Origin: Nitrospirota bacterium
GTDB lineage: Bacteria > NPL-UPA2 > JAADIA01
Direction: 5' to 3'
Assembly (NCBI GenBank): GCA_013151555.1
Contig: JAADIA010000097.1
Span: 1 to 42,160 of the forward strand
Length of the DNA: 42,160 nucleotides
Both the position numbers and the translations under genes were made by a program. This document shows positions 1-42,160 of this stretch, in pieces (position 1 is the stretch's first letter; each line of letters begins with the position of its first letter). Below the pieces are notes generated by a model, which made no database searches, was not told the origin of the DNA, and was given only the letters and a program-made list of their open reading frames with translations.

Positions 1-222
1 TTCCCTTGTCTCTAATCCTCTTAAGTCTATTGATCGTTCCTTGAGCAAATTAAGATAATCCTCAGGAAAATCGCCTCCCACAACAGCGACTAAGTTTACC
101 CTGGTAAAACAACTGGCCGCTATGGAAAAATAAGTAGCCGAGCCTCCCAATACTTCCTCTACCCTCTCAGAGGGAGTCTCCACCGTATCCAGAGCTACCG
201 AACCGATAACTAAAATGCTCAT
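1..222 (-). CDS. PfkB-family (ribokinase-like) kinase, 5' end only
   Basis: The gene runs off the left edge; only the first 74 codons are present. The protein opens with MSILVIGSVALDTVETP, followed by GGSATYFSIAAS and a VVGGDFPEDYL stretch. This is the N-terminal pattern of PfkB sugar/nucleoside kinases: a GS-x-x-x-D strand, then the GG-x-x-x-N/Y substrate loop. A GAGAGGA Shine-Dalgarno sequence lies about 8 nt before the ATG at 222. It follows thiC on the same strand after a gap of 121 bases. The substrate cannot be assigned because the catalytic C-terminal part (the GAGD motif) is outside the window. Confidence 0.85.
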   Translation of the reverse strand, partial: MSILVIGSVALDTVETPSERVEEVLGGSATYFSIAASCFTRVNLVAVVGGDFPEDYLNLLKERSIDLRGLETRE

Positions 223-248
223 TTTAAAAAAATCCTCTCACCACAAAT

Positions 249-279
249 TATCCTGCCCATCCTGTTAATCCTGTCAAAA
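249..279. repeat. Short-word intergenic repeat (TCCTGTTAATCCTGTC family)
   Basis: The gap between thiC and the kinase carries the phrase tcctgcccatcctgttaat followed by cctgtc, in which the word atcctg recurs every 8-11 bases. It resembles the other short-word intergenic repeats in this window and contains no gene. Confidence 0.45.
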
Positions 280-343
280 TAAAAAAATTAAATCTTACTT
301 AATTACTATCTGGGTAAATCATGTAAAATATCCTGGTTTATCT

Positions 344-1627
344 TTATGTTTTAAAGAATTCGTCCACAACCTTGAGAGCACAATACTCGCCGCACATGGT
401 ACAGACATCAGAAGTTTTCGGGTTACTCTCCCGTCGGTACTTCTTTGCCCTTTCCGGATGAAGAGCTAAGGCTATCTGTTCATTCCACTCTCGCAGCTTC
501 CTTTTCCGGGAGATCTTAAGGTCCCAATCCCGGGCACCTTTTATTCCTTTAGCAATATCGGCAGCATGAGCAGCAATACGAGTAGCAATTACTCCCTCTT
601 TTACATCCTCCACATCAGGAAGCCTCAGATGTTCGGAAGGAGTAACATAGCAGAGAAAATCTGCTCCCGCCGCTGCCGCTACCGCTCCCCCGATAGCCGC
701 TACAATATGATCATAACCAAGAGCAACATCGGTAACTAAAGGCCCAAGAACGTAAAAAGGAGCACCCTGACAAATCTTCTTCTCCAGGAGAACATTGGTC
801 TCTACTTCATTAAGAGGAATGTGACCGGGCCCTTCAATTATTACCTGGACATTGGCGGAGCGGGCCTCTTTAGCTAACTCTCCCAGAAAAATAAGTTCCT
901 GTATTTGCGCCCTATCGGTAGCATCAGCTATACTTCCCGGTCTCATCCCATCTCCCAAACTTAAAGTTACGTCATATTTCCCGGCAATACTCAAGACCCT
1001 ATCATAATTTTTATAAAGAGGATTTTCCTTACCATTATGGATCATCCAGGCAATTAAGAAAGCTCCTCCCCTGCTGACAACATCGGCAACCCGTCCCTCC
1101 TTCTTCAACCGCGCTAAAGTCTCTAAGGTTATCCCGCAGTGAAGGGTTATAAAATCCACACCCTCTTCAGCTTGCTGTTCAATGGCTTTGAAGATATCCT
1201 CTTCTTTCATCTCAACAATGCTTTTCTTGTTTTTAGCTGCCTCCACAGCTGCTTGATAAATAGGAACCGTCCCTAAAGGAAGATGCGTTTCCGCTAAGAT
1301 AGTTCTCCTTATCTCCCTTAAATTCCCGCTGGTGGAAAGGTCCATCAAGGTATCAGCCCCAGCTTCGGTAGCTGCCTGCATTTTCCGGCGTTCGTCCTCT
1401 AAACAGGCTTCGTCTTGAGAAGTGCCAATGTTGGCATTAACTTTAGTGCGGAGCCCGGCTCCAATCCCACAAACCTGCACTCCTTGCCGCTGCCGGTTGA
1501 CAGGGATGACGATTCTTCCTTCTGCCACCCGCTTCAGAACAAATTCTTCCTCTACTCCTTCCTGCTCAGCTACCGCCCGCATTTCCTTGGTCAAGTTACC
1601 TTTTTTAGCTTCGCTTACCTGAGTCAT
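344..1627 (-). CDS. thiC: Phosphomethylpyrimidine synthase ThiC
   Basis: ThiC is a radical SAM enzyme that converts aminoimidazole ribotide to HMP-phosphate, the pyrimidine half of thiamin. The 427-residue protein is the short, archaeal/clostridial-type ThiC without the long N-terminal extension of the E. coli form. Landmarks visible are NANIGTS near residue 65, GADTLMDLSTSG near 90, DFITLHCGITLE near 157, SLGDGMRPGS near 222, EGPGHIPLN near 265 and a C-terminal iron-sulfur motif CTMCGEYC (CX2CX3C) 17 residues from the end. All family signatures look intact. It follows the ThiD2-ThiE fusion on the same strand after 176 bases, so HMP-P synthesis, HMP-P phosphorylation and coupling to the thiazole sit side by side. 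I found no TPP riboswitch upstream. Confidence 0.97.
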   Translation of the reverse strand: MTQVSEAKKGNLTKEMRAVAEQEGVEEEFVLKRVAEGRIVIPVNRQRQGVQVCGIGAGLRTKVNANIGTSQDEACLEDERRKMQAATEAGADTLMDLSTSGNLREIRRTILAETHLPLGTVPIYQAAVEAAKNKKSIVEMKEEDIFKAIEQQAEEGVDFITLHCGITLETLARLKKEGRVADVVSRGGAFLIAWMIHNGKENPLYKNYDRVLSIAGKYDVTLSLGDGMRPGSIADATDRAQIQELIFLGELAKEARSANVQVIIEGPGHIPLNEVETNVLLEKKICQGAPFYVLGPLVTDVALGYDHIVAAIGGAVAAAAGADFLCYVTPSEHLRLPDVEDVKEGVIATRIAAHAADIAKGIKGARDWDLKISRKRKLREWNEQIALALHPERAKKYRRESNPKTSDVCTMCGEYCALKVVDEFFKT

Positions 1628-1648
1628 GATTCTCCTCGAAACATAAAT

Positions 1649-1746
1649 AGTACTAAGTACTAAGGATTAAGGATTAAGTTGTAAGGATTAAGACAAAAAA
1701 CTTAATTCTTAGAGCGAACAAAGTGAGCGTCTTAATCCTTAATCCT
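1649..1746. repeat. Intergenic inverted repeat of the word AAGGATT
   Basis: The thiE-thiC gap contains repeated aaggatt words on the left and aatcctt words on the right. Perfect 12-base arms (aaggattaagac at 1683-1694 and gtcttaatcctt at 1729-1740) could fold into a hairpin with a 34-base loop. A fragment of the TTTGTGCC repeat family follows at about 1755-1785. Confidence 0.6.
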
Positions 1747-1803
1747 ATCCCTTGAGACTCTGTCACTTTGTACCTTTTCTAAATTTTTTGTGTCCATTCG
1801 CAG

Positions 1804-2859
1804 TTACGAAGTTTTCTTGAATCTACTTATCAGCTCTTTGGTAGCTACGGTAATATCCTGGGCCTTTAAGATTGCCGAGGCTACCGCTACGACATCAGCT
1901 CCGGCAGCCACTACTTCTTCTATATTAGCCCGGTTGATTCCCCCTATGGTTATTAAAGGAATCTCCACAGCTTTCTTTATCTCTTCGATCTTCTTCACCC
2001 CTAAGGGAGGACCGGTATCTTCTTTTGTTTGCGTGGGAAAAATAGGACCAAGGGAAATATAGTCGGCTCCTTCTCCTTCTGCCTTAAGAGCTTCCTCTTT
2101 ACTATGAGTAGATACCCCGATTATCTTTTCGCCTAATAATTTCCGGGCTTCAGGGAGAGGCAAATCATCCTGTCCCAAGTGTACCCCAGCCGCTCCACTT
2201 GCCAAAGCCAGATCTACTCTATCGTTAACGATAACACTCATATTTTTCAGCTCTTTGCATCTCTGCAGTTGAGAAATAACTTTAATTGATTCTTGAGGGC
2301 CGTCTCTCTTATCCCGCCATTGAATAGCCGTAACTCCCCCGGCAGCTACGGTCTTAACTATCTCTATAGGATCCTCACCGCCAATCAGCCTTTTATCCAG
2401 GATGAGATAGACCTTCCATTCTCTTATAAACTGACTTTTATCTCTCCTAACCAGACTTTCCTCTACTTCTTTCTCCAGAGAATAAAGCCGAAACCGGAGA
2501 ACTTTGAACTTCTCCCCTATATGGGAATCGATGACTTTAGAAAACTCCTCCAGAGCTCTTAAAGCTTCCTGGCTGCGAACCATATTCGCTCTAATTATAT
2601 CCCGGTAGCCATCCCTTCGCCCCTCGCTTGGTTGATAAAGTCCTCGCCCCACATCATCCTGACTATTCCGGGAAAAAAGAAACTTTTTTGCAGGAACACC
2701 TCTTAGGATATCGGTGATATTATGCCGAATCTCTTTAAGGCAAGCGGTAAACTGCGGCTTCTCAAGGATGAATCTTGTTACTTCCTCAACTACTCTCAAA
2801 CCTTCTCGAGCCCGATTGACATTGGCATCAATGACTCGGTAAATTTTTTCCTCCGGCAT
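1804..2859 (-). CDS. thiE: Bifunctional ThiD2-ThiE: HMP-P kinase domain fused to thiamine-phosphate synthase
   Basis: The C-terminal half, about residues 148-351, is a complete TMP synthase that couples HMP-PP to the thiazole phosphate. It has the strand VYLILDKRL, the QWRDKR pyrophosphate-binding motif, VIVNDRVDLAL, GVHLGQDDLP, ISLGPIFPTQTK and a final TIGGIN glycine loop. The first ~135 residues match the helical ThiD2 domain found in front of ThiE in cyanobacteria and Aquificales, with the characteristic RVIDANVNRAREGLRVVEE opening. ThiD2 is known as an alternative HMP-phosphate kinase, so the fusion would perform two consecutive steps. It lies upstream of thiC on the same strand and about 95 bases downstream of the AmaP-like gene. 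Both domains appear full length. Confidence 0.93.
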   Translation of the reverse strand: MPEEKIYRVIDANVNRAREGLRVVEEVTRFILEKPQFTACLKEIRHNITDILRGVPAKKFLFSRNSQDDVGRGLYQPSEGRRDGYRDIIRANMVRSQEALRALEEFSKVIDSHIGEKFKVLRFRLYSLEKEVEESLVRRDKSQFIREWKVYLILDKRLIGGEDPIEIVKTVAAGGVTAIQWRDKRDGPQESIKVISQLQRCKELKNMSVIVNDRVDLALASGAAGVHLGQDDLPLPEARKLLGEKIIGVSTHSKEEALKAEGEGADYISLGPIFPTQTKEDTGPPLGVKKIEEIKKAVEIPLITIGGINRANIEEVVAAGADVVAVASAILKAQDITVATKELISRFKKTS

Positions 2860-2953
2860 TATTCATATCCTGAATGAACTGGGTTTCTCATCCTCGCCGT
2901 GACTTTACGGACCGGGATTGTTTCACTTTCCAAGGGATAATCCAGGCTCTGGT

Positions 2954-3526
2954 TTACTCTCTTACCTCTACCTCCGGCAACATCGGCTCTTCTTTTACTT
3001 TCTTTTTTCTCCCTTCCTCAGAAGCGATTTTAACTACTAAGACCTTAATGGCGATGATATCCTTAATCCCCAGGACATCCTCTACGTACTTTCTAATCAT
3101 CTCTTGAATCCGGCTGGTCGCTTCCGGAATGTTAGTATTCGGTTCCAAGATGATTCGGTTATAAATCTCCAACCCTTCCCGGGTAGCTAAAACCTGGGGA
3201 TGCATTTCTCTTACTTCTGTTAATTTTCCGCCTAACCTTTTGATAAAATCCTCGATAGCGCTGAAAGCTACTCTGACTTCCCCGTCAGGATTCTGGAAAG
3301 CCATAGACGGCTCTCGGCTAAATCGCCGCAAAGTTAAATGGAGCAGTAAATAACCAATAGCCAGGCAGACTACCCCGACTATTCCGGCAATTGCTCTTTC
3401 TTCCCCTAAAATCCTCAGGAGATTACCGGCCTGGTCCGGAGATGTCCAGCCAATGGCAACGGCTATCAGATATATTCCCAGGAAGACCAGAACAATGATA
3501 GAAAAGGCCGTACTAAAACCTCTCAT
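2954..3526 (-). CDS. AmaP-like alkaline-shock membrane anchor protein
   Basis: This is a 190-residue protein with two N-terminal hydrophobic segments (about residues 4-26 and 45-65), then a soluble domain of the Asp23/AmaP superfamily. The soluble part includes GEVRVAFSAIEDFIKRLGGKL and a late EMIRKYVEDVLGIKDI segment, and the tail is strongly charged. In Firmicutes, AmaP anchors Asp23 at the membrane and is linked to envelope stress. The ATG at 3526 is preferred over the upstream one at 3553 because AAGGAG lies 8 nt in front of it. The position downstream of efp-accB-accC matches the Firmicutes order, but no separate asp23 gene is present between accC and this gene. The family call is by pattern; the function is inferred. 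Confidence 0.7.
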   Translation of the reverse strand: MRGFSTAFSIIVLVFLGIYLIAVAIGWTSPDQAGNLLRILGEERAIAGIVGVVCLAIGYLLLHLTLRRFSREPSMAFQNPDGEVRVAFSAIEDFIKRLGGKLTEVREMHPQVLATREGLEIYNRIILEPNTNIPEATSRIQEMIRKYVEDVLGIKDIIAIKVLVVKIASEEGRKKKVKEEPMLPEVEVRE

Positions 3527-3544
3527 TTCTTTTCTCCTTAATGA

Positions 3545-3773
3545 GCACATCACTTAGTGAAACTAAGTGATCAGTGCGAATTAACTCCGCTGCTTAAGGT
3601 GGAAATTGTCGTAGAGAATTTCCCCTTTGTCTAAGCAAGTGAGTATGCACATCATCCGCCTCAGGCGGATAATCAGTGCGAATTAACTCCGCCGCTTAAG
3701 GTGGAAATTGTCGTAGAGAATTTCCCCTTGTCTAAGCAAGTGAGTATGCACATCATCCGCCTAAGGCAGACGA
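3545..3773. repeat. Tandem ~102-bp hairpin repeat, two copies plus a partial third
   Basis: The unit from 3571 recurs at 3673, a period of 102 bases, with only a few differences. Each unit holds a long hairpin (gcttaagg...ctaagc, 3592-3636 and 3694-3737, with ggaaatt/aatttcc inner arms) and ends with gagtatgcacatcat leading into a short hairpin. The preceding partial copy has gagcacatcac with a different terminal hairpin (cttagt-gaa-actaag). The terminal hairpins are therefore unrelated in sequence but equivalent in position. This is the main content of the 369-base gap 3527-3895. The remainder, 3774-3895, shows no gene or recognisable element. Confidence 0.8.
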
Positions 3774-3895
3774 ATTATCCCGCGTAGTATGCTAAAAATT
3801 ATCAAAGAGAATGTTTGCGTATCTTAACTTGGATTATTTCGTTTCCTGATGTAATAATCCACTCGAAGGGTTAAGTCCTGGCAGCATTTGCCCCC

Positions 3896-5119
3896 TCATT
3901 CCTCTTTCTCAAGTATTTGCTCCACAAAACCGGTAGAAAAATTACCATTTATAAAATCGGAGTTTGTCATGATCGTGCGATGAAAAGGAATAGTCGTTTT
4001 CACTCCTTCAATCACACATTCCTCCAGAGACCTTTCCATACAAGCAATAGCTTCTTCCCTCGTCCGCCCATAGGCAATCAACTTGGCAATAAGAGAATCG
4101 TAAAAAGGGGGAATAACATATTCAGCGTAAGCATGGGTATCAACTCTTATCCCCGGACCTCCCGGCATATTATAGCCGGTTATCTTTCCCGGACAAGGAG
4201 TAAAACCGTTCTCCGAATCCTCAGCATTGATTCGGCATTCGATAGCCGAACCCTGCCAGCGAATATCCTCTTGACTATACCCCAATTCTTCACCAGTTGC
4301 CAAGCGAATCTGTTCTTTCACTAAATCCATACCGGTAACCAGTTCCGTCACCGGATGTTCTACCTGAAGCCGGGTATTCATCTCCAGGAAATAGAAATTC
4401 TTATCCTTATCAAGAAGAAACTCCATCGTTCCCAGGCTGGTATAATTTACGGATTTTGCTCCTCGCAGAGCCGCCGCCTCCCCTATCCGCTTTCGCAGGT
4501 CTTCATCCACAACGGGAGAAGGAGATTCTTCTATTAGTTTCTGATAGCGCCTTTGGATAGTACAATCCCTTTCGCCTAAATGAACAACATTCCCATGCTC
4601 ATCGGCAATAATTTGGATTTCCACATGCCGGGGATTTTCCATGTATTTTTCCAGGTAAACCTGGGCTTTTCCAAAAGCCGCTTCCGCTTCCGCGCGCGCC
4701 ATAAAGAAGGCATTGACCAAACTGACTTCGTTATGAGCAATCCGCATTCCTCTTCCTCCCCCGCCAGCGGCTGCCTTTACGATAACAGGGTACCCAATTT
4801 CCCGTGCGACTTCGATAACCTTGTCTTTATTTTCAATCACCCCGGGGCTACCCGGAATAAGGGAAAGTCCGGCTTGACACATTGCCTCTCGCGCTAAGGA
4901 CTTATCCCCCATCAACCTCATCACTTCCGGCTTAGGACCAATAAACTTTATGCGACAAGATTTACATATCTCCGCAAAGTGAGCATTCTCCGCCAGGAAT
5001 CCATAACCGGGATGGATAGCTTCCACATCCGTTATCTCCGCCGCACTGATAATGCTGGGAATATTAAGATAGCTGGAAGCATTCTCTGCTCGCCCAATAC
5101 AAACGTCCTCATCCGCATA
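3896..5119 (-). CDS. accC: Biotin carboxylase AccC, main body (frameshifted gene)
   Basis: AccC carries out ATP-dependent carboxylation of the biotin on AccB, the first half of the acetyl-CoA carboxylase reaction. This frame carries all but the first ~41 residues: the [17 protein letters not shown] segment, the [12 protein letters not shown] glycine-rich ATP loop, [48 protein letters not shown] (catalytic Glu/Asn/Arg region) and the C-terminal [13 protein letters not shown]. Translation from the first ATG in this frame would begin at 5026, but homology continues back to 5119 (YADEDVCIG), where the frame jumps relative to the N-terminal fragment. The combined length of about 449 residues equals the normal AccC. 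It follows accB and efp in the same direction. Confidence 0.93.
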
Positions 5120-5244
5120 ACATGGAGGGAATCTCTATCCGCCTCCGAATAAACAGCTACTGTTTTTATTCCCAATTCCTTGCAGGCCCGGATTATTCGC
5201 AGAGCTATCTCGCCCCGGTTGGCAATAAGAATTTTACTGAACAT
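5032..5244 (-). CDS. accC: Biotin carboxylase AccC, N-terminal fragment ending at a frameshift
   Basis: This frame starts [20 protein letters not shown] and continues with [18 protein letters not shown], the standard AccC N-terminus. It then diverges into non-homologous residues and stops at 5032. The true continuation, YADEDVCIG, is in another frame from 5119 downward. The junction reads CAT-GT-TAT where HVxYADE would be expected, so about four bases are missing near 5119-5121. The ATG at 5244 is chosen because homology begins there; the upstream TTG adds only MQT. Whether this is a genuine lesion or an assembly error cannot be decided from the sequence. Confidence 0.88.
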
Positions 5245-5283
5245 TGTTTGCAACCTGTAACAAGTTAGCGCCCTTCGGGCGAA

Positions 5284-5417
5284 CAGGCACTAAGGCACTA
5301 AGGCACAAAGGCACTAAGTTTTTTAAAAAGAGGTAAAATTTATTTTTTGCATTTCTTTCTTTGTGCCTTTGTGCCTTTGTGCCTCTATGCCTTTGTACTT
5401 TTGTCACTTTGCGCCTC
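5284..5417. repeat. Intergenic inverted repeat of the word AAGGCACA
   Basis: The accB-accC gap has four copies of aggcac(t/a)a on the left (5285-5318) and five ttgtgcct-like words on the right (5358-5416). Together they could form a long imperfect hairpin. The 8-base word (AAGGCACA)n reads open in all three frames, which explains the apparent 61-codon reading frame here (VQRHRGTKAQRH). I do not consider that a gene. The same family recurs at 28076-28126 and 29240-29284. Confidence 0.75.
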
Positions 5418-5421
5418 ATCT

Positions 5422-5874
5422 TTAAAGTGGTTCTACCATAAACAACACTTGTCCAAACTCCACCGGATGCCCATTCTCTCTTAGTATTTTCACAACCCGG
5501 CCCTTGACTTCAGATTTTATCTCATTCATTAACTTCATAGCTTCAATAATACAGATTACCTGACCTTCTTCTATCTCATCTCCCTCTTCTACAAAAGGCT
5601 TAGCCTCCGGCGAGGGAGCCCGGTAGAATGTCCCTACCATGGGGGAAGCAATTTCTGTCAGCCTTTTTTCGGGAGATTCCTTCTTCTCTCTCTCCGGGGA
5701 AACAGATTCAACCATCTTCGGAACTTCCCCTCCGAGAGATTGAGACAAAGCAGTGACCTCAGGAGAAAAGCCCTTCTTCAACTTAATTCTCATCCCTTCC
5801 CTCTCCAAATCAAGTTCACTGATATCGGCCTTTTCAAAAATAGTGATAATCTCTCTTAACTCTTTAAGATTCAT
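5422..5874 (-). CDS. accB: Biotin carboxyl carrier protein AccB
   Basis: AccB carries the covalently attached biotin that shuttles carboxyl groups in acetyl-CoA carboxylase. The 150-residue protein has an N-terminal AccB region ([27 protein letters not shown]), a Pro/Glu/Ser-rich linker, and a C-terminal biotinyl domain. That domain has the canonical EAMKLMNEI motif, with the biotinylated lysine about 34 residues from the end. The start at 5874 is chosen because AAGGGG lies 6 nt upstream and the product matches the family N-terminus; the longer TTG start at 5892 is less likely. It lies between efp and accC, the classic order. Translation is in the same direction as efp, with a 162-base repeat-filled gap. 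Confidence 0.96.
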
Positions 5875-5910
5875 TACCATCCCCTTAATCAACAGTTGTT
5901 GAATATAGTA

Positions 5911-6032
5911 TGAAAATCACAATATACAAATTACAATATTCAAAATTTCCGGTTTTACCCTTACTTGCAATTGTAGTCATTTGGTCATTGTATATTGTTT
6001 ATAATTTGTTTATTGTAATTTGTAATTTTTTT
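5911..6032. repeat. Intergenic inverted repeat of the ACAAATTACAA type
   Basis: The efp-accB gap carries aatcacaatatacaaattac words on the left and cattgtatattgtttataa followed by ttgtaatttgtaatt words on the right. The arms are imperfectly complementary. The same family occurs at 19964-20122. Confidence 0.65.
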
Positions 6033-6036
6033 CCAT

Positions 6037-6597
6037 TCAGGCTCTTTCCACATATTTCCCTGTTCTGGTATCAACGCGCACTAAGTCGCCATTATTTATA
6101 AATAAGGGAGCCTGGATAACCGCTCCAGTCTCCAGGGTAACCGGTTTCGACCCTCCCGAGGCAGTATCGCCCCGCACTCCCGGCTCAGTCATGGTCACTT
6201 TCAACTCCACAAATAAAGGGAGCTTAACCCCGAGTAAGTTTTCATTATGCATAAGCACTGCAACTATTATATTCTCCTTGAGAAATTTTACGTTTTCCCC
6301 TAACTGTTTTTCACTTATAACCACTTGCTCGTAATTTTCCATATTCATAAAGTAAAAAAGGTTGTCCTGCCGGTAGAGATATTGCATTTCCCTCTCGTCA
6401 AGGACAGCCCGGGTCAATTTCTCTCCCGCCCGGAAGGTCTTATCGAGGACACAACCGCTCTTAAGTTCTTTCAGCTTTGTCCGGACGAAAGCTCCTCCCT
6501 TCCCGGGCTTGACATGCTGAAAATAAACAATTTCGTATAACTTCCCATCCAATTCGATGGTCACTCCGTTCCTAAAATCCGCGGTGGAAATTATCAT
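6037..6597 (-). CDS. efp: Translation elongation factor P
   Basis: EF-P relieves ribosome stalling at polyproline stretches. The 186-residue length is normal. Domain I shows [23 protein letters not shown] and the conserved loop [14 protein letters not shown], whose tip lysine (residue 33) is the position modified or contacting the P-site tRNA in many bacteria. Domains II and III end with [31 protein letters not shown], the family C-terminus. It is the first gene of the efp-accB-accC run and lies behind a sigma-70-type promoter at 6680-6709, giving a leader of about 75 nt. A GAGG sequence precedes the ATG by 10 nt. Confidence 0.97.
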
Positions 6598-6679
6598 AAT
6601 ATTCTAACCTCAATTATTCGTTCTATTCCTCTGCTTGCTCTCTATAATCCCTGTATTTCTTTATGCCTTACTTTTTTCT

Positions 6680-6709
6680 ATTCTACTGGAACGAAGGGTT
6701 TGGTGTCAA
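6680..6709 (-). promoter_or_regulatory. Sigma-70-type promoter for efp-accB-accC
   Basis: On the minus strand, TTGACA (6709-6704), an 18-base spacer and TAGAAT (6685-6680) give a full -35 match and a 5/6 -10 match. It sits about 83 bases upstream of the efp start. The divergent MshEN-type gene begins on the other side. Confidence 0.7.
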
Positions 6710-6767
6710 GGACTATTTGTCTTTTCCTTTAAGCAAGAGATCTTTAAAGGAAAATAAGAAAGAACCC

Positions 6768-6796
6768 TTGCTTCCCAGACAGTTTTATGATAGGAT
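6768..6796 (+). promoter_or_regulatory. Possible promoter for the MshEN-domain gene
   Basis: TTGCTT, a 17-base spacer and TAGGAT lie about 80 bases before the gene start at 6878. The hexamers are only partial matches (3/6 and 4/6), so this is a weak prediction supported mainly by spacing and position. Confidence 0.3.
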
Positions 6797-6877
6797 AAAT
6801 TATCTAAAATAACACCTGCGGGACTAATTCGGACTATTCGCTTCCCAGTTTGCCGATATGAAAGAGTAGGAATTTGG

Positions 6878-7342
6878 ATGGAAAGAAGGGACCCAAAGAG
6901 AATCGGAGCCAGTTTACTCAGGGAGGGAATAATCTCCCGCACTCAGATGAAAGAGGCTCTTGAGATAAGAAAAAAAGAAGGAGGCTTCCTGGGTTATATC
7001 CTCGTCAAAAGGGGCTTCCTCCCCGAAGAGGAGTTAGCCGCTCATTTCGTAGAAGAATATGGATATCCTTATTTACCTCTGTCTCATTACGAGGTAAATC
7101 CGGAAACCATCAAGATGATTCCTAAAGAAATAGCCCGAAAATATCTTATCCTTCCCATAGATAAGACAGGTATCCTTCTCACCATTGCCCACGCCAGCCC
7201 CTTGGGAACCGAGGTAGTTGAGGCCTTAAAAGAACTAACCAAATGTTCTTTAACTTACTATATAAGCACCATCAGCGAGATTGAAAAAGCTATTGACTTC
7301 TACTACAGAGAGTCTAAAAAAGAGGGAACCTCTCCCCCATAA
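6878..7342 (+). CDS. Stand-alone MshEN (GspE N-terminal) domain protein
   Basis: The whole 154-residue product corresponds to the N-terminal domain of PilB/GspE/MshE ATPases, with no ATPase domain following. It has RIGASLLREGIISRTQMKEAL followed about 30 residues later by a second half-repeat, LGYILVKRGFLPEEELAAHF. It then reads EEYGYPYLPLSHYEVNPETIKMIPKEIARKYLILPI, as in the PilB proteins encoded at 20132-23539. In MshE this domain binds cyclic di-GMP, and several but not all of the expected hydrophobic/glycine positions are present. TAGGA precedes the ATG by 7 nt. It converges on pilQ and lies alone between efp and the pil genes. It could be an adaptor that senses a nucleotide for the pilus motor; that role is inferred. 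Confidence 0.75.
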   Translation: MERRDPKRIGASLLREGIISRTQMKEALEIRKKEGGFLGYILVKRGFLPEEELAAHFVEEYGYPYLPLSHYEVNPETIKMIPKEIARKYLILPIDKTGILLTIAHASPLGTEVVEALKELTKCSLTYYISTISEIEKAIDFYYRESKKEGTSPP

Positions 7343-7381
7343 ATTCAAGCAAGGGGTAGTTCCCTTAATCTTACTCTTTTA

Positions 7382-9016
7382 TTATTTTCTTACTTTCTTT
7401 AACTTTTCTTCGACCCTCCGCAGATATTTTCGAGCGCCGCTATGGGCAGGATCTAACGTCAGAGCTTTCTGGAACTGCTCAACAGCTTCTTCGTATTTTC
7501 TTTCTCGATAGTAGCTCTTACCTAACTGGTAGAAACCTTTCACCGTCTCTTTTTTAATTCTGTCCATCCTCTCCTTTTTCGGATACTCTAACCTTTCCAA
7601 CATCAATCTATCCGTCTCCTGCAAATCTCCCGGCTTTACCACCCGGGCAGTGATAAAGATAACCAGCTCCGTCTTCTTGTTCTTAGTCCCGGAACTACTC
7701 TCCCGTCGGAAAAGATAGCCAAGCACGGGAATATCTCCCAGGAGAGGAATCTTGGTTATATCTTTCTGCACTTTGTTTTCCATCAACCCTCCGATGACAA
7801 TGGTTTCTCCATCCTTAATCATAACCTGGGTCTCCGTCTCCCGGGTGGTGTACTGAGGGATCTGGGCAGTCCCGAAGGGTACCGGTGCTCCCAGCTCCTT
7901 TACGGAAGGATGAACCTTCATAATAATGTATCCACTCCTATTCACGCTGGGAGTTACCTTGAGGGTAACCCCCAGGTCCAGATACTCAAAGCCGGTAATC
8001 TCCCATTGTCCTCTATCGCTATTATAGGAATAACTGGGGATGGGGTACTGGTTTCCGGAGGTAATCGTTGCTTCCTGATTATTCAGGGTGGTCACCCTCG
8101 GGCTTTGGAGGATATTGCTATCAGTCCGCTGTCGAATCATCTTCAGAGCTGCACTCAATCCCGTAGCATTGAGGATTCCGAACCGGAAGGGGGTTGTATC
8201 TCCTCCAATTCCTGTCCCCCCGGCATCCGGGAAATCATCGGGGTTCCATCTACTATCCGAACGCTTGTCAAAGGGCCAGATGGTCGGTCTCTGAGCACCC
8301 GTAACTGAAAATTCCGTTCCCCAATTTATGCCCAATTCCTCTCCTTTAATCAAGGCCACTTCTATAATCTTAGCTTCGATAGAGACCTGAAGAGTTTCCG
8401 TATCCAGGGCTTTTATTATTTTCTGTATTGCGGTCAGGCGGCTGGGGATATCGGTAACCACCAGGGCGTTGGTTCTGGCATCAGTATTTATCTTACCTCT
8501 TTCCGAAAGAACCTCTTTTAACGATTCTTTAACCGTGGCTGCCGTGGCAAAATTCAAGAAGTAAGTCTGGGTCTGCAACTCCTCCTCTTTCAATTTTTTC
8601 ATGGTGCCTACCCGGATAATATTGCCATCCCGCACATAGGCAAATCCATTAGCTTTGAGAATGGCATCTAAGGCCCTCTCCCAGGGAACATTAGCCACTC
8701 GTACGGATACCGTTCCCTGCACCTCCGGTCCGGGGATAATGTTCACCCCGCTTTCATAAGATATTATTCGGAGGACATTTCTGATATCCGCCTCCTTGAA
8801 ATCCATGGTGATTAGAGCTGCTTCTTTTCCCTGAGAGACCTTCTTTTCCCCTTCCGCTCCCAAGGCAACCTGCAGGCCGGATGCCAATAATAAAAAGGTG
8901 CTAAACAGTCCCAGAGTTATCAGTAAAAGCCCTCTTTTTCTAAATGCGAGGCAGGAGGCACCTGCCTGAAACGAGTAGTGACTGCCGGTCCCACCACTCC
9001 TCACCGCTCTTCTCAT
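7382..9016 (-). CDS. pilQ: Type IV pilus secretin PilQ with a C-terminal TPR
   Basis: This is the outer-membrane channel through which the pilus emerges. Order of parts: a 28-residue leader, a hydrophobic signal segment (about 29-53, ending ALGA before EG), an STN-type domain (about 68-120: ALITMDFKEADIRNVLRIIS and VPWERALDAILKANGF), an N1/KH-type domain (FLNFATAATVKESLKEVLSERGKI) and the secretin core. The core includes SPRVTTLNNQEATI, the GGLMENKV loop and IPLLGDIPVLGYLFRRES. After the core comes one clear TPR (FYQLGKSYYRERKYEEAVEQFQKALTLDP, ~500-530). No AMIN domains are present, and 544 residues is short for a PilQ. GGGAGGA precedes the ATG at 9016. It is last in the pilMNOPQ operon, 27 bases after pilP. 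The leader before the signal segment looks repeat-derived. Confidence 0.92.
   Translation of the reverse strand: MRRAVRSGGTGSHYSFQAGASCLAFRKRGLLLITLGLFSTFLLLASGLQVALGAEGEKKVSQGKEAALITMDFKEADIRNVLRIISYESGVNIIPGPEVQGTVSVRVANVPWERALDAILKANGFAYVRDGNIIRVGTMKKLKEEELQTQTYFLNFATAATVKESLKEVLSERGKINTDARTNALVVTDIPSRLTAIQKIIKALDTETLQVSIEAKIIEVALIKGEELGINWGTEFSVTGAQRPTIWPFDKRSDSRWNPDDFPDAGGTGIGGDTTPFRFGILNATGLSAALKMIRQRTDSNILQSPRVTTLNNQEATITSGNQYPIPSYSYNSDRGQWEITGFEYLDLGVTLKVTPSVNRSGYIIMKVHPSVKELGAPVPFGTAQIPQYTTRETETQVMIKDGETIVIGGLMENKVQKDITKIPLLGDIPVLGYLFRRESSSGTKNKKTELVIFITARVVKPGDLQETDRLMLERLEYPKKERMDRIKKETVKGFYQLGKSYYRERKYEEAVEQFQKALTLDPAHSGARKYLRRVEEKLKKVRK
8945..9003. repeat. Palindromic repeat inside the pilQ signal-peptide region
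   Basis: Two adjacent hairpins are encoded here: aggcagg-aggc-acctgcct near 8949-8967, and gagtagtg...caccactc near 8974-8999. They code for residues 5-24 of PilQ, just before the hydrophobic signal core, and look like an inserted palindrome rather than ordinary coding sequence. Confidence 0.4.
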
Positions 9017-9043
9017 TTTATCCTCCCTATTCTCACCAAGATA

Positions 9044-9442
9044 TTATTTTAACTTGAGGAAGGTTTCCTCTTCCCCGTAACGAAGAGTCACTCCATCCTC
9101 TTTGATTTTTATCACTTCAGCTCCTTGAACGATATCCCCCTTGGATACAATTTGGTCATTAATAATAGCCAGAGGTTTCTCCGGTTTCCAGAGGATACCT
9201 TCCAGGGAGAGCCAAGCCAACTTTGTCCCTTTTTCCGTTTCCTCCAGAGGAATAAAAGGATCCCGTTTTCCCTTCCGGTCATAAACGAACGGTTCAGGGG
9301 TTAAGTCTTTGGAAGCAATCTTTTTCTCCGTTCTTTCCACCGGGCTCGCGGTCTTCTTAGAAGCCTCCTCTTTTCTTTGACAACCCCATACGCTGAAAAC
9401 GAGAAGAAGTATTAAAAGAATCCCTAATTTCTTTTTTTTCAT
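9044..9442 (-). CDS. pilP: Pilus assembly lipoprotein PilP
   Basis: PilP links the PilNO inner-membrane dimer to the secretin. The 132-residue protein starts MKKKKLGILLILLLVFSVWG and then Cys, a lipoprotein signal with the lipobox ending at Cys21. A Lys/Glu/Ser-rich linker follows, then the compact beta domain. That domain carries the family signature YDRKGKRDPFIPL, then LSLEGILWKPEKPLAIIND and GDIVQGAEVIKIKEDGVTLRY. The start codon overlaps the pilO stop by 4 nt (ATGA), indicating translational coupling. pilQ follows after 27 bases. Confidence 0.92.
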   Translation of the reverse strand: MKKKKLGILLILLLVFSVWGCQRKEEASKKTASPVERTEKKIASKDLTPEPFVYDRKGKRDPFIPLEETEKGTKLAWLSLEGILWKPEKPLAIINDQIVSKGDIVQGAEVIKIKEDGVTLRYGEEETFLKLK

Positions 9443-10008
9443 TTTACTGCTTTCTCCTTCTTTCGTTCTTTAGAGACAAAGGTGCTCACTTCCATTCTTA
9501 TATTATGTTGCAAAAAATTCTCGGGATTGGAACTTATCTGAATATTGCTTACCTCAATAAAGCGGTCCAGGTTCTCCAGTTTGTTGATGAACCGACCCAG
9601 TTCGTGATATCCCCCTTCCATCTGTAGATTCCACTGAAAGCGGCGATAATGTTTTCTCTCCTCAGGCGGCTTTTCTTCAACACTGACAAATTTAATCTGA
9701 GATTCTGCGGCCACCTTGTCCAATTCTCTGAACAGTTGAGGCACCTCTTTCCTCTCCGGAAGTTTATCCTCATAGAACTCTATCCGCCTCTCCAAAAGCT
9801 TAATTTCCTTTTCATACCTCTGCCTATTATCTATCAGGCTTCTGGCCTCCGCCAGCTTAGTCCTCTCCTCAGCCAACTGCCCTGATATTTTTTTCAACGA
9901 GTTCACTTGGGATATTATGAGAAAGGAGAAAAGAAAAACCAGCAGAATAAAGACCCCGGCTACAGCAATCATCTCCTTCCGTCCTAAAGCAAACGGGGCA
10001 AGCTTCAT
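9439..10008 (-). CDS. pilO: Pilus inner-membrane assembly protein PilO
   Basis: PilO is a bitopic inner-membrane protein that pairs with PilN in the alignment complex. It has a short cytoplasmic N-terminus, one transmembrane helix (about residues 15-34, VAGVFILLVFLFSFLIISQV) and a coiled-coil stretch (about 36-80, rich in Lys/Glu/Leu). The periplasmic ferredoxin-like domain includes VPQLFRELDKVAAESQIKFVS and MEGGYHELGRFINKLENLDRF, a PilO hallmark. Its 189 residues are within the normal range. The start overlaps the end of pilN by 4 nt with a strong AAGGAGGGG ribosome site, and its end overlaps pilP. Confidence 0.93.
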   Translation of the reverse strand: MKLAPFALGRKEMIAVAGVFILLVFLFSFLIISQVNSLKKISGQLAEERTKLAEARSLIDNRQRYEKEIKLLERRIEFYEDKLPERKEVPQLFRELDKVAAESQIKFVSVEEKPPEERKHYRRFQWNLQMEGGYHELGRFINKLENLDRFIEVSNIQISSNPENFLQHNIRMEVSTFVSKERKKEKAVK

Positions 10009-10682
10009 CTCCCCTCCTTAAACCGGCATCGCAACTCAAAATACATAGCCTCTACTCCTCCACTCTGCCTCCAGCGAAGGGAGCCATACTGCTGGATACT
10101 TGTGAAATCCCCGTAGAAGGAAGGGTCATTTTTCAGCTTATCCATAAAATCTCCTACCAACTTTAGCCCTCCCGTTTCCCCCGTGGTAGAAGCAGCCACT
10201 CCTTTAATAACTAAAAACTTTCCGGTTGTCTTATTTGTTGTCTTATTTGTTATCTTCTTTGTTGTTTTCTGTGTTGTCTCCCTATTACCGGATTTATCCT
10301 GCTCCGACTTTCCTTCGATGGACAGTGATGTTAACCAAATTCGGGGAAGGACAAGATTGCTTAACCGGTTAAGTTTCTTCGCCCAGAGTATCCGGTTATC
10401 CATCAACTTCTTAATAATGGCCATCCTCTTTTTTAATTTCTCTTCCTCTTTCTTGCGGATAGCTATTTTCTCACTCTCCAGTTTTATCTGCTCTATTGAC
10501 TCTTTCGTTTTCCGGAGACTTCCCTTCTGCATTCTAACACCAACTGCCAGTCCAACGGTAGTTAGAAACAAGAGCAGCAAGAGCCCCCCACCTATAGCTA
10601 TAAACATAGTGGGGGGCAACCGCATTTCCTTCTTCCTTTTTTTCTGAGTGGAAGGAAGAAGATTTATCTCGATCATTTTCAC
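10005..10682 (-). CDS. pilN: Pilus inner-membrane assembly protein PilN
   Basis: PilN opens with MKMIEINLLPSTQKK; the INLLP motif is the segment that docks on PilM. A transmembrane helix (about residues 27-49) follows, then a coiled coil and a periplasmic domain. The domain contains LSNLVLPRIWLTSLSIEG and, near the end, LVGDFMDKLKNDPSFYGDF. Between the two halves of the periplasmic domain (about residues 132-151) is an unusual Thr/Lys/Asn run (TTQKTTKKITNKTTNKTTGK), encoded by a degenerate short repeat. The start is a GTG overlapping the pilM stop (GTGA), with an in-frame ATG two codons later. The 225 residues make it somewhat longer than typical, which the run explains. Confidence 0.92.
   Translation of the reverse strand: MKMIEINLLPSTQKKRKKEMRLPPTMFIAIGGGLLLLLFLTTVGLAVGVRMQKGSLRKTKESIEQIKLESEKIAIRKKEEEKLKKRMAIIKKLMDNRILWAKKLNRLSNLVLPRIWLTSLSIEGKSEQDKSGNRETTQKTTKKITNKTTNKTTGKFLVIKGVAASTTGETGGLKLVGDFMDKLKNDPSFYGDFTSIQQYGSLRWRQSGGVEAMYFELRCRFKEGR
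10225..10275. repeat. Degenerate short tandem repeat inside pilN
   Basis: Repeats of ttgtcttatttgt and related words on the plus strand encode the Thr/Lys-rich PilN linker. The copies are imperfect and in frame. Confidence 0.55.
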
Positions 10683-11686
10683 GCCTCTCTTAAAGCCAGG
10701 CCGATAGCTACTCCCAGCAAGGGAGCATGTTTTTCTAATTCTTGACCGTTAGAGATAGAACTAGTATCTAACCCTTCAAGAGGATTCCAGACACTTACAG
10801 GTAAACCCAAAGCTTTGGTTAGAAACTTATCCAGGTCTTTCAACTGAGCACCTCCACCGCTGAAAAGGACTTTGTTTATAATTTTTTCCAGGGTCTGGTT
10901 CTCATAATAATCAAAGGAACGCCGCAACTCACCCGCCAGGTCCTCCAGGATAGGATTGAGCGCCTTGAAAAGGGGAGAATCTCCTATCGCTTCTCCATCC
11001 TCCTCCTTTCGCTTCTCGGCCGTTGGTAAATCCAAACTCAGATTCTTTTGAATAGCTTCTGTAATGTCATTCCCGGCCGGGGAGATATCCCGGGTAAAAT
11101 AAGGAATTCCCTCTCTGACAATATTTATATTGGTCAGCTTAGCCCCCATATTAACCAGGGCCACGGTCTCTTTCTTTTCTTCTCTCATTTCAAAAGCATT
11201 GAGAAGGGCAAAAGAATCAGCATCAATGATTGCCGGATTCAATCCGGTAGCCTCCATGAGCTTAAGATAACCGTCAATAAGGTCTTTCTTGACTGCCACC
11301 AGGAGCACCCTCATCTTCCTGAGGTCCGCCGCCCTCTCCAACACCTGAAAATCAAGGACAACCTCCTCTATATCGAAAGGAATGTGCCGTTCGGCTTCAT
11401 ACTTAATAGCATTCTTTACTTCCTCCTCGGACATCTCCGGCAGCTCGATATAGCGAACAATGACCGACTGACCGGATACTGCGATAGCTACCTGGTCGCT
11501 TTCGATCCCGCTTTCCTGCATAACCTTCTTTACTGCTGCGACCTTTCCTGCTTCTCCCGGAGTTACCCTGGCCAAGGAAAATTTACTTAAGCTTTTTCTG
11601 CCTTTGAGGCCTTTCTCTATTTCCACCACTTTTACCGTATGGCTGCCGATATCCAATCCCACTACATTTCCGGGTTTGCCAAACAT
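10679..11686 (-). CDS. pilM: Pilus assembly ATPase-like protein PilM
   Basis: PilM is the actin-like cytoplasmic protein that binds the PilN N-terminus and connects the motor to the alignment complex. The 335-residue product shows the actin-fold phosphate-1 motif VVGLDIGSHTVKVVEIEKG at the N-terminus and then IRYIELPEMSEEEVKNAIKYEAERHIPF. VALVNMGAKLTNINIVREG (phosphate-2) and LFSGGGAQLKDLDKFL (adenosine motif) follow, all typical of PilM. It is first in pilMNOPQ behind a consensus promoter at 11725-11753 and overlaps pilN by 4 nt. AAGGAA precedes the ATG. Confidence 0.95.
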   Translation of the reverse strand: MFGKPGNVVGLDIGSHTVKVVEIEKGLKGRKSLSKFSLARVTPGEAGKVAAVKKVMQESGIESDQVAIAVSGQSVIVRYIELPEMSEEEVKNAIKYEAERHIPFDIEEVVLDFQVLERAADLRKMRVLLVAVKKDLIDGYLKLMEATGLNPAIIDADSFALLNAFEMREEKKETVALVNMGAKLTNINIVREGIPYFTRDISPAGNDITEAIQKNLSLDLPTAEKRKEEDGEAIGDSPLFKALNPILEDLAGELRRSFDYYENQTLEKIINKVLFSGGGAQLKDLDKFLTKALGLPVSVWNPLEGLDTSSISNGQELEKHAPLLGVAIGLALREA

Positions 11687-11724
11687 TTCCTTTTCCCTTC
11701 CTAAACCTGAACACTTGCGGAGTA

Positions 11725-11753
11725 AGTATACCCCAAATTAACTCTTCTGTCAA
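11725..11753 (-). promoter_or_regulatory. Consensus promoter for pilMNOPQ
   Basis: On the minus strand, TTGACA (11753-11748), a 17-base spacer and TATACT (11730-11725) lie about 40 bases before the pilM start. The spacer ends TTAATTTGGGG, which resembles the spacer ends of the promoters at 18645 and 25719. It is back to back with the plus-strand pilin promoter 38 bases away. Confidence 0.8.
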
Positions 11754-11791
11754 ATTGCACTTAGCTACATATTATCTGAAGAAACAGGTAT

Positions 11792-11820
11792 TTGACAGAA
11801 TGACAAAAAAGCTATATACT
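11792..11820 (+). promoter_or_regulatory. Consensus promoter for the pilin/minor pilin operon
   Basis: TTGACA (11792-11797), a 17-base spacer and TATACT (11815-11820) lie 41 bases before the pilin ATG. The hexamers are the same as in the divergent pilM promoter, so the two transcripts could share control through the 38-base interval 11754-11791. Confidence 0.8.
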
Positions 11821-11861
11821 TCAAGAGGAAGAAGAGATAAAAACAGCGGGAGAGATATTCA

Positions 11862-12218
11862 ATGAAAATTATAAGAAAAAAATCCGGTTTCACCTTGTTG
11901 GAAATAATGATTGCAGCAAGTATTATCTCCATCCTGGCAGCAGTAGCTATCCCCAATTTTGTTAAGTACAGGAACCGTAGCCGGGAACAGGTCTGCAAAG
12001 GCAATATCCAGATGATTTATTATGCCCTGGAGCAGTATGCCTTGGATTATAACCTTGATAACGGGGCCAGCGTGAGCGTGGCCAATATGGTTAGCGGAGG
12101 TTTTCTCAACAGTACTCCAACCTGTCCCAGCAACGGAGCCAGCTATGGTGCCACCCAGACGGTAGGAACAGCGCCCACTTGCCCGGCAGGTATCGCAGGG
12201 CATTCCTGGACCCCTTAA
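11862..12218 (+). CDS. Type IV pilin-like protein (first pilin)
   Basis: The 118-residue product has a short basic leader MKIIRKKSG, then the class III signal FTLLEIMIAASIISILAAVA with Glu at +5 and Phe at +1. IPNFVKYRNRSREQ follows, the standard start of a pilin alpha-1 helix. The globular part is small and contains four cysteines, with a CPSNGASYG...PTCPAGIAGH pattern that resembles C-terminal signatures of short candidate-phylum pilins and GspG-like pseudopilins. GGGAGAG lies upstream of the ATG. It leads the operon with pilV/W/X-like genes. It is about equally likely to be a major pilin or a GspG-like minor component; the second pilin at 18138 shares the same alpha-1 segment. Confidence 0.88.
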   Translation: MKIIRKKSGFTLLEIMIAASIISILAAVAIPNFVKYRNRSREQVCKGNIQMIYYALEQYALDYNLDNGASVSVANMVSGGFLNSTPTCPSNGASYGATQTVGTAPTCPAGIAGHSWTP

Positions 12219-12250
12219 AATAAATTAGCGCCCTTTGGTTGGACTCTTAA

Positions 12251-12333
12251 CCACGGGAATACAGAAACATCGGAATTTTTAATTTATTTTTCTTTCTTAA
12301 TTACAACACATTTATTATTCCGTGTTTCCGTGG
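12251..12333. repeat. Intergenic inverted repeat (CCACGGAAACACGGAA family)
   Basis: Left arm ccacgggaatacagaaacat plus cggaat and right arm attccgtgtttccgtgg are imperfectly complementary, with an AT-rich centre. It lies between the first pilin and the pilV-like gene; the rest of that 255-base gap is AT-rich with no visible gene. Confidence 0.6.
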
Positions 12334-12473
12334 CATGTCTTAAGTTGTTAAGCTTCACCTCTCTCATGTTCAATAAGTTGAAAAGGAAATTCTTATAAAT
12401 CAAGTTAGCTTTCTGTAATCGCAGCTTGAATTGTAAATTAAAGATATAAATTGTAAATTTTTTTGCTTGATAT

Positions 12474-12890
12474 ATGGAGAGAAATTTGCATAAAAAGAAT
12501 AACAATAAAGGGATTACTCTTCTGGAGATAGTCATCTCCCTTTTGATATTTGGAATAGCTGCTACCGGGATATTGCGAAGTTTTGTATTTTGTAACACGA
12601 GAGCCAAATCAACTTCTCTGCGGACTGCCGCTATAGCCCTGGCCCAGGAGAGGATGGAGCAAATAAAGAATGATAGTTATCCTAATGTCACGGCAGCAAA
12701 TTATCCGGATGAGACTAACCTAATCCTGGATACGGCCGGAACGGCTGATACCGGAGATGACCTGACCGGCACAAGAACGGTGACGATTACCGGCGCTTCC
12801 CCAAATCCTAAAACTATAACCGTCACGGTTACCTGGAAATTCAAAGGGAATCAGTTTAGCGAATCCTTGACTACTCTGAAGATTCCCTAG
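12474..12890 (+). CDS. pilV: Minor pilin, PilV/GspI-like
   Basis: The leader HKKNNNKG is followed by the prepilin segment ITLLEIVISLLIFGIAATGI with Glu at +5, then LRTAAIALAQERMEQIKN, the helix that typifies PilV/GspI-class minor pilins. The rest is a beta-rich Thr/Val domain ending in TVTWKFKGNQFSESLTTLKIP. These proteins join others in a priming complex at the pilus tip. The ATG at 12474 has no ribosome site before it. A TTG at 12486 has GGAG six bases upstream and would give MHKKNNNKG, so translation may really begin there. A long hairpin repeat begins immediately after the stop codon. Confidence 0.85.
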   Translation: MERNLHKKNNNKGITLLEIVISLLIFGIAATGILRSFVFCNTRAKSTSLRTAAIALAQERMEQIKNDSYPNVTAANYPDETNLILDTAGTADTGDDLTGTRTVTITGASPNPKTITVTVTWKFKGNQFSESLTTLKIP

Positions 12891-13034
12891 CCCGGATTAT
12901 TCACGTGGTTCTTTTGACGCCTGGCGGCGTTACGCACTGCGCTTCCTTGTGCGGCGTACAAAATGTACGCCTCCGCAGTCGCTTGCGCAAGCCTTGCCAG
13001 ACCGTCAAAACTCCTCACGTGAGATAAATCGGGG
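12891..13034. repeat. ~144-bp nested inverted repeat between pilV and pilW
   Basis: The element starts cccggattattcacgtgg and ends cacgtgagataaatcgggg, which are roughly complementary. Inside, ttttgacgcctggc pairs with gccagaccgtcaaaa, and the centre ggcgtaca-aaa-tgtacgcc (12953-12971) is a perfect 8-bp hairpin. The whole could form one long cruciform or RNA hairpin. It is GC-richer than its neighbours and has no reading frame. Confidence 0.75.
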
Positions 13035-13057
13035 ATACCGGATAGAGGATTAGTCTT

Positions 13058-13591
13058 ATGATAAAGCTCGATCAGGAAAGAGGATTTAGCTTAATAGAGA
13101 TAATGATTGCTTCTGTTATCATGGTCCTTGCCTTCGGAATATTCCTGAGCCTGTATACTATGGGACAGCGCTTTTTCAAGGCAGGTCTGAAACAAATAGA
13201 CGTAGTCAGGGAAGCCCGTGGCAGTCTGGCAAGAATGAGCCGCCATATCAGAAGTGCCCAGTCTATTCAAATTTACGATGATTATGCTTCCCCAACCAGC
13301 AGCACCCGGGGAAATTATATAAAGATTTTCATTCCCTCAGGCAACGATGTAGGTTATTACTTAAACAGCCAGGGCGAGCTCCGATACATTGCCAATCTAA
13401 ATACTGATAACCCGAACAGTGAAGCTGATGATGAGAAGATAGCCAATGAAGTGGTCGATGTAAGCGGCTTAGGCATATTTAACAGCGGCAACATAGCCAT
13501 TGAGATAAACTTCAGTATCAGAGATAACAATGCCAAGGACGGTTATCAGGGGATAGATATCTCAACGAGAGTTAAGCCCCGTAATAATTGA
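13058..13591 (+). CDS. pilW: Minor pilin, PilW/GspJ-like
   Basis: The leader MIKLDQERG precedes FSLIEIMIASVIMVLAFGIF, a prepilin signal with Glu at +5. Then LYTMGQRFFKAG and VVREARGSLARMSRHIRSAQSI show the PilW/GspJ pattern of a helix contributing an R-x-L-x-R-M-x-R-x-I-R segment. The 177-residue product ends in a beta-rich domain with VSGLGIFNSGNIAIEINFSI, matching the end of PilW-class proteins. GAGGA precedes the ATG. It lies between PilV- and PilX-like genes, as expected for a minor pilin operon. Confidence 0.85.
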   Translation: MIKLDQERGFSLIEIMIASVIMVLAFGIFLSLYTMGQRFFKAGLKQIDVVREARGSLARMSRHIRSAQSIQIYDDYASPTSSTRGNYIKIFIPSGNDVGYYLNSQGELRYIANLNTDNPNSEADDEKIANEVVDVSGLGIFNSGNIAIEINFSIRDNNAKDGYQGIDISTRVKPRNN

Positions 13592-13609
13592 CCGATAGGG
13601 GGATGAGTT

Positions 13610-15226
13610 GTGAGGAAACCTTTAAATGAGAAGGGAGTTATTCTCATCGTCGCTATGCTCTTCGTTGCCCTTTCCTTCGCATTCATAGCCGGGGCAATAA
13701 AGTGGACAAATAACGAAGCTAAGTTGACCAAGAAGCGTAACGAATCCATCAAGGCTTTCTACGCCGCTGAAGCCGGGGCCGAGCAAGCTCTCTTTGAGGT
13801 CCGGGCTCTTTATGCAGGAGGGACAATACCCAGCCAGTCGGCCCTGGATGCTGTTTCTCCTCCGACTATAAGCGGATATACTTTCGATGTTTTTAACGTC
13901 GTTCTCAACGGCAGCTCATTTCAGGGGGCCATCACTTCCGGTCCTTATCAGGGACTGCAGGCTACTATCCAGCCAATCAGGATTACTTCTCAGGCCACCT
14001 CCACCGGTTCTACCCAGGCCCGGGCTAAGGTTATCCAGGATGTGGAAGCCCAGTTTATTTCTGTTTTTCAGTTTGGCGTCTTTTACGAAGAAGACCTGGA
14101 GGTAGAGCCGGGTCCTACGATGAACTTTGCCGGACCTGTCCATGCCAACGGGGATATCTATTTAGGGGCGGGAAGCCAGCTTAATTTCGATTCTTACCTT
14201 ACTTCGGCCGGGGACATTTTCCATGACCGGAAAGACAACCCGGGTAATGGAGCTAATGGAGCCGTCCTTATCAACGATAACAATGGCGACCCCCAGGATA
14301 TGAACCAGTCCGGCGTCTGGCTGGACAGCACTCAATCGAACTGGGCTACAGAGTCTCAAACGAGATGGGGAGGAATGGTCAAGAGCAAGGTTCATGGAAT
14401 TGCTCCCCTGACTTTGCCCATATTTCCTGCTGATCCCCACGATATAATTGAACGGGCAAACGCCGGAGATCCCCCCCAGATAGCCGCGGCCAAGTATGAG
14501 AATAAAGCCGGCCTAAAAGTTGTTGACGGGATAGCTACAGATGGAAACGGCAATCCGGTCACCTTAGCTCCGGGGATAGTAACCAACGATCTCCTTTACA
14601 ATTACCGGGAAGGAGACTGGATTAACATTACCTCGATAGATATCGAGACCTTAAGGACAAGTGGTCAATATCCGGCAAATGGGATTCTTTATGTCTCTCA
14701 ATCCGGCTCGAACCAAGCTGTTCGATTGGTTAATGGTTCCCAGCTTCCCCCTAATGGGTTAACCGTAGCCTCTGATAACTCCATCTATATCCAGGGAGAT
14801 TATAACACCGTGAATAAGCAACCGGCCAGCATAGCCGGGGATGCATTTGATGTTCTCTCCAATAATTGGGATGATGCCAACAGTGCCAAATCTTTATCCA
14901 GCCGGCGGGCTACCGCCACTACCATCAATACAGCTGTAATGACCGGAAATACCGATACCGTAGCTAGTTCTTACAACGGAGGTTTAGAAAACCTGCCTCG
15001 ATTTCTGGAAGATTGGTCGGGAGGCACTACCTTTACCTATAGCGGAGCGATAGTAGATCTCTGGAATAGCGAACAGGCTACCGGACGGTGGTTCTATGGA
15101 GGTAATTTCTACAAGGCCCCTGTTCGCAACTGGGGTTACGATACCATGTTCAGCGACCCTACAAATATGCCCCCCGGGACTCCTTCAGTCCAGGCTGTCC
15201 AAAGGATCCGGTGGAGTCAGCAATGA
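13610..15226 (+). CDS. Large PilX-like minor pilin with extended exoplasmic domain
   Basis: The start is a GTG with AGGGGG 7 nt upstream. The leader RKPLNEKG is followed by VILIVAMLFVALSFAFIAGA, the PilX N-terminal type, which lacks Glu at +5, and then by IKAFYAAEAGAEQALFEVR, a PilX signature. The remaining ~450 residues are far longer than classical PilX (about 150-200). They are rich in Gly, Asn, Asp and Thr, with MNFAGPVHANGDIYLGAGSQLNF and SIYIQGDYNTVNK stretches resembling stacked beta turns of large PilX/DUF4900-type proteins. It may act as a tip-associated adhesin-like pilin; that is inferred. It follows pilW by 18 bases. Confidence 0.82.
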   Translation: MRKPLNEKGVILIVAMLFVALSFAFIAGAIKWTNNEAKLTKKRNESIKAFYAAEAGAEQALFEVRALYAGGTIPSQSALDAVSPPTISGYTFDVFNVVLNGSSFQGAITSGPYQGLQATIQPIRITSQATSTGSTQARAKVIQDVEAQFISVFQFGVFYEEDLEVEPGPTMNFAGPVHANGDIYLGAGSQLNFDSYLTSAGDIFHDRKDNPGNGANGAVLINDNNGDPQDMNQSGVWLDSTQSNWATESQTRWGGMVKSKVHGIAPLTLPIFPADPHDIIERANAGDPPQIAAAKYENKAGLKVVDGIATDGNGNPVTLAPGIVTNDLLYNYREGDWINITSIDIETLRTSGQYPANGILYVSQSGSNQAVRLVNGSQLPPNGLTVASDNSIYIQGDYNTVNKQPASIAGDAFDVLSNNWDDANSAKSLSSRRATATTINTAVMTGNTDTVASSYNGGLENLPRFLEDWSGGTTFTYSGAIVDLWNSEQATGRWFYGGNFYKAPVRNWGYDTMFSDPTNMPPGTPSVQAVQRIRWSQQ

Positions 15227-15249
15227 GTCAATAATTGCGGAGGACATTT

Positions 15250-15825
15250 ATGATGACAGTTAAAAAAAGATTTTCTTTGGGGATAGGATTGTTGACCTTA
15301 TTCCTCTTAAATATTTTTTATAACGGGTTAAGGGCAATGACCGTTAAAGAAGAAACGATAACCGGTGATGGCGGGGCCCATACAATATATACTTATTATG
15401 ACAAAAACCAGGCTTTTCGCCTCGTTCCTCCCCCTGGCTGGGAAGTGAATACCAACCCCGGCCGGGGCTTAAATCTTCTTTTTAGCGCTCCCGGGGGAAG
15501 CAAAGCCAAAATAAGCCTTGCCAGCCGGGCAGTAGACTTCTCCCGGATCACCAAGGAGAAAAGAGAGGAATTGCAAGAGAGCCTGGGCAAAAGGTGGACA
15601 GATTACCGGATTGTCTCAGAAACAGAATGTATCGTTGATGGAGAAAAAGGATATGCCTTGAGGGGACGGTTTAACGAAAGAGGGTATAAGTTCAAGGCCG
15701 AAAGTATCTTCTTTATCAGGAACAGTAAGCTCTACGAGATAGTATACACAGCTCCATCGGATATTTATGATAAATACCTTCCTGTCCTTAAAATATGCCG
15801 GATTACCTTTCAAAGCCTGCGTTAA
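15250..15825 (+). CDS. Exported PsbP/DcrB-like protein of unknown function
   Basis: The ATG at 15250 is chosen because GCGGAGG lies 6 nt upstream; an in-frame TTG at 15235 overlaps that site. An N-terminal hydrophobic segment (LGIGLLTLFLLNIFYNGLRA) looks like a signal peptide or anchor. The rest has FRLVPPPGWEVNTN, ISLASRAVDF, SETECIVDGEKGYALRGRF and FFIRNSKLYEIVYTAP...FQSLR. This is the alternating pattern of PsbP/Mog1/DcrB-fold proteins, where a Pro-Pro-x-Gly-Trp motif opens the domain. It is 23 bases after the PilX-like gene and presumably co-transcribed, so a periplasmic accessory role for the pilus is possible. The fold assignment is by pattern only. Confidence 0.6.
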   Translation: MMTVKKRFSLGIGLLTLFLLNIFYNGLRAMTVKEETITGDGGAHTIYTYYDKNQAFRLVPPPGWEVNTNPGRGLNLLFSAPGGSKAKISLASRAVDFSRITKEKREELQESLGKRWTDYRIVSETECIVDGEKGYALRGRFNERGYKFKAESIFFIRNSKLYEIVYTAPSDIYDKYLPVLKICRITFQSLR

Positions 15826-15901
15826 AACATTCGCTTTCCTGAATTTTTACTCTTGCCGGGAAAACAGGCTTTAAGAAAGGTAGAAATAAAACGCAGGTAG
15901 T

Positions 15902-15973
15902 GAATCTCCCCGCCCTGAAGGGCGGACATCTAATAAGGATGCCATTCATCCCCGCCTTAAAAAGGGGAGATTC
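15902..15973. repeat. Inverted repeat covering the ribosome site of the next gene
   Basis: Perfect 10-base arms, gaatctcccc (15902-15911) and ggggagattc (15964-15973), enclose a smaller gccct-gaag-ggcgg hairpin and a ccccgcc segment. The right arm contains the GGGGAGA ribosome site for the gene at 15980. The shape resembles the palindromic ends of IS200/IS605-type elements, but no transposase or TnpB is present. Confidence 0.7.
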
Positions 15974-15979
15974 TGGCAG

Positions 15980-18025
15980 ATGTTTATAAAAATGAGACTT
16001 TTGAAGAAACAAGGAGATATTCTTCTCCTCATTGTTATCTCTTTCCTGGTCTATGCTAATTCTCTCTCCAATTCCTTCGTCTGGGACGACCAGGCTGTAG
16101 TAGCCGAAAATGCCTTCGTTAGACAAGGAAATAATATAGCTCTTATATTCTCCCCGGATTATTTCTATGTCTCAGGAGAAATGACTTATCGTCCCCTGGT
16201 TACTTTATCTTACTTTATGGATTATGCCATCTGGAAACTTAAGCCCTTCGGCTTCCACCTAACCAATCTTCTCCTCCATACTTTGAACGGAATCCTCATC
16301 TATCTCCTCCTTCGTCTCATGAACGAGGTCTCTATAAAACTAAAGGCGGGAAGAGCATTGTCTCTCCTCACCGCAATAATCTTTCTCATTCACCCTATCA
16401 ATACCGAGGCCGTTAATGTTATCTCCTTCCGGGAAGACCTTTTGACGCTCTTCTTCTTTCTTTTATCTTTTATCTTCTTTATCCAGGCAGACAGAAAAGA
16501 AAACCGTTCCGGCATTTTTTATCTAAGCTCTCTCTTTGCTTATCTCTTAGCTCTCTTTTCCAAGGAAATGGCGATAACTTTGCCGATTATCCTCTTGCTC
16601 TACGACATCCACTCTTCCCCGAAAGAGACCGGAGAACGGTTCTATCCCAGACTAATTAAGGCCTTCAAGAGTAAAAGGAAGCCCTACCTGGGATACCTTC
16701 TGGTCACTGCTTTCTACCTCTGGATAAGGTTCCAACTTCTTCATAACGTTCAGGAAAAGTTAGTTGCCTATCCGGGAGGAAGTTTCTATACCAACATCCT
16801 GACTATGTCCCGGGTGATGGTGGGCTATCTCAAACTTCTTATCTTCCCCCTTAATCTCAATGCCGACCATCTCATCTCTCCCTCTTTATCCTTAGGGGAA
16901 GGGTCGGTTATCCTCTCCTTGCTTCTGCTCATCTTCCTCTTTGTAATAATCTTCAGGAAAATTATCCCTTCGGGAGGCATCCCTTCCTTAGCCGTATTCT
17001 GGCTCCTGATCACCATCCTTCCCGTCTCTAATCTTATCCCTCTTGGCAACATCATGGCGGAGAGATATCTCTACCTACCCTCCGTGGGTTTCTCTCTCCT
17101 TTTGGCCGCTGCTTTAGTCAGGCTCCTTCCTTTCAAGAAGCTCGCCATCCCTCTTATTATCCTCCTTCTTGCTTTCTACTCCCTGAATACCATCCGGCGA
17201 AATTCCGTCTGGAAGAACAACTTCACCCTCTGGTCCTATACCGTCAGGCAATCACCCCTTAATCCCCGGGTTCATACTAACCTGGGCCTGGCTTACTACC
17301 GGAAAGGTAACATTGCCCGGGCGGAAAAAGAATATCGGCAGGCTATAGGACTGGATAAACGACAAGTTAAGGCTTATAACAACCTCGGCCTTCTCTATTA
17401 TGAAAAGGAGAAGTATACCCAGGCTATAAAAGAATACAAGAAAGCCCTTGACATAGAACCCTCTTTTTCCACCGCCTATTATAACTTAGGACTAGTTTAC
17501 CGGAAGAAAGGAGAAGAGGATAAGGCCTTGAGAGCTTTCAAGAAAGCTCTTCAGGTGAATCCTTATGAGGCCGGAGCCTACTACTACCTGGGAATCTATT
17601 ACGCGGAGAAAGGGCAAACAGATAAGGCTCTGGAGAATTATCGAAAGACCGTTGAGTTAAACCCTAACCATTTTGATGCCCGGAATAACTTAGGATTACT
17701 TTATACCCGGGAAGGAAAGTATCGGGAAGCGGAAAGCGAATACTTAGCCGCTATCGGGGCTCATCCTCCCAACTGTCCCCATCATCCTATTTACCTCGCC
17801 CATTATAATTTAGCCAACCTCTATAATATGACCGGCCGTTATCCAAAGGCCATCAAACAATACAAGACTGCCCTCCGTCTCAATCCCAACCAGAGCCAGG
17901 CTCATAACAATCTGGGAGTGGCCTATGCTCAGATGAAGATGTTTGAGGAAGCCAGACAAGAATGGCGTAAGGCTCTGGAACTCGATCCCAAGAGTATCTC
18001 CGCCCAAGAGAATCTGAAGAAATAA
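15980..18025 (+). CDS. TMTC-like membrane glycosyltransferase with C-terminal TPR repeats
   Basis: The first ~410 residues form a multi-pass GT-C-type membrane domain. The first loop has NSLSNSFVWDDQAVV, with the acidic pair expected of lipid-sugar-dependent glycosyltransferases, followed by TYRPLVTLSYFMDY, FHLTNLLLHTLNGILIYLLL and a later GNIMAERYLYLPSVGFSLLL. About seven to eight TPR units follow (residues ~425-680; for example VHTNLGLAYYRKGNIARAEKEY, then AYNNLGLLYYEKEKYTQAI). Bacterial homologues of TMTC O-mannosyltransferases have this layout. GGGGAGA lies 9 nt before the ATG, inside an inverted repeat. As the last gene behind pilins and minor pilins it may glycosylate exported pilus proteins; that is inferred. 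Confidence 0.8.
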   Translation: MFIKMRLLKKQGDILLLIVISFLVYANSLSNSFVWDDQAVVAENAFVRQGNNIALIFSPDYFYVSGEMTYRPLVTLSYFMDYAIWKLKPFGFHLTNLLLHTLNGILIYLLLRLMNEVSIKLKAGRALSLLTAIIFLIHPINTEAVNVISFREDLLTLFFFLLSFIFFIQADRKENRSGIFYLSSLFAYLLALFSKEMAITLPIILLLYDIHSSPKETGERFYPRLIKAFKSKRKPYLGYLLVTAFYLWIRFQLLHNVQEKLVAYPGGSFYTNILTMSRVMVGYLKLLIFPLNLNADHLISPSLSLGEGSVILSLLLLIFLFVIIFRKIIPSGGIPSLAVFWLLITILPVSNLIPLGNIMAERYLYLPSVGFSLLLAAALVRLLPFKKLAIPLIILLLAFYSLNTIRRNSVWKNNFTLWSYTVRQSPLNPRVHTNLGLAYYRKGNIARAEKEYRQAIGLDKRQVKAYNNLGLLYYEKEKYTQAIKEYKKALDIEPSFSTAYYNLGLVYRKKGEEDKALRAFKKALQVNPYEAGAYYYLGIYYAEKGQTDKALENYRKTVELNPNHFDARNNLGLLYTREGKYREAESEYLAAIGAHPPNCPHHPIYLAHYNLANLYNMTGRYPKAIKQYKTALRLNPNQSQAHNNLGVAYAQMKMFEEARQEWRKALELDPKSISAQENLKK

Positions 18026-18076
18026 AGAAAAAGAAGGAAGCTTCAGTAATTAGTAAAGTTCGATACTTTCCTATAC

Positions 18077-18111
18077 AAAAAAAGGGACGGGAATTAATAT
18101 CTCTCCCGTCC
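18077..18111 (-). terminator. Rho-independent terminator of the second pilin gene
   Basis: Read on the minus strand, GGACGGGA, an 11-base loop and TCCCGTCC are followed by CTTTTTTT. The hairpin lies 27 bases after the pilin stop codon. Only the minus orientation has the T tract. Confidence 0.88.
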
Positions 18112-18137
18112 ATATTCTGTCTTGCAAGTAGGCTACT

Positions 18138-18518
18138 CTACTGAGTGCCTGCTGCCGTGGCGCTGGGATGCCCTGAGGTGCTACAGTAAGAGGTAGGCAC
18201 CTGAGTGGTTCCATTGATAGTCAAACTGTAAGTTCCCCCTGTAGCACAGTTTGGCCATTTCTTAAGATAGTTGGTGGGACCTACCAACCGGCTACTTAGC
18301 TGAGTGGCCGTCACTCCCGTATCTGAGGTTACCTCAACATCATTCTCCATCATATAACTTTCATAGGCTCTGGCTATCTGGATCAGGTTGGCTCCACAAG
18401 CACCTATTCTGGCGCGATTTCTATACTTGACAAAGTTGGGGATAGCAATAGCGGCCAGAAGAGCAATGATAGCCACAACAATCATAATCTCAATCAAGGT
18501 AAAACCTTTTTTATTCAA
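18138..18518 (-). CDS. pilA: Type IV pilin-like protein (second, probable major pilin)
   Basis: The 126-residue product is MNKKG followed by FTLIEIMIVVAIIALLAAIA and IPNFVKYRNRAR, a textbook type IVa prepilin with Phe +1 and Glu +5. The small globular domain has cysteines in GACGANL, WPNCATGGTYSL and SYCSTSGH. The start must be TTG at 18518: the frame is closed by TGA just upstream and no ATG is available; GGGGGTG lies upstream of it. It has its own promoter at 18645-18673 and a strong terminator at 18077-18111. It could therefore be expressed separately and highly, which favours it as the major pilin. pilC lies just upstream on the same strand. Confidence 0.9.
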   Translation of the reverse strand: MNKKGFTLIEIMIVVAIIALLAAIAIPNFVKYRNRARIGACGANLIQIARAYESYMMENDVEVTSDTGVTATQLSSRLVGPTNYLKKWPNCATGGTYSLTINGTTQVPTSYCSTSGHPSATAAGTQ

Positions 18519-18644
18519 TTCCCATCACCCCCTTCCCTAACCTTCAGTTTCCTCTTCAATGGTTTTCTATCCGTAAGTTTCATATCAATTATGGATAACT
18601 AAGAATTTAAGACTTGAACCCTTAGCGTCTCCTTTCCGTATTTA

Positions 18645-18673
18645 AGTATACCTCCATTAGAAAAAGAAGTCAA
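18645..18673 (-). promoter_or_regulatory. Promoter of the second pilin gene
   Basis: On the minus strand, TTGACT (18673-18668), a 17-base spacer and TATACT (18650-18645) lie about 127 bases before the pilin start, just downstream of the pilC stop. The spacer ends CTAATGGAGG, similar to the promoters at 11725 and 25719. No sigma-54 -24/-12 element was found. Confidence 0.75.
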
Positions 18674-18689
18674 GGAACAGGAAAACTTC

Positions 18690-19904
18690 CTACATCTGAA
18701 CCAGTTCGCCCATTTTGAATATAGGCAGGAAAATAGCTAAAACGATACTTCCAATAACTACTCCCAGGAATACGATAATAAAGGGCTCGATCATAGAGGT
18801 CAACCCCGAGACGGCTGTATTCACCTGGTCATCGTAGAAATCCGATATCTTGCTGAGCATCTCTTCCAACTTCCCGGTTTGCTCTCCCACCCCGATCATC
18901 CGGACGACCATAGCAGGGAAAATGCCGCTCTCCTTCAAGGGGGCCGTAATGCTTTCTCCTTCACGAATGCTCGACCGCACCTTATCGATAGCCTCTTCCA
19001 CCACTTTGTTTCCCGAGGTAACAGCCACAATCTCCAAAGAACTCAGAATAGGCACCCCACTTTTAAGTAAGGTGGAAAGAGTCCGGGAAAACTTGGAGAT
19101 GGCTACTTTTTGAAGGAGACTTCCAAATATGGGAAGCTTCAGAGTAAGTCTATCAAATCTCACCCTCCCCTTATCCGTTTTAATATAACGGCGAAGGATA
19201 TATATCCCTACCCCGAATGCCCCCAGTCCATACAGAAAGTATTGTTTCATCCATTTGCTTACATTGATTAAAATCTGGGTAGGCGCAGGGAGCTGGCCTC
19301 CAAAGTCGGCAAAGATAGATTCGAAGGAAGGAACGACTACTATCATCATGAATAAGACAATCAAGAAAGCCACAGACACTATGACCGCTGGATATACCAG
19401 AGCAGACTTTACCTTTCTCTTCAGGGAAATGCTGGCCTCTAAGTAACTGGATATACGGTCTAAAATCTCATCCAGCATACCGCCGGCTTCTCCGGCTTTC
19501 ACTAAATTTACAAATAAGCCGGAAAATGCCCGGGGATGCTTGGCCAAAGCCTCGGATAAGTTACCCCCTCCCTCCACATCCTTTTCTACTTCCTTGACTA
19601 TGTTTCCCAGTCCACCTTTCTCTATCTGTTCCCCTAACACATTGAGACTCTGAATCAGGGGTAGCCCGGCTTCGACCATGGTAGCTAACTGCCGGCTGAA
19701 GATAACCAAATCCTCGCCCTTTACTTTCCCGCCTCCTTTTCTCCCTCTAAAAAGAGGTCCCCGGACTTTTTTTTTCTCTACGGAAATAACTATCAGCCCA
19801 TCCTGGCGCAGTTTATTAACTAAATCCTTCTCGCTATCTATCTCTAAACATCCCTGAAGCGTGCGTCCATCAGCATCCTTGGCCCGGTACTCATATAAAG
19901 GCAT
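18690..19904 (-). CDS. pilC: Pilus inner-membrane platform protein PilC
   Basis: PilC is the GspF-family platform on which PilB and PilT act. The 404 residues match the family. The protein starts MPLYEYRAKDADGRTLQG and has two T2SSF cytoplasmic domains: about 66-190 with FSRQLATMVEAGLPLIQSL and FVNLVKAGEAGGMLDEIL, and about 265-390 with FSRTLSTLLKSGVPILSSLEI and MIGVGEQTGKLEEMLSKI. Transmembrane helices lie near 168-190, 217-236 and 376-398. It lies downstream of the two pilB genes and upstream of the second pilin on the same strand. Confidence 0.96.
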   Translation of the reverse strand: MPLYEYRAKDADGRTLQGCLEIDSEKDLVNKLRQDGLIVISVEKKKVRGPLFRGRKGGGKVKGEDLVIFSRQLATMVEAGLPLIQSLNVLGEQIEKGGLGNIVKEVEKDVEGGGNLSEALAKHPRAFSGLFVNLVKAGEAGGMLDEILDRISSYLEASISLKRKVKSALVYPAVIVSVAFLIVLFMMIVVVPSFESIFADFGGQLPAPTQILINVSKWMKQYFLYGLGAFGVGIYILRRYIKTDKGRVRFDRLTLKLPIFGSLLQKVAISKFSRTLSTLLKSGVPILSSLEIVAVTSGNKVVEEAIDKVRSSIREGESITAPLKESGIFPAMVVRMIGVGEQTGKLEEMLSKISDFYDDQVNTAVSGLTSMIEPFIIVFLGVVIGSIVLAIFLPIFKMGELVQM

Positions 19905-19963
19905 GCGTTAGTCCTCATTCTCTCTTGCGAAATCAGGTTCTATTCCCGTATTAAACTTTCAGA

Positions 19964-20122
19964 AATCATAATACAAACCATAATTACAGATTACAAATTA
20001 CAATAGACAAATCACAAACAAATTCCAATTACAAATGACCGAAATTACAAATGGATGTTTGGGTCATTGTAATTTTGATATTGTATATTGTTTGTAATTT
20101 GTGGTTTGTATATTGTGATTTA
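19964..20122. repeat. Intergenic inverted repeat of the ACAAATTACAA type
   Basis: The pilB-pilC gap is filled by aaatcataatacaaaccata and related words on the left and ttgtaatttgtggtttgtat and related words on the right, which are complementary over most of their length. The same family lies at 5911-6032. Confidence 0.7.
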
Positions 20123-20131
20123 TTTCCTTTG

Positions 20132-21823
20132 CTAATCTGAAGTAACTCTCAAGACCTCCTCAAGGGAGGTTATCCCGGACTTTATTTTTTCTATCCCATT
20201 CTCCTGCAAAGTCTTCATTCCCGCTTTCCGGGCAGCTTCTTTGATTCTATCGGCCGATGCTCCCTCAATCACCAAATTACTTATCTCTTCGTTCATCTCC
20301 AAAACCTCCAGGATAGCCACCCGACCAAAATAACCGGTCTTGCTGCAATTCCGGCAACCTTTCCCCCGAAAAATGAGGGAGTTCTTCAGTCCCATTCTTT
20401 CCCGGACTTCGGCCGGAACCTCATGGACCTCTTTGCACCGGGGACATATCTTCCGGACCAACCTTTGAGCAGCTACCATGATAATCGAAGAGGAAATGAG
20501 AAAGGGTTCCATACCCATATCCATCAGCCGGGTCATTGCTCCCGGAGCATCGTTAGTGTGCAGAGTACTGAAGATAATCTGTCCCGTTAAAGCTGCCTTG
20601 ATAGCAATATCGGCCGTTTCCTTATCCCTTATCTCTCCAATCATAATGACATCCGGGCTCTGACGGAGAAGCGAGCGCAGACCGTTGGCAAAGGTTAAAC
20701 CAATCTCCGGTTTAACCTGAACCTGAGTTAATCCTTCCACCTGATATTCGACAGGGTCCTCGATGGTTATAATATTTCTATCCGGCGTATTAAGTTGATT
20801 TAATACAGAGTAAAGCGTAGTCGATTTTCCGCTTCCCGTAGGACCGGTGACCAGAATCATCCCGTAAGGTCTGGCCATGGACTCTTGAAACTTTCTTGTG
20901 GTATCCGGCTCAAAACCCAACTTATCCAGTCCAATGTTGAGATTATCCTTATCCAGAGCGCGGAGCACTATTTTCTCTCCGAACCCAATAGGAAGTAAAG
21001 AAACCCGATAGTCAATTTCTTTACCCTGCAATCTGACCTTGAATCGCCCGTCCTGAGGCACCCGGTGTTCGGCAATATCCAGACCGGCCATAATTTTCAG
21101 GCGGGCAATGATGGCTCCCTGCATCTGCTTGGGAGGAGAAACAATCTCCTGCAAAACCCCATCTACCCGACAACGCACCCTTAAAGAATTCCGGTAAGGT
21201 TCAACATGAATATCACTGGCCCTTCTCTTCAGAGCCTCCATCAAGATCAAATTTACCACCTTGATGACGGGGACTTCTTCTGTCTCTGTTAAAAGCTCTA
21301 AAAAACCGGCCTCTTTCTCTCTCCTCATCACCTGAAGGTCCGGATCTTCAACCTCCTCAAAAATTTTGTCCATGCTGGTCTTAGAGCCATAATACCGGTC
21401 AAGGGCATCCTTGATATCCCTCTCTGTGCTGATCACCGGTTCTATTTTATAACCCGTGATCATTTTAATATCATCTATAGCAAAAACATTAAGAGGGTCT
21501 GCCATGGCTGCAGTGAGAAACCGGCCCAGGCAAGAAACAGGAAACAGGTGATAATACCGGGCCATCGATTCGGGAACGATATTAACTACCTTAGGATCCA
21601 CCTGATACCTGGTCAGGTTTATAGGAGGAATCCCTAATTCCTTTCCCAAACAGGCTATGAGATCATCTTCCCGGACATAACCTTTTTCGACCAGAATATG
21701 ACTCAGGCGATGGCCCTCTTGACGCTGGATAGCAAGAGCCTGCCCTAACTCCTCTTTAGTCAGAAGCTTTCCTTCAACGAGAATATCATTCAGTCTTTTT
21801 TTCGGAGATTTAAGTATGGCCAT
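20132..21823 (-). CDS. pilB: Type IV pilus extension ATPase PilB (copy 1)
   Basis: PilB powers pilus assembly. The order is an N-terminal MshEN-type domain (about 1-140: RLNDILVEGKLLTKEELGQAL, then LSHILVEKGYVREDDLIACL), an N2 region (about 185-300) and the ATPase domain. The ATPase domain carries Walker A GPTGSGKSTT (~327), the Asp box TIEDPVEYQVEG, Walker B SPDVIMIGEIRD and the His box TLHTNDAPG. A zinc-binding set of cysteines (CPRC, then CRNC) follows near 460-505. Its 563 residues are normal. The gene follows the second pilB by only 3 bases, so the two are co-translated. Either copy could be the main motor; intact motifs give no reason to call either inactive. Confidence 0.95.
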   Translation of the reverse strand: MAILKSPKKRLNDILVEGKLLTKEELGQALAIQRQEGHRLSHILVEKGYVREDDLIACLGKELGIPPINLTRYQVDPKVVNIVPESMARYYHLFPVSCLGRFLTAAMADPLNVFAIDDIKMITGYKIEPVISTERDIKDALDRYYGSKTSMDKIFEEVEDPDLQVMRREKEAGFLELLTETEEVPVIKVVNLILMEALKRRASDIHVEPYRNSLRVRCRVDGVLQEIVSPPKQMQGAIIARLKIMAGLDIAEHRVPQDGRFKVRLQGKEIDYRVSLLPIGFGEKIVLRALDKDNLNIGLDKLGFEPDTTRKFQESMARPYGMILVTGPTGSGKSTTLYSVLNQLNTPDRNIITIEDPVEYQVEGLTQVQVKPEIGLTFANGLRSLLRQSPDVIMIGEIRDKETADIAIKAALTGQIIFSTLHTNDAPGAMTRLMDMGMEPFLISSSIIMVAAQRLVRKICPRCKEVHEVPAEVRERMGLKNSLIFRGKGCRNCSKTGYFGRVAILEVLEMNEEISNLVIEGASADRIKEAARKAGMKTLQENGIEKIKSGITSLEEVLRVTSD

Positions 21824-21826
21824 CTT

Positions 21827-23539
21827 TCAGCCCTCATATTCCCCTGTTACTCTTAATACTTCTTCTACCGTCGTCTGACCGGCCAGTACTTTTTCCAGAC
21901 CGTTCTCCCTCAATGTTCTCATCCCTAACTTCCGGGCCAAATTTTTAACCTGGTTGGTAGAGACCCGGGTCATAATCAGCTCCTTCATTTCCGGTCTTAG
22001 CGGCAGGACTTCAATAATCCCGATGCGGCCCCGGTAGCCGGTATTATTACATTGCTTACATCCCTTTCCCCGGGAGAAGACCACTTCTTTCCGGCCCTCA
22101 GGAAGAGACAAGTCCAGTTTTCTAATTATCTCCGGAGAGGCAGTATATGATTCTTTACACTCCGGACAAACCTTCCGCATCAATCGCTGAGCAGTTACCA
22201 TAATAACCGAGGAAGCAATAAGAAAGGGTTCGGCTCCCATGTCAATTAAACGGACAATAGCCCCGGGAGCCGTGGTAGTATGGAGACTGCTTAACATCAG
22301 GTGACCGGTAAGTGCAGCCTTTATTCCCACGTCAAGAGTCTCATAATCTCTCATCTCTCCTACCATGATGACATCCGGGTCCTGTCTCAGGATAGAACGA
22401 AGAACATTAGAGAAAGTCAACCCCATCTGGTTCTTCACCGTAACCTGGTTTATCCCTGCCAGCTCATATTCTACGGGATCCTCAACGGTAACCAGATTCA
22501 GTCCCGGGTCGTTCACATATTTCAAAATCGAATAGAGAGTAGTCGTTTTTCCACAACCCGTAGGACCACAAACGAGAATCATTCCGTGCGGACGCCGGGA
22601 ACATTTCTTCAGTTCCTGAAGAGGCTCCTCTTCAAATCCCAACTCATCTATATCAAGCTTAAGAGCGCTCTTATCCAGCACTCGAATGGCTACCTTCTCT
22701 CCAAAGGTAGAGGGTATCACAGAAACACGGAAATCTATCTCTCTCCCTTCCAGACTTATCCTGAACCGTCCATCCTGAGGTAGTCGGCGCTCGGCAATGT
22801 CCAACTCAGATACCACTTTAACGCGGGAGACAAGGGCCATATGCATCGATTTCGGGGGAGAAGGAACCTCATATAAGATCCCATCCACCCGATAACGGAT
22901 TCTCATCGTCTCTTCCCCGGGTTCAACCAAAATATCGCTGGCTTTTTGCTTAACGGCTTCAGCTAGAATCAGGTTTACTGCTCTTACTATAGGGGTATCT
23001 TCCACCGCTCTGAGGACATCGGCTTCCCTGATATCCTCTTCTACTTTCTCTACCAACTCCACTTTTTCTTCCCCGACCCCCTGAAGAAGAACTTCCAGGT
23101 TATTGCCGGAATAATACTGGTTAATAGCTTTCTCTATCTCTTTCTCCGTGCTGATAATCGGCGTCAGGTTATAACCGGTAAGAAGTTTTATATCATCCAT
23201 AGCCAGGACATTAAGAGGATCAGCCATAGCCACAGTGAGGGTCTTGTTCAGGCGAGATAGAGAGATAAGTTGATAATGGCGGGCTACCTGCTCGGGAATG
23301 ATACTCACTATCTCAGGGTCCATCCGGAACCTCTCCAGATTTATGAGAGGAAGGCCCAACTGTTCTCCCAGGCAAGCGGTCAGTTTTCTCTCATCCACAT
23401 ACCCTAACCTGATGAGGATCTGGCTCAGGCGTCCTCCTTCCTTCCCCTGAACCTCGAGGGCTTGCTCCAGTTGTTCCTCGGTCAGCAACTTTCCCTCGAT
23501 AATAATTTCGCTCAACTGCCTCTTCACCAATTTAACCAT
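21827..23539 (-). CDS. pilB: Type IV pilus extension ATPase PilB (copy 2)
   Basis: This second full-length PilB paralogue (570 residues) lies immediately upstream of copy 1. It has the same order: an MshEN-type domain (QLSEIIIEGKLLTEEQLEQAL, then LSQILIRLGYVDERKLTACL), a variable acidic linker, then Walker A GPTGCGKTTT (~325), TVEDPVEYELAG, DPDVIMVGEMRD and SLHTTTAPG. It ends with zinc cysteines CPEC and CKQC. Differences from copy 1 include Thr for Ser after the Walker lysine and Thr for Asn-Asp in the His-box region. The two proteins are divergent throughout, indicating an old duplication. They might form mixed hexamers or drive different pilins; that is inference. Confidence 0.93.
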   Translation of the reverse strand: MVKLVKRQLSEIIIEGKLLTEEQLEQALEVQGKEGGRLSQILIRLGYVDERKLTACLGEQLGLPLINLERFRMDPEIVSIIPEQVARHYQLISLSRLNKTLTVAMADPLNVLAMDDIKLLTGYNLTPIISTEKEIEKAINQYYSGNNLEVLLQGVGEEKVELVEKVEEDIREADVLRAVEDTPIVRAVNLILAEAVKQKASDILVEPGEETMRIRYRVDGILYEVPSPPKSMHMALVSRVKVVSELDIAERRLPQDGRFRISLEGREIDFRVSVIPSTFGEKVAIRVLDKSALKLDIDELGFEEEPLQELKKCSRRPHGMILVCGPTGCGKTTTLYSILKYVNDPGLNLVTVEDPVEYELAGINQVTVKNQMGLTFSNVLRSILRQDPDVIMVGEMRDYETLDVGIKAALTGHLMLSSLHTTTAPGAIVRLIDMGAEPFLIASSVIMVTAQRLMRKVCPECKESYTASPEIIRKLDLSLPEGRKEVVFSRGKGCKQCNNTGYRGRIGIIEVLPLRPEMKELIMTRVSTNQVKNLARKLGMRTLRENGLEKVLAGQTTVEEVLRVTGEYEG

Positions 23540-23637
23540 GGAGGTTCCTCACCAGCTTATGCCGTCCCGTAACCTCTGGCAGGGTTGGAAAGCCCCGCCT
23601 ATCCATGATGAGATACGTTTATAATCTCCTGTTCTTC

Positions 23638-24702
23638 TCACAAGGATTGCCTGAACAACCTTTCCAGATCGTCCACATCTGTCGTCCGGCTCAAAGCTTC
23701 TCCATAACTTATCAGTCCCTTCCGGTAAAGCTTATAGAAGCTCTGATTCATCGTATGCATTCCCACGCTGTTGCCGGTTTGAATCACGGAATAAATCTGA
23801 TGCACTTTCTCTTCCCGAATCAAGGCCCGGACAGCCGGAGTAGCAATCATCACCTCCGTGGACAGAACCCTTCCCTTTCCCTCTCGTTTGGGAATAAGTT
23901 GTTGGCAAATCACGGCCTGAATGACAAAGGAAAGTTGGGTACGGACTTGATTCTGCTGATTAGACGGGAAGATATCGATAATGCGATTCATCGTCTGAGC
24001 AGCATCACTGGTATGAAGCGTAGCAAACACCAAATGCCCGGTCTCCGCACTCTCCAGGGCCATCCGGACGGTCTCCACATCCCGCATCTCTCCAATAAGG
24101 ATAATGTCAGGGTCTTCTCGCAGAATATACTTCAGGGCCCGGGCAAAGGAGTGAGTATCGCTTCCCACCTCTCGCTGGTTGACGATACTTTTTTTATGCT
24201 TATGGATATACTCAATAGGATCCTCCACGGTGATAATGTGACAGTGCCTCTCGTTATTTATTTTCTCCACGAGGGCCGCTAAAGTGGTTGACTTGCCACA
24301 TCCCGTAGGCCCGGTTACCAGAACCAGGCCCTTAGGCAAGGAAGCTAACTTCTCCACCACCTTTGGCAGACCTAATCCCGTAAAGGAAGGAATCCGGGAA
24401 GGAATTAAACGAAAAGCTGCTCCTATTGAACCCCTCTGTCTGAAAATATTCGCCCGGAACCTTCCCACATCCTTTATGCCAAAGGAGAGATCAAGTTCGA
24501 GATTACTTTCAAACTCTTGCTTCTGCTCTTCAGAAAGTATACTGTAAGTAATCCGTTGGGTATCCTCCGGAGCAAGAGAGGCTAACTTGGCAGGGACTAA
24601 TTTCTCATCGATACGCAACTGGGGAGGAGTGCCCACCGTTAAATGTAAATCTGAGGCTTCTTCCTTCACTACCAATCGCAACAAATCCTCTAACTTAATC
24701 AT
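23638..24702 (-). CDS. pilT: Pilus retraction ATPase PilT
   Basis: PilT disassembles the pilus. The 354-residue length and the start MIKLEDLLRLVVKEEASDLHL are typical. It has Walker A GPTGCGKSTT (~131), TVEDPIEYIH, Walker B DPDIILIGEMRD, the His box TLHTSDAAQT and the PilT-specific AIRNLIRE-type motif as VRALIREEK. The ATG at 24702 is preferred because GGGAG lies 6 nt upstream; a GTG directly before it is an alternative. It follows the GGDEF-like gene after 83 bases and precedes the two pilB genes. Confidence 0.96.
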   Translation of the reverse strand: MIKLEDLLRLVVKEEASDLHLTVGTPPQLRIDEKLVPAKLASLAPEDTQRITYSILSEEQKQEFESNLELDLSFGIKDVGRFRANIFRQRGSIGAAFRLIPSRIPSFTGLGLPKVVEKLASLPKGLVLVTGPTGCGKSTTLAALVEKINNERHCHIITVEDPIEYIHKHKKSIVNQREVGSDTHSFARALKYILREDPDIILIGEMRDVETVRMALESAETGHLVFATLHTSDAAQTMNRIIDIFPSNQQNQVRTQLSFVIQAVICQQLIPKREGKGRVLSTEVMIATPAVRALIREEKVHQIYSVIQTGNSVGMHTMNQSFYKLYRKGLISYGEALSRTTDVDDLERLFRQSL

Positions 24703-24785
24703 CACTGTCTCCCTCTAAGTTCTTGCTTTATTTCCACTCCCTCTTCGCCCGCTTTATTCATATCTTAAAAAGTGAATAACCCGGG

Positions 24786-25676
24786 TTAGTTAAGAACCGC
24801 AACGGCCTTCTTTAATAATTTCTCACCGGTGATTCCATCGATGGGAGTAGAAGCTACTCCTGCACTCACCGTTAAATTCCCTCCCGGCAGACTCTCCTGA
24901 TGAGGGAAATGATGTTTCTCTACCCTTTCCTTCACTCTCCCGGAAAATTCCAGCGCTTCTTGCTTATTCTTATCCGGCAGGATAACCACAAAACGCCCCC
25001 CTCCGAGACGAGCGGCCTTATCCACATCCCGGGTAGCATTTAGAATTAATCGAGCGACTTCCTTCAAGACAGAATCACCTCCCGACTCACCACAGGTATC
25101 ATTATAATTCTTGAAATCGTTAATATAAAACACGGCTAAGGAACAGGGACGCTGATCAGCAATCGCTCTCTGTATCTCCTTGCTCAAACTTTCCTTTAAA
25201 TACTTTTTGTTGTACAGCCCGGTAAGGTCATCGGTAATTGACAGAGACTCTATCTTCGTTAAAAGTTCCCTTATCTCCCGGTTAAGACTTTCTGTTCTCT
25301 GCTCGTGAATCTTAAGCTCATTGAGGCTTTTACGAAGCCCCTTTCCCGTTTTGTTCAAAGCATCTTCTAATTCCCCGATCTCATCCTTTCTTTTAAGCTC
25401 AAAGTTAGGAATAAAAACTCCCCGGGCTAAGGCTTTGGCTCCCGCCACGACTTTAGATATCGGCTTAAGAATGCCAACCATCAGATATAAACCCAGGAGA
25501 GAGAGGATTACCGCTACAAGAAGCAAGAGACTGGGAGTAGTATCAGGAAGATTTAAAGAGAAGAGCTGCTGAGCGAAGATAAGCAAAGGCAGAACAGACA
25601 TAAGGGCAAAGGCGGATAACAGCCGGAAACGTAACTTTTGTGAATTCAAAGACCATTGAAAACTCAGTTTTTTCAT
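24786..25676 (-). CDS. Membrane HAMP-degenerate GGDEF protein
   Basis: The protein has two hydrophobic segments (about 19-41 and 47-70), a HAMP-like linker (KPISKVVAGAKALARGVFIP...DEIGELEDALNKTGK, ~71-112), a coiled coil and a GGDEF-family domain (from LSITDDLTGLYNKKYL, ~145). The signature GGDEF is replaced by GGGRF (225-229). The metal-binding D-x-D before FK reads Y-I-N-D-FK, so the first metal ligand is lost. The end, KKAVAVLN, stops before the usual ALYxAKxxGRN helix. It is therefore unlikely to make cyclic di-GMP and may act as a sensor or scaffold. A perfect consensus promoter lies upstream, and pilT-pilB-pilB-pilC follow. Confidence 0.82.
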   Translation of the reverse strand: MKKLSFQWSLNSQKLRFRLLSAFALMSVLPLLIFAQQLFSLNLPDTTPSLLLLVAVILSLLGLYLMVGILKPISKVVAGAKALARGVFIPNFELKRKDEIGELEDALNKTGKGLRKSLNELKIHEQRTESLNREIRELLTKIESLSITDDLTGLYNKKYLKESLSKEIQRAIADQRPCSLAVFYINDFKNYNDTCGESGGDSVLKEVARLILNATRDVDKAARLGGGRFVVILPDKNKQEALEFSGRVKERVEKHHFPHQESLPGGNLTVSAGVASTPIDGITGEKLLKKAVAVLN

Positions 25677-25718
25677 TCCCCCCCTCTTTCTTGGTTACAT
25701 CACTTTTCACCTTCGGTA

Positions 25719-25747
25719 ATTATACCTCAATTATTATAATCTGTCAA
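25719..25747 (-). promoter_or_regulatory. Perfect-consensus promoter before the GGDEF-pilT-pilB-pilB-pilC run
   Basis: On the minus strand, TTGACA (25747-25742), a 17-base spacer and TATAAT (25724-25719) match both hexamers exactly. The -35 overlaps the stop codon of the upstream ligase gene. The spacer ends ATAATTGAGG, similar to the promoters at 11725 and 18645. Confidence 0.85.
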
Positions 25748-27897
25748 AATATCCGGCCTTTCAAAACCTTGAGTTTATCCTTTACTCCTTCCAGGGATGG
25801 ATCTAACTCCAAGGCTTTATTATACTGTTGGATAGCTTCTTTCTTCCTTCCCCTCAGCTCGTATATCCGACCCAATAACATCCGATAGGTGGCTTTGGTA
25901 GGGTAAAGGTCCCGGGCCTTTTCAAATTCCTGAACCGCTTCCTCCATAAGTTCTGCATCCTTACCCCCGGCTTTGTCCCAGAGAACCTTTCCCAGCGTAC
26001 TGTGATAGTGAGGCATAAAAGGGTTGCGTTTGATGGCTTTCCGGTACTGACTTATGGCATCATCCAGCAACCCTTTGCTCTGATAAATCGATCCCAAGCG
26101 GTAGTAGTAAGCTCCCTTTCCGGGATTCATTCTGATAGCCGCATTCACCTGCTCAAGGGCCATATTCACCGAGCCCTGTTTCAGATAAATAAAACTTTGC
26201 TGGAAATATCTTTCCGCCACCAGAGGTTTTTTCACAGTAACCATTAAAAAGGCAATTGTAGAAACTATGACCACCGCTATCACTATTCGGGCAAAAGTAT
26301 TTGTCAACTTATAACTTTTAACTTGCCTGTACCCGCCAGGGTATAACTTACCTCTACTTTCTTCAAATATTACCATCCCCATGAATAACCAGATATAGGT
26401 AGCAATACCCTGAACATAAAGGTCAAAGTCAACCAAGCTATGAATGAGAAAAGCTACCACTCCTATATAAAGCCCCACGACCATACTTTTCTGTAAATTG
26501 CCTGTGTCCACCCGTGCCCGCAAGGGTATAGGAGTAGAACTCAAAGGGGCAAGAATTTCTTCTTCTTGACTGGAGCGTTGGAACCCCGGAACACTTATTA
26601 ATTTATCTTTCACAGTTCTCCAGCCGGCCTTCAGAAAGGCTCCCCAAAGCCAGAGGAAGGAGATTATCCCTAAGATACCGGTTTCTATCCAAATCTGAAG
26701 ATAATTGTTATGGGCCAATTGAGTCTCCTCCGCTCCGACAAGCTTATATTTAGCATAGAGACTACCAAAAGTACCCAGGCCGGAACCAAAAAGAAAATAA
26801 TCCTTGAGCATCGCCAGACCACCCTTCCAGTATTCAACCCGAACTCGAAAGGAGTCCATAAATCCTTGGGAGTTAACATAAGGAAGGATACCGGAGAAGA
26901 GCAAAAGCAGGAATAACCCGATAACGATAAGGAACGATACAAAGAATAAGCGACGATGTTTTCGCCCCAGGATAAAGAAAAGAAAGGCCAGGGAAAAAAT
27001 AAAACTAACCCATCCTCCCTTGGAATAAGTAAAGTACAGGCAGAGCCATCCAATACCCAGAGTCAATCCTAACAATATCCTTCCCCATACCGACTTGACA
27101 TAGAAAAAAAGGACAAGCGCTAAAGGAAGAATGATAATGAGATACCCTGCCAGCGCAGGAGGAAAGACAAAAGTAGAGAAGACTTTGTTTGTTTCCAGCC
27201 GCGCCAGGAAATTGGGAGGTAACCGGCCGATATCATGCATCCGGAGCATCTGTCGCGTTTGCTCCAGACCCCAATAATGTTGATAGATACCATAGAGGCT
27301 GACCAGGACAGCAACTATCAGCAGTAAAGGAAGGAGGAGCGAATAAATATTTATATCTTCACCCCCGGCTATCCGGGAGCTTCGGAGAAGAGGAATACTC
27401 ACTATTATGACGACCAGAGCAGGAAATAAAGCTAAGGGTAAGGGCATTCCGGTGTTGTTCAACCAGACGGCCCCGGCCAGAGCTACAGTCAAACTCAAGG
27501 AGAAAATCAGGACCGTTGCCTGGCGACGCGTCAACCTTTCCGGCAGATTATTAATTATCAGAAAATAAAGTGCCGGGTAACTGAAGAATTGATAAAGCTG
27601 ATTGAAACTAACCGCCTTGTTAACGGAATTAAATAGAGAAATGGTCAAAGAAAGAAGAAAGAGAAAAATAGGGATATCAAGCGGAGTCCGACGAAAGACA
27701 AATTCACCTTTCACAATCATCCTCAGAAACCAGACAGCCAGAAGGAAAAGAATGAGAATCTGAGAATAAGTATTCGACCAGCTCCAGGTAATTCCCGAGA
27801 CGAGCGGTCGAAAGAAAATGATAACCAGCAACCCCCATAAGATGATGAGCGAAGCAGATTTTTCTACCCAGCAATCGTTTTTATCCATTGCTTTCAT
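25744..27897 (-). CDS. O-antigen ligase/polymerase-like membrane protein with TPR tail
   Basis: The product is a multi-pass membrane protein with about a dozen hydrophobic helices. The Wzy/WaaL-type core includes YFTYSKGGWVSFIFSL and a large periplasmic loop with GSGLGTFGSLYAKY...AHNNYLQIWIETGILG, the conserved His/Asn region of this family. Three or four C-terminal TPRs follow (AYYYRLGSIYQSKGLLDDAI onward). This architecture occurs in polysaccharide ligases and in PglL-type pilin O-oligosaccharyltransferases. ATG at 27897 is chosen; an upstream TTG at 27921 is possible. Two short palindromic modules (26302-26349 and 26497-26531) lie in frame in the C-terminal membrane portion. The promoter of the next gene overlaps its stop. 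Confidence 0.82.
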   Translation of the reverse strand: MKAMDKNDCWVEKSASLIILWGLLVIIFFRPLVSGITWSWSNTYSQILILFLLAVWFLRMIVKGEFVFRRTPLDIPIFLFLLSLTISLFNSVNKAVSFNQLYQFFSYPALYFLIINNLPERLTRRQATVLIFSLSLTVALAGAVWLNNTGMPLPLALFPALVVIIVSIPLLRSSRIAGGEDINIYSLLLPLLLIVAVLVSLYGIYQHYWGLEQTRQMLRMHDIGRLPPNFLARLETNKVFSTFVFPPALAGYLIIILPLALVLFFYVKSVWGRILLGLTLGIGWLCLYFTYSKGGWVSFIFSLAFLFFILGRKHRRLFFVSFLIVIGLFLLLLFSGILPYVNSQGFMDSFRVRVEYWKGGLAMLKDYFLFGSGLGTFGSLYAKYKLVGAEETQLAHNNYLQIWIETGILGIISFLWLWGAFLKAGWRTVKDKLISVPGFQRSSQEEEILAPLSSTPIPLRARVDTGNLQKSMVVGLYIGVVAFLIHSLVDFDLYVQGIATYIWLFMGMVIFEESRGKLYPGGYRQVKSYKLTNTFARIVIAVVIVSTIAFLMVTVKKPLVAERYFQQSFIYLKQGSVNMALEQVNAAIRMNPGKGAYYYRLGSIYQSKGLLDDAISQYRKAIKRNPFMPHYHSTLGKVLWDKAGGKDAELMEEAVQEFEKARDLYPTKATYRMLLGRIYELRGRKKEAIQQYNKALELDPSLEGVKDKLKVLKGRIF
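26302..26349. repeat. Repeat module inside the ligase gene (AACTTAT words plus hairpin)
   Basis: The plus strand reads acttataacttttaacttg, then cctgtacccgccagggtata, containing a taccc-gcca-gggta hairpin. It encodes LYPGGYRQVKSYKLTN, a loop between two membrane helices. The AACTTAT words match the intergenic repeat at 40271-40325. Confidence 0.5.
26497..26531. repeat. Second related module inside the ligase gene
   Basis: The sequence attgcctgtgtccacccgtg followed by cccgcaagggtata shares the gcctgt...ccgc-a-gggtata core with the module at 26302. It is in frame and encodes IPLRARVDTGN in a predicted loop. Confidence 0.4.
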
Positions 27898-27954
27898 AAA
27901 GTTGACTTTCTTTAGATACAAACAGGTATAAAGGCATAAAGCTTAAATAAATTC

Positions 27955-28069
27955 GAAGCACGAAATTCGAAATTCGAAACAAATTTAAATAACCAAAATA
28001 CGAAGGACCAAAACCATGTTTAAAATTTTGAGAATTAGAATTTCGAATTTGTTTCGAATTTCGTGCTTC
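27955..28069. repeat. Intergenic inverted repeat of the word CGAAATT, extending into a gene
   Basis: Perfect 18-base arms (gaagcacgaaattcgaaa at 27955-27972 and its complement at 28052-28069) enclose further cgaaatt words. The right arm is translated as the last residues (RSTKFETNSKF) of the WecA-like protein, whose stop is at 28035. Confidence 0.8.
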
Positions 28070-29225
28070 TCATCTTGTCACTTTGTGTCTCTGTGCCTTT
28101 ATGCCTTTGTATCTTTGTGCCTTCTATTTTAACTTTATTCCCCCTCCCGGCAATTACTTCCAGAAAAACAATGAGGCTAAAAATAACTAAAGCTTGAACC
28201 AGGATCACGATAGCCCCCATCAGTTTGGCTCCCCGAAGGAGAGTGGCATTAATACCTACAGAGAAGGCGACTAAATAAATGAAGATTACCGCTTGTTTAT
28301 GACTCATTCCTAAACCAATCAGGCGATGAGAAAAATGTCTCTTATCAGCTACAAAGATGGAAGCGCCCTTTTTTCTCCTAAGGAAGATAACGGAGAGCGT
28401 GTCAAAGATAGGAACACCCAAGATAAGGAGAGGCATGACCACCGGGAGGAAAGTCGGACTATCTTGGGTATAGAAGGTATTAAGAACTGTGAGGGTGGCC
28501 AGAATAAAGCCAATGAACATGCTTCCGGCATCTCCCATGAAGATAGTAGCCGGTCGGAAATTATAAGGAAGAAAACCGGTCAGGCTCCCGGCAAATATCA
28601 GAAGGATAACACTGACAAAGAGCTGCCCCTGCTGTAAGGCTACCAAGAAAAAGATAAGGGCGGCAATCAAAGCTACTCCTGCAGCTAATCCATCCATATT
28701 ATCCAGAAGATTGAAGGCATTGGTCATCCCTACTACCCAGATGATAGTAATGATAATCGCCAGCCAGGAAGGCAGAAACATAGTTATTTTGATTCCGAAT
28801 AAAACTAAAAGCAGAGCAGCCAGAAGCTGTCCCCCTAATTTCACATAAGGGGAAATTCCTCCTCTACGGTCATCCCATAGTCCGAGAAGGAAGATAATAG
28901 TCCCTCCGGAAAGAATAGCTAATAGCCTGCTTTTCGTAGCCATTACTCCCATCAACCTTCCGGCAATATCCTCAGGCAATAAGTTCATTAACTGCGGGCT
29001 CCGATGTAAAAGAGCTACTATTGCCAGATTAATGATGATGTTCAAAACAAATGCCAGATAGATTGCGGCTCCGCCTAAAAGAGGTTTGGCTTCCAGATGA
29101 AGTTTTCTCTCTTCGGGATTATCCAAAAAAGACCATTTCAAGGCTAACTTTCGAAACAGAGAAGTAAGAAGGAGGGAGAGGACAAAAGAAACAAAGAATA
29201 TATAAAGGTAAACAAAATTCCACAT
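28035..29225 (-). CDS. WecA/TagO/MraY-like polyprenyl-phosphate sugar-1-phosphate transferase
   Basis: This enzyme family transfers a HexNAc-1-phosphate (GlcNAc-1-P in WecA/TagO) to undecaprenyl phosphate, starting glycan synthesis on the cytoplasmic membrane face. About ten transmembrane helices are visible. Catalytic motifs are intact: KPLLGG near 47, FLLGLWDDRRG (Asp-Asp) near 110, NAFNLLDNMDGLAAG, ATIFMGDAGSMFIG, and the His-rich RHFSHRLIGLGMSHK loop that resembles the HIHHRL motif of WecA. The last ~30 residues (from KIEGTKIQRHKGTETQS to the end) are not family sequence; they are translated from two intergenic repeats. The epimerase gene ends 18 bases upstream, so they are co-transcribed. 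Confidence 0.9.
   Translation of the reverse strand: MWNFVYLYIFFVSFVLSLLLTSLFRKLALKWSFLDNPEERKLHLEAKPLLGGAAIYLAFVLNIIINLAIVALLHRSPQLMNLLPEDIAGRLMGVMATKSRLLAILSGGTIIFLLGLWDDRRGGISPYVKLGGQLLAALLLVLFGIKITMFLPSWLAIIITIIWVVGMTNAFNLLDNMDGLAAGVALIAALIFFLVALQQGQLFVSVILLIFAGSLTGFLPYNFRPATIFMGDAGSMFIGFILATLTVLNTFYTQDSPTFLPVVMPLLILGVPIFDTLSVIFLRRKKGASIFVADKRHFSHRLIGLGMSHKQAVIFIYLVAFSVGINATLLRGAKLMGAIVILVQALVIFSLIVFLEVIAGRGNKVKIEGTKIQRHKGTETQSDKMRSTKFETNSKF
28076..28126. repeat. TTTGTGCC repeat translated as the tail of the WecA-like protein
   Basis: The words tgtcactttgtgtctctgtg and cctttatgcctttgtatctt plus tgtgcc on the plus strand correspond on the minus strand to (AAGGCACA)-type repeats. These encode EGTKIQRHKGTETQSDK. 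Confidence 0.7.
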
Positions 29226-29239
29226 GATAACACCCTAAG

Positions 29240-29284
29240 TTTTTTAACTTTGTGCCTCTGTGCCTTTGTGCCTTTGTGCCTCTT
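29240..29284. repeat. TTTGTGCC repeat forming the 3' end of the epimerase gene
   Basis: Four ttgtgcct words lie at the epimerase 3' end, encoding EAQRHKGTEAQS and supplying its stop codon. The repeat continues a few bases into the gap before the WecA-like gene. Confidence 0.75.
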
Positions 29285-30236
29285 TTTTACTTTCAATAAT
29301 TCTTTTAAGCATCTCGTCCAACCTCACCCGAGGTGAATATCCAATTAGATTGCGGATCTTGCTGATATCCGGTACCCGATGTCTCATATCCTCAAAATTA
29401 TTCTCATAAGCCTTTTCATAGGGAACGAAGACTATTTCCGATTGGCTATGAGTTAATTCTTTTATCTTTTCAGCCAGACCATAAATACTAATTCCCTCTT
29501 CGCTTCCTAAATTAAAGATCTCCCCTACCGCTTTCGGATGATTGGTTAGAGAAACGATTGCTTTGATCACATCTGTGACATAGGTAAAACTGCGTGTCTG
29601 CTTACCATCCCCATAGACGGTGAGAGGTTTTCCGGAAAGGGCCTGTTTGACTAAGCGGGGGATGACCATCCCATATCTTCCCGTTTGACGAGGACCGCAG
29701 GTGTTGAAGAGGCGAACGATAGCCACCGGCAATCCTCTTTTCCGGTGATAAGCCAAAGCTAAAAACTCATCCAGGGCTTTAGTACAGGAATAACTCCAGC
29801 GGCTTATCGTTGTTGCTCCCAAAACTCTATCATCATCTTCTTTGAAAAGCCCGTCTTCTTTCTTGCCATAGATCTCAGAAGTAGAGGTAAGCAACACTTT
29901 CTTCTTCTCTCTGCCGGCCAACTCCAAGACTATCTCTGTCCCCCGCACGTTTATCTCCATAGATTTTAAAGGATAATCTATGATAAACTTTACTCCCACT
30001 GCCGCTGCCAAATGATAGATTACCTCACAGTCATCTATAAGTTCTCTCATCTTCTCCTTATTCATAATAGTATCCTGAACGAAGCAAAAACGGGAATTTT
30101 CCCGGAGATGAGAAATGTTTTCCCTCCGTCCCGTAGAGAGGTCGTCCACTACGGTAACTTTATTACCTTCCTTCAAAAGTTCCTCGGCCAGATGCGAGCC
30201 GATAAACCCGGCTCCTCCGGTAATCAAAGCTCTCAT
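29244..30236 (-). CDS. NAD-dependent nucleotide-sugar epimerase/dehydratase
   Basis: This is an extended SDR enzyme: the Rossmann motif is TGGAGFIGSHL at residues 6-16, with VVDDLSTGRREN binding the adenine ribose and YHLAAAVGVK. The catalytic Thr/Ser region is TSTSEIYGKKED, and the Tyr-x-x-x-Lys pair is in YSCTKALDE. Substrate residues are in RLFNTCGPRQTGRYGMVIPR and DGKQTRSFTYVTDV. This sequence set is closest to the UDP-glucuronate decarboxylase/UDP-glucose 4-epimerase group, but the exact substrate is uncertain. The normal end is near RIIESKK; the last dozen residues (EAQRHKGTEAQS) come from an intergenic repeat. It starts one base after the small TPR gene ends. Confidence 0.88.
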   Translation of the reverse strand: MRALITGGAGFIGSHLAEELLKEGNKVTVVDDLSTGRRENISHLRENSRFCFVQDTIMNKEKMRELIDDCEVIYHLAAAVGVKFIIDYPLKSMEINVRGTEIVLELAGREKKKVLLTSTSEIYGKKEDGLFKEDDDRVLGATTISRWSYSCTKALDEFLALAYHRKRGLPVAIVRLFNTCGPRQTGRYGMVIPRLVKQALSGKPLTVYGDGKQTRSFTYVTDVIKAIVSLTNHPKAVGEIFNLGSEEGISIYGLAEKIKELTHSQSEIVFVPYEKAYENNFEDMRHRVPDISKIRNLIGYSPRVRLDEMLKRIIESKKEAQRHKGTEAQS

Positions 30237-30237
30237 C

Positions 30238-30609
30238 TTATTCTCCTGTTTCCTCCAGCCAGTTTTTATATTCTTTCTTCCGCTCTTCTTCTATACCTTT
30301 CACCCTCTCCTTCGTCCTCCCCAGAACCCCGATATAAGAAGTAGTAGCATGCCCTCCCATCTCCGCCTTTCCTCTCTTCCGCCTGCTCCGGGATTTTTCC
30401 ATCCGTTCAATAGCCTTTTTTGCTCCGGCCGCCCACCGGCTCCGGGGATACCTTTTTATCAACCGGCTGTAAGTCCGTACAGCTCTCTTTATCCTCCCCG
30501 TTTTCTCCTGCCACCGTCCCGCCAGGTAAAAGAGACTATCTGCAAAAATAAAAGCCAGGACTACCAAGACTAAAAGAATCCCCAACAGCTTTTTCATCCT
30601 ACCATCCAT
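30238..30609 (-). CDS. Small membrane-anchored TPR-like protein, unknown function
   Basis: The 123-residue product has an N-terminal hydrophobic helix (LLGILLVLVVLAFIFADSLFYLA) and a single TPR-like unit (RIKRAVRTYSRLIKRYPRSRWAAGAKKAIERME) of the BamD/YbgF type. A very basic tail ends GIEEERKKEYKNWLEETGE. The ATG at 30609 has AGGA only one base upstream; the in-frame ATG at 30597 (MKKLLGIL) may be the real start but lacks good spacing. It is almost fused to the epimerase gene (one base apart), so it belongs to the glycan operon. I do not recognise a specific family. Confidence 0.6.
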   Translation of the reverse strand: MDGRMKKLLGILLVLVVLAFIFADSLFYLAGRWQEKTGRIKRAVRTYSRLIKRYPRSRWAAGAKKAIERMEKSRSRRKRGKAEMGGHATTSYIGVLGRTKERVKGIEEERKKEYKNWLEETGE

Positions 30610-30645
30610 TTCCTAATCACAGGCAAACAATATCCATTTATTTTT

Positions 30646-30725
30646 CACCGCAGAGTTCGCAGAGAACGCAGAGGTTATTTAATTTTAAAGATGATTTTCA
30701 TTTTCTTCTCGGCGACCTCGGCGGT
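30646..30725. repeat. Intergenic inverted repeat (CACCGCAGAGAACGCAGAG family)
   Basis: Left words caccgcagagttcgcagag and aacgcagagg and right words ttctcggcgacctcggcggt form loosely complementary arms. A tccatctgtgatcaccc phrase follows at about 30754-30770. This is the content of the 166-base gap upstream of the TPR-like gene. Confidence 0.5.
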
Positions 30726-30775
30726 AATTTGGTAAAGGTTTTGATTTTCTGTATCCATCTGTGATCACCCGGGGT

Positions 30776-31954
30776 TTATACTTTTTTGTGTTTCAGGAAA
30801 AGTTCTTCATACAATTCAGCAATCCTATCCACCATCATTTCAACCCGAAAAGCAGGGTCAACCAATCTCTTCCCGGTCGCTCCCATTTTCCTTGCTTTTT
30901 CTTTATCTTTCAAAAGGTCTATTATCGCATCCGCCAACTTCTTCGAGTCCTCAGGAGGAACCAAATGTCCTGTCTTCCCCTCCTTCACCACTTCCGCAGC
31001 CCCATCAATGTCGAAGGAAACAACAGGCTTACCACAAGCCAAGGCTTGAGGTAATACTCGCGCCAACCCTTCCCGGAGAGAAGTATGAACAACAATATCC
31101 ATAACGGCTAATAACCCGGGAATCTCATCCTGGGAAACCAGTCCGGTAAAGATAATCCTCTCCTTTATTCCCAGAGCCTCCGCCTGTTTCTCCAGGTTCT
31201 CCCGGAGGATACCATCTCCCACTAAAAGAAACTTCACTTGAGGATAAACCTTAGCTACTTCCGCTGCTGCTTCCAGCAGATATTTATGTCCTTTCAAAGG
31301 AAAAAGCCTGGCTATCTTACCCACTACGGGAAGATCGGGTGCTATTCCTATTTGCTTTCTTTTATCAGCCACCCTAACCCCGGGATTCAAAAATCTATCC
31401 AGGTCCATGCCACTGTAGATAGTTGCAAACTTTTTCCGGGGGGCAAGTTTAGCCGTCAGAGCTTTCCCGGTCATCACTGCTGCTACGGTAATTATTTTAT
31501 CCGTGAAAAGGGAAGAAAACCTCTCGCAGAAGATATAAAAACAATTTACCCAGCGGCTCTGATATTCATGAAAGGGCAGACCGTGGATGGTATGAACGAT
31601 AATTTTTGTTCCCGCCAGCCGGGCTGCCAGCCGGCCCAGGATTCCTGCCTTCGAGCTATGCGTATGCACTATATCATAGTTACCTTGCTTAATCAACCGG
31701 TATAACCTGATGAAAGTCAGGACGTCTCGCCAGGGATTGACCTCCCGTCTCATCTCGGGAACCATAATCAGATGAATTCCCTTCTTCCCGGCTTCTTCTA
31801 CCAAACTCCCTTCCGGACCCAGGGGCGGTCCGGTAGCCAAAGCAACCTCATATCCTCGCCTCTTCTCCAACCCCTCTACCGTCAGGATGGTATTCTCCTG
31901 CGCACCTCCTAAAATCAGGCGGGTGATTATATGCAATACCTTTCTTCTCTTCAT
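30776..31954 (-). CDS. Glycosyltransferase family 4
   Basis: The 392-residue protein has the GT-B fold layout. The N-terminal domain shows VLHIITRLILGGAQENTIL (the GG-A/T loop), DIVHTHSSKAGILGRLAARLAG and HTIHGLPFHEYQS. The C-terminal domain has VGKIARLFPLKGHKYLLEA, KFLLVGDGILRENLEKQA, the IIFTGLVSQDEIP strand and the donor-binding REGLARVLPQALACGKPVVSFDIDG, a variant of the E-x7-E motif in which the second Glu is Gln. This group transfers NDP-sugars to lipid-linked glycans on the cytoplasmic face. It lies upstream of the epimerase/WecA-like genes on the same strand. Confidence 0.9.
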   Translation of the reverse strand: MKRRKVLHIITRLILGGAQENTILTVEGLEKRRGYEVALATGPPLGPEGSLVEEAGKKGIHLIMVPEMRREVNPWRDVLTFIRLYRLIKQGNYDIVHTHSSKAGILGRLAARLAGTKIIVHTIHGLPFHEYQSRWVNCFYIFCERFSSLFTDKIITVAAVMTGKALTAKLAPRKKFATIYSGMDLDRFLNPGVRVADKRKQIGIAPDLPVVGKIARLFPLKGHKYLLEAAAEVAKVYPQVKFLLVGDGILRENLEKQAEALGIKERIIFTGLVSQDEIPGLLAVMDIVVHTSLREGLARVLPQALACGKPVVSFDIDGAAEVVKEGKTGHLVPPEDSKKLADAIIDLLKDKEKARKMGATGKRLVDPAFRVEMMVDRIAELYEELFLKHKKV

Positions 31955-32090
31955 TCTCTTCTCACCCTTTTTAAATACCTCTGTTCAACTTAATTAAACC
32001 ACACTCAAAAAGCCCATTGTAGCTGTCCTCTGCAACCCCATCCCTTCAGATAACCAGCTTCATCCCTACCCGCCCGCCTAAAGAGGACAT

Positions 32091-33776
32091 TTAATCAGTT
32101 GCAACCTTTCCGCGTGAATACAAATCCTTGCGAACGAAAACTAAAACTCGATGATTTGAAAAGTAAAAGGGGCGGATAATCTTAACTCCAAATAAACGGC
32201 TTATCGGTTCAAAGATTTTCAGTAATACATAATCTTGTCTGTCTTTGCTCCAGACCGGTTCATAAGATGTAATCAGGTAATCTGCCTTCTGCGAGGAATC
32301 AAGGATAAGATTATATTTACTGAATTTAAACGGCGGGGAATTAAAAGGAGCGGGAGAGGCCCAAAGCCGAATAGAACTTCCCGCCGGAATATGCTTATTA
32401 ATCCAGGCCCCGGCTACTATCCTGGTAGAGTAAGGAGTAGCATCGTTGGAGAAATTCAGATCATATACTACCGCCTTTCCCAACGTATAGAGAGCCATAG
32501 CAAACACAAGGATAATAAGGAAAGGTTTCACCCTCATATCTTGAGTCATTTGTAACATGTACATGACAAAGTCAGATGCCATAATAACCAGAATAGCGAT
32601 AAGCAACAAGCTGAGCCTCAACACACCAAAATCGCCAGGGTGTGAACCGGCAACGGAACCTATGAAGAAAAAATATATGCCTGCTGTTACAGACAAAAGA
32701 ATATGGATTTTATCCTTACCTGAAACCGCCCTAAAGACAGAATAAAAGAACCCGCCTATCATAACCAAGGCTATCGGCAATCCTAAAACTTCCTTGATGG
32801 TATGAAGATAATCACCCCATGACCTTAAATCAGGGACGAAACCCCACATTCCGGAAAGCACCCTGAATTCGGATAAGGTTTCTCGAAACGAAAGGAGATA
32901 ATAATAGTTTGGAATAAAGAAAGCAGCAAGAAAAAAGAAACAGTAAACCAGGCCACCTTTGAAAGGTTTCTCTTTATTCTCTAAAGAATAAAGAAGAGAA
33001 GCTAAAAAATAAGGAATTACTATCAGCGTATAATTTATTGCCGCTCCTGTTGCCAGCCCGGCAAAAATACCTGCTAAACAGTGGTTTTTTATCCCTCCTT
33101 CTTTAAGTATTCTGACGGCATAGTAGAGACTGATTAAGGCAAGAAAAACTCCATACATATGGGGTTTTAAGGTATGTGCCCAGATTATAGTCGAGGGAAG
33201 AACAACCCATAATGCTCCTGCTAATAATCCGGAGGCTGTATTCCTAATAAAAGATGAAACTAAATATATAGCGATAACAACAAATAATGCAGAGAGCGCC
33301 ACGGCAATTCTCCCCACAACATAAAAGCGAGATATCGCATCCGGATGGGTTAAGAAGTAATCTAAGCTACTGGATAACTTGGTATAACCGATGAGAGAAG
33401 TAATCTTAAACAATCCGGCAACGGGATAGAGAAAAGTTGCCCCATACTGAAAGAAGTGGGGATTAAAATCAAGTTTGTGAGGGCTCATGCGGGCGATAGC
33501 CATAATAGTCAACTGCTCGTCCGGATGATTAGTATATAACAAGAACCTCCTTACAATCCTTGGATAAGTTTCCGAGGAAGATACATGCCCAACCAAAGGT
33601 TTGGTCTTATCGCTTATAAGATTGCTATCTTCAGGCAATGTTTTAAGAGTAGTCAGGTCCGGCAGGAGCTCGACTCTTTCCTTTGACGGCAAACCCCATT
33701 TAACCCCCCAGATATTTAAGGCAAGAGACAACAGCAAAATGAAAGCCAGAAAGAACCCTGAACTTTTCTTATTCAT
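32091..33776 (-). CDS. Multi-pass GT-C-type glycosyltransferase (PMT-like)
   Basis: The product has an N-terminal hydrophobic helix, then a long first periplasmic loop with NHPDEQLTIMAIARMSPHKLDFNPHFFQYG. The Asp-Glu pair here is at the position of the acidic metal site in GT-C enzymes. About ten transmembrane helices follow (for example GLLAGALWVVLPSTIIWAHT and HCLAGIFAGLATGAAINYT), and the end is a soluble domain with AGAWINKHIPAGSSIRLW. This matches membrane mannosyl/arabinosyl-type transferases of the PMT superfamily. The ATG at 33776 (MNKKSSGFFLAF) is preferred over the GTG at 33800, although neither has a strong ribosome site. It follows the GT2 gene by 40 bases. Confidence 0.78.
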   Translation of the reverse strand: MNKKSSGFFLAFILLLSLALNIWGVKWGLPSKERVELLPDLTTLKTLPEDSNLISDKTKPLVGHVSSSETYPRIVRRFLLYTNHPDEQLTIMAIARMSPHKLDFNPHFFQYGATFLYPVAGLFKITSLIGYTKLSSSLDYFLTHPDAISRFYVVGRIAVALSALFVVIAIYLVSSFIRNTASGLLAGALWVVLPSTIIWAHTLKPHMYGVFLALISLYYAVRILKEGGIKNHCLAGIFAGLATGAAINYTLIVIPYFLASLLYSLENKEKPFKGGLVYCFFFLAAFFIPNYYYLLSFRETLSEFRVLSGMWGFVPDLRSWGDYLHTIKEVLGLPIALVMIGGFFYSVFRAVSGKDKIHILLSVTAGIYFFFIGSVAGSHPGDFGVLRLSLLLIAILVIMASDFVMYMLQMTQDMRVKPFLIILVFAMALYTLGKAVVYDLNFSNDATPYSTRIVAGAWINKHIPAGSSIRLWASPAPFNSPPFKFSKYNLILDSSQKADYLITSYEPVWSKDRQDYVLLKIFEPISRLFGVKIIRPFYFSNHRVLVFVRKDLYSRGKVATD

Positions 33777-33816
33777 CTTTATTCGCCAAGAAGAAAACAC
33801 CCCCAGACAAACGTCC

Positions 33817-34530
33817 TTAATCCTTAAACTTATATTTAATCAAGATCCATAAGGCAACAATCCCATCTGTCCATTTTATCTTTTTACCTTCCTCAACAGT
33901 CCGGGAATTACAGTTTATAGGCACTTCATAAATTTTGTACCCTCTCTTACAGACCTTAGCGGTAACTTCCGGGCAGAACTCAAATCTTCGGCATTTCAAG
34001 TCCAGACTTTTCAGCAACCTAGTCGGGAAAACCTTATAACAAGTAGGCTCATCTGTTATATTCGCTCTGTAAAGCAGATTAGCAACCAAAGTCAAAAACT
34101 TTCCCCCCCAGTAATAACGCCAATAGGAAGTTCTCTCCCTTTTCCGTAAAATGCGAGAGCCATAAACCACCTCGGCCTCACCCCTCATTATGGGCTTCAC
34201 CAACCGAAAATAATCTTCCGGGCAATATTCTAAATCACCATCCTGGATAATGACTATATCACCGGTTATATATTTAAGAGCTGTACGAATAGATGCTCCC
34301 TTTCCCTCATTCCGCAAATGATATATTATTTTTATATCCGTTTCAGGCTTTTTGCTTTCAACTTTAAACTTTAAACTTTCAATGCTCTTTAATATCTCTC
34401 TCGTCCCATCTGTGGATCCATCGTCCACTATAATGATTTCCTTCTTAAGATTTACCTTCCTGACTCTATTTATTATTTCTCTGACAGTTGACGCTTCATT
34501 ATAAATTGGCATTATTACGGAAAGTTTCAT
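33817..34530 (-). CDS. Glycosyltransferase family 2, dolichol-phosphate-mannose-synthase-like
   Basis: The 237-residue protein reads MKLSVIMPIYNEASTVREII, then EIIIVDDGSTDGTREIL, NEGKGASIRTALKYITGDIV and IIQDGDLEY, a GT-A nucleotide-sugar domain with the acidic Asp-x-Asp metal site. Later YRANITDEPTCYKVFPTRLLKSL and FEFCPEVTAKVCKRGYKIYEVPI match polyprenyl-phosphate mannose/glucose synthases. The ATG at 34530 is chosen because the family begins there, AGGTG lies just upstream and a consensus promoter covers 34552-34581. An inserted loop (ESLKFKVESKKPET) is encoded by a short-word repeat. Its product could feed the GT-C enzyme encoded next. Confidence 0.9.
   Translation of the reverse strand: MKLSVIMPIYNEASTVREIINRVRKVNLKKEIIIVDDGSTDGTREILKSIESLKFKVESKKPETDIKIIYHLRNEGKGASIRTALKYITGDIVIIQDGDLEYCPEDYFRLVKPIMRGEAEVVYGSRILRKRERTSYWRYYWGGKFLTLVANLLYRANITDEPTCYKVFPTRLLKSLDLKCRRFEFCPEVTAKVCKRGYKIYEVPINCNSRTVEEGKKIKWTDGIVALWILIKYKFKD
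34343..34384. repeat. Repeat of the word AACTTTA inside the GT2 gene
   Basis: The plus strand reads tttgctttcaactttaaact ttaaactttcaa, a 7-base word in three copies. It encodes the GT2 segment SLKFKVESK, where close relatives usually have a shorter loop. Confidence 0.6.
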
Positions 34531-34551
34531 TTCGCACCTAATTTTAATGCC

Positions 34552-34581
34552 ACTATAACATTCCAGACGATTCCATGTCAA
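34552..34581 (-). promoter_or_regulatory. Consensus promoter for the GT2-led operon
   Basis: On the minus strand, TTGACA (34581-34576), an 18-base spacer and TATAGT (34557-34552) are followed 22 bases later by the GT2 ATG. Its position excludes the longer upstream start at 34581 for that gene. Confidence 0.75.
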
Positions 34582-34596
34582 GAAAGAGAAAAAGTC

Positions 34597-34625
34597 TTGT
34601 TCCAGTCATAGGATTATGATATGAT
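34597..34625 (+). promoter_or_regulatory. Possible promoter for the radical SAM operon
   Basis: TTGTTC, a 17-base spacer and TATGAT (5/6) lie about 118 bases before the gene at 34743 and back to back with the GT2 promoter. The leader contains GC-rich segments (gccgg/ccggc) that could fold; I recognise no riboswitch. Confidence 0.4.
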
Positions 34626-34742
34626 ACGTTTGCTAAGGCCGGATTTTGACCCCGGCTGCGTCAGGCAGTTACCCCGGTACTTCACAAAATTCCGGCTGGT
34701 TACCCACAGCATAAATAATGATAGCCCATCGGGAGGGTAAAG

Positions 34743-36158
34743 ATGAAAGTTCTCCTTGCTAACCCACCAACGTTCTCTCAAAAAGGCAGTTTCAATAGAC
34801 CGGTAAGGTTTCCTACATATAACTATGCCACCCCGGTTATGCATCCTCCTCTTTATCTTGCCTATGCTGCTTCTTATCTCAGATCCCGGGGGCATCAGGT
34901 TGACCTGATAGATGCCTCAGCTCTCTCAATGAGCGTCTCGCACTTTACATCTCAGGTAGAAAAAATTTCGCCCGAATTTCTGGTCTTTGAAACATCTACA
35001 CCCTCTTTCAATAACGACTCTTTGGTTGCCCGGGAGATTGCCAAAAGAATAGATACCAAAATCGTCTTCTTAGGTACACACGTCTCAGCCAGACCAAAAG
35101 ATTCCTTAGAACAATCCGCTATAGATGCCGTAATCAGAGGAGAATACGAAATCTCCTTAGCTGAATATATCGAACAAGGACCTTTAAACACCAAAGGGGT
35201 TTGTTACAAAACCGATAACGGAGAGATTATTATTAACCCCCCTAGAGAATATATCGAGAATTTGGATGCCCTCCCCTTTCCAGCCAGAGACCTTTTACCA
35301 AACCATAAATACTTCGATCCGATACTAAAAAATCCTTTCACATTTATTTTGGCCGGCCGGGGATGTCCTCACAGATGCACCTTCTGCAATTGGCCTCAAA
35401 CTCTTACCGGTCACAGATACAGATTTAGATCTGCAACTAATATCATTGATGAAATAGAACAAATATTAAAAGACTATAAATTTAAAAGTTTCCTTTTTAA
35501 CGACGATACTCTTATGGCAAACAAAGAGAATTTACGTCGTCTCTGCCAGGAAATAAAGAGGCGAGATATTAAGATTAAATGGGGATGCTATATAAGACCG
35601 AACGAAAAAGATGAAGAACTTTTAGAGCTAATGCAAACCGCCGGATGCTATCTTTTGAAAGTGGGCATTGAGAGTGGAAACCAAGCTATATTAGACGGTA
35701 TGAAAAAGAACTGTAAGATCGAGGATATACGACAAGGCATCACCTTAATGAAGAAAAAAGGTTTCCATATCCACGCCACTTTTATATTCGGCATGCCGGG
35801 AGAGAACAACTCAACTATCCGCCAGACAATAGATTTTGCTAAAGAGCTAAACCCCACCACAACTCAGTTCAGTACGGCCGTACCTTATCCGGGAACCGAA
35901 TTTTATGAATATTTGGAAAGAGAAGGATTGTTCATCACTAAAAACTGGGATAATTTTATGCCCATCCGCCCCATCTATCAATACCCCAACCTTAACACTC
36001 GCCAGATTCTCTCCTGGCTACGCCGGGCTTATCGAGAGTATTACTTCCGCCCCAAGTACATCTGGATAGGAGGCAAAAAATTGTTTACCCAACCACGGGT
36101 GCTCTGGAGCAGTTTAAAAAAATTGATTTCGTTAACGATTAAACCACTTGAAAAATAA
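34743..36158 (+). CDS. B12-binding-domain radical SAM protein, HpnJ-like
   Basis: The N-terminal third (MKVLLANPPTFSQKGSFNRP...HPPLYLAYAASYLRSRGHQV...) is a cobalamin-binding-like domain. The radical SAM core begins at about residue 200 with FILAGRGCPHRCTFCNWPQ, whose CxxxCxxC cysteines bind the 4Fe-4S cluster, followed by TGHRYRFRS. Further on are FLFNDDTLMANKENL, GCYLLKVGIESGNQ and FHIHATFIFGMPGE. The CTFCxWPQT...GHRYRxRS string is reminiscent of HpnJ-type enzymes of hopanoid/lipid pathways. GGAGGG precedes the ATG by 6 nt. It starts a plus-strand run with a GT2 and a GT-C enzyme, so a role in modifying a glycan, lipid or carrier is possible. The exact reaction is unknown. Confidence 0.85.
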   Translation: MKVLLANPPTFSQKGSFNRPVRFPTYNYATPVMHPPLYLAYAASYLRSRGHQVDLIDASALSMSVSHFTSQVEKISPEFLVFETSTPSFNNDSLVAREIAKRIDTKIVFLGTHVSARPKDSLEQSAIDAVIRGEYEISLAEYIEQGPLNTKGVCYKTDNGEIIINPPREYIENLDALPFPARDLLPNHKYFDPILKNPFTFILAGRGCPHRCTFCNWPQTLTGHRYRFRSATNIIDEIEQILKDYKFKSFLFNDDTLMANKENLRRLCQEIKRRDIKIKWGCYIRPNEKDEELLELMQTAGCYLLKVGIESGNQAILDGMKKNCKIEDIRQGITLMKKKGFHIHATFIFGMPGENNSTIRQTIDFAKELNPTTTQFSTAVPYPGTEFYEYLEREGLFITKNWDNFMPIRPIYQYPNLNTRQILSWLRRAYREYYFRPKYIWIGGKKLFTQPRVLWSSLKKLISLTIKPLEK

Positions 36159-36171
36159 AGAAAATAGAAAG

Positions 36172-37167
36172 ATGAAACCTTCGGTCTCCATTGTAATCCC
36201 CGCTTATAACTGTGAAAAAAACATTGGCCGGACAATTGAGGCTTGTTTGGAGCAAGAGTATCCAAACGATAAAATTGAAATTATCGTCGTAGACGATGGC
36301 TCTACTGATAACACCGGGAGCGTTGCAGCTAAATACCCCATTAAATATATTTATCAGCCAAATGCCGGACCGGCCAAAGCCAGAAACACCGGCTGGAAAA
36401 ATTCTCAAGCTGAGATCGTTTGCTTTCTCGATGCTGATTGCATCCCAGAGAGAAAATGGATAGCCAAGATGATCACCCATTATACCCGAGAAGAGATCGT
36501 CTGTGTAGGGGGAAGATATGGGATTGTCAATGAGGAGAACCTCCTGGCCAGATGTATCTATACTGAATTTCTGGTAAGATATTCAAAGATGCCGAAATTC
36601 CCCAAATATATTGGCTCTCATGGCTACTCATTCCGACGTTCCTTCCTGGAGAAGATAGGAGGCTATTGCGAAGAATATACCATGGCCAGTGGTGAGGATA
36701 ATGATTTAGCTTATCGGCTCCTCTCGGCCGGATACCGGCCTCTCTTTGACCAAAACATAGTCATCAAGCACCGTTTTCCCACCAGAATCTTTCCCTATTT
36801 AAAAGTCCAGTTTTGGCATGGATACTGGCGAATGAAACTCTATCGTGACCATCCGAAGATGATGAAAGGCGATGAATATAGTACCTGGTGGGACTTCGCT
36901 CAACCTCCTCTTCTGCTTTCAGGGATCTTCTTATCGCCATTTTATTTTTTCTCTCCCGTGAGAATCGCCCTATTCGTAATCTTCTTCCTCGGCATCTTAT
37001 TCCAGTTACCTATGGTTCTATCTACAAATCGGAGAAGCAATCATCTTGAACATCTATTTTATATCCCCTTAGGGTTCGTCCGCGCTTTATTTAGAGGCAT
37101 AGGTATGTTTTTAGGAGTCCTAAGGTTCTGGATATTCAGAAAACAAAAAGCCAATGAATTCACATAA
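36172..37167 (+). CDS. Glycosyltransferase family 2 with C-terminal membrane segments
   Basis: The product reads MKPSVSIVIPAYNCEKNIGR, then IEIIVVDDGSTDNTGSV, NAGPAKARNTGWKNSQAEIV and CFLDADCIPERKWI, a GT-A domain with Asp-x-Asp. SGEDNDLAYRLLSAGYRPLF carries the ED(N/H) catalytic base. Two hydrophobic segments near the C-terminus (LLSGIFLSPFYFF and ALFVIFFLGILF) anchor it. The start at 36172 (ATG) is preferred over the in-frame TTG at 36148, which would overlap the preceding gene by 11 bases. Its 3' end overlaps the next gene by 14 bases, so the three plus-strand genes are one operon. Confidence 0.9.
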   Translation: MKPSVSIVIPAYNCEKNIGRTIEACLEQEYPNDKIEIIVVDDGSTDNTGSVAAKYPIKYIYQPNAGPAKARNTGWKNSQAEIVCFLDADCIPERKWIAKMITHYTREEIVCVGGRYGIVNEENLLARCIYTEFLVRYSKMPKFPKYIGSHGYSFRRSFLEKIGGYCEEYTMASGEDNDLAYRLLSAGYRPLFDQNIVIKHRFPTRIFPYLKVQFWHGYWRMKLYRDHPKMMKGDEYSTWWDFAQPPLLLSGIFLSPFYFFSPVRIALFVIFFLGILFQLPMVLSTNRRSNHLEHLFYIPLGFVRALFRGIGMFLGVLRFWIFRKQKANEFT

Positions 37168-38362
37168 AAAACCCTTATTGATAATATTCATATCTGCTCT
37201 CATAATCCGGATCCTCTTCGTTCTCCTTATGCCCCAGGAAGCTCCCGATACTAAGCGATATGATGATATAGCCCTGAGCCTTCTCTCAAGAGGAGATTTT
37301 TCCACCGCTCAAGGAGATCCGGCTATCAGCGATGGACCAATATATCCCCTTTTTCTTGCCGCCATCTTTTCTATCTTTGGCCATTCCCTTACAGCTGTGC
37401 GTCTTATACAGGCCATAATAGATTCATTTACCTGCCTCATTATTTACCTTATAGCTCTCCAGATGAATCAAAGGAAGAGCATAGCTATATTAGCTTCAGC
37501 CATGGCAGCCATATACCCGGAGTTAATTGCCTCTTCCGCCTTCGTCTTAACAGAGACCCTTTTCACTTTCCTTCTCTCCGTCTCAACACTTCTCCTGCTC
37601 CGGGCAAAGTTTAAAGAATCAAAAGTTTTGGCGGTTATCTCAGGCATCTTTTTTGGAATTACCATCCTGTGCCGGGCCGTAGCTTTATTAATTCCTCCCT
37701 TCTTATTCCTCTCGTTTCTCTTCTTTTCTAACCGAAAGAGGAACCTGTCATTAATAACCATCTTAACTATAGCTATGCTCTTGACAATTGCGCCCTGGAC
37801 CATAAGAAATTTTCTTGTCTTCGACCGTTTCCTCCCCGTCTCTATTGGCTTGGGAGGAAACTTGTGGATAGGAAGTTATCAGCCTTGGCAAGGAGACTAT
37901 AACTATAAAGACCTCTCCGACAAGAAAGAGATAGAAGCAGGACTCTCTCCCATTGAAGCAGACCAAAGATTAAAAGAGGAAGCCCTGAAAAATATTAAAG
38001 AGAATCCCTTGGGATACCTGAGGCTATTCCCAAGAAAATTTGCGAGGTTCTGGTTTAAAATTCCCGGCGGGAAAGAAGTTTTGAAAGGGAAGACTTTAAG
38101 CAAAGATTTCCTTTATACCATTCACTTTCTCCTGCTCTTCTTCTTTGCTCTCGGCTTATGGTTTTCTCTGAGGAAAAGGACCTTTGCTATCTTAACCCCG
38201 CTTCTAATAATACTCTATTTCACCCTGATACACGTCATCCTCTTCGCCATCCCTCGCTACCGCATTCCCATAACACCTTTTATCCTGATTTTCAGCGCCA
38301 TGGGACTCTATCGGGCTATCAACCTCATTTTTAGCCCTCGCTTGCTCTCCCCCCATCAATAA
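37154..38362 (+). CDS. GT39/ArnT-like membrane glycosyltransferase
   Basis: The protein has about ten transmembrane helices. The first periplasmic loop holds PQEAPDTKRYDDIALSLLSRGDF, with the acidic pair of GT-C lipid-sugar-dependent transferases. Further on are SDGPIYPLFLAAIFSIFGHS, LTETLFTFLLSVSTLLLL and FGITILCRAVALLIPPFLF, and IAPWTIRNFLVFDRFLPVSI opens the soluble domain. It is clearly paralogous to the partial gene at 41414-42160 (CRPIVLAFIPFLL and SPWIIRNW match these last two). The start overlaps the GT2 gene by 14 bases. Its end overlaps the convergent asparagine synthetase gene by 32 bases. Confidence 0.85.
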   Translation: MNSHKKPLLIIFISALIIRILFVLLMPQEAPDTKRYDDIALSLLSRGDFSTAQGDPAISDGPIYPLFLAAIFSIFGHSLTAVRLIQAIIDSFTCLIIYLIALQMNQRKSIAILASAMAAIYPELIASSAFVLTETLFTFLLSVSTLLLLRAKFKESKVLAVISGIFFGITILCRAVALLIPPFLFLSFLFFSNRKRNLSLITILTIAMLLTIAPWTIRNFLVFDRFLPVSIGLGGNLWIGSYQPWQGDYNYKDLSDKKEIEAGLSPIEADQRLKEEALKNIKENPLGYLRLFPRKFARFWFKIPGGKEVLKGKTLSKDFLYTIHFLLLFFFALGLWFSLRKRTFAILTPLLIILYFTLIHVILFAIPRYRIPITPFILIFSAMGLYRAINLIFSPRLLSPHQ

Positions 38363-40256
38363 ACATCCGCTGCCAGAGTTCCAGGTTAAGAAGAGCCCAG
38401 AGACGATTGCCATGGTCAGAGTGTCTCCGGCAATGCTCATCAAGCAACTGGCGAATATAATCCTCCCGGAAATAACCCCTCTGCAGGCTGACCTCACTTA
38501 GAAGAATTTCAGAGAGATAACTTTTTAGTTCATTTCGAAACCAGTTGCTTATGGGAACACCAAAGCCCATTTTGCTCCGCCGCCTAATCGGGGGCGGCAA
38601 CAAATCCCCTAAAGATTTTTTCAGGATATACTTGCCGGTCAATCCTTTCAGTTTCAGACGAGAAGGAATAGCGGCCGCAAATTCCATTAATTTGTGATCC
38701 AGGAAAGGAGACCGGGCCTCCAGGGAATTAGCCATGGTGGCAATATCTATCTTAACCAGGAGGTCGTCCGGCAAATAGGTCATAATATCCACATAGAGAG
38801 TCTTATCCAGAAAAGTCGAGCCATCCGCCTGCCGGTAAACATCCTCAAGATAGGTAAAGGAGTCTATTCCTCCGGTAGCTTCCTTCATATCGCAAGAATA
38901 AAGCTCTTCCTTCATCCGTTTATCAAAAAAGGAAACCCAACAAGCATACCTTCTCTCCGGAGATAAAGAGATAGCTTCTAAGAAACGTTTCAAGCGGCGC
39001 CGGAACGTCTTAGCTTCCACAGATGAGGGAAGCTTATCCGCCAATCGCCCGATCAACTTTTCCCTCAGCCAGACCGGAACTCTCTGGTAATACTCAGCTA
39101 ATTTCGCTGCCTGGTAACGAGGATAACCGGCAAAGGATTCATCTCCTCCATCACCGTTGAGGGCTACAGTTACATATTCCCGGGTCCTCTCGGCTACATA
39201 ATAAGTAGGGATAGCCGAGGAATCGGCAAAAGGTTCGTTATAATGCCAGATAAGTTTGGGTAAGATATTCAGAGCCTCGGGATTAACGATAAATTCATGG
39301 TGCTCGGTCCCAAAACGTTCAGCAGCCATTCGAGCATATTTCAATTCATTGTAAGCCTTCTCCTCAAAACCAATAGAGAAGGTCTTCACCACCCGGTCAG
39401 ATAGCTGAGCCATCATCCCTACTACGGCCGTGGAGTCCACCCCCCCGCTCAGGAAAGCACCCAAGGGCACATCGCTAACCAGACGCAGCTTTACGGATTC
39501 TTCCAGCAAAGCTCGAATTTGTTCACTGTATTCCTCCTCGGACATCTTAACCTGATTCCGAAAGCTTAACTTCCAATATCTCTCTATCCGCACCTGGCCC
39601 TTCTCCCAGACCAGGAAATGGGCCGGAGGAAGTTTTTTAATACCCTTAAACATGGTCAGGGGAACAGGAACATACTGATAGGTTAAATAATGATGCAGAG
39701 CCTCCGGATTCATTTCCCGGGGAATACCAGGAACCTGAAGAATAGCCTTGAGCTCCGAAGCAAAAATAAACTGCCCCTTATATTCCGTATAACATAAAGG
39801 CTTTTGTCCTACTCTGTCCCGGGCTAAAAACAGCCTCTCCTTTTTCTCATCCCAGATAGCCAAGGCGAACATCCCCCGCAAAAATTTGAGACAATCGCTG
39901 CCATACTCCTCATAAAGATGGATAATCACTTCCGTATCCGACCGGGTAGAAAACTTATGACCTTTTCCCTCTAAATCCCGTCTCAAATCCCGAAAATTAT
40001 ATATCTCCCCGTTAAAGACAATCCAGACGGTCTCATCCTCGTTAGACATCGGCTGATGCCCCGTATCCAGGTCAATAATACTCAATCGCCGGTGTCCCAA
40101 CCCGACAGCAATTTTCGGATTTCCGATTTCCGATTTCGACAGATATATCCCCTCATCATCCGGACCCCGATGCCTTAAAACAGCACCCATCCGGCGCAAG
40201 ACTTCTTTACTAACCGGCTCTCCCCGGAAATTTAATATCCCGTATATTCCGCACAT
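38331..40256 (-). CDS. asnB: Asparagine synthetase (glutamine-hydrolysing), AsnB type
   Basis: The N-terminal class II glutaminase domain begins MCGIYGILNF, where Cys2 is the nucleophile. That sets the start at 40256 rather than the ATG three codons upstream. RHRGPDDEG, HRRLSIIDLDTGHQPMSNED and FNGEIYNFRDLR follow. The C-terminal synthetase domain has the ATP pyrophosphatase loop LGAFLSGGVDSTAVVGMM, ALNGDGGDESFAGYPRY and SLEARSPFLDHKLMEF. The length (641 residues) is typical of the long AsnB/WbpS-type enzymes found in polysaccharide clusters, which may amidate sugars. Between GIYL and VGLGHRR there is an inserted SKSEIGNPKIA encoded by a short-word repeat. It follows the GT4 gene on the same strand. 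Confidence 0.92.
   Translation of the reverse strand: MCGIYGILNFRGEPVSKEVLRRMGAVLRHRGPDDEGIYLSKSEIGNPKIAVGLGHRRLSIIDLDTGHQPMSNEDETVWIVFNGEIYNFRDLRRDLEGKGHKFSTRSDTEVIIHLYEEYGSDCLKFLRGMFALAIWDEKKERLFLARDRVGQKPLCYTEYKGQFIFASELKAILQVPGIPREMNPEALHHYLTYQYVPVPLTMFKGIKKLPPAHFLVWEKGQVRIERYWKLSFRNQVKMSEEEYSEQIRALLEESVKLRLVSDVPLGAFLSGGVDSTAVVGMMAQLSDRVVKTFSIGFEEKAYNELKYARMAAERFGTEHHEFIVNPEALNILPKLIWHYNEPFADSSAIPTYYVAERTREYVTVALNGDGGDESFAGYPRYQAAKLAEYYQRVPVWLREKLIGRLADKLPSSVEAKTFRRRLKRFLEAISLSPERRYACWVSFFDKRMKEELYSCDMKEATGGIDSFTYLEDVYRQADGSTFLDKTLYVDIMTYLPDDLLVKIDIATMANSLEARSPFLDHKLMEFAAAIPSRLKLKGLTGKYILKKSLGDLLPPPIRRRSKMGFGVPISNWFRNELKSYLSEILLSEVSLQRGYFREDYIRQLLDEHCRRHSDHGNRLWALLNLELWQRMFIDGGRASEG
40111..40140. 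repeat. Repeat of the word CGGATTTC inside asnB
   Basis: The plus strand has attttcggatttccgatttc then cgatttcgac: three copies of a 7-8-base word. It encodes SKSEIGNPKIA, which sits in a loop between two conserved strands of the glutaminase domain. Confidence 0.6.
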
Positions 40257-40270
40257 TTCAATCAATCCAT

Positions 40271-40325
40271 TAATTGGTTAACTGGTAACTGGCAACTCGT
40301 AACTTATAACTTATAACTCATAACT
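40271..40325. repeat. Intergenic short-word repeat (GGTAACTGGCAACTCGTAACTTAT)
   Basis: The words ggttaactggtaactggcaa and ctcgtaacttataacttata fill the gap between the GT4 and asnB genes and begin at the GT4 stop codon. The AACTTAT word also appears inside the ligase gene at 26302. Confidence 0.6.
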
Positions 40326-41427
40326 AATCCAGCAGTCTCATATAAAGTTTCTCTGTCTCTTCCACCATAAGTTCCAGCGGGAATCTCCTTCTTGCCTCTT
40401 CCTTAGCCATCTCACCCAATTCCCTGCGTTTATCACCTCTGGTTAAAATGTTGATGATCGCCTCGGCCAAAGCCCCTTCATCAAACGGCGACACCAGCAA
40501 TCCCGTCACTCCATCCTCAATTAATTCCTCTGCTCCCCCTACCCGGGTAGCCACAATGGGCTTCCCCAAAGCCATGGCTTCCAGAAGCACATTAGGCATC
40601 CCTTCCCATAAAGAAGGGAGAATAAACACCTCCATCAAGGCCATTAGCTCCTTAATGTCCTTTCTGAATCCAAGGAACTTAACTGCCTTATTTATTTGCA
40701 ACTTAAAGCATAGGTTATTCAGCTTACCCTTTAAATGTCCATCCCCCACTATCAAGAGAACCGCCTGCGGATATTTTCTCAGCACCGCCGGCATAGCCTT
40801 AAGAAGATAAACATATCCTTTCTGTTCATGCAGTCTTCCCACCGTGCCCAGGATAAGAGAATCAGGTGCTATGTCAAGCTCCTTTCTTTTATCATCAAGA
40901 GCTATGCTGAGCGGGTATTCTTCTCTATCAATTCCATTTCGTATGGTAACTAACTTATCCGGCCTTATCTTCGCCTTCTCCAGCGTATATTTCCTCACCG
41001 CCTCACAGACACAGGTCTCCATATCCACCATCCCGTTGGTCCACCTGTCCAGCCAGAGATGGTACCGCCTTCTCTCCATAACCCGGAGAGACGAAATAAT
41101 TATCGGCACTTTAGCTAACCTTCCCACAATTCTCCCTAATATATTAGCATGAAATAAATAAGTGTGGAGAATATCAACCTTCTTCTCCCTGAGAATCCTG
41201 AATAATTTAAACACAGCCGGGAGGTCGAACTTATTCCTCATTCCCAGACACTCAACCTCAATCCCAGAACCTCTTAATCTTTCTACAAGCTCTCCCCCAG
41301 ACAGCAATGCCACTACTATATTCTCATATCTATCCCTATTCAAACGGGTAACCAGGGAAATAATATTCTTCTCCGTTCCTCCTATCCGGGAATCAGTAGT
41401 TAGGTGGAGTATTTTAATCCTGCTCAA
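40324..41427 (-). CDS. Glycosyltransferase family 4
   Basis: The protein is about 367 residues. The N-terminal domain has KILHLTTDSRIGGTEKNI (Gly-Gly-Thr acceptor loop) and DILHTYLFHANILGRIVGRL. The C-terminal domain has LGTVGRLHEQKGYVYLLKA, AVLLIVGDGHLKGKL and the donor motif SLWEGMPNVLLEAMALGKPIVAT with both glutamates of E-x7-E intact. A TTG at 41427 (LSRIKILH...) has AGGAG eight bases upstream and is the most likely start, overlapping the preceding gene's stop by 14 bases. ATGs at 41454 or 41484 would give longer overlaps with no ribosome site. It lies between the GT-C gene and asnB on the same strand. Confidence 0.88.
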   Translation of the reverse strand: MSRIKILHLTTDSRIGGTEKNIISLVTRLNRDRYENIVVALLSGGELVERLRGSGIEVECLGMRNKFDLPAVFKLFRILREKKVDILHTYLFHANILGRIVGRLAKVPIIISSLRVMERRRYHLWLDRWTNGMVDMETCVCEAVRKYTLEKAKIRPDKLVTIRNGIDREEYPLSIALDDKRKELDIAPDSLILGTVGRLHEQKGYVYLLKAMPAVLRKYPQAVLLIVGDGHLKGKLNNLCFKLQINKAVKFLGFRKDIKELMALMEVFILPSLWEGMPNVLLEAMALGKPIVATRVGGAEELIEDGVTGLLVSPFDEGALAEAIINILTRGDKRRELGEMAKEEARRRFPLELMVEETEKLYMRLLD

Positions 41428-42160
41428 GACATCGTCTCCTCTTACCAATACCATCATAGAGAAACATGATTCCCCGGGCGGCAAAGATAATCACAAAAGG
41501 CATAATAGGCAAACGGTACCTGATCTGAGACCAGAAGAGAGCATAGGCAAGAGAAAAGATAACGATAATCGAATAAAGAAAAAAAGTCCTTCTCCATAAC
41601 CCCGGTGAACCCACAATCCCTATGAAGGCAAATACCAAAATCGGTCCATAAGACAATAAGCTAACCATCTTATATGCCGGTGGACCCACATGGGGAAAGA
41701 GCCTCCAAAACCGTGCTAACTTAAAGAGGAAGAGTCGCAGAAATCTTCCGTAATCGGCTTTTATAAAGCCGGTGGCTTTGGAATAGAAATATCTATCCCG
41801 TTCTATCTCAGATAAATTCTCCGTTTCCTTAAACACCTTTGCTTTCCAATCATTGAATTCTTTTTCCGGCCATAACCCTCCGGATTGTTCTCTTATAACC
41901 ACATCCCGATAAAAAGAAGCGTTGTTACCCATCAAAAGCGTATATCCTCCGTTGGTAGCTGTAAAGATGAACTTACCCTGCACTTGCCAATTTCTAATTA
42001 TCCAGGGAGACATAGTCGCCAGGAAAACGGTAGCAATTATGCCCAGGCAGACAATCTTGTTTTTCATCCTGCCGGTGGGAGCCAGCAACATCCCCACCAG
42101 GAGGAAAGGAATGAAAGCCAGAACGATAGGTCGGCAAAGTGCTGATAGCCCGAGCGTAAA
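41414..42160 (-). CDS. GT39/ArnT-like membrane glycosyltransferase, C-terminal part
   Basis: The frame is open to the right edge, so the N-terminus with the catalytic first loop lies outside the window. Visible are LSALCRPIVLAFIPFLLVGM (membrane helices), MSPWIIRNWQVQGKFIFTAT leading into a soluble domain, and LLRLFLFKLARFWRLFPHVG. Further helices and IRYRLPIMPFVIIFAARGIMF follow near the end. The order and motifs mirror the complete paralogue at 37154-38362. An internal GTG/ATG near 42097 could be mistaken for the start, but homology continues upstream of it. It overlaps the GT4 start by about 14 bases. Confidence 0.85.
   Translation of the reverse strand, partial: FTLGLSALCRPIVLAFIPFLLVGMLLAPTGRMKNKIVCLGIIATVFLATMSPWIIRNWQVQGKFIFTATNGGYTLLMGNNASFYRDVVIREQSGGLWPEKEFNDWKAKVFKETENLSEIERDRYFYSKATGFIKADYGRFLRLFLFKLARFWRLFPHVGPPAYKMVSLLSYGPILVFAFIGIVGSPGLWRRTFFLYSIIVIFSLAYALFWSQIRYRLPIMPFVIIFAARGIMFLYDGIGKRRRCLEQD

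Follow-up and report, generated by a model that had tools for sequence, protein, structure and literature searches.

Palindromic repeats that are read in frame have been described in Rickettsia (RPE) and in enterobacteria (RU/ERIC) (PMC2229807, PMC2759123, PMC10969869), and fusions of RU to conserved-domain proteins have been described at C-termini (PMC2759123). In Beggiatoaceae, TAACTGA heptamers sometimes code for protein ends, that of MurG being one example (MacGregor 2015, PMC4679880). The amino-acid tandem repeats of Borgs have ORF units that are all multiples of three, and these repeats are nearly always unique to one locus (PMC9879509).

Here we describe a repeat element at the 3' end of a transferase gene in a stretch of 42,160 nucleotides from a Nitrospirota bacterium (contig JAADIA010000097.1 of assembly GCA_013151555.1), referred to below as the window. 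Like RPE and RU/ERIC, the element is small, palindromic, dispersed and mostly intergenic, and it occurs in frame within otherwise ordinary proteins. Unlike them, it has arms of tandem heptamers and octamers, clusters behind stop codons and affects gene 3' ends only; the comparison drawn here is one of structure and location. With the TAACTGA repeats it shares short tandem heptamers, a mostly intergenic location, a patchy occurrence over distant phyla and the occasional coding of protein ends. The units here, however, are AAGGCACA and CGAAATT, whereas the TAACTGA repeats lie mostly upstream of start codons, are direct and hairpin-free, and have a forward unit with stops in all frames. As in Borgs, tandem DNA repeats give rise to protein segments, disordered in Borgs and probably so here, but the units of 8 and 7 bases are not divisible by three and are common to many loci. 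MITEs and REP-like repeats are likewise non-coding, inverted-repeat, multi-copy and intergenic. The element has the terminal inverted repeats of a MITE. A target-site duplication and a transposase with matching ends would further mark a MITE, and a tetranucleotide tag a REP repeat; no constant target duplication was evident by eye in about 10 copies. It is best filed with the in-frame palindromic repeats of the RPE/RU kind: it is dispersed and multi-copy (34 sites) with inverted arms, and it lies in frame in conserved genes and is absent from their orthologues for the transferase, an epimerase, KsgA and ribosomal protein S2, at C-termini only. The novelty lies in how these features are combined: composite hairpins with tandem arms follow closely on stop codons, and they themselves carry the stops that end the tails.

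The transferase and its predicted tail

Based on PF00953 and its translation, the ORF at 28035..29225 (minus strand; 396 aa including the repeat-coded tail) encodes a sugar-phosphate transferase of the PNPT family (WecA/MraY-like). PF00953 (Glycos_transf_4) matches residues 102-248 with an E-value of 3.6e-35 and 121.8 bits, above the gathering cut-off of 27, and MraY is among the nearest solved relatives. The score of 110.1 bits against TIGR02380 (WecA) is below the curated NCBIfam cut-off of 326, and WecA-like is therefore the right wording. An O-antigen ligase/TPR gene lies downstream (25744..27921, minus strand), with the element between the two genes.

The protein ends in VIAGRGNKVKIE followed by GTKIQRHKGTETQSDKMRSTKFETNSKF and the stop. 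Its last 29 residues lie exactly over two arrays, first one of octamers (AAGGCACA) and next one of heptamers (CGAAATT), in agreement with the initial annotation, which had read the end of the protein as pure repeat translation. Translation, arrays and relatives that stop at or before 28124 together delimit the tail with its stop (EGTKIQRHKGTETQSDKMRSTKFETNSKF, 28035..28124, minus strand). The octamer array, which is the gene-side arm of the element, covers 28075..28123 (minus strand; score 63) and is also supported by a whole-genome pattern search, and the heptamer array under the tail covers 28024-28063 (score 39); both scores are from wrap-around alignment to the units. The frame indeed crosses both repeat types and stops in the second, as had been noted: the new TAA (28035..28037, minus strand) lies inside the conserved heptamer core (TTCTAATTCTC) of the heptamer element.

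Homologues had been expected to stop near the repeat boundary, and same-phylum relatives with 57-68% protein identity do so, ending in EVAGSKGNQRE, EVAGRKGNEGKNK, LAVRKNH and EVSKARN; none shares the tail. In a wider set, 66 of 102 homologues end at most 10 residues from position 367. A tail conserved in relatives is rejected, and among the homologues listed no longer tail resembles that of the transferase. Between the corresponding genes of genome G002 there is also an array of octamers and heptamers, which begins behind an intact TAG; the array is absent from this slot in G001 and G004, the closest relatives by transferase protein. This comparison shows that the transferase gene has lost its original stop.

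A composite inverted-repeat element with its own stops

The octamers and heptamers had been taken for two different repeat families. There are two units, but these form nested arms of a single composite inverted-repeat element, because octamer arms flank the heptamer hairpin both here and at several places. At the transferase, the hairpin element occupies 27948..28081 (minus strand; family model R1, E 2.6e-29, 134.6 bits). Its second heptamer arm is at 27949-27979, outside the range of the initial annotation, and two overlapping 18-nt arm pairs are 100% complementary. Opposite 28097-28119 we observed a degenerate outer octamer arm at 27919..27941 (plus strand; inverted pair I1, 83% complementary). 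The hairpin region folds with -42.2 kcal/mol (z -2.74), better than shuffles. Further copies of the hairpin unit, which is about 134 nt long and has CTAATTCYCGAAATTCYAAACATGGTTTTGGTCATTCGTATTTTGGTCATT or a near variant as its core, occur across the genome, and 12 aligned copies have a mean column identity of 80%. Octamer arrays also occur as inverted pairs, for example 5285-5318 with 5344-5416.

Both consensus units are stop-free in all six frames. Among random units, both strands lack stops in 43% of 7-mers and in 39% of 8-mers; this property therefore needs no special explanation, and a special stop-free design of the units is rejected. Stops are instead fixed at particular places in the element: the inner border of the octamers (AAAGTTAA) carries a TAA, a variant unit (AAAGTGAC) a TGA and the heptamer core (TTCTAATTC) another TAA.

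Distribution and placement of the element

The analysis covered one draft genome, of which 825 kb (about 46%) were read directly in stretches and the remainder by model and pattern searches. Arrays numbered 21 in the first sample and 63 in the 825 kb, compared with 0 in order-1 Markov controls in both cases, and a chance origin is thereby rejected. Model R1, built on 12 copies, found 34 sites in this genome, with matches on both strands at one site counted once. There were no R1 sites in three genomes of the closest family, f2 (G001, G003 and G004), and copies are present in G002 and G006. R1 matches were found in 16 of the 193 genomes tested, 13 of them outside the phylum; the more distant matches agree in overall layout and in portions of the core. 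A literature search with the octamer sequence gave nothing relevant. The copy number, the patchy occurrence and the empty relatives suggest that the element is mobile.

Nearly all elements are intergenic, though ORFs cover about 83% of the sampled genome. Octamer elements usually start just behind a stop codon, within 8 nt. Because ORFs were called mechanically, by simple ORF rules, the following numbers are approximate. Eighteen octamer ends face a gene 3' end without overlapping it, and 11 of these are at most 8 nt from the stop; uniform placement within the same intervals would give 3.8, and none of 20,000 simulations reached 11. At gene 5' ends, 0 of 11 are so close, and 37 of 43 elements lie between co-directional genes.

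Repeat-coded tails in other genes

The initial annotation had described the transferase tail and was in this respect incomplete. The frame enters the octamer element in at least seven genes, which are those of the transferase, an epimerase and at least five others, including ksgA, Opp ATPase, rpsB, HIT and ispG. The upstream neighbour of the transferase, an NAD-dependent epimerase/dehydratase ORF (29244..30236, minus strand; 330 aa), ends in IIESKKE followed by the octamer-coded AQRHKGTEAQS, where relatives stop after IIESVKKVR or IIQSVKQE. It reads into a single octamer arm (29248..29281, minus strand), whose inner border AAAGTTAAAAAAC carries the TAA stop of the epimerase. KsgA ends in NVLNYLRNKAQSDKGTQAQSENRKE, gaining NKAQSDKGTQAQSENRKE relative to EFARLSNTLAR and EFARLSNTLSR of its relatives. 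The Opp/Dpp ATPase ends in the octamer-coded TGTKAQSSKGTKKK, as read from this genome alone, and the HIT protein and IspG run 3-4 residues into the array, up to the TGA of the variant unit. An ORF of G002 ends in KKQRHKGTEAQRHRGIKK.

No case in this genome is more striking than rpsB (L262:653-1678; G000 C19, ~20913-21938), the gene of ribosomal protein S2, with about 80 octamer-coded C-terminal residues. One frame is open and the other two have many stops. The predicted tail includes VEDEKEEMVAALTESPSVSGK and AQSDK stretches. S2 proteins of relatives have long, charged, non-repeat tails at the same place; probably, then, a tail that was already free was replaced by the repeat, or the repeat expanded within it.

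Origin of the tails

We consider it likely that the transferase tail goes back to a composite non-coding element at the 3' end of the gene. The element would have arisen or inserted there, and the original stop would have been overrun or shifted out of frame, in the transferase gene as in several others. Translation would then enter the units and, because their consensus is stop-free in six frames, would read through until it halts at a fixed element-borne stop (octamer border, variant unit or heptamer core). The enzyme would thereby gain a short polar C-terminal tail beyond its final conserved stretch, and in this gene the tail is probably tolerated and not selected for. We infer this order of events, and the translation and neutrality of the tail, from comparison of sequences. 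The proposal that repeats became coding is upheld by the translated arrays and by relatives that lack the tail; the further proposal that the repeats themselves removed the stop may be right, but a 1-nt indel would do as well.

The sequence just before the array would allow such an indel. A GGGGG run lies immediately upstream, and GAATAA and AAATAG, both out of frame, are found within 20 nt ahead of the array, so that a 1-nt indel in the run would also explain the tail; other octamer elements begin directly behind stops. It nevertheless appears rather unlikely that an error in sequencing or assembly, or else a real indel of recent date, in this run makes the tail an annotation accident of a gene that stops, or until recently stopped, at GAATAA or AAATAG. 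The protein alignment is in frame up to GRGN, which matches AGRKGN of relatives, and in the epimerase there is no stop at the array boundary in any frame, so that a one-base frameshift does not explain its tail. The same is seen in rpsB, ksgA and Opp, so that tail formation of this kind does take place in the genome, whether or not the transferase case is an error. We regard it as distinctly unlikely that the tails are selected, with charged and probably disordered octamer-coded C termini serving, for example, in binding or stability and the repeats being kept as coding sequence. The single open frame over some 80 residues of rpsB and the charged S2 tails of relatives would fit such a role, but the other tails are short, of unequal length and missing in relatives, and their residues are unconserved in all families tested.

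The elements might, with some doubt on our part, act at the RNA level, as 3' hairpins that stabilise mRNA or serve as processing or attenuation sites between co-transcribed genes, the coding overlap being a by-product. The prevalence of co-directional neighbours, the placement right behind stops and the well-folding nested inverted arms are consistent with this. Covariation in the hairpin alignment is weak, however, with a double change in 1 of 26 pairs; the alignment therefore gives no sign of selection on RNA pairing, and Rfam has no match to the element. An RNA-level role can be compatible with an element whose stop-free units are read as a protein tail, which we prefer as the explanation. 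Tentatively, and at about the same level of doubt, the element may represent an uncharacterised dispersed class that settles just behind stops, bears stops of its own at set internal positions and so repeatedly makes C-terminal tails, even on S2, in several unrelated lineages.

Within a single genome, intergenic repeats have turned into predicted protein tails at many genes; their units of 7 and 8 bases traverse all frames, and gene callers will present such tails as genuine protein sequence. The preference for the first bases behind stops offers a testable clue to the spread of widespread, little-studied repeats, and both translation and tolerance of the S2 tail can be tested directly.

Other repeats

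The window contains a full octamer inverted pair at 5285-5416, 5 nt behind the stop of ORF 5422-5892 (minus strand). Short GC-rich hairpins (e.g. AAGTTAGCGCCCTTCGGGCGAAC) adjoin octamer arrays at window positions 5265-5285 and at L114 13635-13655 and L123 11800-11825; perhaps they belong to another small repeat, or are terminators that serve as sites of insertion. A hairpin of AATTACA-type heptamers at 19982-20121 matches R1 weakly (E 6e-9) and represents a third, perhaps related family. At 40279-40325 there is a TAACTSR-type heptamer array that is like the TAACTGA repeats of Beggiatoaceae. In addition, a 102-bp unit occurs twice in tandem between ORFs at 3570-3767 (96% alike), and a 12-bp tandem repeat (GTTGTCTTATTT, 4.6 copies) lies at 10225-10279 within ORF 10005-10682 (minus strand).
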